NCBI GenBank assembly: GCA_017453245.1
Contig: JAFTKM010000023.1
Span: forward strand, 1-39,874
Direction of reading: 5' to 3'
DNA from: Clostridia bacterium
GTDB lineage: Bacteria > Bacillota > Clostridia > Oscillospirales > CAG-272
Length of the DNA stretch: 39,874 nt
The position numbers and the translations under genes are program-made. Positions 1-39,874 of this stretch are shown in pieces; the first letter of the stretch is position 1; every line of letters begins with the position of its first letter. Below the pieces are notes generated by a model that made no database searches, had not been told where the DNA came from, and was given only the letters and a program-made list of their open reading frames with translations.

Positions 1-57
1 CACTTCTCCCCTACGTATCTAACTAATAAGTATTTGTTTGCTATGCAAACGATAAAA

Positions 58-86
58 CGCCAAGACAAACCGTCTTGGCGTTTTTT
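58..86 (+). terminator. Rho-independent terminator of a gene left of the window
   Basis: A perfect 9-bp stem (CGCCAAGAC / GTCTTGGCG) around a short AAACC loop is followed directly by six T residues. No gene in the window reads into it from the left, so it probably ends a plus-strand gene that lies outside. A few A residues precede the stem, so it may also work weakly on the minus strand. Confidence 0.85.
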
Positions 87-321
87 GGGCTAGATTAATT
101 TAGGATGGAAATCGTCGGCTGACGAGCGAGAGATGTATATGAATACATCGAGCGAGGAAACGGCGATAGAAAAAGAGTGTAAGAGGTGGAAATTCTCGCA
201 ATTTCCACCTCTTACTTATGCAAATATTAAGTTTTAGGGTTGTTTTCATTGACTTCTCGGCTCTTTTTCGATTACGCCTAAATGAATCAGCCCATTTTCG
301 TACTTATTTTGAGGCAGTAAG
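87..321. other. Gene-free stretch with small hairpins
   Basis: No open frame with a ribosome binding site was seen. Two structures are visible. At 132-149 a 7-bp stem (GATGTAT/ATACATC) is flanked on both sides by the direct repeat GAGCGAG (124-130 and 150-156). At 179-215 there is a perfect 16-bp inverted repeat, listed separately. The remainder up to the dNTPase stop codon shows nothing recognisable. Confidence 0.6.
170..215 (-). terminator. Likely terminator of the dNTPase transcript
   Basis: A perfect 16-bp inverted repeat (179-194 with 200-215, 5-nt loop) lies about 105 bp downstream of the minus-strand dNTPase. Read on the minus strand the stem is followed within a few bases by a T-rich tract (complement of 170-175). 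The T run is not immediately adjacent, so termination is inferred. The stem could instead be a processing or stability hairpin. Confidence 0.55.
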
Positions 322-1536
322 CTATACAAGATCCTCGAAGTAGCCGTGATAGTGGAAGTCTATCGGCTTATTTGGGAACATGAAATTATACAGCTCGGTG
401 CAATAATCATCGGTCATTGAAGCCATATAGTCGATGACTATCTGATTAGGCTCGGTCTCGAGATAAGGGAGTCTAGGTGAATAATGATTCGTATTGATGA
501 AATCGATATGATGCTTGAAGATTGGCGAGGACTTGTTGCCTTCCTTAAGGTCGGCGAGAAGCTTCTTATACATTCTCTGCATAAGAGGTCTTACTCTCTC
601 GTCGAGCACCTTGGAGACGTTATAGGTGTTATATATCATTGCATAGTTATCGCGCTTTGCCTCTTTCATCAAGGAATAATGTTCTTCATCAAGCTTGATA
701 TAGGGCTTGCCGTAGCTGTGCTCTATGATATTAACCTCAAGATTGTTGATTATCTCCGCATTGAAGGTCCTGATCCTGCCGTCCTCATCGTTAAGTGTGG
801 GATCGACGTATGAGAGCTTGGACTTCATAGCGTCGAGTCTATCCTTGCCCAGATACGCGATTATATCACTAACTCTGACAACACAGCCTTCAAGCGTGGA
901 CGGAATGATCTTGATGATATTTGACTGATCGACGTAGCAGCTCTCAACCATCTTATCAAAATCGTCAAAGCTGTCCATAGGAGACGGACGGTACTCGTTC
1001 ATTTCAAACTCACCGTTGTGAGTAATAATGCCGTTGAGGGTATCGAGGGTGAGATTGTGATTGAATATGGTATCAAGCACTCTTACAGAGTGGACGTTGT
1101 GATTGAAATATCTGCCGCAGTGCTCCTGATAGAGCTCGCTGATATACTTCTCTCCCGCGTGTCCGAAGGGAGTGTGGCCGATGTCGTGGCCAAGGGCGAT
1201 GGCCTCGATAAGATCGAGATTAAGGTTAAGCGCGGAGCCAATGGTGCGCGCGATTCTCGAGACAAGCTGGACGTGAAGCGCCCTTCTCGTTATATCGTCG
1301 TTCTTATAGAACGAGAAAACCTGAGTTTTATCCGTATATCTGTTGTAATAGGGGCTGTGAAGTATCTTATCAACGTCACGAGAATATGCAGGACGCCAGA
1401 TAGACTCTCTGTCAGAGGACGGATCACGTCTTATAGCAAAGGAGCTGTCGCGTGCATAGTCAGGTCTTTTGCCCTCAGCTATATCCTGCCTCATTCGCTC
1501 GGTTAATTCAGGAGAAAGTCTTTCGTATTTCGACAT
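322..1536 (-). CDS. dgt: HD-domain deoxynucleoside triphosphate triphosphohydrolase (dGTPase-like)
   Basis: A 404-residue cytosolic enzyme of the dNTP triphosphohydrolase branch of the HD superfamily, which cleaves dNTPs to the nucleoside and triphosphate. The metal-binding signature is visible: H88 in a R-A-L-H-V run, the H117-D118 pair inside G-H-D-I-G-H-T-P-F-G-H, and a downstream Asp near 224 in R-V-S-D-I-I-A-Y. The start is chosen at the ATG preceded by AAGGAGGG at ideal spacing. The gene is monocistronic, with its own SigmaA-type promoter at 1568-1596 and a candidate terminator near 179-215. The family assignment is firm. Substrate preference (dGTP only or several dNTPs) cannot be read from sequence, so the symbol denotes the family. 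Confidence 0.9.
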   Translation of the reverse strand: MSKYERLSPELTERMRQDIAEGKRPDYARDSSFAIRRDPSSDRESIWRPAYSRDVDKILHSPYYNRYTDKTQVFSFYKNDDITRRALHVQLVSRIARTIGSALNLNLDLIEAIALGHDIGHTPFGHAGEKYISELYQEHCGRYFNHNVHSVRVLDTIFNHNLTLDTLNGIITHNGEFEMNEYRPSPMDSFDDFDKMVESCYVDQSNIIKIIPSTLEGCVVRVSDIIAYLGKDRLDAMKSKLSYVDPTLNDEDGRIRTFNAEIINNLEVNIIEHSYGKPYIKLDEEHYSLMKEAKRDNYAMIYNTYNVSKVLDERVRPLMQRMYKKLLADLKEGNKSSPIFKHHIDFINTNHYSPRLPYLETEPNQIVIDYMASMTDDYCTELYNFMFPNKPIDFHYHGYFEDLV

Positions 1537-1567
1537 ATTCCCTCCTTATAGTTATATTAGTAAAGGT

Positions 1568-1596
1568 AGTATAGCACAAAAAATTTAGGTTGTCAA
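1568..1596 (-). promoter_or_regulatory. SigmaA-type promoter of the dNTPase gene
   Basis: On the minus strand TTGACA (1591-1596) and TATACT (1568-1573) are separated by 17 bp, about 30 bp upstream of the dNTPase start codon. It lies between the gene and the structured repeat that begins at 1669, so that repeat is outside this transcript. Confidence 0.85.
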
Positions 1597-1668
1597 TAGT
1601 TTTTTAGACTCATTCTAAATTTTATTTTTATTTTTCCACCAAATTTACTCTTTATACGAATAAAAAAT

Positions 1669-2061
1669 AAAAAGACAGAGGGGGTTGGCGTGTTATCCTT
1701 AGCGGAGAACACGCAGCGATATAAATCCCTCCGGGGATTTGTGATATTCCCTTCGGGAGTGATATTTGCCTGCGGCAAGTGATATGCCCTGCGGGGCGTG
1801 AGGGGATTTATATCATATCGCATTGGAGCGAAGCTACAATATATCGCACGAGCAAAGCGAGTATATCGCGTTTGCCTGCAAACATATCGCAAAACAGAAA
1901 AAGAGATAACATTTCGGCTACAAACCGATTTGTTATCTCTTTCTGTCGTATACGGGTTTGGGCTAAGCCCAAGCGCTTTTGACAGGTCATGTGCGATGCT
2001 CGTACTTAGCGATTTTTTCAAATTCTCCGCTAAGAACATCACCCATTAGCTCTGTCTTTTT
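1669..2061. repeat. Structured intergenic repeat, copy A, with terminal inverted repeats
   Basis: A 393-bp non-coding element. Its ends carry two nested inverted 12-mers: AAAAAGACAGAG (1669-1680) with its complement at 2050-2061, and CTTAGCGGAGAA (1698-1709) with its complement at 2023-2034. The interior is a run of short hairpins joined by GATAT or ATATCGC spacers: stems at 1723-1740, 1748-1758, 1766-1778 and 1786-1797, and a larger one around 1895-1945 pairing GAGATAACA with TGTTATCTC. A closely related copy lies at 14057-14361. No transposase is encoded and no clear target-site duplication is seen. It resembles a non-autonomous (MITE-like) element or a family of structured intergenic RNAs. 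The stretch 1537-2092 otherwise holds only the dNTPase promoter. Confidence 0.75.
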
Positions 2062-2092
2062 TTGCAATAGTCAATTTTGCTTTAAGCAAAAA

Positions 2093-2356
2093 TTATGCCA
2101 TCTGGTTGAACTTAAGAGCAAAGCCGGACTTCTTGTGAGCGGCGTTGTTCTTGTGAAGGATGCCGTGAGCAACTGCCTGGTCTACCTTCTTAACAGCAAG
2201 TCTGTAAAGCTCGGATGCAGCGGCCTTGTCGCCGGACTCAACAGCAGCGTTGAACTTCTTGATAGTAGTCTTGAGCTGGCTCTTGATCATCTGGTTTCTA
2301 AGCGCCTTTGCCTGGTTTACAAGTATACGCTTTTTTGCGGACTTAATGTTAGCCAT
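2093..2356 (-). CDS. rpsT: 30S ribosomal protein S20
   Basis: An 87-residue basic protein with the typical S20 opening M-A-N-I-K-S-A-K-K-R and the helical pattern of alternating basic and small residues. S20 binds 16S rRNA early in assembly of the small subunit. Length matches the family. The ribosome binding site AAAGGAG lies at ideal spacing before ATG. It is monocistronic with a strong promoter at 2474-2502 and a leader of about 110 nt. The ylxM promoter diverges just beyond. Identification is secure. Confidence 0.97.
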   Translation of the reverse strand: MANIKSAKKRILVNQAKALRNQMIKSQLKTTIKKFNAAVESGDKAAASELYRLAVKKVDQAVAHGILHKNNAAHKKSGFALKFNQMA

Positions 2357-2473
2357 TTTCTTCTCCTTTAAAATTTTACGTAATCCCTAATGCTACGCCG
2401 CAGAAGTTGGCTGAGAGGGTCCAAAATCAAGCAGCTTTACAACCTGGTTACTGTTTTTATTCATACTTCATAG

Positions 2474-2502
2474 ATTATATCACCTCTCGCGATAAAAATC
2501 AA
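2474..2502 (-). promoter_or_regulatory. SigmaA-type promoter of rpsT with about 110-nt leader
   Basis: Minus-strand TTGATT (2497-2502) and TATAAT (2474-2479) are separated by 17 bp. The predicted start near 2467 leaves an untranslated leader of about 110 nt before rpsT, longer than needed for initiation. The leader contains GC-rich blocks such as GGACCCTCTCAGCC, but I could not draw a convincing fold or match it to a named leader family. Confidence 0.8.
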
Positions 2503-2565
2503 GGGGTTTTACAAAAAAAGTTCAAAATTTTTGGTTATATTTCATATATTTTTTTATTTAAGTAC

Positions 2566-2594
2566 TTGACAAAGAGGATTTTATCTGCTATACT
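2566..2594 (+). promoter_or_regulatory. SigmaA promoter of the ylxM-ffh-rpsP-khpA operon
   Basis: TTGACA (2566-2571) and TATACT (2589-2594) with a 17-bp spacer. Immediately downstream, 2595-2615 contains a 7-bp inverted repeat (TGTAAAG / CTTTACA) at the expected transcript 5' end, which could be a 5' stabilising hairpin or an operator. Confidence 0.88.
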
Positions 2595-2636
2595 TGTAAA
2601 GTAATTTGCTTTACAGTATGACGAAGCGAGGTATTT

Positions 2637-2987
2637 ATGTTTGAAAAGAATCTAAAGCTCGCATATCTTCTCGATTTCTACGGCGACGTGCTTGACGAGC
2701 ACACGAGGAGCGTCATGAAGGCGTATTACGATGATGACCTTTCCCTCGCGGAGATTGCAGAGGGTGTGGGAATATCCCGTCAGGGTGTCCGTCACGTTAT
2801 CAAAAAAGGCGAGGAACAGCTCTCCTTCCTTGAGGACAGACTCGGACTTGCCGCACATTACGAGGAGCTGGAAAGAGCCGTGGAGCTTATCGACGGTATA
2901 AAAAAGGGCCTCACAGACGGCTCGATTGAGAGTGAAAAGGCTATGGCTACACTCAGCGAGATACAGGATATAATCATCACAAGATGA
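2637..2987 (+). CDS. ylxM: YlxM/p13-family SRP-associated HTH protein
   Basis: A 116-residue helical protein with a sigma-region-4-like helix-turn-helix around residues 30-60 (L-S-L-A-E-I-A-E-G-V-G-I-S-R-Q-G-V-R). It matches the UPF0122/YlxM family, which in Firmicutes is encoded directly before ffh and has been reported to modulate SRP GTPase activity in streptococci. Length is normal. The start follows a modest GAGG site. It is the first gene of the operon with ffh about 100 bp downstream, which supports a role with the SRP rather than as a classical transcription factor. Confidence 0.92.
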   Translation: MFEKNLKLAYLLDFYGDVLDEHTRSVMKAYYDDDLSLAEIAEGVGISRQGVRHVIKKGEEQLSFLEDRLGLAAHYEELERAVELIDGIKKGLTDGSIESEKAMATLSEIQDIIITR

Positions 2988-3090
2988 GTCTATATGGCTC
3001 ACAAATATTTAGGCAAGAGAGAATGATACGGATCATCTCTGAACAGCTCTCTTGCGAAATTTACGCACTACGTGCTGAATTGGAGGTACC

Positions 3091-4422
3091 ATGTTCGGAG
3101 GTTTAACCGAAAAACTGGCAAATGCCTTTAAGAAATTCAGGAACAAGGGCAAGCTCACCGAGGCTGACGTAAAGGAAGGTATGAGAGAGGTCAAGCTCGC
3201 TCTGCTCGAAGCTGACGTTAACTTCAAGGTAGTAAAAGAGTTTGTAAAAGCAGTAACCGAAAGAGCGGTAGGCTCGCAGGTGCTTGAAAGCCTGCTCCCT
3301 GCTCAGCAGATAGTTAAGATAGTAAACGAAGAGCTCATCAAGCTTATGGGCGGCGAGACACCCAAGATCAACATCAGTCCCAAGCCCCCGACAGTAATTA
3401 TGATGGTAGGTCTTCAGGGTGCGGGTAAGACCACCCACTCCGCGAAGATCGCATCCTACTACAAGCACAAGGGCAAGTCTCCCCTGCTCGTAGCCTGCGA
3501 CGTTTACAGACCTGCTGCTGTTGATCAGCTCAAGATCGTCGGTGAAGCTGCGAATATCCCCGTTTTCTCTATGGGCACGAAGATCTCCCCCGTTGAGATC
3601 GCCAAGGCAGGCGTTGAGTACGCCAAGAAAAACGGACACGATATGGTGTTCATTGATACTGCCGGACGTCTTCACATTGATGAAGAGCTTATGGCAGAGT
3701 TAGTTAAGATAAAAGAAGCAACCGGCCCCTCTGAGATTCTTCTCGTTGTGGACGCAATGCTCGGTCAGGATGCCGTAAACGTGGCAAAGACGTTCAACGA
3801 CCTTCTCGACATCACGGGTGTTGTGCTCACTAAGATGGACGGTGATACCCGAGGCGGTGCTGCCCTGTCTGTCAAGTACATTACGGGCAAGCCCATTAAG
3901 TTCATCGGTACAGGAGAAAAGCTTGATGCACTCGAGCTCTTCCACCCCGACAGAATGGCCTCGAGAATACTCGGTATGGGAGATATCCTCTCTCTTATCG
4001 AAAAGGCTGAAGCGGCTTATGACGAAAAGAACGCCAAGGAGCTTGAGAAGAAGATGCGCGAGCAGACCTTCTCTCTTGACGATTTCCTTGAGCAGATGCG
4101 TCAGCTTAAGAAGATGGGCAACCTCGAACAGCTCATCGCAATGGTTCCCGGAGCGAATATGGGCGCGCTCAAGAACGCTCAGCTCGACGAGAGCCAGATG
4201 GCAAAGACCGAGGCGATCATCCTCTCCATGACTAAGCAGGAGAGACTCCGCCCCGACATTATCAACGGCTCGAGAAGAAAGCGTATCGCAAACGGCTCGG
4301 GCACATCGGTTGAGGACGTAAACAAGCTTCTCAAGCAGTTCGACCAGATGAAGAAGATGATGAAGCAGTTCTCAAGTATGGGTAAGCGCCGCGGATTCGG
4401 CGGTATGAAGCTTCCCTTCTGA
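3091..4422 (+). CDS. ffh: Signal recognition particle GTPase Ffh (SRP54)
   Basis: The protein subunit of the SRP. It binds SRP RNA and signal sequences of nascent membrane proteins and docks with FtsY at the membrane. The N domain spans about residues 1-95. The G domain has G-L-Q-G-A-G-K-T-T (107-115), D-T-A-G-R (189-193) and T-K-M-D (247-250). The Met-rich M domain from about 325 contains R-R-K-R-I-A-N-G-S-G. The total of 443 residues is normal. TTGGAGG precedes the ATG. Its RNA partner is encoded at 37414-37711 in this window. A short hairpin (4422-4438) overlaps the stop codon but lacks a T tract, so readthrough to rpsP is expected. Confidence 0.97.
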   Translation: MFGGLTEKLANAFKKFRNKGKLTEADVKEGMREVKLALLEADVNFKVVKEFVKAVTERAVGSQVLESLLPAQQIVKIVNEELIKLMGGETPKINISPKPPTVIMMVGLQGAGKTTHSAKIASYYKHKGKSPLLVACDVYRPAAVDQLKIVGEAANIPVFSMGTKISPVEIAKAGVEYAKKNGHDMVFIDTAGRLHIDEELMAELVKIKEATGPSEILLVVDAMLGQDAVNVAKTFNDLLDITGVVLTKMDGDTRGGAALSVKYITGKPIKFIGTGEKLDALELFHPDRMASRILGMGDILSLIEKAEAAYDEKNAKELEKKMREQTFSLDDFLEQMRQLKKMGNLEQLIAMVPGANMGALKNAQLDESQMAKTEAIILSMTKQERLRPDIINGSRRKRIANGSGTSVEDVNKLLKQFDQMKKMMKQFSSMGKRRGFGGMKLPF

Positions 4423-4443
4423 CAAGCCGGAGGCTTGTAATGA

Positions 4444-4464
4444 AAAATGCAAAATGCAAAATGC
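4444..4464 (+). repeat. Tandem heptamer AAAATGC x3
   Basis: Three perfect copies of AAAATGC sit between ffh and rpsP, followed by a partial fourth. The spacer (4423-4534) also holds the 7-bp hairpin ACAAGCC/GGCTTGT at 4422-4438. The tract is too short for an array of known function. Slippage-prone simple sequence is the plain explanation. Confidence 0.7.
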
Positions 4465-4534
4465 AAAATTAACGCACGTTTATTATTAAAAATCAAAAAT
4501 AAAAAAACATTCATTTTTTTGGAGGAAAAGAAAA

Positions 4535-4780
4535 ATGGCAGTAAAAATCAGACTTAAGAGACTTGGTTCCAAGAAGAACCCCTTCTACCGTGTAGTTGTT
4601 GCAGACGAGAGATCTCCCCGTGACGGCAGATTCATCGAGGAAATCGGTTACTACAACCCCCTCACCGATCCCGTTGACATCAAGATCGACGCTGAGAAGG
4701 CTACCAAGTGGCTCGGCAACGGCGCTCAGCCCACTGAGACCGTTAGATCCCTTCTTAAGAAGTCCGATATCATTAAGTAA
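4535..4780 (+). CDS. rpsP: 30S ribosomal protein S16
   Basis: An 81-residue small-subunit protein. It has the characteristic S16 N-terminus [17 protein letters not shown] and the [14 protein letters not shown] core. S16 stabilises the 5' domain of 16S rRNA. A strong GGAGG precedes the ATG. The order ffh, rpsP, khpA is the standard Firmicute arrangement. The usual following genes (rimM, trmD, rplS) are absent because a terminator follows khpA. Confidence 0.97.
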
Positions 4781-4817
4781 TTCATACCGATAACGGAAGG
4801 ATTGAAAGGTATTAATA

Positions 4818-5051
4818 ATGGAGCTTAAGCAGGTACTTACCGATATTGCCCGCGCCATTGTTGACAATCCCGACGCTGTTAATGTAGTCGAAACCGTAGA
4901 CGGCGACGACGTAGAGCTTGTGCTCACCGTTGCTGAGGGTGATACAGGTATGGTTATCGGGCGTCATGGCAGAATTGCTAAGGCAATTCGCCAGGTCATG
5001 AAGGCCGCGGCAAACACATGCGGAAAGCATGTAACCGTTGAAATCAAATAA
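4818..5051 (+). CDS. khpA: KhpA, small KH-domain RNA-binding protein (YlqC)
   Basis: A 77-residue protein consisting of one KH domain, with the RNA-contacting loop G-R-H-G-R at about residues 49-53 in a V-I-G-R-H-G-R-I-A-K-A-I-R run. In Firmicutes KhpA forms a dimer with KhpB/Jag and binds many RNAs, affecting cell division and sRNA function. The position directly after rpsP is diagnostic. The start has an AAAGG site about 10 bp upstream. A strong terminator follows at 5057-5091, so it is the last gene of the operon. Confidence 0.93.
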   Translation: MELKQVLTDIARAIVDNPDAVNVVETVDGDDVELVLTVAEGDTGMVIGRHGRIAKAIRQVMKAAANTCGKHVTVEIK

Positions 5052-5056
5052 AACTA

Positions 5057-5091
5057 TTCCTCGGGGTATCTATGCCTCGAGGAAGTTTTTT
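5057..5091 (+). terminator. Terminator of the ylxM-ffh-rpsP-khpA operon
   Basis: A ten-bp stem beginning TTCCTCG and closing CGAGGAA (one G-T pair) is followed by GTTTTTT, six nt after the khpA stop codon. Confidence 0.92.
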
Positions 5092-5183
5092 ATTTAAAGT
5101 ACACAAAAAAGGAGTTTTAAAGCCACTAAGGAAAGCGGTTCTTTTTGGTTATTTTTCTGTTTTCTTTACGGTGAAAATTCGTT

Positions 5184-6674
5184 ATGAAAAAATATATTAT
5201 GGCGCTGGACCAAGGAACGACGAGCTCCAGATGCATCCTCTTTGAGAAGGATGGCAAGATCGCGAGTATGGTACAGCGCGAGTTTGCGCAGATCTTCCCC
5301 GAGGAAGGATGGGTTGAGCACGATCCTATGACTATATGGTCAACGCAGATTGGTGTGGCAACAGAGGCGCTCCTCAAGATAGGCGGATCGTGGTCAGAGG
5401 TATATGGCATAGGCATAACAAACCAGCGTGAGACAACGGTGGTGTGGGATAGAAAAACCGGTGCTCCGATATACAACGCGATAGTATGGCAATGCCGCAG
5501 AACGGCAGATTATTGCCAGGAGCTGAGTAATGCGGGACACGAGGAAATGATCAAGGAGAAGACAGGACTACTCCTCGACCCATACTTCTCTGCCACGAAA
5601 TTACATTGGATTTTGGAGAATGTTGCAGGCACAAGAGAGAAAGCGGAGCGCGGCGAGCTGTGCTTCGGAACCATAGATTCCTGGCTTATCTGGAATCTCA
5701 CCGGAGGCAAGGTCCACGCCACGGATTACTCAAATGCATCAAGAACAATGCTCTTCAATATACACACTCTCGAGTGGGACAAGGAGCTTCTCGACCTCTT
5801 CAATATTCCCTCCTCTATTCTCCCCGAGGTCAAGCCCTCATCCGGTCTCTTCGGTTATACAGATGCGGGAGTGCTTGGCGCTGTGCTGCCGATAGCGGGT
5901 GTTGCAGGTGACCAGCAGGCTGCCCTCTTCGGTCAGTGCTGCTTCGACAAGGGTGAGATGAAGAACACCTACGGCACGGGTGCATTCCTGCTTATGAATA
6001 CGGGTGACAAGCCTTACGTTACCACAAACGGTCTTATTACGACTATCGGCTGTGGTATAGGCGACAAGGTGACCTATGCTCTCGAGGGCTCGGTGTTTAC
6101 CTGCGGAGCGGCAATACAATGGCTCAGAGATGGGCTCAGAATTATCGAATCGGCGGCGGATAGCGAATACTATGCATCCAAGGTGAAGGATTCGGGCGGT
6201 GTTATGATCGTGCCCGCATTCCAGGGACTCGGTGCTCCGTGGTGGGATCCTTACGCAAGAGGAGTTATCATAGGCATCACAAGAGCAACGACAAAGTATC
6301 ACCTCATCAGAGCTACACTTGAGTCACTTGCATATCAGGTCGTTGACGTAGTTGACCTTATGCAGAGATCCACCGATATTAAGGTCAAAAAGCTCAAGGT
6401 TGACGGAGGCGCAAGCGCAAACAACCTTATGCTCGACTTCCAGTCTAATATCCTTGGCGTAACGCTTGAAAGACCCGAGTGTATAGAGACTACCGCCCTT
6501 GGCGCAGCATATCTGTGCGGACTCGCACTTGGTGTATATAAGTCAATCGATGAGATAAAGGCTAATAACGGCATAGAAAAGACTATCACACCGACGGAAA
6601 GCGACGAGTGGAGAGAGTCGCACGTCAAGACGTGGAGACGCGCTGTTGAAAGATCGCTCGGTTGGATTGAATAA
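5184..6674 (+). CDS. glpK: Glycerol kinase
   Basis: A 496-residue FGGY-family kinase that phosphorylates glycerol to sn-glycerol 3-phosphate in the cytosol. It shows the glycerol-kinase signature [11 protein letters not shown] (residues 6-16), the W-V-E-H-D-P substrate-loop region near 43, the FGGY motifs around [10 protein letters not shown] and G-T-G-A-F-L, and the C-terminal [10 protein letters not shown] block that binds ATP. Length is normal. The upstream site GGTGAA is weak, so translation may be modest. No glpF, glpD or regulator is adjacent and no clear promoter was found in the 90 bp upstream, although an orphan AAAAGGAG lies at 5106-5115. It ends in a strong terminator. Confidence 0.96.
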
Positions 6675-6697
6675 ATCAATATAGCAATATAAATTTA

Positions 6698-6730
6698 GGC
6701 AGTCGCATTTTGCGACTGCCTTTTGTTTTT
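6698..6730 (+). terminator. Terminator of glpK
   Basis: A perfect 10-bp stem (GGCAGTCGCA / TGCGACTGCC, 3-nt loop) is followed by TTTTGTTTTT. It also lies just beyond the convergent peptidase gene, but the minus-strand T tract is poor. Confidence 0.93.
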
Positions 6731-6746
6731 ATTTCAAGACCTTGAA

Positions 6747-8813
6747 TCACTTGATTTTCTCAGAATACATATGACCAAGTTCGGCATATAATCCCTCATT
6801 GGTAAAGTCCATGAGCCCAGCATAAACGAGGATATCACTTGTAGACATATCAAGGCTATCGTCAGTGTAAGTGAAAAGCTTGACGTATGCGTCTTTGGCA
6901 ACATCAAAGCCATACTCTTTGGCAACAGCATAGATCTACAAAGCGGATAATGCTGACACTGCATAAGACGCGTAATAACACGGTGCATTGATGGTAGCAT
7001 ATCTCCAGTACTCTGCTATCTGGTATTCAGCAATACCAAAGTCCTCAAGTATACTCGTATATAATAGATCGTACTCGTCTCGGCTAATTCTACCGTCTGA
7101 CATTATTTCATCGGAATATATGCCTGAATATGTACCTGTATAAACCGCTTGCTCAAATGTACTAACTGCAAGAGATGACATAATCGTATCGAGCATATTA
7201 AGTAGCTTATAATTCTCACAAAGCACAAAGCCTTTTTCGCTCAGCAGATCGCGCAGGAAGCTCAAATAAAGCATCTCGTTCCCCTGAGACTGTATGTCAA
7301 GAAGATCAATAGACTGCTTTAAGTTATCGTAATCTGCGTTGTAAATCTTATTCATATAGTGGCCGAACTCATGCACGACGGTGAACGGCGTATCACGTCC
7401 ATCACCGAAATAAGCAATCGGTATCTCTAGTTCCTTAAGGTAAGTAACATAAGCTCCCTTATATCCTCCGCGAAACAGATTGCCACCGCCTACCAAATTA
7501 TTAAACTCATCGGAGAATGTTATCTGTTTTTTAGGATTTGATGTGAAATCCATGAGATCTATGTAATCATTCACAAGTTTGTTAGACTCATACGAGGTAA
7601 AAAAGCTATCTGTAATCTGAGTATAATATGCATCTACATCAGTATTTGTTAAAGAAGTGCTTTGTGAAAACTCAATGTAGAAGTCGTAAAAATCGCAATA
7701 AGCATCACTTAGATATATTCTAGCAAACCCAGCCATTTCGGTAATATCCGAATAGGAGTATTCTCTCGAATACATATTTTCATATGCATAATCAAGATAG
7801 TTTTTATACCCCATTAAATTGGCAATCTTGTTGTTATTAGAAACGAATTCTTCATAAAGTTCCAGTACTTTGGGATCGTTTCCGGGGGAAGTAAGAGCAT
7901 TGAAGGCGTTACAGATCTCGATGTTTCTATCCATAAGCGCTTTATGCTCAGTATCAAGGATACCATTACTATCGAATAGGAACGCTTTTATTTCCTGCTC
8001 TGTCATACCGTAATAGTAGAACTCACGATACATGGAATCGTAAATTGGCTGAGAAAAGCTATAAAAGCGAGAAATAAGCTCGTTTCTAATCTCAGAGATG
8101 TAGTTAAACCTTTCAGCTTTAACGGCAACGCCCTGGATATCATTAATACTCGCATAAAACTCAACTCTTGCAATCTCATACTGAGTATCTACATAAGAAA
8201 TAACATCATAAAGCTCATCGTGCTTACTCTTCATTGCAAGATATTGCTCATAAAGATCCGTGTCCATAGCATACGCATGAAGAGTTGCATCATAAGCCTC
8301 TGCCGAAGTGATGATCGCTTCAAGCTCAGCGTAAATGCTCTCGAACCGAGCAATATCTTCATCAGTGAAATTATATACTATCACATTCTTATACTTTCCA
8401 TCTGACTCAGGGAAAACAGCATAAGAGCAATTATTGTTTTCGCATGGAATAAGTCTGGATACCTCGACCGAAGCACCAATAGAATGTCCGATCGCGGGGA
8501 TTGCCTCTACAGCCGTATACGAACAATTTCGACAGAAATAATTCTTTTCTCCGGCCTCGGTACAAGAAGGAAAAATTTGTCCACCGAGAAAAAGAATATG
8601 CTCGGCGTAATCCTCATGTTCTTCCGTTTTTGTTTCATCGCAGGAACAAGTATATATATTTGTGCCCTTACGCGAACATGTCGAAGCCTGAGTCCCACTA
8701 AGAATAAAGTCGTGCTCGTGCGTACTGCCATTTTCTAAGGAAAAAGACTTACAGCTTGTGATGGTAAGTAAAGAAATGACAAGCGCAAAAAGCAAAAACA
8801 GTACTTTTTTCAT
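6747..8813 (-). pseudogene. M3-family (oligoendopeptidase F-like) metallopeptidase lipoprotein with an in-frame amber stop
   Basis: Reading starts at an ATG with AAAGGAG. Residues 1-21 are a lipoprotein signal ending in I-T-S-C, so export and lipid anchoring are expected. Residues 46-110 carry two Cys-rich repeats of the C-x(3)-G-x(3)-Y-x-C-x-C or C-x(2)-C type. The catalytic H-E-F-G-H is at 481-485 with a third ligand Glu at 513, as in M3 peptidases. Codon 626 (6936-6938) is TAG. Exactly the same frame continues for 62 codons (I-Y-A-V-A-K-E-Y-G-F and on) to a TGA at 6747-6749, and this tail reads like the normal C-terminus of the family. One base change, probably GAG to TAG, explains the break. 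The product may be an inactive or truncated 625-residue protein. It is the third gene after padR and a HAAS protein. Confidence 0.8.
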
Positions 8814-8847
8814 ATTTTTCTCCTTTCTATACTTACTAAATGTATTT

Positions 8848-9822
8848 TCACATTCTCTTCAAAAAATCACACAAACCGTTACCGCTATAAACAATATAGC
8901 CTTTAAATTCATCACCGTCAAAAACCTCTTCGGCTCTATTTGTGCGCACAACTTCAATTTTAGCAGAAATCGGATTAATACACAGAATATTAATGACATC
9001 AGCTCCTATTTCAGCATCCACTTCAGGATTTATTGAATCTTCTTTAACATAATTATTGCGCGATTGATAAAACCGAGGTAGATACATTTTTCTTTCACTC
9101 TCTTTTTTTAGCACCGAACCAATGCTCGGGTAATCATACGAAACAAAAATAGGATTAACGTTATTTGACGTAAAAAAGCTATTTATGCTTGTAAGAGTAT
9201 ATATATCTTTTCTTTTCAAACAAGCAAACATTTTGATATAAATTGTTTTCTCTTTTCCTATAATTTTCATCTCGTGTTTTGAGGATTTACCGAATATTGA
9301 TAGATAATAATTTCGATCATACGAAAAACAATAATTATTTTGCTGACAAATCTTTTTTATTTTTCTAATCAAAGATACTCTTTTAAATAAAGCCCTCAAG
9401 TACTTATAAGATTTTAGGATAGTAAAACAAAAAAGTGCTATCGCAGTTACCACTGAAATAAGATTTATCCATTGCTCAAGAATGTAGTCTATTTTTACAC
9501 TTGATAAGATGAAAGGCAAAAAAGCTATTATTAATGCAAAACAATAAATGATAGGAAATAAAACAGTTGATATCTTATCTTTTTTATGCACGATTGTCAG
9601 CATTCTTTTTATTTTTTCAACGTCACCGATCTCATCACAAGCACGCTTGAATGCATCCTGTTCGTTTAAACCACTTATCATATAATGGTATACTGCATCT
9701 TCGATATGAGAAATAAACTCCGACTTTATTGATTCTCGCTTTTTAATCGGTCGGATATCATGCGTTATATGTGCAGCATAGGCCTCAATTTCTTTTTGAA
9801 TATCAAAATCCGAATTATCCAT
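8848..9822 (-). CDS. HAAS-domain membrane protein, partner of PadR
   Basis: A 324-residue protein. Residues 8-80 match the HAAS/DUF1700-like helical domain found in membrane proteins encoded directly after PadR regulators (I-E-A-Y..., then G-L-N-E-Q-D-A-F-K-R-A-C-D-E-I-G-D). Two hydrophobic segments follow at about 85-107 and 118-137, then a roughly 185-residue soluble domain I do not recognise. The start codon lies one base after the padR stop, with AAAGGAG inside padR, so the two are translationally coupled. Composition is visibly AT-rich compared with flanking housekeeping genes. Function is unknown. By family analogy it may sense envelope stress or modulate the PadR regulator. Confidence 0.7.
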   Translation of the reverse strand: MDNSDFDIQKEIEAYAAHITHDIRPIKKRESIKSEFISHIEDAVYHYMISGLNEQDAFKRACDEIGDVEKIKRMLTIVHKKDKISTVLFPIIYCFALIIAFLPFILSSVKIDYILEQWINLISVVTAIALFCFTILKSYKYLRALFKRVSLIRKIKKICQQNNYCFSYDRNYYLSIFGKSSKHEMKIIGKEKTIYIKMFACLKRKDIYTLTSINSFFTSNNVNPIFVSYDYPSIGSVLKKESERKMYLPRFYQSRNNYVKEDSINPEVDAEIGADVINILCINPISAKIEVVRTNRAEEVFDGDEFKGYIVYSGNGLCDFLKRM

Positions 9823-9823
9823 A

Positions 9824-10153
9824 TTAATTCTCCTTTAATATTGCATCGACAGCCCTAGAGAATACTCTCCATTCCTCTATCTGCGCAGCAAGATTAACCC
9901 TTCCAAGAGGAGTTATTGAATAATACTTTCTAAGTCTGCCCTGCTCGCTTATTTTAGAATAAGACTTAATCAGCCCATCCTTCTCCAATGTGTGCAATAT
10001 AGGATATAAAGTACCTTCATTTAATTTAAACGTTTCACCGGAATCAGCATAAAGCTCCTGTGTAATCTGATATCCGTACGCATCTTCCTTTGATATTATC
10101 TTGAGAATCATAATTGCGGTACTTCCCTTTAACAATTCTTTTCTTATTCTCAT
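9824..10153 (-). CDS. PadR-family transcriptional regulator
   Basis: A 109-residue winged-helix regulator of the short PadR-s2 type. It shows K-E-L-L-K-G-S at the N-terminus, A-Y-G-Y-Q-I-T-Q-E-L near 32, the recognition-helix region L-N-E-G-T-L-Y-P-I-L-H-T-L-E-K-D-G and the wing R-K-Y-Y-S-I-T-P-L-G. PadR proteins are usually ligand-responsive repressors, often autoregulated and controlling adjacent membrane proteins. It is first in a three-gene cassette and its promoter region carries ATACAT/ATGTAT repeats, consistent with autoregulation. The inducer is unknown. Confidence 0.92.
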   Translation of the reverse strand: MRIRKELLKGSTAIMILKIISKEDAYGYQITQELYADSGETFKLNEGTLYPILHTLEKDGLIKSYSKISEQGRLRKYYSITPLGRVNLAAQIEEWRVFSRAVDAILKEN

Positions 10154-10170
10154 GTTCTTACTCCTTTTAG

Positions 10171-10220
10171 ATACATCGTAAATCTATGTATATAGTAACA
10201 CAATGTATACTCGTTGTCAA
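10171..10220 (-). promoter_or_regulatory. padR promoter with candidate PadR operator
   Basis: Minus-strand TTGACA (10215-10220) and TACTAT (10192-10197) with a 17-bp spacer. An inverted repeat ATACAT (10171-10176) / ATGTAT (10186-10191) sits just downstream of the -10 box, and another ATGTAT at 10203-10208 lies in the spacer. PadR operators typically contain ATGT and ACAT half-sites, so autorepression is plausible. The half-site order here differs from the classic ATGT-N8-ACAT. Confidence 0.7.
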
Positions 10221-10251
10221 TACTTTTTTGAAAAAACAACGCTAAAACGAT

Positions 10252-10298
10252 AAAAAAGACCGATTTTGCCCTGCTTTGTGGGTAAAATCGGTCTTTTT
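10252..10298 (-). terminator. Terminator of rsmA
   Basis: A long stem pairs AAAGACCGATTTT plus CCC (10255-10271) with GGG plus AAAATCGGTCTTT (10280-10295), with one mismatched pair and an 8-nt loop. It is followed by a T run on the minus strand. A T run also follows on the plus strand, so it is bidirectional. Confidence 0.9.
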
Positions 10299-10301
10299 CT
10301 G

Positions 10302-11150
10302 TTATGAAAGTTCGTCTGCGAGCTTTACAAAATCCTCGGTGGAGAGACGTTCGCCGCGGACGGTATCGGTGTGCCCTATCGCGCGGATAGCCTCGAGGAC
10401 TACGTCCTTGGAGTACGGAAGCTTAGCGCAAACTGCGTTCTGCAGAGTCTTTCTGCGCATCTCAAACGCCGCCTTGATAAGATCGCGGAAGAGCTTCTCG
10501 TTCTTAGGTGTGTATTTAGGCTCGCGGTAAAGGTCAATTCTGACTACCGCGCTATCAACCTTGGGCGCGGGAACAAAACAGCCTGCGCTGACCTTAAAGA
10601 GCTTCTTTGCTTCTCCGTAATAGCCGAGAACCGCGGTAATTGCACCGTAATCCGAGCTTCCGGGCTTGGCAACAAGCCTCGCAGCAACCTCGTTCTGTAT
10701 CATAATGGTGATAGAAGTAAACTTTACACCCGATTCAAGCAGGCGCATAAGTATGGGAGTGGTGATGTAATACGGCAGATTTGCGCATACGGCAACGGGC
10801 ATTCCCTCAGAATACTCGTCAACAAGCGCCTGAAGGTCAACCTTCATAATATCATCGTTGATCACGGTGACGTTATCATATTCCGCCATAGTTCTAGAAA
10901 GAATGGGAATAAGTCCTCTATCTATCTCGACAGCGACCACCTTTTTATATCTTATAGCTAACTCCTGAGTAAGACAACCGATGCCGGGGCCTATCTCAAG
11001 TATCAAACTCTGTTGATTGTCGGTGCAATTATCCGCGATATCCTCGGGAATGATTCTATTGGTAAGGAAGTTCTGTCCAAACTCCTTGCGGAAGGTTATA
11101 CCCGCATCGGACATAAGCTCACGTATCACCGAAAGGTTACATAAGTCCAT
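10302..11150 (-). CDS. rsmA: 16S rRNA dimethyladenosine transferase RsmA (KsgA)
   Basis: A 282-residue SAM-dependent enzyme that dimethylates two adjacent adenosines in helix 45 of 16S rRNA late in small-subunit assembly. The SAM-binding loop L-E-I-G-P-G-I-G is at about 51-58. The catalytic N-L-P-Y motif is at 124-127, followed by Y-I-T-T-P. The substrate-recognition region F-V-P-A-P-K-V-D-S-A-V is near 195. Length is typical. The start has AGAGG upstream and its own promoter at 11181-11210. In many Firmicutes it neighbours rnmV, which is not here. Identification is secure. Confidence 0.96.
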   Translation of the reverse strand: MDLCNLSVIRELMSDAGITFRKEFGQNFLTNRIIPEDIADNCTDNQQSLILEIGPGIGCLTQELAIRYKKVVAVEIDRGLIPILSRTMAEYDNVTVINDDIMKVDLQALVDEYSEGMPVAVCANLPYYITTPILMRLLESGVKFTSITIMIQNEVAARLVAKPGSSDYGAITAVLGYYGEAKKLFKVSAGCFVPAPKVDSAVVRIDLYREPKYTPKNEKLFRDLIKAAFEMRRKTLQNAVCAKLPYSKDVVLEAIRAIGHTDTVRGERLSTEDFVKLADELS

Positions 11151-11180
11151 AATAAACCTCTTTTTCTTTTTAACGCTATG

Positions 11181-11210
11181 ATTATATCATATAAAGCGGT
11201 GATTTGTCAA
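11181..11210 (-). promoter_or_regulatory. SigmaA promoter of rsmA
   Basis: Minus-strand TTGACA (11205-11210) and TATAAT (11181-11186) with an 18-bp spacer, about 35 bp before the rsmA start codon. Confidence 0.88.
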
Positions 11211-11277
11211 TGTTCTTTAGAACTATATGCTTATTTTAAATTAGTTTTTGGTAAAATAAAAATATTACGTAAGTCTA

Positions 11278-11306
11278 TTGACAAACCTAAGGAAAAGTGG
11301 TAAAAT
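11278..11306 (+). promoter_or_regulatory. SigmaA promoter of tRNA-Thr
   Basis: TTGACA (11278-11283) and TAAAAT (11301-11306), 17-bp spacer, with the tRNA 5' end 12 bp downstream of the -10 box. Confidence 0.9.
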
Positions 11307-11317
11307 ATCAAGGTAAT

Positions 11318-11392
11318 GCTGGAATGGCGCAGTGGTAGCGCAATTGATTCGTAATCAATAGGCCGTGGGTTCAAATCCCATTTCCAGCTCCA
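11318..11392 (+). tRNA. tRNA-Thr (anticodon CGT)
   Basis: A cloverleaf can be drawn: acceptor GCTGGAA/TTCCAGC, D arm GCGC...GCGC, anticodon stem ATTGA/TCAAT enclosing TTCGTAA (anticodon CGT, reads ACG), and a T loop GTTCAAATC. The discriminator base is T and the CCA end is encoded. It is transcribed alone, with its own promoter and terminator. Confidence 0.95.
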
Positions 11393-11393
11393 G

Positions 11394-11426
11394 AAAACGA
11401 CGGGTGTAAGCCTGTCGTTTTTTGTT
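11394..11426 (+). terminator. Terminator of tRNA-Thr
   Basis: The stem AAAACGAC plus GG pairs with CC plus GTCGTTTT around a TGTAAG loop and runs into TTTTTTGTTTT. It lies immediately before the convergent ATPase stop codon and could serve both directions. Confidence 0.88.
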
Positions 11427-14006
11427 TTATGTCAGCTTTTGAAATACGCGTCTTATACTATCGAAAATCAGGACGGTTGAGGCAAGAAGTGCGGTGCAAC
11501 CGAGCTCCAAGGGAGTCAGAGGTATGCTTCTGAATAGCGTGCCGCCGAAGTAGATTATAAACATTTGGATGGCGGTGATAAATGACATAATCAAGAGAAA
11601 TGCCTTATTCTTAAGTATACCGAAGAAGATGAACATTCTCTCGCTTCTGGCGGTAAACGAGTTTACGATACCCGAGAAGATAAAGAGCGCGTAGAAGGCG
11701 GTGAGGTGTCTGTCAAGCGTGCCGAAAAAGGCGCGAAACGGTGCGAAGCAAAGGAAGAAAACAAGAAGCGCAAGAGTGTATGCGCCGTTGAAGGCTACGT
11801 GGGATAGCATCTTCCTTGAGAGTATGGGCTCTTCCCTATGCTTTGGCTTCTCCAGCATATAATACGAGAGAGGAGCTTCGCCCGCAAAGGCAAGACCGCC
11901 GAGCGTATCCATAATGATATTTACCCAGAGCATTTGAATTATTGTGATAGGTGTATCTACTCCAAAATACGGTCCAAGGAGAGTTATGCCGCAGGCGGCA
12001 AGGTTCATTATAAGCTGGAAGGTAATGAACTTACGAATGGACTTGAATATTGTTCTACCGTATAGGATAGTCTTGGATATAGCCTCAAAGCTATCGTCGA
12101 GAATAACTATATCCGCCGCACTTTTTGCTATATCTGTACCGCTGCCCATAGCGAAGCCAACGTCGGCAAGCTTCAAGGCAGGGGCGTCATTTATGCCGTC
12201 TCCCGTCATACCGACAACAAGATTACATTTAGCAGAAATATTAACAAGTCGGACTTTATCTTCGGGCAGAGCTCTTGCTATAACACGCAAGCTAGGTAGA
12301 ATTTCCTCAAGCTCCTTGTCTGACATTGCGGCAAGCTCAGCCGAGGTCAGAGCCAGGTGTCCTGCATTTTTTCTATAAAAGCCGCACTCCTCGGCAATGC
12401 TCATAGCGGTATCCTTGTTATCGCCCGTGAGCATCACTATCTGCACTCCGGCACGCATAACCGAGTCTACTGATTTTCTGACTCCCTGCCTCAGCTTATC
12501 CTTAAGGACGATAAGTCCAACGAAGGTGAGTCGGTCTGGAGAATCTTGATTTCCGAGCGCTACCGCAATCACTCTCTCCCCCTTCGATACAGCATCATTA
12601 TACTCTCTCCACACTCGTAAGAGGTCGGAGGCATAGAGCTCGCCGCGCTCTCCATACGCGAAGCTGCACCTCGGGAGAATAGCCTCGGGAGCACCTTTAA
12701 TAAACGTTCTTCCGCCCTCAAGCGTTGCGGTGGAGTATTTAAGCTCGCTTTTAAAAGGAGTTTTCGAAATAACGCGCGAGAGACTGCATTTCTCCTCGGC
12801 AAAGAATTCTGCAATCGCGCGGTCGGTGGAATTGCCGCCTATTATTTCCGTGCCGTTTTGTGTACACTCGGTATTAAGCTTGGCAGAGAGAACGAGAGGA
12901 TCAAAGGCTGAGGATGTTCGTAGCCCTTCGATGCTTTTATAAATCCCGCTTTCGGTGACGATCCTATCGACAGAAAGCTTGCCCGTAGTGAGTGTACCGG
13001 TTTTATCGGTAAAGAGGATATTGAGAGATCCCGCGGTTTCTATGCCGACAAGCTTTTTGACAAGGACGTTATCTCTCACCATTCGCTTCATATTTGCGGA
13101 TAAGACAACGGTGATCATCATTGGAAGTCCTTCGGGAACTGCGACCACGACAACCGTAATCATAAGCGTCAAAGCTCGGAGGAGGTGCGTAAGGAGATTT
13201 TTCACGTCGCCAAACGCCTCGGCTATACGCCACGGAATAAAGCCCTGATCTACCACGAAAACGTTAAAAAGATAGGTAAATCCAACGAGAAAGGCTACTA
13301 TATAGCCGATTATACTTATCTGCTTTGCGAGTCTCGAGAGGCGTATTTTCAGCGGACTCTCGCGTGTTTCGGTCTGCACGTCGCGGGCAAGTCTCCCCCA
13401 AAAGGTTGACGAGCCAACCTTATCGACTCGCATAACTCCCTCACCGTCAATGACTACCGAGCCGCGAAATACGGCACATTCGTCGGAGAGTGAGAGGTCG
13501 CGTTGCCGTGTTGGACGCTTTCTTACCTCTATATTCTCGCCGTTAAGCGCGGATTGGTCAACGAGGGCCTCACCCTTTACGATGCATCCGTCGGCTTGTA
13601 TCTTTTCACCTCGGACAAGGCGTAAGAGGTCGCCTACGACAACCTCGTCTATATCTATCGGTACATCCTTGCCTGAGCGTATAGCCGTCACACGGCTTTC
13701 CTTTGTTTCGGCCTCTATTTTGGCGAAGGCTCTCTCACTCCCATACTCGGAGAGTGTTGAGACCGTTGTGGCGATCAAAATGGCGGCAAGGATGCCGAAA
13801 ACCTCGATAAGATTACAGTTACCGAAGGTAAAAATCACCTCAAGCGCTAAAGCGGCTATCAGAATTCTTATTATAGGATCGGAGAGATTCTCGAAAAAAC
13901 GCCTGATTATTCCCTTTCCTTTTATGCGAATGAGCGCGTTTGTACCGTGCTTTTCGCGAGAGGCTATAACCTCCCTTTCGCTTAAACCTTTTAATTCCTT
14001 AGACAT
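11427..14006 (-). CDS. P-type cation-translocating ATPase, PMCA-type (probably Ca2+)
   Basis: An 859-residue P2-type ATPase. It has an N-terminal cation-ATPase domain, TM segments near 45-85 and 232-300, and the metal-site motif P-E-G-L-P-M at 291-296. The phosphorylation site is D334 in D-K-T-G-T-L-T. The hinge T-G-D-G-I-N-D-A-P-A-L is followed by Q-M-L-W-V-N-I-I-M-D-T-L in the C-terminal TM bundle. The actuator loop reads L-N-G-E-N where many P2 pumps have T-G-E-S. Sequence style fits the bacterial plasma-membrane Ca2+ pump group, so Ca2+ export is the best guess, but ion specificity is inferred. The ribosome binding site is weak (GGATGGG). No clear promoter was seen between it and the repeat starting at 14057. 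Confidence 0.88.
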   Translation of the reverse strand: MSKELKGLSEREVIASREKHGTNALIRIKGKGIIRRFFENLSDPIIRILIAALALEVIFTFGNCNLIEVFGILAAILIATTVSTLSEYGSERAFAKIEAETKESRVTAIRSGKDVPIDIDEVVVGDLLRLVRGEKIQADGCIVKGEALVDQSALNGENIEVRKRPTRQRDLSLSDECAVFRGSVVIDGEGVMRVDKVGSSTFWGRLARDVQTETRESPLKIRLSRLAKQISIIGYIVAFLVGFTYLFNVFVVDQGFIPWRIAEAFGDVKNLLTHLLRALTLMITVVVVAVPEGLPMMITVVLSANMKRMVRDNVLVKKLVGIETAGSLNILFTDKTGTLTTGKLSVDRIVTESGIYKSIEGLRTSSAFDPLVLSAKLNTECTQNGTEIIGGNSTDRAIAEFFAEEKCSLSRVISKTPFKSELKYSTATLEGGRTFIKGAPEAILPRCSFAYGERGELYASDLLRVWREYNDAVSKGERVIAVALGNQDSPDRLTFVGLIVLKDKLRQGVRKSVDSVMRAGVQIVMLTGDNKDTAMSIAEECGFYRKNAGHLALTSAELAAMSDKELEEILPSLRVIARALPEDKVRLVNISAKCNLVVGMTGDGINDAPALKLADVGFAMGSGTDIAKSAADIVILDDSFEAISKTILYGRTIFKSIRKFITFQLIMNLAACGITLLGPYFGVDTPITIIQMLWVNIIMDTLGGLAFAGEAPLSYYMLEKPKHREEPILSRKMLSHVAFNGAYTLALLVFFLCFAPFRAFFGTLDRHLTAFYALFIFSGIVNSFTARSERMFIFFGILKNKAFLLIMSFITAIQMFIIYFGGTLFRSIPLTPLELGCTALLASTVLIFDSIRRVFQKLT

Positions 14007-14056
14007 AGCTTCCCATCCTTTGTCTTTTCTATATACAAGCCTATGAAGATGGAAAA

Positions 14057-14361
14057 GAAAAAAGAACAGACGGAGTTATGCGTGTTATCCTTAACGGAGA
14101 ACACGCAGCGATATAAATCCCTCCGGGGATTTGTGATATTCCCTTCTGGAGCGATATAAGGCTGCGCCTTGCGATATACCCTGCGGGGCGTGAGGGGATT
14201 TATTTCATACCGCATTGGAGCGAAGCGACAATATATCGCACGAGCAAAGCGAGTATATCGCGTTTGCTTGCAAACATATCGCAAAACAGAAAAAAATAAC
14301 ATTTAGGCTACGAACCGATTTGTTATCTCTTTCTGTTGTATAAGGGTTTGGCCTTAGCCAA
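14057..14361. repeat. Structured intergenic repeat, copy B
   Basis: About 300 bp, clearly homologous to 1669-1975 and in the same orientation relative to the downstream minus-strand gene. Shared blocks include CGTGTTATCCTTA, GGAGAACACGCAGCGATA and TTTGTTATCTCTTTCTGT. The hairpin module at 14158-14170 reads AAGGC-TGC-GCCTT where copy A has TTGCC-TGC-GGCAA: pairing is kept and sequence changed. The last module is TTGGC/GCCAA versus TTGGGC/GCCCAA. The right terminal inverted repeat of copy A is missing. Instead the sequence runs into a different hairpin array. No protein is encoded. Confidence 0.78.
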
Positions 14362-14369
14362 TATTTGCT

Positions 14370-14544
14370 TTTTAATAATGATGTATTTGCTAACGCAAAA
14401 ATGATATTATGCTGCGCATAATGATGTTGCTCACCGAGGCTCGCAATGATGTAATGCTTGCCCATTGTGCCCGTGGCACAACGTCATTGCCAAAGGCTAC
14501 ATCATTAGCGAAGCGACATCATTTGCCCATTGGCAAGCATAATT
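14370..14544. repeat. Second-type hairpin array with ATGATG/CATCAT spacers
   Basis: Adjacent short palindromes such as ATTATG-CTG-CGCATAAT-type units and TTGCTC...GAGGCTCGCAA are separated by AATGATG or CATCATT. Longer-range pairing is also visible between AATGCTTGCC near 14454 and GGCAAGCAT near 14532. No coding potential and no ribosome binding site were seen. It is contiguous with repeat copy B and ends at the 6S RNA terminator hairpin. Together with copy B it fills the 14007-14544 gap. Confidence 0.6.
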
Positions 14545-14576
14545 TTAGCGCGCCATTCTTATGAATGACGCGCTAA
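14545..14576 (-). terminator. Hairpin at the 3' end of the 6S RNA gene
   Basis: A 14-bp stem with one mismatch (TTAGCGCG-CATTC / GAATG-CGCGCTAA) around a 4-nt loop lies immediately after the predicted 6S 3' end on the minus strand. It is followed by a short A/T tract (AATTAT) rather than a full T run. Confidence 0.65.
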
Positions 14577-14759
14577 GATACCCGCGAGAGCCGTGTAAGG
14601 CAATTTTTAACCCGGTATGACCAGGTGGGTGTCCTCTCTTTTTCATTGCGCTTCCAACATCTGTGGTAGGGAGGTTACAAGTAACAGTCCCGCACAGGAG
14701 GCCTGCATCCCGATAAAAGAAGTCCGGACTCCCTTTGTAAGTGTGTCGGTCCAAATATC
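14577..14759 (-). ncRNA. ssrS: Probable 6S RNA
   Basis: A 183-nt region without coding potential. Its ends can pair (GATATTT at the 5' end with GGGTATC at the 3' end, allowing G-U). It has the long irregular rod expected of 6S. The 3' half contains the typical hairpin CACCTGGTCATACCGGG followed by CCTTACACGGC and a closing GCGGGTATC block, resembling the E. coli arrangement CACCTTG...CAAGG, GTTACAGCC and CGGCATCTC. 6S RNA mimics an open promoter and sequesters SigmaA RNA polymerase in stationary phase. Length matches the family. The call rests on pattern memory, without a covariance-model search. Confidence 0.72.
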
Positions 14760-14796
14760 ACAATATCACGCACTCCGCAGGAGAAAAAGCGTTTTT

Positions 14797-15102
14797 TTAG
14801 TTCTCGTCGTAGTCTACTTCGCTGAAGAGAAGATCGTTGAAGTAGTCCTCAGCCTTCTCGAACTCATCATCGTCCTCGATGGTCTCGAAGAGGAGATCCT
14901 CACCGTCAACGGTAGCTCTGAGAATAACGTACTCGTCACCCTCATCATCTACGGGAACGAGAGCAAAGTAAATCTTCTCGTCGATGGTAGCCTGAGCCCA
15001 GATCTCAAAATCCTGCTCCTCGCCGGTGTCCTCATCGGTGAGAGTGATGATGTTTTCGTCAAGCTCTTCCTCGACGTTGGGATTCTTTTCAAAATCAGTC
15101 AT
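14797..15102 (-). CDS. DUF1292 (YrzB-family) protein
   Basis: A 101-residue, very acidic cytosolic protein. It has the DUF1292 pattern I-T-L-T-D-E-D-T-G-E-E-Q-D-F-E followed by Y-F-A-L-V-P-V and a D/E-rich C-terminus. The family is widespread in Firmicutes (YrzB, usually near yrrK/mreB-type genes) with no assigned activity. An AGGAG site precedes the ATG. It has its own promoter at 15141-15168 and sits directly upstream of the probable 6S RNA on the same strand. Confidence 0.85.
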   Translation of the reverse strand: MTDFEKNPNVEEELDENIITLTDEDTGEEQDFEIWAQATIDEKIYFALVPVDDEGDEYVILRATVDGEDLLFETIEDDDEFEKAEDYFNDLLFSEVDYDEN

Positions 15103-15140
15103 TTTAGTCTCCTAATAATATTTTATTTCTGTATCTTTAT

Positions 15141-15168
15141 TTTATACTATCTAAGTGTAAATTGTCAA
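15141..15168 (-). promoter_or_regulatory. SigmaA promoter of the DUF1292 gene
   Basis: Minus-strand TTGACA (15163-15168) and TATAAA (15141-15146) with a 16-bp spacer, starting just after the end of hemW. Confidence 0.75.
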
Positions 15169-15174
15169 GTGGTT

Positions 15175-16296
15175 TCAAAGAATTTCAACAAGGATGGAGT
15201 TGCTGAGATAAAAACCGCGCTCTGTGAGGGCAATTCTGTCCTCGGTAAGAGTTAAGAGGCCTTCTCGCTCGAGTCTTTCAAGAATCTGCTCCTTACCCAC
15301 TGTAAAGGATACGCCAAAGCGAGCCTCGTAGTCGGATAGAGAAAATCCATCCTTCAGCCTGAGCCTTAACATAGCGTACTCATAAGCGAGGTCCTGAGAG
15401 GACTCCCTATCGCCGTGATTGTTGAGTCCTCGGGAAGATAGATACTCATCTACGTTATCCGAGTTTGAATATCTCACACCGTCGAAGAATGAATGAGCCG
15501 CCGCGCCGACGCCGATATATTCACCGAGATTCCAATAAAGCGAGTTATGTCTTGACCTGTAACCCCGCCTTGCGTAATTGGATATCTCATAGTGCTCAAA
15601 GCCTGATTCGGCAAGCATCTGACTTGCGATACCGTACATATCGCACTCCTCATCAAGCGTAGGAATCGGTAAGGTATCACGCTCGGCATAGAAGGGTGTG
15701 TCCTCCTCAACCATAAGCCCGTAGGCAGATATATGCTGGGGAGAAAGAGCTATGACGGCTCTGAGTGTTTCAGCGAAGCTTTCCTTGGTCTGATAAGGTA
15801 TTCCGTACATCAAGTCAACGCTGATATTCTCAAATCCCGCTTCACGAAGCATTTTGTAAGACGAAAGGAAATCCTCGTAGTTATGTATTCTGCCGAGCTT
15901 TTTCAACTCATTTTCGTGAATTGATTGAAGTCCTAGGCTAACTCTATTAAATCCGAGCTTGTAAAACGCATTCACCTTTTCTCTTGTGAGAGTTCCGGGA
16001 TTTGCCTCGAAGGTGATCTCCGCAGATGGGGAAATCTTAAAGGCTTCTTCTATCGACTCGACTATTTTCTCCATCTGACGGGGAGAAAGGAGCGAGGGCG
16101 TGCCACCACCGAAATAGACGGTATCAAGCGGTCTTTGTGCCTTCCCCGAATACTCGAGGAACTCTCGGCATAAGCGGTCGACGTAATCGTCGGGAACGCC
16201 TCCTGCGCCTTTCGGTAACGAGCAGAAATCGCAGTAATTGCACTTCCTTACGCAGTACGGGATATGGACGTAAAGTCCAAGGCTATCAGTTGCCAT
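15175..16296 (-). CDS. hemW: Radical SAM protein HemW (heme chaperone, HemN-like)
   Basis: A 373-residue radical SAM protein. The Fe-S motif is C15-x3-C19-x2-C22, with an extra Cys at 25 ([12 protein letters not shown]), and F-G-G-G-T-P-S follows near 62. HemW proteins were long annotated as oxygen-independent coproporphyrinogen oxidases. They lack the substrate-binding N-terminal extension of HemN and are thought to insert heme into respiratory enzymes. Length fits HemW. It overlaps the end of lepA by 11 bp and is the last gene of the pgcA-lepA-hemW run. The lepA-hemW pair is conserved in Firmicutes. Confidence 0.92.
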
Positions 16297-18100
16297 CGTC
16301 GAGCCTCAAAACAGCCATAAATGCCTCGGGCGTAACCTCTACGCTACCGAGCTTACGCATCTTCTTTTTACCCTCTTTCTGCTTTTCAAGCAGCTTCTTC
16401 TTTCTGGTGATATCACCGCCGTAGCACTTTGCAAGAACATCCTTGCGCATAGCCTTAACGGTCTCTCTGGCGATAATCTTGGAGCCGATTGCCGCCTGAA
16501 TGGGAATCTCAAAGAGCTGACGCGGAATATTTTCCTTAAGCTTCTCTGCTATCTTTCTCGCTCTGCCGTAGGCTCTGTCCTCAAATACGATGAAGGAAAG
16601 AGCGTCGACTACCTCGCCGTTAAGCATAAAATCGAGCTTAACAAGCTTGGATGCCTCGTAGCCGTGGAGCTCATAGTCAAGAGACGCATATCCCTTGGAG
16701 CGGCTCTTAAGAGCGTCGAAGAAATCATATATAATCTCGTTGAGAGGAAGCTGATAATGAAGCTCTACTCTCTCGGTGTCGAGATATTTCATATCCACAA
16801 ACACGCCTCGTCTGTCCTGGCAAAGGTCCATAATGCCGCCGACGAACTCCGTAGGAGTTATTACCGTAGCCTTCATAATAGGCTCGTAGGAGGTATCGAT
16901 CTCGTCGGGTGTCGGGAACATAGAGGGGTTATCGACCATTACGGTCTCACCATTCTTAAGCTTTACCTTATAGATAACCGAGGGGGCGGTGGTGATGAGG
17001 TCGAGATTGAACTCTCTCTCAAGTCTTTCCTCAATGATCTCCATATGGAGAAGGCCGAGGAATCCGCATCTGAAGCCGAAGCCGAGCGCAACCGATGTCT
17101 CGGGCTCGAAAACGAGCGAAGCGTCGTTGAGCTGAAGCTTCTCAAGAGCGTCACGAAGGTCTCCGTATCTTGCACCGTCCGCGGGATAAATACCCGAATA
17201 AACCATAGGATGCACGTCACGGAAGCCGGGGAGAGGCTCTGCTGCTCCTCCAACCGCGGTCGTAACCGTGTCACCGACACGGGTGTCGCCAACCGTCTTG
17301 ATGGATGCAGTAATATATCCAACCTCACCTGCACTCAAGGACTCACACTTTGCAAGTCCGAAGGGCTCCATTGTGCCGACCTCAACTACGTCGAACTCGG
17401 TGCCTCTCGCCATAAGACGAATTCTGTCACCGGCGCGAATAGTACCGTCAAAGAGACGGATATAAACCACTACTCCGAGATAGGAGTCGTAGTGGGAGTC
17501 AAATATAAGCGCCTTAAGAGGAGCCTCGGGGTCGCCGACGGGTGCTGGGATATCGGTAACTATCTTCTCAAGGACGTCCTCGATATTGATGCCGTTCTTT
17601 GCGGAAACGGCGGGACAGCCCTCTGCGGGAATACCGATAATGTCCTCTATCTCACGTCTTGCGCCCTCAATATCGGCGGACGCAAGGTCTATTTTGTTAA
17701 TTACGGGAAGAATCTCAAGATTATTGTCAACCGCAAGATAAGCGTTGGCAAGAGTCTGCGCCTCAACGCCCTGAGTCGCGTCAACAACGAGGAGTGCTCC
17801 CTCACACGCCTGAAGCGAGCGGGAAACCTCGTAGCCAAAGTCAACGTGGCCGGGGGTGTCGATAAGGTTATATACGTAATCCTCGCCGTCGGAGGCTCTG
17901 TAATTAAGCTTTACAGCTCTTGCCTTGATGGTAATTCCGCGCTCGCGCTCAAGGTCCATATTATCGAGGATCTGAGACTCCATATCGCGGGAGGCGACGG
18001 TCTTGGTCTTCTCGAGAATACGGTCGGCGAGCGTAGACTTACCGTGGTCGATATGAGCAATAATTGAGAAATTTCTTATATGCTTTTGCTTTTCTGTCAC
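16286..18100 (-). CDS. lepA: Elongation factor 4 (LepA)
   Basis: A 604-residue translational GTPase. G1 is A-H-I-D-H-G-K-S-T (15-23), the DTPGH motif D-T-P-G-H-V-D-F follows near 80, and N-K-I-D lies near 135. Domains II and III and the EF4-specific C-terminal domain are at the expected positions. EF4 acts on the ribosome during initiation or elongation under stress. The start codon is GTG, with AGGA about 8 bp upstream. Its stop overlaps hemW and its start lies 21 bp after pgcA, so all three are co-transcribed. Confidence 0.96.
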
Positions 18101-18121
18101 TTTTGTCGTCCTATGGAGGTA

Positions 18122-19852
18122 TTAAACCTCTGTCATCTTTCTGGAATCTGTTGCGTAAAGCTCGGTCTTCTTGTTGAGCGAGTCCTTATCGCTGTCGTGA
18201 GCGAGAATGTAGATCTTGATCTTAGGCTCGGTGCCGGAGGGACGGACTATGATCTTATCCTCGTTCTCAAGTGTGTAATAAAGAACGTCGGAGGCGGGCT
18301 GACCTGTGCTTACTTCCTCGCCGGTAGCAACGGTGAGAACAGTTCCCTTCTTGTAGTCGCCAACCTTAGCAACCTTAGCACCGCCGATAGATACGGGAGC
18401 GTTATCACGGAGAGACTGCATAATGCGTCTTCTCTTCTCGATGCCGTCAAGACCTTCCATATAAATATCGATAACTCTCTCACCGTAAACGCCGTACTTC
18501 TCATAAAGAGCCTCAAGCGCGTCGGAAAGAGTCATATTCTGCTTCTTGTAGTAAGCGGTCATCTCAAGGATCATCATAGAGCCCTCGACCGCGTCCTTGT
18601 CTCTTGCATAGGTTCCAAGGAGGTAGCCGTAGCTCTCCTCGAAGCCGAGAACGAAGCCGTCTGCCTTGCCAACCTTCTCATAATTCTTGATGGTCTCGCC
18701 GATAAACTTGAAGCCGGTGAGAACGTCGTGAAGCTTGATTCCGTTACTCTCGGCTATTTTATATGCCATATCTGTAGAAACGATGCTCTTTACGCAGTAT
18801 GCGTACTCGGGAAGCTTGCCGAGGAGCTTTCTCTGAGAGATAGCATAGTCAAGAAGGAGCGCGCCCATCTGGTTACCCGAGATGGTAACGAACTCTCCGG
18901 ACTTGGTTCTGGTCATAACACCTACTCTGTCGGAGTCGGGGTCGGTAGCGATAACGATGTCTGAGCCCACTCTGTTAGCAATCTCGATACCGTCTGTGAA
19001 AACGTCGGGATACTCGGGATTGGGCTTCTTTACGGTCGGGAAATTACCGTCGGGAGTCATCTGGCTGTCAACTGTGTAAAGGTGCTTGAGACCTATTCTC
19101 TTGAATACCTCGGGAACAAGCTTATAGCCTGCGCCGTGAAGAGGTGTGTACACTACCTTGAGAGTATCTGCAACCTCGCCGACAAGGTCGGGGTTGATAG
19201 CGGTAGCAACTACCTCGTCAAGATACTTCTCGTCGAATTTCTCGTCGAGGATGGTGATAAGACCGCTCTTTACAGCCTCGTCAAAGTCTGCGATACCGTC
19301 GGTATCAAGCGGATCAAACTTATTTCTCTCATTTGCGACTACGCTTGCGTGCTCGGGAGCGAGCTGAGCGCCATCCTCCCAATATGCCTTGTAGCCGTTA
19401 TATTCCTTGGGATTGTGGGATGCGGTGATGTTGATACCTGCAAGAGCGCCGGTCTCTCTTACCGCATAGGAAAGCTCGGGGGTGGGACGAAGTCCGTTAA
19501 AGATATAGGACTTGATGCCTGCACCCGCAAGAACACACGCGCTCACGCGAGCAAACTCCTCGGAGTGATTACGGGAGTCGTATGCGATAGCAACGCCGCG
19601 GGACTCACCGCCCTCAGCCTTAATAAGAGCCGCGATACCGCGAGTTGTGTGAGCAACGGTGAAGCGGTTCATACAACCGATACCCATATACATAGTGGAA
19701 CGAAGACCTGCCGTACCGAAGTCCATGGGCGCGCCGAAGCGAAGCTCCTTGGTCTCCTCGTCATTTTGAATAGAGAGAAGCTCTGCTCTCTCCTCGGGAC
19801 TAAGCTTGTCGGATGCTAACCATTTGTCAAATTCGATCTGATAATTTTTCAT
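18122..19852 (-). CDS. pgcA: Phosphoglucomutase/phosphomannomutase (PgcA type)
   Basis: A 576-residue alpha-D-phosphohexomutase that interconverts glucose 1-phosphate and glucose 6-phosphate and supplies UDP-glucose precursors. The active-site Ser145 is in T-A-S-H-N-P (143-148). The metal loop D-P-D-S-D-R is at 304-309. The sugar-binding G-F-E-E-S-Y-G and the phosphate-binding R-P-S-G-T-E-P-K-I-K near the C-terminus are both present. Length matches Firmicute PgcA. It follows a GGAGG site and lies between a TSCPD gene and lepA. Confidence 0.93.
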   Translation of the reverse strand: MKNYQIEFDKWLASDKLSPEERAELLSIQNDEETKELRFGAPMDFGTAGLRSTMYMGIGCMNRFTVAHTTRGIAALIKAEGGESRGVAIAYDSRNHSEEFARVSACVLAGAGIKSYIFNGLRPTPELSYAVRETGALAGINITASHNPKEYNGYKAYWEDGAQLAPEHASVVANERNKFDPLDTDGIADFDEAVKSGLITILDEKFDEKYLDEVVATAINPDLVGEVADTLKVVYTPLHGAGYKLVPEVFKRIGLKHLYTVDSQMTPDGNFPTVKKPNPEYPDVFTDGIEIANRVGSDIVIATDPDSDRVGVMTRTKSGEFVTISGNQMGALLLDYAISQRKLLGKLPEYAYCVKSIVSTDMAYKIAESNGIKLHDVLTGFKFIGETIKNYEKVGKADGFVLGFEESYGYLLGTYARDKDAVEGSMMILEMTAYYKKQNMTLSDALEALYEKYGVYGERVIDIYMEGLDGIEKRRRIMQSLRDNAPVSIGGAKVAKVGDYKKGTVLTVATGEEVSTGQPASDVLYYTLENEDKIIVRPSGTEPKIKIYILAHDSDKDSLNKKTELYATDSRKMTEV

Positions 19853-19888
19853 CGCGAAGTTCCTCCGTTTATGTATTAATTATGATAA

Positions 19889-20143
19889 TTATGCCTTGGT
19901 GAGCTCCTCAAGCGCGAGAGCGAGCTGATCGGGGCAAGAGGTGGACTTCATACCGCACTTGATACCCTTGATTTTTGCTACAGCATCCTCTGCCTTCATT
20001 CCGATAACGAGGGATGCAACGCCCTGAGTGTTGCCCGAGCAACCGCCAACGAATGCGCAATCGGTGATAATGCCGTCCTCAACGTCAACTACTACTGCTC
20101 TTGCGCAGGTGCCCTTTGTCTTGTATTCAATATGCTTTTTCAT
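19889..20143 (-). CDS. TSCPD-domain protein (TIGR03905-like)
   Basis: An 84-residue protein whose C-terminal T-S-C-P-D motif and internal V-G-G-C-S-G-N identify the small stand-alone TSCPD family common in anaerobic Firmicutes. The same domain occurs at the C-terminus of adenosylcobalamin-dependent ribonucleotide reductases, where its cysteines may bind metal. The function of the stand-alone form is unknown. An AGAAAGG site precedes the ATG. It lies 17 bp after the gene at 20161-21117 and 36 bp before pgcA. Confidence 0.88.
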   Translation of the reverse strand: MKKHIEYKTKGTCARAVVVDVEDGIITDCAFVGGCSGNTQGVASLVIGMKAEDAVAKIKGIKCGMKSTSCPDQLALALEELTKA

Positions 20144-20160
20144 TTTTCTGTATTCCTTTC

Positions 20161-21117
20161 TTATTCTAAGTTTTTGTATATACCAACGGGTACGAAATCC
20201 CGTAAAAATAACGTGAAGTAGGTTAAAAGAGGCGCAAAGCTGCTACCGCCGTCCTTTATTACGACGGAGAAATAGGTCTCCTCCTCACCTTCGGTGTCAA
20301 AGGTGACGGTGTTCACACGGTAGACGCTCATACCGAAATAGTCAACCGCGCCGAATACCTCGGCAAGCGCGGAATCGCCTCCTACGCCTATTCTTATCTC
20401 GAGGTAGAGGTCATCGTCCTTCCTTCTCTCGGGGACCGTGAAGCTCCTCGACACAAGCGCGTACTTCATATCCGCATTTCCGTCCGGTCCGAATACGGGG
20501 ATAACCGAGTTGATCTTAAAATCATTTCTGAAGATTATCTCCGACACGGTGGGGAGTCTTGCCCCGCCCTTTTCCTCAAGAGGAAGAAGGCAGTAGGTAA
20601 CGTCACCGCCGGAAACCGCTTGCGCGCATTCCTTGAAGCTTGCGGAATATTTCACCTTAGGATCTGAAAAATCCTGTGAAAATACGTCGTAAGCCTCGTC
20701 CGAGAAGCTATTGCGGACGTAGGTGAAGGTCTCGGCGCCCTGTGAGCTCGGTAAAAAGTCACGCTCGGTCAGGGTCCGTCCAAAATCGGCAAGTCCCTCG
20801 GCGTAAAGCTCGGTGAAAATCGCCTTGTCAGTCCGTGATAAAGCACCAAGGCTCTTTGCCACCTTCAGGCGATACTCGGGAGTCGTATCATCGGACAGAG
20901 GGTAATCACCAAACGATAACCCCTCTGAGAGGACAGAAAGCATCTCGTAGCTCTCAAGACCTTCGTCAAGAAGCTCAAGTGATGCCTTGACCATAGGAAA
21001 TGCGACGTCGTAAAGCTCAAGCGTGCGCTGCTCGCTTATAATGCTCTCTTCACGCGAGAGTCTCTCGAGATTTGATAAAACCGTCTCGCTGACGGGAAAA
21101 ATCATATCCTCGGACAT
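20161..21117 (-). CDS. Prephenate-dehydratase/ACT-like protein, degenerate (tentative)
   Basis: A 318-residue cytosolic protein I cannot name firmly. Residues 1-115 look helical. Residues 130-225 follow the layout of a prephenate dehydratase domain: F-S-D-E-A-Y-D-V-F near 138, S-F-K-E-C-A-Q-A-V-S-G-G-D-V-T-Y-C-L-L-P-L-E at about 160-181, then V-I-P-V-F-G. Residues 238-315 look like an ACT domain. The catalytic T-R-F expected before the second strand reads M-K-Y (217-219), so dehydratase activity is doubtful. It may be a diverged ligand-binding relative. It has a good ribosome binding site (AAGGAGG) and its own promoter, and heads the operon TSCPD-pgcA-lepA-hemW. Confidence 0.5.
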   Translation of the reverse strand: MSEDMIFPVSETVLSNLERLSREESIISEQRTLELYDVAFPMVKASLELLDEGLESYEMLSVLSEGLSFGDYPLSDDTTPEYRLKVAKSLGALSRTDKAIFTELYAEGLADFGRTLTERDFLPSSQGAETFTYVRNSFSDEAYDVFSQDFSDPKVKYSASFKECAQAVSGGDVTYCLLPLEEKGGARLPTVSEIIFRNDFKINSVIPVFGPDGNADMKYALVSRSFTVPERRKDDDLYLEIRIGVGGDSALAEVFGAVDYFGMSVYRVNTVTFDTEGEEETYFSVVIKDGGSSFAPLLTYFTLFLRDFVPVGIYKNLE

Positions 21118-21150
21118 AGCACCTCCTTGTAAACACAGTTATACGGATAT

Positions 21151-21179
21151 ATTGTAGCATAAAATTCAGAAAAATACAA
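21151..21179 (-). promoter_or_regulatory. Promoter of the prephenate-dehydratase-like to hemW operon
   Basis: Minus-strand TTGTAT (21174-21179) and TACAAT (21151-21156), 17-bp spacer, about 30 bp before the first start codon. No terminator was seen before hemW, so it probably drives the five-gene run down to 15175. Confidence 0.7.
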
Positions 21180-21274
21180 TATATATTTAAAATTTATATG
21201 CCCGCAACGCGTAATTTTTGCGCGCAAAATAGAAAAGATATGGCAAAGGCACTCAAATATTGACAATAAACATC

Positions 21275-21312
21275 GAAAAAAGAAAAAATCCAACTCTCAC
21301 GAGTTGGATTTT
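21275..21312 (-). terminator. Terminator of tRNA-Leu
   Basis: On the minus strand AAATCCAACTC and GAGTTGGATTT form a perfect stem around a GTGA loop, followed by TTTCTTTTTT. It begins immediately after the encoded CCA. Confidence 0.92.
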
Positions 21313-21399
21313 TGGTGCCGGTAGTCGGGGTCGAACCGACACGGTATTGCTACCTTCGGATTTTGAGTCCGACGCGTCTGCCAATTCCACCATACCGGC
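21313..21399 (-). tRNA. tRNA-Leu (anticodon CAA)
   Basis: An 87-nt class II tRNA: acceptor GCCGGTA / TACCGGC, D-arm TGGCAGACGC, anticodon stem TCGGA/TCCGA around CTCAAAA (anticodon CAA, reads UUG), a long variable arm, T loop GTTCGACCC, discriminator A and encoded CCA. Single-gene transcript with its own promoter and terminator. Confidence 0.95.
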
Positions 21400-21429
21400 A
21401 TGGTGCGCTGACCTTAGTCAACGCTATGT

Positions 21430-21458
21430 ATTATAGCATACATTTCATGAAAAATCAA
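21430..21458 (-). promoter_or_regulatory. SigmaA promoter of tRNA-Leu
   Basis: Minus-strand TTGATT (21453-21458) and TATAAT (21430-21435), 17-bp spacer, about 30 bp before the mature tRNA 5' end. Confidence 0.88.
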
Positions 21459-21498
21459 TACGTTTTTCAAAAAAACTGCCTCTATAACGCTTATTAAT

Positions 21499-21969
21499 TT
21501 ATCGTGTACTTTGCTCCGCTCTTCTGAAGGCGCGGTTCAGATAACGCTCGATGGTTCCCTGCTTCTCAAACTCGCCCCGGAACATAAAAATGCTGAACAC
21601 GAGGAGTATAAGCGGCACAGGGTTAAATGCGCCGAGGGAGATGCAGCGATAAACGTAGAATACGAGGAGCAGTGCTAAAAGCGTATGGTATATCGGCGCG
21701 GTAAGGATTATACCGCTAAGGCGGGTCTTGCCGTCCTTTTCGGTGAGCTTACCTACAAAGTAGGTACCCTCTAAGAATCCGTTGTCCTTTGTAGGTCCGC
21801 CGACCATCTCACACTTGATCTTTATCCGCTCGCCCTTCTCCCTTACGTGGATGAGAGGCTTGCCCTTATTTTCATCAAACTTCACCCTATCGTTGACAAG
21901 CTCGGAGTTCTTTATGATATCAAGGAGCTCGTCTCGGGAGGCGGAGCTCTCAAGCTTAATACGCTTCAT
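21499..21969 (-). CDS. Small membrane protein of unknown function
   Basis: A 156-residue protein not recognised. The N-terminal 90 residues are soluble, with beta-rich stretches and several glycines (M-V-G-G-P-T near 56, F-L-E-G-T-Y-F-V-G-K near 65). Two hydrophobic segments at about 93-110 and 115-131 are separated by a short loop, and a basic C-terminal tail follows (Y-L-N-R-A-F-R-R). The pattern suggests a two-pass membrane anchor with cytosolic ends. Its start lies two bases after the stop of the upstream serine hydrolase, so expression is coupled. It is the last gene of the long yqfC operon. Confidence 0.7.
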   Translation of the reverse strand: MKRIKLESSASRDELLDIIKNSELVNDRVKFDENKGKPLIHVREKGERIKIKCEMVGGPTKDNGFLEGTYFVGKLTEKDGKTRLSGIILTAPIYHTLLALLLVFYVYRCISLGAFNPVPLILLVFSIFMFRGEFEKQGTIERYLNRAFRRAEQSTR

Positions 21970-21971
21970 AA

Positions 21972-23126
21972 TTACTCACCGAGGCAGGAATAAACGACGT
22001 TGCGGAGTCTGGGGAGTATAACGGGATGAAGTCCGCCCATATGCTCTGCGTAGAAGAAGGCGATCTTATTCTTGGGATCGCAGGAGAAGTAGGATCCGCG
22101 AGCGCCGTCCCAACCAAACTCGCCGACGGGAGAGAGGTTGCCGCCCATAGCGGGGTCAAGGTTAGTTCTCACGCCATATCCGTAACCGTAGCCGACAGCC
22201 TGAAGGATAGTTCCCTTCTTGAAGTCGGAGATGATCTCCTCGGGAAGATGATTTGCGCTCATAAGCTCGACACCAGCCTTGGAAAGTATGCGATTGCCGT
22301 TCTTACCAACTCCGTAGTGAGTAAGAGCATCTGCAAGGAGTATCTGATCCTTTACGCTGGAGATAAGTCCCGCGCCGCCGCTCTGGTACTCTGTACCAAA
22401 GACGAAGGGGTTATAGGTTTTAGGTAACTCCTCGCGCTCGCCTGTAAGAGCGTTGAACTGATACTGAGTAGCGAGCCTTGCAAGTCTCTCTTCGGTAAGA
22501 TCAAACGAGGTCTCATCCATACCGAGAGGCTCAAAGATATTTTCCTTGAAGTAATCGCCGAGCGGCATACCGCTGACAAGCTCAACAAGTCCGCCGATAA
22601 CGTCGAGGCAAAGACTGTACTGATACTTGGTGCCAGGCTCAAAGTCGAAGGGATCCTCCGCAAGAGCCTTAACTATCTCAAGAGTGGGCGCTTTTCCGCC
22701 GGTTCTCTCTATTGTACGAAGAATACCGGGGCGCTGAAGATTGTAGTCAAGACCGCCTGTCATTGTAAGAAGATGCTCGATCTTGAGCACGTTTTTCGCG
22801 GGCTTTATCTCCACCTTGCCGTCGGGACGTACGTGTCTTACCTTAATGTCCGCAAACTCGGGAAAATATGCGTAGACGGGGTCCGTAGCAAGTATCTCAC
22901 CGCGTTCGATGAGCTGAGTTGCCGCAACGCAGGTCGCAACCTTAGTGCAGGAATACATATAGTAGAGCGCGTCGGGGCGTACGGGTGTACCCTCGGTTAT
23001 ATTGTCGTAGCCGCTCTGATAACGGAAGATCTCATTATGATCCTTGTATATGACTATATCCGTGCCGGGGACACCGAGCATCGGGATATAATTATCCATA
23101 AAATCCTTTAAAGGCTGAAAATTCAT
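21972..23126 (-). CDS. Beta-lactamase-fold serine hydrolase (class C / esterase type)
   Basis: A 384-residue protein of the beta-lactamase/transpeptidase-like superfamily. The nucleophile motif S-C-T-K is at 59-62 (S-x-x-K). The second motif, normally Y-x-N, reads Y170-S171-L172. A W-D-G-A-R-G-S segment near the C-terminus stands where H-x-G or K-T-G occurs. There is no signal peptide, so a cytosolic esterase or peptidase is more likely than a beta-lactamase. It sits between mutS2 and a small membrane protein in a co-directional run. Substrate unknown. Confidence 0.82.
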   Translation of the reverse strand: MNFQPLKDFMDNYIPMLGVPGTDIVIYKDHNEIFRYQSGYDNITEGTPVRPDALYYMYSCTKVATCVAATQLIERGEILATDPVYAYFPEFADIKVRHVRPDGKVEIKPAKNVLKIEHLLTMTGGLDYNLQRPGILRTIERTGGKAPTLEIVKALAEDPFDFEPGTKYQYSLCLDVIGGLVELVSGMPLGDYFKENIFEPLGMDETSFDLTEERLARLATQYQFNALTGEREELPKTYNPFVFGTEYQSGGAGLISSVKDQILLADALTHYGVGKNGNRILSKAGVELMSANHLPEEIISDFKKGTILQAVGYGYGYGVRTNLDPAMGGNLSPVGEFGWDGARGSYFSCDPKNKIAFFYAEHMGGLHPVILPRLRNVVYSCLGE

Positions 23127-23144
23127 ATTTTTTCTCCAATCCTT

Positions 23145-25550
23145 TTACTTTTTGAATTCTATTACGGTAACGCCTGCGTCACCCTCACCGTACTCACCGT
23201 GACGGTAGCTCTTGATTCGCTTATCCGACTTGAAGTATCTCCAAAGAGCGGCGCGGAGAGCGCCTGTGCCCTTTCCGTGGATTATTCTTACAGTACTAAT
23301 GCCTGCGAGTATCGCATCGTCGAGATATTTGTCTACGACGAACCAAGCATCGTCACCTATCATGCCGCGGACGTCAACCTCGGGCTTGAAGGTTGAGACG
23401 ATGGACTTCTTGACCTTGCCCTCGCTGACCTTGGGCTTGGGATCGTCCTTGCGTCTGAATTTAACGTCGCCCTCGATGAGTCTGAGCTTATCCTCGCTGA
23501 CCTTGGTTTTGAGTATTCCCGCGGTGACCGCAACAAGACCGTTTTTGTCCTTCAGAGCGGTAACTACGCCCTCCTTGCCGACGGTAACAAGGTAGACCTT
23601 ATCACCGACCTTTAAGGGACGCGGGAGTGTATATTCCTCGTCAAGCGAGACCTCGCGGACGTCAATTCCGAGGGAGAGCTTCTCGCTTTCGCGAAGGCGT
23701 TTTCTTACCTCCTCGCGGGCACGCTGTGCCATTTCATCGCGCTTATCCTTATTCTCCTGCTTGCGGATATCCTCAAGCTGTTGGAAGATAAACTCGCTTG
23801 ATGCTCTAGCACTATCTAAAATCTGCCGAGCTTTTTGTACCATTTTCTGAATTTCCGACTCACTCTTAGATATTTTATCCTCGAGCTCGGATTCCGCCCT
23901 CTGCTTGAACGACTCGTACTCCGAGCGCATTCTCTCAGCCTCGGTCTTATGACGCTCCATCTCTATTCTGTCGCTGTCAAGACGCTCGATAACGTTCTCA
24001 AAGCGCTTATCCTCGTTCTTGATAAGCTGCTCAGCTCTCTCGATTATCTCATCGGATATACCGAGCTTCTCGGAGATGGCAAAGGCGTTGGAGCGGCCAG
24101 GTGTACCAACGATAAGTCGGTAGGTCGGGCGCAGGGTTTCTATGTCAAATTCGCAGGAGGCATTCTGCACTCTCGGGGTGTCGAGAGCGTAAGCCTTAAG
24201 CTCTGCGTAGTGCGTAGTGGACGCTGTGAGCGCACCGCACTTCTGTGTTTTCTCAAGTATGGAGATGGCAAGAGCCGCGCCCTCTACGGGGTCTGTACCC
24301 GAGCCAAGCTCATCAAAGAGCGCAAGCGAGCGAGGACCTACCTTAGAGAGAATATCAACGACCGTCACCATATGCGAGGAGAAGGTCGATAAAGACGCCT
24401 CTATGCTCTGCTCGTCACCGATATCAACAAGCACCTCCGAGAATATACCGACTCTCGAGGTCTCAAGCGCGGGAATCTGCAAGCCTGCCTGAGTCATAAG
24501 AGTCATAAGCCCCATCGTCTTGAGCGTTACGGTCTTACCGCCGGTGTTGGGACCTGTGATGATGAGTGTATCGAAGTCCTTGCCGATAGACACGTCGATG
24601 GGAACGACCGTATCCTTGGGGATAAGGGGATGTCTTGCTCTCTTGAGCTCAAGGACTCTGTCCTTGGTTATCTCCGGCTTCTCCGCTCTCATCTGCATAG
24701 CAAGAGTTGCGCATCCGAAGTAGAAGGATATCTCGGTTATATTGTGATAGTCGAGCGTAAGCACGGAGGAGATGTCCGCAACGTCAGCAGAAAGCGAAGC
24801 GAGTATGCGCTCGATCTCCTGCGTTTCCGCATTGGAAAGACGCTTGAGCTCATTGTTGGCGTCAACGACCGCCATAGGCTCAACAAAGAGCGTTGCGCCC
24901 GAGGAGGAGGTATCGTGCACCAAGCCCTTGAACTCGTTTCTGTACTCTGCCTTAACGGGCACGACGTATCTGCCGTTACGCATTGTTACGAGGTTATCCT
25001 GAAGGTATTTGAGCTTTGCGCCGCCGATGTAGCCTTGGAGAGTCTCCTTTATCTTGTTGTTGGCGTTACGAATCTTTCTTCTGATGTCCGCAAGCTCGGG
25101 GCTCGCCTCGTCGGCTATAAGGTCCTCCGAAATGATGGAGCGCGTTATACGGTCCTCAAGAGGTCTGTTTGCGATAAGCCTTTTGAATATCGGGTCGAGC
25201 GTTGTCTCGAAGGGCTTATCGGTATCAATATAGTCGAGCATTCCTCGCGCTGAGCGAAGAAGAGACGCCACGTCAAGAAGCTCACGCGGAGAAAGAATGC
25301 CGCCCTTATAGGCTCTGTCCGCCGCCTCAGGTACACTTTCCGGAGCTGAAAAGGACGGGTAACCCTTGGCGTTAATAAGCCTCTTAGCGTCATCCGTCTT
25401 ATTCTGTCTGTCAACGACAAAATCGTACTCGTCGACGGGCATAAGCGCGCGGGCGCGAGCCTTTGCGCCCTCGGTAGCTGTACATTCAACGAGCATATCT
25501 ATTATTTTGTCGTATTCAAGTGTTGTAAGCGTTTTGCCGGTAAAGATCAT
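23145..25550 (-). CDS. mutS2: MutS2 endonuclease / ribosome-rescue ATPase
   Basis: An 801-residue protein. MutS core and lever domains are followed by an ATPase domain with Walker A G-P-N-T-G-G-K-T (333-340), a D-E-L-G-S-G-T-D-P-V-E-G Walker B region near 415, a long Lys/Glu-rich coiled coil (about 510-640), and a C-terminal Smr endonuclease domain with V-D-V-R-G and H-G-K-G-T-G. MutS2 suppresses homologous recombination in some species and in B. subtilis acts on collided ribosomes. Its start codon abuts the recO stop codon, so the two are coupled. Confidence 0.95.
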   Translation of the reverse strand: MIFTGKTLTTLEYDKIIDMLVECTATEGAKARARALMPVDEYDFVVDRQNKTDDAKRLINAKGYPSFSAPESVPEAADRAYKGGILSPRELLDVASLLRSARGMLDYIDTDKPFETTLDPIFKRLIANRPLEDRITRSIISEDLIADEASPELADIRRKIRNANNKIKETLQGYIGGAKLKYLQDNLVTMRNGRYVVPVKAEYRNEFKGLVHDTSSSGATLFVEPMAVVDANNELKRLSNAETQEIERILASLSADVADISSVLTLDYHNITEISFYFGCATLAMQMRAEKPEITKDRVLELKRARHPLIPKDTVVPIDVSIGKDFDTLIITGPNTGGKTVTLKTMGLMTLMTQAGLQIPALETSRVGIFSEVLVDIGDEQSIEASLSTFSSHMVTVVDILSKVGPRSLALFDELGSGTDPVEGAALAISILEKTQKCGALTASTTHYAELKAYALDTPRVQNASCEFDIETLRPTYRLIVGTPGRSNAFAISEKLGISDEIIERAEQLIKNEDKRFENVIERLDSDRIEMERHKTEAERMRSEYESFKQRAESELEDKISKSESEIQKMVQKARQILDSARASSEFIFQQLEDIRKQENKDKRDEMAQRAREEVRKRLRESEKLSLGIDVREVSLDEEYTLPRPLKVGDKVYLVTVGKEGVVTALKDKNGLVAVTAGILKTKVSEDKLRLIEGDVKFRRKDDPKPKVSEGKVKKSIVSTFKPEVDVRGMIGDDAWFVVDKYLDDAILAGISTVRIIHGKGTGALRAALWRYFKSDKRIKSYRHGEYGEGDAGVTVIEFKK

Positions 25551-26327
25551 TTATCTTTTTACCTCATTGTAAAATTCAAGTGTTTTGTAGCTTCTCTCAA
25601 GATGATTTATCACGTAGCGCTCTGCCGCCTTGGCAAACAGCGCCATATCCTCGTCGGATACGTTAAACGAAAACATTCTCTCAAGAGGCGAATAGATAGC
25701 GTAGCACATAGCCGTTTTTGCCCCCTCGGAGAGTATGGACACTATGTGTCCCTCGTGCTCCTCCGAAAGCGTTGTGTGTGATGCTGCCGAGCGCTTATGA
25801 CAGTCGAAGCACTCTAGCGCTCCCGCCATAATATCAAAGAAAAATTCACCCTCGCGCCCCCCGCAGGTGTGACAAGCGAGCACCTCGGGCATAAATCCGA
25901 GAATGGACATAGCGCGCATCTCAAACACGGCTTTTATTTTATTCAAATCGTATTTTTCTTCGGAAATAGCGTAAAGAGAGTTAAGGGCGAGTCTGAGAAG
26001 GTCAACCTCCTTGTCCTCAACGCCGACGTCCGCAAGCACCTCTACGATGTACGCGGCAAGGGCGAGTCCCTCTATACTGTTTCTGATGCCGAAGAAGCTC
26101 TCTATGAGCGAGGCCTCCTTTACCCAATACTTATCGCTCTGTCCGTAGAGGATGAAGCTCGAGTAGCAAAACTGCTGAGTCGAGGACATTTTTCTGCTTT
26201 TAAGCGAGCGAGCGCCTTTAGCAAGAGCGGTAACAATGCCCTGCTCCTCGGTAAATATGGTAAGAAGCCTGTCCGATTCCTTTAAGTCGACTGTCCGAAG
26301 GACCAGTCCCTTTACCTCGGTATGCAT
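25551..26327 (-). CDS. recO: DNA repair protein RecO
   Basis: A 258-residue protein with an N-terminal OB fold (L-V-L-R-T-V-D-L-K-E-S-D-R-L-L-T-I-F), a helical core, and a zinc-binding C-x2-C...C-x2-C (C-H-T-C-G-G and C-F-D-C-H) around 155-185. RecO anneals ssDNA and loads RecA with RecR, which is encoded at 34699-35322. The stop codon of era and the start codon of recO share one base (TGATG), so they are translationally coupled. Confidence 0.94.
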   Translation of the reverse strand: MHTEVKGLVLRTVDLKESDRLLTIFTEEQGIVTALAKGARSLKSRKMSSTQQFCYSSFILYGQSDKYWVKEASLIESFFGIRNSIEGLALAAYIVEVLADVGVEDKEVDLLRLALNSLYAISEEKYDLNKIKAVFEMRAMSILGFMPEVLACHTCGGREGEFFFDIMAGALECFDCHKRSAASHTTLSEEHEGHIVSILSEGAKTAMCYAIYSPLERMFSFNVSDEDMALFAKAAERYVINHLERSYKTLEFYNEVKR

Positions 26328-27214
26328 CAGTTCTCTTCGTGATAACCGAAGTTGTTTATGTTAAAATCGCTCTCGCGCCAATTCTCCTTGACTCTTACGT
26401 AAAGGTCGAGGAACACCTTGGCGTCAAGCATACGCTCAGCATCCGCGCGAGCCTGCGTACCTATCTGCTTGATAAGCGCGCCGCGCTTGCCTATAATAAT
26501 GCCCTTGTGAGATGCCTTCTCACAGTAGATCTCGGCTCTGATGGAAATGACGCCGCGCTTCTCTGTCCATTCCTCAATAGTGACCGCTGTGCCGTGAGGG
26601 ATCTCCTCATCAAGCGAGCGAAGTAGCTTCTCGCGGATTATCTCTGCAACGATCTGTCTCTCGGGCTGATCGGTGATCATATCCTCGTCGAAGAACCACT
26701 CGCCCTCGGAGAGGAACTGACGGCACTCGTCGATAACGATGTCAACGCCCTTGCCCGTCTTAGCGGAGATCGGAATAACCGCGTCAAAATCAAACGCATC
26801 GGCATAAGCCTGAATAGTCTTTGCGATATTAGCGGCTCTGACCATATCCGTTTTGTTTACAACGAGGATCGCGCGCATGCCGTCGGACTTGAAGCGGGAG
26901 ATGAGCTGAGCCTCGATGTCACCTACCTCTTCTCTTGCCTCAACGACGAGAATAGCGTGGTCAACTCCGCCGAGAGTCTGCGACGCAGTCTTGACCATAA
27001 AGTCGCCAAGCTTGGTTCTGGGGCTATGAAGGCCGGGGGTGTCAAAGAAGACGAACTGATCGTCTGCCTCGGTATATATTCCGGTTATTCTGTTTCTTGT
27101 TGTTTGAGGCTTCTTGGAAACTATCGCAACCTTCTCACCGATGATGGCGTTGAGGAGCGTGGACTTTCCAACGTTAGGTCTACCTACAATTGCTATAAAT
27201 GCAGTCTTTTTCAT
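26327..27214 (-). CDS. era: GTPase Era
   Basis: A 295-residue GTPase for 16S rRNA maturation and small-subunit assembly. G1 G-R-P-N-V-G-K-S-T is at about 11-19, followed by D-T-P-G-L near 59 and N-K-T-D near 120. The C-terminal KH domain has G-K-R-G-A-L-I-K-Q-I-G at about 240-252. Normal length. It lies between ybeY (13 bp upstream) and recO (1-bp overlap), the standard Firmicute order, although dgkA and cdd, which often intervene, are absent. Confidence 0.96.
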   Translation of the reverse strand: MKKTAFIAIVGRPNVGKSTLLNAIIGEKVAIVSKKPQTTRNRITGIYTEADDQFVFFDTPGLHSPRTKLGDFMVKTASQTLGGVDHAILVVEAREEVGDIEAQLISRFKSDGMRAILVVNKTDMVRAANIAKTIQAYADAFDFDAVIPISAKTGKGVDIVIDECRQFLSEGEWFFDEDMITDQPERQIVAEIIREKLLRSLDEEIPHGTAVTIEEWTEKRGVISIRAEIYCEKASHKGIIIGKRGALIKQIGTQARADAERMLDAKVFLDLYVRVKENWRESDFNINNFGYHEEN

Positions 27215-27226
27215 TTTTATCGTCCT

Positions 27227-27697
27227 TTAAATATCTACGTTTTCGATGATGGCTCTCTGTCTTTGGCACTGCTCCTCCTCATCCTCGGGAGAGCGCTCGT
27301 GGTCATATCCGAGAAGATGGAGAACAGAGTGAACGGTGAGGAAGGCGATCTCGTGGTGGAAGGTGTTGCCTATCTCCTTGGCCTGCTCCTTGGCTCTCTC
27401 GATGGAGATAACGATGTCTCCAAGAACCGCGCCGTTTGCACACTCGACCTCGTCAAATTCGCCGCCTTCATACATCGGGAACGAGAGCACGTCTGTGTGG
27501 CGGTCTACGTTACGGAATTCCTTATTAAGACCTTTTATATACTCGTTATCGCAGAAGGTGACGGACACCTCGGCATCGTATGGGAAATCCTCGTAATCAA
27601 GCGTTGCCTTGACCGCTTCTCTTACAACTCTCTTAAGGTAGTAAGAGGATTCGTCAAAATATCTGGTTGCCGTGAAGGTTATATATACGTCTCTCAT
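27227..27697 (-). CDS. ybeY: Endoribonuclease YbeY
   Basis: A 156-residue single-strand endoribonuclease acting in rRNA maturation and quality control. The zinc-binding H-x3-H-x5-H signature is complete: H-S-V-L-H-L-L-G-Y-D-H near residue 125. It overlaps the end of phoH by 4 bp (ATGA type) and precedes era. Confidence 0.95.
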   Translation of the reverse strand: MRDVYITFTATRYFDESSYYLKRVVREAVKATLDYEDFPYDAEVSVTFCDNEYIKGLNKEFRNVDRHTDVLSFPMYEGGEFDEVECANGAVLGDIVISIERAKEQAKEIGNTFHHEIAFLTVHSVLHLLGYDHERSPEDEEEQCQRQRAIIENVDI

Positions 27698-28749
27698 TGT
27701 TTTCTGTCCTTTCCGGAGTCCTGAATAAATCTGCGTTGCTTTTTCTCTATCTGCTCTCTTTCGTACTTATCGTACGCGGTGATAATCTTTCTGACTAAGT
27801 GGTGTCTTACTACGTCGCGCTCGGAGAACTCAAAGATTCCGATGCCCTCAATATTCTGAAGAATTGACGCGGCGGTGGAAAGACCGCTCTTCACTCCCCT
27901 TGGGAGGTCGGTCTGCGAAAGGTCGCCCGTAACTACCGCCTTGGAATTATATCCAAGACGAGTTAAGAACATCTTCATCTGCTCGCCTGTGGTATTCTGC
28001 GCCTCGTCGAGAATGATGAAGGAATCATCAAGCGTTCTGCCTCGCATATACGCAAGGGGCGCTATCTCTATCGTGCCGCGCTCCATATACTTCTGGAAGT
28101 TATCGGGACCGAGCATCTCAAAGAGCGCGTCGTAAAGTGGACGGAGATAGGGATCTATCTTGCTCTGAAGGTCGCCGGGCAGGAATCCGAGTCTCTCGCC
28201 TGCCTCAACTGCGGGTCTTGTGAGAATTATGCGGTTTACCGCCTTTTGTCTCAGCGCCTCGACCGCCATAGCAACGGCAAGGAAGGTCTTACCCGTGCCG
28301 GCGGGACCGAGTCCAAGGACTACCGTATTCGATTTTATTGCTTTTATATACTTTTTTTGACCTATTGTCTTAGCCTTGATGGGTTTTCCGCGGTTTGTGA
28401 TGCAAATAACGTCCTTGGAGCAATCCTCGAGCCCATCGTCCTGACCGTCCTTGACGGCGCTGATAACGTACTCTATACTCTGCTCGCTGAGAGTCTCTCC
28501 GTCACCGATCATTCTCTTGAGATACTCAAGCACCCTGACAGCGCTCTTTACGTCCCCCGCTTCTCCGCTGACAACTATCGCGTCACCCGAGTCGGGATCG
28601 CTGTTTCTGTTGGAGACTCTGACGCCAAAGGCACCCTCAACTATCTTTATGTTTGCGTCAAACGCTCCGAAGAGTGAGGCGGTCGCCTCGTTTGACTGAG
28701 TCATTACAATTGCTTCTGACACTTGTAACATCCTTTCAGTTAATTTCAA
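27694..28749 (-). CDS. phoH: PhoH-family ATPase
   Basis: A 351-residue protein. The N-terminal third is KH-like, and the P-loop domain has G-P-A-G-T-G-K-T at 148-155 and a D-E-A-Q-N Walker B near 250. PhoH proteins are predicted RNA-linked ATPases or helicases. The constant neighbourhood with ybeY and era points to a role in RNA metabolism. It overlaps yqfD by 14 bp and ybeY by 4 bp. Confidence 0.94.
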   Translation of the reverse strand: MKLTERMLQVSEAIVMTQSNEATASLFGAFDANIKIVEGAFGVRVSNRNSDPDSGDAIVVSGEAGDVKSAVRVLEYLKRMIGDGETLSEQSIEYVISAVKDGQDDGLEDCSKDVICITNRGKPIKAKTIGQKKYIKAIKSNTVVLGLGPAGTGKTFLAVAMAVEALRQKAVNRIILTRPAVEAGERLGFLPGDLQSKIDPYLRPLYDALFEMLGPDNFQKYMERGTIEIAPLAYMRGRTLDDSFIILDEAQNTTGEQMKMFLTRLGYNSKAVVTGDLSQTDLPRGVKSGLSTAASILQNIEGIGIFEFSERDVVRHHLVRKIITAYDKYEREQIEKKQRRFIQDSGKDRKQ

Positions 28750-29899
28750 TTGCGCTCTCTTTGCCTATATCCGTTGAATACACAACTCGCGAGGTAAGAT
28801 AATAGATGCCGTCCCCGAATTCTCCGCTCGTGCTGAGGCTGATAACATCCGCATCCTTAAACATCGAATATATCTTTCCGTCAAGCTCTCGCCTTGCAAC
28901 AAGGATCATTTCATCCTCGGAGCGTATGCGGGAGCTTTCACCGTATTCGATCGAGTGGGCAGTCTCAAGCCTTATGGGCAATCTATACTTATCGAAAAGC
29001 GCAAATTCCCTTATTTCTTCTATTATATCACAACTATTCTCGCGATTTCCATAGTTTTTAAAAATATTTATCGAAAAATTAAATATTACTACCCGCGCGT
29101 AGGCGAGCTTACGCTTCAGAGGTTGCTTTTCATTTACCTTTCGTGATGCCTCAGACGTTACGTTTAGTACACTCTGAGCACGCACAGAGCCTTCTGCGCG
29201 GCAAAAGCTGACTCCCGACTCGTTTTCCACAACTCCGGATATAAGGATATCACCCTTTCTGACAACGTCGCCGACCTTTACTGCGGCTACTCCGCTTTTA
29301 ACCGTTATTTCCTCAATTACTCCGTCTCGCTCAGCGACAATATTTGAGTATTTCGGAGAGGCTTGTTCGATTATTCCAACGTTTTCGCTCTCTATCACCT
29401 CAACATATGCGACAGTCCCGCGACGGTTGATCGATATCCACGCTATATCCGGTCTCTCGGTAAGTATTTCCGCCTCGAGGGCGTTTTTATCAACTTTCCG
29501 CCACGGTGTCCCGACCTCAAATCCGTTTGCGATGAGAGCGTCCTCTATCACGTAGTCAGAAAGCCGCTCGTTTCCGCTTATCCTTACGTCCCAAACCAAC
29601 CCCGACGTAAATAAACATATACATAAAAGTGTAATTACAGCGGCAAAAATGCCGTATCTCCGTCTGCTTCTGTGTAAAAAACCGTATACGCCCAAAGGCT
29701 CGCCAAGGTCAAAACGGAATTTCGGCTTTGCCAAGGCCAGAAACCTTTTCCTGTCCTTTTCACGTATTCTGAAGGCACCTTCAGGCGTAATGACGGAGCA
29801 TATTTCATTTTTCAAGAGCAGATTAGCCGCTTTTGCTACGTGCTTCTTCTCTACGCTCCCTCGTCTGTAACCGAAAACGAATTCATCAAGTCTTGCCAT
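28736..29899 (-). CDS. yqfD: Sporulation protein YqfD
   Basis: A 387-residue protein with one strong transmembrane segment at about residues 78-100 (after R-R-R-Y-G-I-F). A large extracytoplasmic domain follows, containing V-R-I-S-G-N-E, L-T-E-R-P-D-I-A-W-I-S-I-N-R-R-G-T and the lipoyl-like G-D-V-V-R-K-G-D-I-L-I-S-G segment, as in the YqfD family. In B. subtilis yqfCD is SigmaE-controlled and mutants are impaired in sporulation. It overlaps yqfC and phoH by 14 bp each, which ties sporulation expression to the downstream housekeeping genes. Confidence 0.93.
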   Translation of the reverse strand: MARLDEFVFGYRRGSVEKKHVAKAANLLLKNEICSVITPEGAFRIREKDRKRFLALAKPKFRFDLGEPLGVYGFLHRSRRRYGIFAAVITLLCICLFTSGLVWDVRISGNERLSDYVIEDALIANGFEVGTPWRKVDKNALEAEILTERPDIAWISINRRGTVAYVEVIESENVGIIEQASPKYSNIVAERDGVIEEITVKSGVAAVKVGDVVRKGDILISGVVENESGVSFCRAEGSVRAQSVLNVTSEASRKVNEKQPLKRKLAYARVVIFNFSINIFKNYGNRENSCDIIEEIREFALFDKYRLPIRLETAHSIEYGESSRIRSEDEMILVARRELDGKIYSMFKDADVISLSTSGEFGDGIYYLTSRVVYSTDIGKESAIEIN

Positions 29900-30167
29900 A
29901 GCTCAGTCTGACCTCCGTTATTCTGCCGAATATTTCAACCACACGTCCCTCGAGCACCGATATCTCAAGCGAATCGCCAACGAGCGTCAAGCGTCCCGAA
30001 TGGGACAAAAGCTCAACACATTCTTCTGTAAAATTGCCGATGCTCATAACACCCGAGACCACCGCAACAGCTCCGCGCGAGGATTTCTTTATCTCAATAT
30101 GGAACGAGGACGGTGAAAGTGACGTGAGAATAGCGCTTGGCAAAAGCCTTTTTTTATTACCTGTCAT
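29886..30167 (-). CDS. yqfC: Sporulation protein YqfC
   Basis: A 93-residue protein matching the YabP/YqfC fold: a predicted all-beta core G-V-M-S-I-G-N-F...V-E-L-L-S...G-R-L-T-L-V-G-D-S-L-E-I, ending E-I-F-G-R-I-T-E-V. YqfC pairs with YqfD in SigmaE-dependent mother-cell functions. The open frame continues upstream, but the ATG at 30165-30167 is preferred because GGTAGG lies 9 bp before it. An alternative ATG three codons upstream is possible. A SigmaE-like promoter lies at 30207-30236. Confidence 0.88.
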   Translation of the reverse strand: MTGNKKRLLPSAILTSLSPSSFHIEIKKSSRGAVAVVSGVMSIGNFTEECVELLSHSGRLTLVGDSLEISVLEGRVVEIFGRITEVRLSYGKT

Positions 30168-30206
30168 TTTTTGCATCCTACCTTTCATAGCTTTTATTAC
30201 AGTAAA

Positions 30207-30236
30207 AATGTATGGTCGGTGAGATAAAAAAATGAC
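30207..30236 (-). promoter_or_regulatory. Candidate SigmaE promoter of the yqfC operon
   Basis: On the minus strand CATACATT (30207-30214) closely matches the SigmaE -10 (CATACAAT). GTCATTTT (30229-30236), 14 bp upstream, resembles the SigmaE -35 (GTCATATT type). The -35 box overlaps the first codons of the divergent ylbJ. yqfC-yqfD is SigmaE-dependent in B. subtilis, which supports the call. Confidence 0.65.
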
Positions 30237-31179
30237 AAAGACAAAATCTGTAAAAACGGCTGCAAGGAGATGGACAGAAGAAATGAAGTCGGCATTACTC
30301 CTTCTTTCCGTGCTTATCTTCGGTCTGTTTCTCTCGGGGGAAGCCGCGGAATACGTAAAGGAAGGATTGAATCTGGCGGTAAAGTGTGTAATCCCCTCCT
30401 CCTTTCCGTTTATGATAATTTCGGATATGTACGTCGCATACGGACGACCGGAAAACATACGGATACTCAGAAGGCTGTTTTCTGCTCTCTTTGGACTGTC
30501 TCCTATTGGAATTGCACCGTTTATATGCGGAAACGTAGGCGGCTTTCCCATCGGGGCAAAAATGGTGAGCGAGCTCTACACCTTGGGCGCACTTAGTAAG
30601 AATGAAGCCGAGAGGCTTTTACCGCTGTGTAATAACCCCTCCTGCGCTTTTATTATAGGCGGAGTAGGCCTCGGTATTTACGGCGACGTAAGAGTCGGTT
30701 TTTTGCTGCTCGGCGCGGTATATATATCAACCGCAACATGCGGGATAATCACTCGGAACAATTCTGATAAAAATGATTTTACTGATAATAATATTAGGCA
30801 GAGTTATAATTTCGTTGAGTCAGTGAAACGTGCAGGAACAAGCTCGATTGGTATAATTTCCTTTATTTCTATCTTTTCCGTGCTCTCTGGAATAACAAAA
30901 AATCACATAAAAAATCTGCCTATGTGTTGCCTTATATTCTCTGTTCTCGAGGTGACGAACGCAACGAAAACCTTCTCCCAATTATCCAATTTCTCGCCTT
31001 GCCTTGCGCTCTCTTTATCTGCGTTTGCACTCGGATTCGGCGGAATCTGCGTCGGTATGCAATCCTCTGTTTTCACCTCTCCATCGGGGCTCAGTATGAA
31101 AAAATACTACGTGATAAAATTACTTGAAGGGGCGCTCTCCTCTGCGCTTGTCACAGCTTTCTTCCTATTGATTAAATAA
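30232..31179 (+). CDS. ylbJ: Sporulation integral membrane protein YlbJ
   Basis: A 315-residue polytopic protein with about seven hydrophobic segments. Diagnostic blocks are I-P-S-S-F-P-F-M near 55, G-N-V-G-G-F-P-I-G-A-K near 100, and N-E-A-E-R-L-L-P-L-C-N-N-P-S-C-A-F-I-I-G near 125, all matching YlbJ, a nucleoside-recognition (gate) family member. B. subtilis ylbJ is SigmaE-controlled and needed for a resistant spore cortex. Translation starts after GGTGAG. It is monocistronic and divergent from yqfC, and ends in a clear terminator. I could not place its promoter. Confidence 0.9.
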   Translation: MTKTKSVKTAARRWTEEMKSALLLLSVLIFGLFLSGEAAEYVKEGLNLAVKCVIPSSFPFMIISDMYVAYGRPENIRILRRLFSALFGLSPIGIAPFICGNVGGFPIGAKMVSELYTLGALSKNEAERLLPLCNNPSCAFIIGGVGLGIYGDVRVGFLLLGAVYISTATCGIITRNNSDKNDFTDNNIRQSYNFVESVKRAGTSSIGIISFISIFSVLSGITKNHIKNLPMCCLIFSVLEVTNATKTFSQLSNFSPCLALSLSAFALGFGGICVGMQSSVFTSPSGLSMKKYYVIKLLEGALSSALVTAFFLLIK

Positions 31180-31180
31180 A

Positions 31181-31220
31181 AAAACGGAGATACCGCAAAG
31201 CGCAATATCTCCGTTTTTTA
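31181..31220 (+). terminator. Terminator of ylbJ
   Basis: CGGAGATA (31185-31192) pairs with TATCTCCG (31206-31213), extended by an A run on the left and TTTTTT on the right. It is probably bidirectional with the convergent lipoprotein gene. Confidence 0.92.
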
Positions 31221-31271
31221 TTATGTAAGTGTTGAACTGATCTGTTTGGGATTGTCCGGATATATCAATAC

Positions 31272-31604
31272 TTAATTTCCCTCGGTCGTATCCTCAACCT
31301 CAGGGTTGGTGGGAATAGGAATGATGGGAAGCTCAACGCCACCGCCGATAGAACCGTCGGATTCATAGATCTCGCCGTTGCCGGGAACGACCTGACCGTT
31401 GTCGCCGCCTTCAACTTCCTCATTACACTTATCGCACTTGCCGTCCTTGTTCTCGTCAACGTGCTCGCAGGTATCATCACCGCCGGGATTGGGACCGTCG
31501 GGCTCTTCTCCGGTAATGAAGCCCTTGATGGTATCAAGAACTACGCAAGAGGTGAAGCTGAATACAAGTACGGATATAAGGAGTAACACTAAGAGTTTTT
31601 TCAT
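31272..31604 (-). CDS. Small secreted lipoprotein, Cys-rich, unknown function
   Basis: A 110-residue protein. Residues 1-20 form a lipoprotein signal with lipobox F-T-S-C (Cys20). The mature part is acidic and Gly/Pro-rich, with one C-E-H-V-D-E-N-K-D-G-K-C-D-K-C-N segment (two CxxC-like half-sites plus His, a short metal-binding-like repeat common in clostridial surface proteins). The rest is low-complexity. A strong GGAGG and a textbook promoter (31631-31659) show it is a real gene. Anchored outside the membrane. No function can be assigned. Confidence 0.75.
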   Translation of the reverse strand: MKKLLVLLLISVLVFSFTSCVVLDTIKGFITGEEPDGPNPGGDDTCEHVDENKDGKCDKCNEEVEGGDNGQVVPGNGEIYESDGSIGGGVELPIIPIPTNPEVEDTTEGN

Positions 31605-31630
31605 AAGTCCTCCAAAAGACTTTTTTCTTT

Positions 31631-31659
31631 ATTATAACATCTAAATATATGAATGTCAA
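31631..31659 (-). promoter_or_regulatory. SigmaA promoter of the small lipoprotein gene
   Basis: Minus-strand TTGACA (31654-31659) and TATAAT (31631-31636), 17-bp spacer, consensus at all twelve positions. Confidence 0.9.
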
Positions 31660-31720
31660 GTATGAACTTACAAAAACATTTTATATATAGATTTTTATAT
31701 CAAAGCAATAAAGGATTATT

Positions 31721-31763
31721 CAAATGGGCAAATGCAGTCTATATCCCGGCAAATGCCCATTTG
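31721..31763 (-). terminator. Hairpin downstream of pckG, possible terminator
   Basis: A perfect 10-bp inverted repeat CAAATGGGCA (31721-31730) / TGCCCATTTG (31754-31763) with an inner GCAAATGC-like pairing lies 13 bp after the pckG stop. The T tract beyond it on the minus strand is interrupted (AATAATCCTTTATT), so termination may be inefficient. Confidence 0.55.
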
Positions 31764-31775
31764 TATCAAGCAAAA

Positions 31776-33566
31776 TTACTTTGCAAGTCTTGCCTCAAGA
31801 GCAGCAAGCTCGTCGTAAAGCTCAGCGGGAACTCTGTCGCCAACCTGCTTGTAGAAGTCGTGAATGCCCTTGCAGTCCTCAAGCCAAAGCTCGTTATCAA
31901 CGGAAAGAAGATCAGCGAGAGTCTCCTTGGTGATGTCAAGGCCTTCAAGCTCGATGTCATCAACGTTGGGAACGTAACCGATAGGAGTCTCAACAGCGCC
32001 TACCTTACCGTCGCAGCGAGCAAGGATCCACATAAGAACACGCATATTGTCGCCGAAGCCGGGCCAGATGAAGTGACCCTCGTCATCGGTTCTGAACCAG
32101 TTAACGTGGAAGATCTTAGGAGCGTTGGTAAGAACCTTACCCATATTGAGCCAGTGCTGCCAGTAGTCACCCATATCGTAGCCTACGAAGGGACGCATAG
32201 CCATAGGATCGCGACGAACTACGCCGACTGCACCTGCAGCTGCTGCGGTAGTCTCGGAAGCCATGATGGAACCAACGAAGGTACCGTGCTGCCAGCTTGT
32301 AGACTGATATACGAGGGGAGCGGTCTTTGCACGACGGCCGCCGAATACGATCGCGGAGATCGGAACGCCTGCGGGATCGTTGAACTTATCGGAGAGACAA
32401 GGACAGTTAGCGGCCATAGCGGTGAATCTGGAGTTGGGATGCGCACCGGAGGTGTTAACCTTATCCTTCTTGTCATACTTGGTGTAATCCCACTTCTCAC
32501 CCTTCCAGTTAAGAGCGTTCTTGGGAGGATTATCATTGAGACCTTCCCACCAGATGGTGTTGTCATCAAGGTTGTGACAAACGTTGGTGAAGATGGTATC
32601 CTTCATAGCGGTGTGAAGAGCGTTGGGGTTGGAGTGCTCGTTGGTACCGGGAGCAACGCCGAAGAAGCCGTTCTCGGGGTTAACTGCCCAAAGTCCGCCG
32701 TCCTTAACACGGAGCCAAGCAATATCGTCACCTACGCACCAGGTCTTATAGCCCTTGTTCTTGTAGATTGCGGGAGGAATAAGCATTGCAAGGTTAGTCT
32801 TACCGCAAGCAGAGGGGAATGCAGCACTTATGTACTTAACCTCTCCCTCGGGATTCTCGATACCGAGAATGAGCATATGCTCTGCCATCCAGCCTTCCTT
32901 TCTACCAAGGTAGGAGGCTATACGGAGAGCGAAGCACTTCTTACCGAGAAGAACGTTTCCGCCGTAACCGGAGTTAACAGACCAGATGGTGTTGTCCTCG
33001 GGGAAATGACAGATGTATCTCTTCTCCTGATCGATGTCTGCGCGAGCGTGAAGACCCTTGATGAAGTCAGCGCTGTCGCCGAGAGCCTCAAGAACGTTGG
33101 TGCCTACTCTGGTCATGATGATCATGTTAAGTACAACGTAGATGGAGTCGGTGAGCTCGATACCGTACTTAGCGAAGTCGGAGCCTACTACGGACATGGA
33201 GTAAGGAATAACGTACATGGGCTTGTTCTTGTAAGAGCCCTTGTAAAGCTTGGAAAGCTTCTCGTAGCACTCCTTGGGATCCATCCAGTTGTTAATGTTA
33301 CCCGCATCCTCCTTCTTGGAAGTACAGATGAAGGTTCTGTCCTCAACTCTTGCAACGTCGTTGATAGCAGTTCTGTGAAGGTAGCAGTTAGGATAGAGAT
33401 CCTGGTTAAGCTTTACAAGCTCACCAAGCTCGCACGCTTCCTTACGAAGAGCCTCAGTCTGCTCCAGGGAGCCGTCGATAAGAATGATCTCAGAGGGGTT
33501 AACGAGGTCTGCCATCTCAGCAATCCACTCGTTTACAAACTTGTTGTTGGTAACGTTTGCGTTCAT
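31776..33566 (-). CDS. pckG: Phosphoenolpyruvate carboxykinase (GTP)
   Basis: A 596-residue cytosolic enzyme interconverting oxaloacetate and PEP using GTP/GDP. The P-loop-like kinase-1a motif with its hyper-reactive Cys is F-P-S-A-C-G-K-T-N (250-258). The G-G-R-R region, D-D-I-A-W and N-P-E-N-G-F-F-G-V-A-P-G are typical of GTP-type PEPCK rather than the ATP-type. In anaerobes it often runs toward oxaloacetate, feeding succinate or aspartate. AAGGAG precedes the ATG. Single-gene unit, divergent from spo0A, with related motifs over both promoters. Confidence 0.96.
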   Translation of the reverse strand: MNANVTNNKFVNEWIAEMADLVNPSEIILIDGSLEQTEALRKEACELGELVKLNQDLYPNCYLHRTAINDVARVEDRTFICTSKKEDAGNINNWMDPKECYEKLSKLYKGSYKNKPMYVIPYSMSVVGSDFAKYGIELTDSIYVVLNMIIMTRVGTNVLEALGDSADFIKGLHARADIDQEKRYICHFPEDNTIWSVNSGYGGNVLLGKKCFALRIASYLGRKEGWMAEHMLILGIENPEGEVKYISAAFPSACGKTNLAMLIPPAIYKNKGYKTWCVGDDIAWLRVKDGGLWAVNPENGFFGVAPGTNEHSNPNALHTAMKDTIFTNVCHNLDDNTIWWEGLNDNPPKNALNWKGEKWDYTKYDKKDKVNTSGAHPNSRFTAMAANCPCLSDKFNDPAGVPISAIVFGGRRAKTAPLVYQSTSWQHGTFVGSIMASETTAAAAGAVGVVRRDPMAMRPFVGYDMGDYWQHWLNMGKVLTNAPKIFHVNWFRTDDEGHFIWPGFGDNMRVLMWILARCDGKVGAVETPIGYVPNVDDIELEGLDITKETLADLLSVDNELWLEDCKGIHDFYKQVGDRVPAELYDELAALEARLAK

Positions 33567-33604
33567 GGTTTATCTCCTTAAATTTATTTAATAATCGTCA
33601 TAAA

Positions 33605-33840
33605 TGGTAAATTGCCAATCTACCACAACTACATTATATCATAATAAAAAAAGCTTTGCAACAGATTTTCAAAAAATAAAATGCAAACTTTGTTAAAAAA
33701 TTATTAAACGCTGCTTGTCGTTTATTGTAAAATGCTGTTGAACCGTATTGCGAATTGGTAAATTTTACCATTTTTAGTGTTTTAACTTTGTCAATTTTTT
33801 CGCTATATTCAGTCTTGATTTTATGTGGTAAATTGTGGTA
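33605..33840. promoter_or_regulatory. Recurring TGGTAAATTG-like motifs between pckG and spo0A
   Basis: TGGTAAATTG occurs exactly at 33605-33614 and 33825-33834. TGGTAAATTT, part of the perfect inverted repeat GGTAAA-T-TTTACC (33757-33769), lies between them. TGTGGTA also occurs on the minus strand at 33621-33627, over the pckG transcription start, and on the plus strand at 33824-33830 and 33834-33840, inside the spo0A promoter. The arrangement suggests operators of one regulator acting on both genes. The regulator is unknown. Confidence 0.5.
33633..33661 (-). promoter_or_regulatory. SigmaA promoter of pckG
   Basis: Minus-strand TTGCAA (33656-33661) and TATAAT (33633-33638) with a 17-bp spacer. 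The leader before the pckG start is about 60 nt. Confidence 0.78.
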
Positions 33841-33844
33841 AAAT
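33815..33844 (+). promoter_or_regulatory. Probable SigmaA promoter of spo0A
   Basis: TTGATT (33815-33820) and TAAAAT (33839-33844) with an 18-bp spacer, overlapped by two TGTGGTA motifs. No good SigmaH promoter or perfect 0A box was seen in the 340 bp upstream. Confidence 0.65.
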
Positions 33845-33904
33845 GTTGTTGTATTTGGGAATTTCCATTTTTTACAAATTTCAAATCAAAAAAAGGAGCT
33901 AACA

Positions 33905-34684
33905 ATGGAACAAACAGCAAAAATCCTGATCTGCTCGGAAAACAACGAGGAAAGGAAAAGGATCATCGAAGCATTGGCAAAGGGCGGATACCGCAACGCT
34001 GACGAGTGTATGACGGGCGACAGAGCCATTTCCCTGCTTTCGGACGGATCGTACGATATCGTCATAACCGATCTCTGGCTTAGCGGTCTTGACGGAATAG
34101 GAATTATCAGAAACGCATCGGGACTCGGACTAAAGAAAAAGCCCGCCTTCGTGTTGATGTCACCCATAAATAAGCAGAATATACTTATGGAGGCATCCAT
34201 GGCGGGAGCGGATATTTGTCTTCTTAAGCCTATTGATTTTCTTTCTCTCAGAGCGCATATTGATACGCTCGTTAAATTGCGCGCGGGAGAGAAGGGCTCG
34301 AGCTACGAGAAGCTCTCCGACCTGCCGGATATGGAGGCTCAGGTAACAAAGATCATACATCAGATAGGCGTGCCTGCGCATATAAAGGGATATCAGTATC
34401 TAAGATGCGCGATACTTATGGCGATAGATGACGAGGAGGTCATCAATTCCGTGACGAAGGTGCTCTACCCCTCTGTTGCCAAGAAATACCAGACAACGAC
34501 CTCAAGAGTCGAAAGAGCGATAAGGCACGCGATAGAGGTAGCCTGGGACAGAGGTGACGTGGACACGCTCAACTCCTATTTCGGCTACACAATACAAAAC
34601 AGCCGTGGCAAGCCCACAAATTCAGAGTTCATCGCTATGATAGCGGACAACCTTCGTCTGAAGTACAGGTACACGACTGTTTAA
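33905..34684 (+). CDS. spo0A: Sporulation master response regulator Spo0A
   Basis: A 259-residue protein: receiver domain (about 5-125) plus the Spo0A-specific DNA-binding domain. The recognition helix [16 protein letters not shown] and the C-terminal [13 protein letters not shown] are close to identical to Bacillus. The phospho-acceptor Asp56 (V-I-T-D-L-W) and the Lys in L-K-P-I-D are present. The Mg-binding acidic pair, normally D-D-N, reads S11-E12-N13, and the switch Thr is Ser. Spo0A~P commits cells to sporulation. AAAGGAG precedes the ATG. Convergent with recR, only 14 bp apart. Confidence 0.96.
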
Positions 34685-34698
34685 AGTAAAATATTGAA

Positions 34699-35322
34699 TT
34701 ATTTCTCGGTACGGTTATTACCGAAGAATCTTCTGCCCTCCATAGCACGAAGGAGGGTGATCTCATCGGCATACTCTATATCCGCGCCGACGGGAATACC
34801 GTAGGCAAGCCTTGAGACCTCTACGGGATACTTCTCAAGAAGTCTTGCGATATATGCGGCGGTCGTATCTCCCTTGGGGGTGGGGTTGGTGGCGATAATG
34901 ACCTCGCTGACTCCGCCCTCCTCTACTCTCGCGACCAGCTCCTTTACGGTAAGGTCCTCGTGAGTGACGTTATCAAGGGGAGAAAGAGCTCCGCCGAGAA
35001 CGTGATAGGTACCGCGATAGCCGCGCACCTTCTCCATAGTCATAACGTCCTTGGCATCCTCTACCACGCAAATAACCGACTTATCTCTATCGGGCGATGA
35101 GCAGATGTCACACGAATCCTCGTCTGAGGAAAGGCCGTGACATATCGGGCATTTATATACGTCGCGCTTGACACCGATTATCGCATCCGCGAAGCGAGAC
35201 GCCTCGCTCTCGGAAAGGTTAAGCACGGCGAAGGCATATCTTGCCGCAGTCTTGGCGCCGACACCGGGAATTTTTCTGAATTCCTCGATAAGTCTTTGTA
35301 TAGGTAAAATATACTCGGCCAT
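34699..35322 (-). CDS. recR: Recombination protein RecR
   Basis: A 207-residue protein. The N-terminal helix-hairpin-helix region (K-I-P-G-V-G-A-K-T-A) is followed by a four-Cys zinc site at C58, C61, C71 and C74, then a Toprim domain (V-V-E-D-A-K-D near 87). The Walker-B-like end of the family follows. With RecO (also in this window) it loads RecA on SSB-coated DNA. Last gene of dnaX-ybaB-recR. Confidence 0.96.
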   Translation of the reverse strand: MAEYILPIQRLIEEFRKIPGVGAKTAARYAFAVLNLSESEASRFADAIIGVKRDVYKCPICHGLSSDEDSCDICSSPDRDKSVICVVEDAKDVMTMEKVRGYRGTYHVLGGALSPLDNVTHEDLTVKELVARVEEGGVSEVIIATNPTPKGDTTAAYIARLLEKYPVEVSRLAYGIPVGADIEYADEITLLRAMEGRRFFGNNRTEK

Positions 35323-35326
35323 ATTA

Positions 35327-35677
35327 TCAGAACATACCGGGCATTCCGGGGATATTCATACCGCCGGTAAGCTTGGACATTTCCGCAGCCGCATCTTCCT
35401 CAACCTTCTTGATAGCCTCGTTTACACCTGCTACGATAAGGTCCTCAAGGGTCTCGATATCGTCGGGATCTACTATCTCCTCGGCAAGCTTTACGGAAAG
35501 GACTTCCTTCTTGCCGTTGATCTTTACGTTAACTACTCCGCCGCCTGCGGCAACCTCGTACTCGCGAGCCTCAAGCTCTGCCTGCTTTGCGGCCATATCC
35601 TCCTGCATTTTCTGTGCCTGCTTAAGCATGGACTGCATATTTCCGCCGCCCATTCCCTGAGGAATTCTAACTTTCAT
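35327..35677 (-). CDS. ybaB: YbaB/EbfC-family nucleoid-associated protein
   Basis: A 116-residue protein with the YbaB pattern: an N-terminal Met/Gln-rich helix (M-L-K-Q-A-Q-K-M-Q-E-D), then the G-G-G-V-V-N-V-K-I-N-G-K sheet and a helical C-terminus. Forms a tweezer-like dimer that binds DNA without strong sequence specificity. It lies between dnaX and recR (4 bp), the universal order. Confidence 0.94.
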   Translation of the reverse strand: MKVRIPQGMGGGNMQSMLKQAQKMQEDMAAKQAELEAREYEVAAGGGVVNVKINGKKEVLSVKLAEEIVDPDDIETLEDLIVAGVNEAIKKVEEDAAAEMSKLTGGMNIPGMPGMF

Positions 35678-35706
35678 TTTTTTCTCTCTTTCTATCTTAG
35701 ATAAAT

Positions 35707-37347
35707 TTAAAACAAGGTTTGCATAGAGCCGATATTGTTCTCTATCTCATCGGAGAAGTCACCGATAGACGAGGTATCAAGAGGCTCGATATTTACTCTT
35801 ATCTGTTCCGGGGGCAGATTCTCCTTTTCGGCAAGGATACCGCGAAGAATGGAGAGGTCTGCATCACTTCCCGCAAGCTTCTTAGCAAAGAAGGAATTCA
35901 TTCTGATAAGGAAGGTTCCGTCGGGCTTTTTGTATGCCTGGGACTTGATAAACTGCACGGAGAGCGAGGTCTTGAGCTCGCCTATTCTTTCCACCACGTA
36001 AGGCCATCTTTCATACTTTACAGGCTTGGACTCGACCGTTGCTTTTGGCGTTTCTGCCTTATCTTTTATATCATTTTTAAGAGTTTCTTCCGTTTTATCT
36101 TCAGGTTTTTCCTCGATTATCTTCACGGTGGGAAGAACCTTTACGTTGGTCTCGTCATTGACGATTTTGTTAGTAGTACCGATGCCGAGCTTCATCATAG
36201 AGAGCTCTCTTTCAAGCTCGTCGACACGGAGCGCGAGCGACTCGGGAGAGAACGACGATTTAGCGTCGCACATACGGGTGAGCGCGATTTCCGCGATAGA
36301 ACGCTTGGAATTAAAAGCCCTCTGCATATCCGCCATAGCGCCCTCAAGAAGTGATACGTGATACGCAAGACGCGCGGGGGTAAACTCCCCTGCAAGCTTT
36401 ACAAGCGACTCATACTCAACCTCGGTAAGATCGAGATAATCCTTAGCGCGCTCGGTATTCTTAACCACCATTATATCTCTGTAGGAATCTATGATCTCCT
36501 GCCAGAATACCGAGATATCCGCGCTGTTCATTACAACCTCGTTTACAGTAGCGTAGACGGAGGTGTAATCCTGCTTGAGTATAGCTTCAATAAGCTTATA
36601 TGAGCTGTCTCTGTTGCCGGAGCCGACGGTCTCAAAGACGAGTCTTTCGTCCACCGTCTTGCGCGAGCCTGCGCAAAGCTCGAGAAGGCTGACCGCGTCA
36701 CGCATACCGCCTCTTGACACTCTGGCTATAACTCTTGCGCCGTCGTCGGTGAGCGAGATATTCTCGTGGGAGGCAATGTGCTTAAGTCTCGCCATAATAT
36801 TCTCTGAGGATATTCTTCTGAAATCGAAGCGCTGACACCTCGAGACTATCGTGGTGGGAAGCTTGTGGAATTCGGTCGTAGCAAGTATAAATACGACGTA
36901 TGACGGAGGCTCCTCAAGAGTCTTGAGAAGCGCGTTAAACGCAGAGCCCGACATCATATGAACCTCGTCTATGATATAAACGCGGTACTTGAGAAGCGCG
37001 GGAGTGAAGGCAATCTCGTCCTTCATATCTCTTACGTTATCAACGCCGTTGTTGCTCGCGGCGTCCATCTCGATCACGTCTGTGGCGATGCCCGCATCGA
37101 TACTGCGGCAGGCCTCGCACTCGTTACAGGGGTTGCCGCCTCTCGGATTAAGACAGTTTACTGCCTTTGCAAGTATCTTGGCGCAGGTAGTCTTACCCGT
37201 TCCGCGCGAACCGCAGAAAAGATAAGCGTGTGAGAGCTTATTGTTAGCTACCTCGTATTTAAGAATATCAGTTATCGCATCCTGGCCCGAAACGTCGTCA
37301 AAATCGACCGGACGCCATTTGCGGTATAAAGCTCTGTAATCCGACAT
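35707..37347 (-). CDS. dnaX: DNA polymerase III subunit gamma/tau
   Basis: A 546-residue clamp-loader ATPase. Walker A G-S-R-G-T-G-K-T-T is at 46-54. The zinc module Cys are at 65, 74, 77 and 80. Walker B reads I-I-D-E-V-H-M, and the sensor/SRC region is I-V-S-R-C-Q-R-F. A variable Lys/Glu-rich linker (about 375-435) leads to the C-terminal tau-type domain that contacts the polymerase. The frame is open for 14 codons further upstream, but the ATG at 37345-37347 has GGAGG at ideal spacing. SRP RNA and its terminator lie upstream. Confidence 0.96.
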   Translation of the reverse strand: MSDYRALYRKWRPVDFDDVSGQDAITDILKYEVANNKLSHAYLFCGSRGTGKTTCAKILAKAVNCLNPRGGNPCNECEACRSIDAGIATDVIEMDAASNNGVDNVRDMKDEIAFTPALLKYRVYIIDEVHMMSGSAFNALLKTLEEPPSYVVFILATTEFHKLPTTIVSRCQRFDFRRISSENIMARLKHIASHENISLTDDGARVIARVSRGGMRDAVSLLELCAGSRKTVDERLVFETVGSGNRDSSYKLIEAILKQDYTSVYATVNEVVMNSADISVFWQEIIDSYRDIMVVKNTERAKDYLDLTEVEYESLVKLAGEFTPARLAYHVSLLEGAMADMQRAFNSKRSIAEIALTRMCDAKSSFSPESLALRVDELERELSMMKLGIGTTNKIVNDETNVKVLPTVKIIEEKPEDKTEETLKNDIKDKAETPKATVESKPVKYERWPYVVERIGELKTSLSVQFIKSQAYKKPDGTFLIRMNSFFAKKLAGSDADLSILRGILAEKENLPPEQIRVNIEPLDTSSIGDFSDEIENNIGSMQTLF

Positions 37348-37358
37348 ACAACCTCCTA

Positions 37359-37408
37359 TAAAAATAAAAAGCACGCAGCGATACACCATAGGTCCGCATA
37401 CGCGCTTT
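37359..37408 (-). terminator. Terminator of the SRP RNA gene
   Basis: On the minus strand AAAGCGCG and the downstream CGTGCTTT form a stem with one G-T pair and further pairing inside (ATGCG with CGC/GCG), followed by TTTTTATTTTT. It sits just before the dnaX ribosome binding site. Confidence 0.78.
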
Positions 37409-37413
37409 ATTCG

Positions 37414-37711
37414 ATGCGTCGGAAAGAGCCATACACCCTAACTTCGAAAATCCCCCTACATACGGTAACCGCCACCTCTACTCCGAACAGGCTCCCTCGC
37501 GGCACACCCGATAAACCGCTTAATGCTGCTTGGTTCCCCACCTGACATGGTTCACAGCCTCGAGTTGCGCAAGACCCATTCTTCAACATAGAAAATGACG
37601 GTGCAGACTACACAGGACGAGCCCTCAGAAAGGGAATGAACCCCTGCTATAGCGGATTTCAGGTACAAGGTACCGCTACCACCCCGGCTGGTATGACTCC
37701 ATCCGACGCAC
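37414..37711 (-). ncRNA. ffs: Signal recognition particle RNA, long (Bacillus scRNA) type
   Basis: About 298 nt. The ends pair (TGCGTCGGA with TCCGACGCA). The apical domain IV shows the conserved Ffh-binding loops ATGTCAGGTGGGGAACC and AAGCAGC (compare TCAGGTCCGGAAGGAAGCAGC). The extra length corresponds to an Alu-like domain as in B. subtilis. It lies upstream of dnaX as in Firmicutes generally, with its own promoter. Its protein partner Ffh is encoded at 3091-4422. End positions are estimated from the closing stem. Confidence 0.93.
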
Positions 37712-37746
37712 CGATAAATATTTATTAGACCTTTACAGTCTTTAAG

Positions 37747-37775
37747 ATTATATCACATATATTTTAAAAAATCAA
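37747..37775 (-). promoter_or_regulatory. SigmaA promoter of the SRP RNA gene
   Basis: Minus-strand TTGATT (37770-37775) and TATAAT (37747-37752), 17-bp spacer, roughly 35 bp before the predicted mature 5' end. Confidence 0.88.
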
Positions 37776-37828
37776 TAGCTTTCATAGATTTTTTACCGAC
37801 AAATTACGCGCAAGGACGTGGAAAAAGC

Positions 37829-38545
37829 TTAAATAACGTAGCCTCCGCTCACGTTAAGCACCTCACCGGTCACGAAGGACGCCTTTTCACTCGCGAGGAA
37901 CAAAGCCGCCTCGGCAACATCGGAGGGCTCGCCGATACGCATAAGGGGAGTATCGCCTAGGAGCGCTTCCCTATCCTCTTCGCTGAGTGCCGCGTTCATA
38001 TCGGTGTTGATAACACCGGGAGCGATAGCGTTGACGGTAATACCCGAGGGGCCGAGCTCCTTGGCAAGAGCCTTGGTCATACCGATAAGAGCTGCCTTGG
38101 TCGCGGAGTAATGCACCTCGCAAGACGAGCCGACAAGTCCCCACATAGAGGTGATATTGATTATTCTACCCGATTTTCTCTTAAGCATATCGGGAATTAC
38201 TCCTCTGGAGTAAAGGAAGGCTCCGGTGAGATTCACCGCAAGCATATTATTCCACTCGTCAAGCGTAATATCCGTAAAAAGCGAGAAGGAGGATATAGCC
38301 GCATTATTGACAAGGCAATCTATTCTGCCATAGACGGAAAGAGTCCTCTCAACAGCAGATAAAACGTCCGCCTCTTTCGCGGAATCCGCCATAATGGCAA
38401 GCGCTCCCGTTTCCTTAGCGAGAGCCTCTGCCGCCTCGCGGCTTGATCTATATGTGAAGGCGACGTTATATCCGTTTTCCGAAAAAAGACGCACTATCTC
38501 GCGTCCTATTCCCCTTGAGCCGCCCGTTACAAGTACAGTTTTCAT
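37829..38545 (-). CDS. SDR-family NAD(P)-dependent oxidoreductase (FabG-like)
   Basis: A 238-residue classical short-chain dehydrogenase. The cofactor motif T-G-G-S-R-G-I-G is near residue 8, N-N-A-A near 84, and the catalytic Ser is in N-I-T-S-M, followed by Y-x3-K in H-Y-S-A-T-K. The C-terminal G-E-V-L-N-V-S-G-G-Y is typical of 3-oxoacyl-ACP reductases. No other fatty-acid gene is adjacent, so it may be a general ketoreductase. The ATG at 38543-38545 is preferred over one immediately before it because of spacing from GGAGAG. A longer upstream frame has no further support. Confidence 0.85.
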   Translation of the reverse strand: MKTVLVTGGSRGIGREIVRLFSENGYNVAFTYRSSREAAEALAKETGALAIMADSAKEADVLSAVERTLSVYGRIDCLVNNAAISSFSLFTDITLDEWNNMLAVNLTGAFLYSRGVIPDMLKRKSGRIINITSMWGLVGSSCEVHYSATKAALIGMTKALAKELGPSGITVNAIAPGVINTDMNAALSEEDREALLGDTPLMRIGEPSDVAEAALFLASEKASFVTGEVLNVSGGYVI

Positions 38546-38573
38546 CATTCTCTCCGAATAATTTAATGAATAT

Positions 38574-38602
38574 ATTATATACTTTTTTGCCTCCGATGTC
38601 AA
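38574..38602 (-). promoter_or_regulatory. SigmaA promoter of the SDR gene
   Basis: Minus-strand TTGACA (38597-38602) and TATAAT (38574-38579), 17-bp spacer, full consensus. It is back to back with the promoter at 38620-38648. Confidence 0.9.
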
Positions 38603-38619
38603 CTCATTTGCGCAAAGAC

Positions 38620-38648
38620 TTGAATTTTTCACACATCTTTGATATAAT
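38620..38648 (+). promoter_or_regulatory. SigmaA promoter of the response-regulator gene
   Basis: TTGAAT (38620-38625) and TATAAT (38643-38648), 17-bp spacer. The two divergent -35 boxes are separated by 17 bp, so one regulator bound between them could affect both. Confidence 0.88.
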
Positions 38649-38699
38649 AACGCGTGGCGCACCTCGATTGACACGGAGAATGACCGAAAGGAAATCATC

Positions 38700-39380
38700 A
38701 TGGTACTCATTATTGACTCAATGAAAAGAAAAGCGCAGGCGATAAGCGATATATTTTACTATATGGGCGTTTTGTCCTATGCCGCGACTCCGAGCGAGGC
38801 GCTGTCGGAAATATCAGGTCTTTACAGCGCGGTATTGGTGCTTAATCCGGAAAATCTGCCTGATGCGGAGAATTTCGTCGAAAGACTGCGCTCCTACGAT
38901 GCAAGAATCCCCATCTTTGCGATAACCGACGCTTCCCCGGAGCTTTATCCCGAGAGCATCTTTAACGGGAGCTACCCCGACTCGATATACTCCTCTACCC
39001 TCGTTGAGGAGATCGTAAAATACCAGATAAGGAGAAATCTCCCCTTAACGGCGCATTACCGACTCGCGGGTATCGATGCATCCTGCGATATGGAGCGCGT
39101 AACGGTATTTGACGAATCGATCGGCTTTACGAAAACGGAAACGATGATACTCCGCTATCTTATAAGCTCATATCCTATACCGCAAAGCGCGAAGGAAATA
39201 ATCAAATACTCCTTCAAGCCATCGAGGAAGCCAGAGATAACGAGTATAAGGACTCACGTTTCGGTTATGAACAGAAAATTCCGCGAGATAAGGGGCAAAA
39301 ATCTTTTCCTCAATATCCAAGGCAAGGGCTACGTCGTCTCAACACCCGAAATACTGAAATCGCTTTCCGAGGCTAATTAG
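38700..39380 (+). CDS. Atypical OmpR/PhoB-type response regulator (pseudo-receiver)
   Basis: A 226-residue protein: a receiver-like domain (1-115) followed by a winged-helix DNA-binding domain (about 135-222: T-K-T-E-T-M-I-L-R-Y-L..., S-I-R-T-H-V-S-V-M-N-R-K-F-R-E-I, then G-K-G-Y-V-V). The receiver is degenerate. Only one acidic residue remains at the usual Asp pair (V-L-I-I-D-S). The strand that should carry the phospho-acceptor reads L-V-L-N-P-E-N-L-P-D with no Asp in place, and no conserved Lys is seen. So it probably works without phosphorylation. An AAAGGA site precedes the ATG. No histidine kinase is adjacent. It lies directly upstream of sigK, separated by a terminator. Confidence 0.82.
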   Translation: MVLIIDSMKRKAQAISDIFYYMGVLSYAATPSEALSEISGLYSAVLVLNPENLPDAENFVERLRSYDARIPIFAITDASPELYPESIFNGSYPDSIYSSTLVEEIVKYQIRRNLPLTAHYRLAGIDASCDMERVTVFDESIGFTKTETMILRYLISSYPIPQSAKEIIKYSFKPSRKPEITSIRTHVSVMNRKFREIRGKNLFLNIQGKGYVVSTPEILKSLSEAN

Positions 39381-39386
39381 AAAATG

Positions 39387-39430
39387 AATGCATATCTGTC
39401 ATATAGGCGGATATGCATTTTCTTTTTTTT
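39387..39430 (+). terminator. Terminator of the response-regulator gene
   Basis: The stem AATGCATATC (39387-39396) / GATATGCATT (39410-39419) is followed by TTCTTTTTTTT, 6 bp after the stop codon. It separates this gene from sigK. Confidence 0.9.
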
Positions 39431-39479
39431 GCAAGAATATAATGTTTTACACCGACAAATAATACGTATTGGAGTAAGC

Positions 39480-39821
39480 ATGAGAGAATTATCTAAGATC
39501 CTATTGCGGTTTATAAGCCTTATTCTCGGTATCGAGCAATTTGAGAGCTTTCCGCCGCCGCTAAGCAAGGATGAGGAGGCAGCCGCGTTTGAAAAAATGA
39601 GGGCGGGAGATAAAAAAGCCAGAGAGATAATAATCGAGAGAAATCTGAGACTCGTATCGCATATTATCAGAAAATACTACTCGGCGTATCAATATCCCGA
39701 CGAGCTCTTAAGCATCGGAAGTCTCGGGCTGATAAAGGCAGTCGATTCCTTCAAGAGTGAGTACGGAACACGGTTTGCGACCTATGGAGCAAAGTGCGTA
39801 CAAAATGCTATCCTATCATAA
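39480..39821 (+). CDS. sigK: RNA polymerase sigma-K factor, 5' part only, interrupted
   Basis: Codes for 113 residues and then TAA. The N-terminus has a short hydrophobic pro-like segment (I-L-L-R-F-I-S-L-I-L-G, 7-17). F-P-P-P-L-S, N-L-R-L-V-S-H-I-I-R-K and D-E-L-L-S-I-G-S-L-G-L-I-K-A-V follow, all matching SigmaK regions 1.2-2.3. Homology stops after C-V-Q-N-A-I-L, where intact SigmaK reads C-I-E-N-E-I-L-M. Regions 2.4 to 4 are missing. This is the split point of sigK by skin elements in B. subtilis and C. difficile. The ATG at 39480 has TTGGAG upstream. An in-frame ATG 32 codons earlier lies inside the terminator and is not used. SigmaK drives late mother-cell genes. Confidence 0.9.
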   Translation: MRELSKILLRFISLILGIEQFESFPPPLSKDEEAAAFEKMRAGDKKAREIIIERNLRLVSHIIRKYYSAYQYPDELLSIGSLGLIKAVDSFKSEYGTRFATYGAKCVQNAILS

Positions 39822-39874
39822 CGGACTTTTTTGGAGCATATGATGCGAAAAAAGTACCATATGATCAAAAATGG
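39812..39874 (+). mobile_element. Left edge of a putative sigK-intervening (skin-like) element
   Basis: The sequence after the conserved sigK codons does not encode the rest of SigmaK in any frame. It contains a dyad, ACTTTTTT (39825-39832) and GCAT (39836-39839) facing ATGC (39843-39846) and AAAAAAGT (39848-39855). It also contains the direct repeat CATATGAT at 39837-39844 and 39858-39865, 21 bp apart. A GGAG at 39833 followed by ATG at 39843 could start an element gene that runs out of the window; too little is visible to identify it. No recombinase is seen, so the element is inferred from the position of the break. Confidence 0.62.

Follow-up and report, generated by a model that had tools for sequence, protein, structure and literature searches.

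A skin-like element at a break in sigK of an Oscillospirales bacterium, and a recombinase frame predicted to span its attachment site

Interruption of sigK is the classic case of development by genome rearrangement, and it is usually told as a story of domesticated prophages. Here we ask what lies at the right end of a contig from a Clostridia bacterium (Oscillospirales, CAG-272), where a sigma-K reading frame breaks off close to the end of the available sequence. The window, by which we mean the whole stretch of DNA analysed (39,874 bp), is a complete contig (G000:C18) of a metagenome-assembled genome (MAG) that is 64% complete and consists of 27 contigs. A first-pass annotation, made from the letters alone, had proposed that an intervening element begins at the break.

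The break in sigK

The sigma-K frame at the right end of the window runs from an ATG at 39480 to a TAA at 39819-39821 (113 aa). TIGR02846 matches it at 39495-39818 (E 2.4e-35, 122.3 bits) over model positions 7-115 of 227, which correspond to the N-terminal half. Compared with four congeners whose sigK is open, the window is 69-78% identical across 330 upstream bases and agrees at 45-48 of 60 positions up to the AA at 39804-39805; beyond it, only 21-25 of 68 positions agree. Because identity drops at this dinucleotide, we place the crossover within the codon for Asn109, earlier than 39810-39821, where the annotation had put the break. Its claim that sigK is broken near a conserved motif holds for the break itself, but the host part comprises only codons 1-109, and the A-I-L-S and TAA that follow Asn109 come from the element. 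Judged from the alignments, A-I-L-S is an element-encoded imitation of the conserved E-I-L-M. The contig ends here, so only 53 bases follow the sigK stop, and only 71 bases of the element are visible. The annotation had also seen no frame continuing past the break; in fact one other frame, 39806-39874, has no stop before the contig ends, and its product matches a conserved protein. The features of this region are as follows.

39480-39821, + strand: interrupted sigK, 5' part (TIGR02846, E 2.4e-35; comparison with the empty site)
39804-39805, no strand: predicted crossover dinucleotide AA, within the Asn109 codon (the ends in G012 share AA only; congener identity ends here)
39806-39874, + strand: element left end, the first 23 codons of a frame for an XRE (double helix-turn-helix) protein, which shares the recombinase's phase and has no stop before the contig ends (alignment to G012, G041, G054, L110, L160 and L143, 19 others in all; Pfam HTH_3 found in full-length relatives)
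39807-39824, no strand: terminal half-site of the element, GCTATCCTATCATAACGG, repeated in inverted form at the right end (pattern match; alignment to the reverse-complemented right ends of G012 and G019)

Among 35 congener loci in which sigK is continuous across the break point, which are best matches rather than a random sample, 33 are free of stops and two (G063, G079) contain one. An intact sigK elsewhere in the genome had been named as a possible refutation; at E 0.001 the contigs of the 64% complete MAG hold no second TIGR02846 match. Two genes downstream of sigK in G012 have no clear orthologue in G000 (one weak 35% partial match for one, none for the other), so the 3' side of the window could not be located.

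Junctions and attachment sites in related genomes

An 18-base left-end pattern is found at sigK in four of 69 congeners (G000, G012, G041 and G054), with 0 control matches. A looser form of the pattern also matches at sigK in two genomes from a different family, again with 0 control matches (its match in G218 is due to chance, as no sigK is present there). Right ends lie ahead of a sigK 3' half in G012, G019, G042 and G054, and six of the 69 congeners have a junction of either kind. The same left end at sigK in relatives bears out the proposal of an intervening element, and its recurrence in two families agrees with the earlier view that the break is not a chance truncation. That an element begins at the right end of the window is close to certain.

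An assembly error at the break had been listed among the possible refutations. All six left-end contigs that we measured stop 71-204 bases beyond the core, as they would at a graph fork, which is what an artefact at a contig end might look like. However, the junction recurs in independent genomes and in two families, the entire element is assembled on long contigs of G138, G296 and G435, and ends about one k-mer beyond the core would also fit an element common to several genomes, or a circle. We consider an artefact very improbable.

The att half-sites form an inverted repeat around a short core. For instance, the ends in G012, GCTATCCTATCATAACGG and GCTATCCTCTCCTAACGG, mirror each other, and the left and right ends have only AA in common at the core; attP would thus consist of two inverted half-sites with the crossover at AA. 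Read across the core, the two sigK halves of G012 would give Q-N-E-I-L-M (a reading of two halves, not an observed join), and the 3' half that the annotation had expected is present in relatives, where it starts N-E-I-L-M. In 16 complete relatives sigK is split into two halves that flank the element and could be rejoined in frame; the window holds the 5' half only.

One congener, G019, shows both states. On one contig the sigK 5' half is continuous with the 3' half, and on another the right end of the element precedes the same 3' half; the joined and interrupted contigs have exactly 126 bp in common, beginning with the core AATG. The two forms fit excision, and they also fit a strain mixture. 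Searches of viral contigs, plasmids and 394 genomes turned up neither a circle nor an attP. A match in IMG/VR to an attP-like 18-mer (L042) was set aside as chance: it lacks the flanking half-site and lies on an unrelated phage-like contig.

The insertion could also be dead, with sigK lost in the lineage, the element permanent and the host no longer sporulating fully. The MAG is incomplete and no excised form was seen in it, and one carrier of the element is Faecalibacterium prausnitzii, which is non-sporulating. Against this, the sigK 5' frame of the window is intact before the core, the 3' halves of relatives are open and a joined form exists in G019. We regard a dead insertion as unlikely. 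Excision during sporulation, in which the element would leave sigK in the mother cell and sigma-K would be restored, seems to us a fairly likely outcome.

A large serine recombinase at the right end

The annotation had expected a serine recombinase in the element, and one is present in relatives, beside the sigK 3' half. In the right end of G312, 1.5 kb of the element carries 519 aa of a large serine recombinase (LSR) that reaches the core. G138 (Intestinibacillus massiliensis bin107) has a whole element whose right end encodes a recombinase of 566 aa, containing the Pfam domains Resolvase, Recombinase and Zn_ribbon_recom. Within the genus of the window only the last 34-45 aa of the recombinase are visible, at contig ends; the tails of G012, G042 and G054 (last 35-39 aa) match G312 at 64-78%. 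A gene with a Recombinase domain was found in none of five bins (G000, G012, G019, G041, G054). A SpoIVCA-type LSR thus lies inside the element in relatives and beyond reach in the window.

We scanned named genomes (best 80 of 450 relatives) and viral sequences (best 80 of 101), and analyzed the 84 best LSR loci (L099-L182; 80 named and four viral). In 73 of these 84 the sigK 3' half lies directly 3' of the recombinase, and in 69 of the 73 the LSR does not supply its own stop codon: it stops at the TGA within sigK's AATGA in 51 loci and reads through AACGA into sigK in 18, while the other four have their own stop. The other 76 viral loci (L183-L258) have no sigK 3' half adjoining the recombinase (L257 gives one weak, distant match).

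In the relatives, then, the sequences back both junctions, in-frame 3' halves and an LSR touching the right junction, as well as the movement of the element and the in-phase XRE frame described below. In the window, only the left junction can be read directly; its recombinase, its sigK 3' half and sporulation-linked excision are inferred from the relatives.

Separately, three C. difficile plasmid records of ~24 kb (NZ_CP149669.1, NZ_CP149734.1 and NZ_CP149756.1; H34-H36) contain a recombinase 39.5% identical to that of G138.

Complete elements and their cargo

The 16 complete elements with both sigK halves range from 2.65 to 78 kb: 12 are at named loci (~2.65-11.5 kb), and the others are those of G138 (78,106 bp), G150 (13,865 bp), G296 (27,151 bp) and G435 (9,000 bp). 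The G296 element is at the same place as L129, in Faecalibacterium prausnitzii APC923/61-1. In F. prausnitzii (L129; L278-L280, G296) both sigK halves surround a 27-kb element of the XRE type.

The smallest elements, L166 and L174 (~2.65 kb), encode a 168-183 aa protein, a small protein on the minus strand and the recombinase; the 168-183 aa protein of L166 has a cytochrome b5-like domain. At the other extreme, the cargo of G138 (L078-L081; G138:C1:194365-272471) includes, by eye, many metabolic-looking frames and an ArsR/Acr3-like pair. L110 encodes a Rep_trans protein (E 1.1e-9, above cut-off), with DUF87 and FtsK_SpoIIIE (HerA/FtsK) below cut-off, which suggests a mobilizable element and not a prophage.

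A small protein of 55-62 aa is found in 16 of 16 complete elements and at 26 of 83 loci, a set in which many sequences stop short of the left end; its profile was built from eight complete elements, several of them closely related. In L131 it lies outside the element, and it matches no Pfam or NCBIfam family. The directionality factor of the B. subtilis skin element, Skr, has 64 aa (PMC6957869). Given this similar size and its constant presence, the 55-62 aa protein is a natural candidate for a recombination directionality factor.

Movement of the element

We compared the element side with the host side for six left ends (15 pairs). In six of the pairs the element ends are 92-100% alike and the sigK sides 59-67% alike. 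These pairs are G041/G054 (96/96 on the element side, 196/308 on the sigK side), G000/G041 (64/69, 204/303), G000/G054 (64/69, 180/305), G012/G245, which belong to different families (112/119, 185/308), G012/G312 (110/120, 183/309) and G245/G312 (117/123, 189/310). In the remaining nine the element side is 69-78% alike and the host side 57-70%. Because the element ends are far more alike than the sigK sides in those six pairs, we conclude that the element moves between species and families.

Elements of the same type are also inserted away from sigK, at an AATG core, in three relatives: L143, L292 (G326) and L295 (G389). The L143 element lies ~70 bases from a tRNA-Asn, and that of G389 lies within a frame that resembles a MATE transporter (read by eye). 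The G326 recombinase gives two separate partial matches and could be disrupted. In G139 (L273) an XRE-type left end adjoins a sigK 3' half that lies on the other strand, which would fit insertion of the element in the reverse orientation.

A reading frame predicted to continue across the core

In the recombinase's phase, counted from the core, the last 69 bases of the window give 23 stop-free codons, CYPIITDFFGAYDAKKVPYDQKW. This short piece has no match in PHROGs or Pfam and no confirmed viral relative (two insignificant phage matches, E 4 and 6). The protein was resolved through longer relatives: in L110 and L160 the same frame extends to 201 and 206 aa (48% mutual identity) and contains two HTH_3 domains (E 7.9e-16 and 3.9e-17); L160 is the XRE-type element of a cultured carrier, Ructibacterium gallinarum DSM 107454. 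The XRE alignment likewise gave no viral relative. A search of 394 genomes of the order found the frame in 17. In 14 of these it comes straight after the sigK 5' half; the other three are G139, beside the sigK 3' half, and G326 and G389, away from sigK.

The recombinase frame of each of the five complete XRE elements runs to the core in phase and without a stop, with another 195-215 aa beyond it. As an architecture, a single LSR plus XRE frame in the circle is well supported by these sequences, and on the simplest reading the excised circle is predicted to carry a single gene, LSR-XRE, with roughly 770 codons. We put the fusion forward as a prediction, since the searches recovered no circle and alternative starts are possible in most left ends. 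Integration would split the gene, and the LSR would then stop in host DNA. Codon 1 of the left end (n = 21) is Cys in 16 cases, CGC in two and ACC in three; after integration it is TGA with host AATGA and CGA with host AACGA. In related elements, insertion seems to cut the element's own recombinase reading frame as well as sigK.

A rival account is an ordinary skin-type element in which the 3' end of the LSR merely overlaps attP, the XRE protein is a separate regulator and nothing functional is split; the XRE start would then lie near the left end, or within sigK in a different frame. Of 21 left ends, 12 have an ATG or GTG in frame ahead of the core and nine have none there; in 11 it is four codons upstream, in host sigK but out of its frame. 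Seven further left ends have an internal start at codons 6-17, which leaves L110 and G226 as the only two without a start up to codon 21. As 19 of the 21 offer a possible start, translation of the XRE part may need no fusion. Constraint points the same way: codons 25-80 have dN/dS 0.09-0.20 in seven of the eight pairs with an estimate (G012/G245, 0.50 over 15 codons), and codons 1-24 are weakly constrained (0.13-1.6, 11 pairs). The start options and a constraint that becomes clear only from codon 25 make a separate XRE gene a serious rival. However, no start position is common to all left ends, and the commonest one (codon -4) lies in host DNA and thus cannot belong to the element. A ribosome-binding match of at least 4 bases precedes a possible start in only four of 21 left ends, L110 and G226 offer no start up to codon 21, and recombinase and XRE frame share one phase in 5/5 complete XRE elements. 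We give the ordinary skin-type account a chance just short of even.

Elements without XRE exist, such as L100 in the cultured [Clostridium] viride DSM 6836, which also favors the rival account. A set of 19 left ends comprises eight with XRE (frameshifted in G312), six with TGA at the core and five with unrelated tails of 17-37 aa. In the six TGA-core left ends nothing changes between the circular and the integrated state. Overlap of the recombinase stop alone was rejected as a general switch, since TGA is present in both states in these six, and the claim of a switch is confined to XRE-type elements.

For XRE-type elements, integration may act as a switch, in which the recombinase of the free circle is fused to a double helix-turn-helix regulator and the gene is cut at attP by insertion into sigK. 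That 19 of 21 left ends offer another possible start lowers the odds of this reading, and we hold it tentatively, at somewhat less than even confidence. If it is true, insertion would usually swap a Cys codon for a stop read from the host. One crossover would disable sigma-K, part the recombinase from the regulator and behead the regulator, and excision in the sporulating cell would undo all three.

Proposed mechanism and relation to known systems

Taken as a whole, the best explanation of the locus is likely to be a mobile, skin-like element that interrupts sigK and whose left end terminates the window. A SpoIVCA-type LSR, encoded at the right end against the sigK 3' half, would join attP to the Asn109 codon of sigK; in the circle, LSR and XRE would form one gene; the 55-62 aa protein would act as directionality factor, and the element would be excised in the mother cell.

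The skin elements of B. subtilis and C. difficile interrupt sigK and have a large serine recombinase, inverted-repeat att sites and a small directionality factor (PMC5025042, PMC6957869), and in C. difficile the recombinase gene is immediately upstream of the 3' part of sigK (PMC5025042). The present elements share the interruption, the type of recombinase, the inverted-repeat att sites and, as in C. difficile, an LSR directly before the sigK 3' half; a directionality factor is here a candidate only. The claim that sigK is split at the identical place in B. subtilis and C. difficile found no support in that wording. Unlike the skin elements as described there, the present ones are nearly identical across families and also occur outside sigK, those of the XRE type extend the recombinase frame across attP, and L110 carries a Rep_trans protein.

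Mycobacteriophage BPs has its attP inside the repressor gene, and integration shortens the product by turning a Cys codon into TGA; it uses a tyrosine integrase and a tRNA-gene attB and shows integration-dependent immunity (PMC9262239). The present elements may resemble BPs in an attP predicted to lie inside a gene, with frames in phase across the core in 5/5 complete XRE elements. They differ in that the recombinase frame itself would be split, the enzyme is a serine recombinase and not a tyrosine integrase, and attB is in sigK and not in a tRNA gene. The archaeal suicidal (SSV-type) integrases are tyrosine recombinases whose site lies inside the integrase gene, so that integration yields inactive parts, and a review describes self-disrupting recombinases of this kind as confined to archaea (PMC8371274). 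Here too the recombination site is predicted within a recombinase gene that integration would split, but the catalytic (Resolvase), Recombinase and zinc-ribbon domains stay whole on one side. Alicyclobacillus phage MMB025 is likewise integrated in sigK between inverted repeats, with a SpoIVCA-family integrase beside the site (PMC13141910). It differs from the present elements in being a 105-kb infectious phage with a TCTC core and an integrase described downstream of the site (PMC13141910).

In the literature covered, which represents subscription journals thinly, we recognised no description of an LSR gene that spans its own attP, nor of skin elements in Oscillospirales. If the switch exists, both the archaeal suicidal integrases and integration-dependent immunity would have a serine-recombinase counterpart in bacteria. 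If the recombinase frame spans attP, the state of the element would be written into its own recombinase, which offers a testable idea for how the direction of recombination is set. Because the elements are sporadic in the genus, near-identical between families and sometimes located off sigK, the passage from mobile element to developmental switch may be observable under way, and the setting is common gut bacteria.

Other features of the window

Elsewhere the window contains repeats and structural RNAs, as follows.

1688-1902 and 14080-14294: direct 215-base repeat, two copies, 93% identical
1714-1790: match to Gut-1 RNA, overlapping the first copy of the 215-base repeat
11318-11389 and 21316-21399: tRNAs
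14575-14786: 6S RNA
37429-37696: large SRP RNA

A second repeat pair, of 77 bases, adjoins the 215-base repeats.
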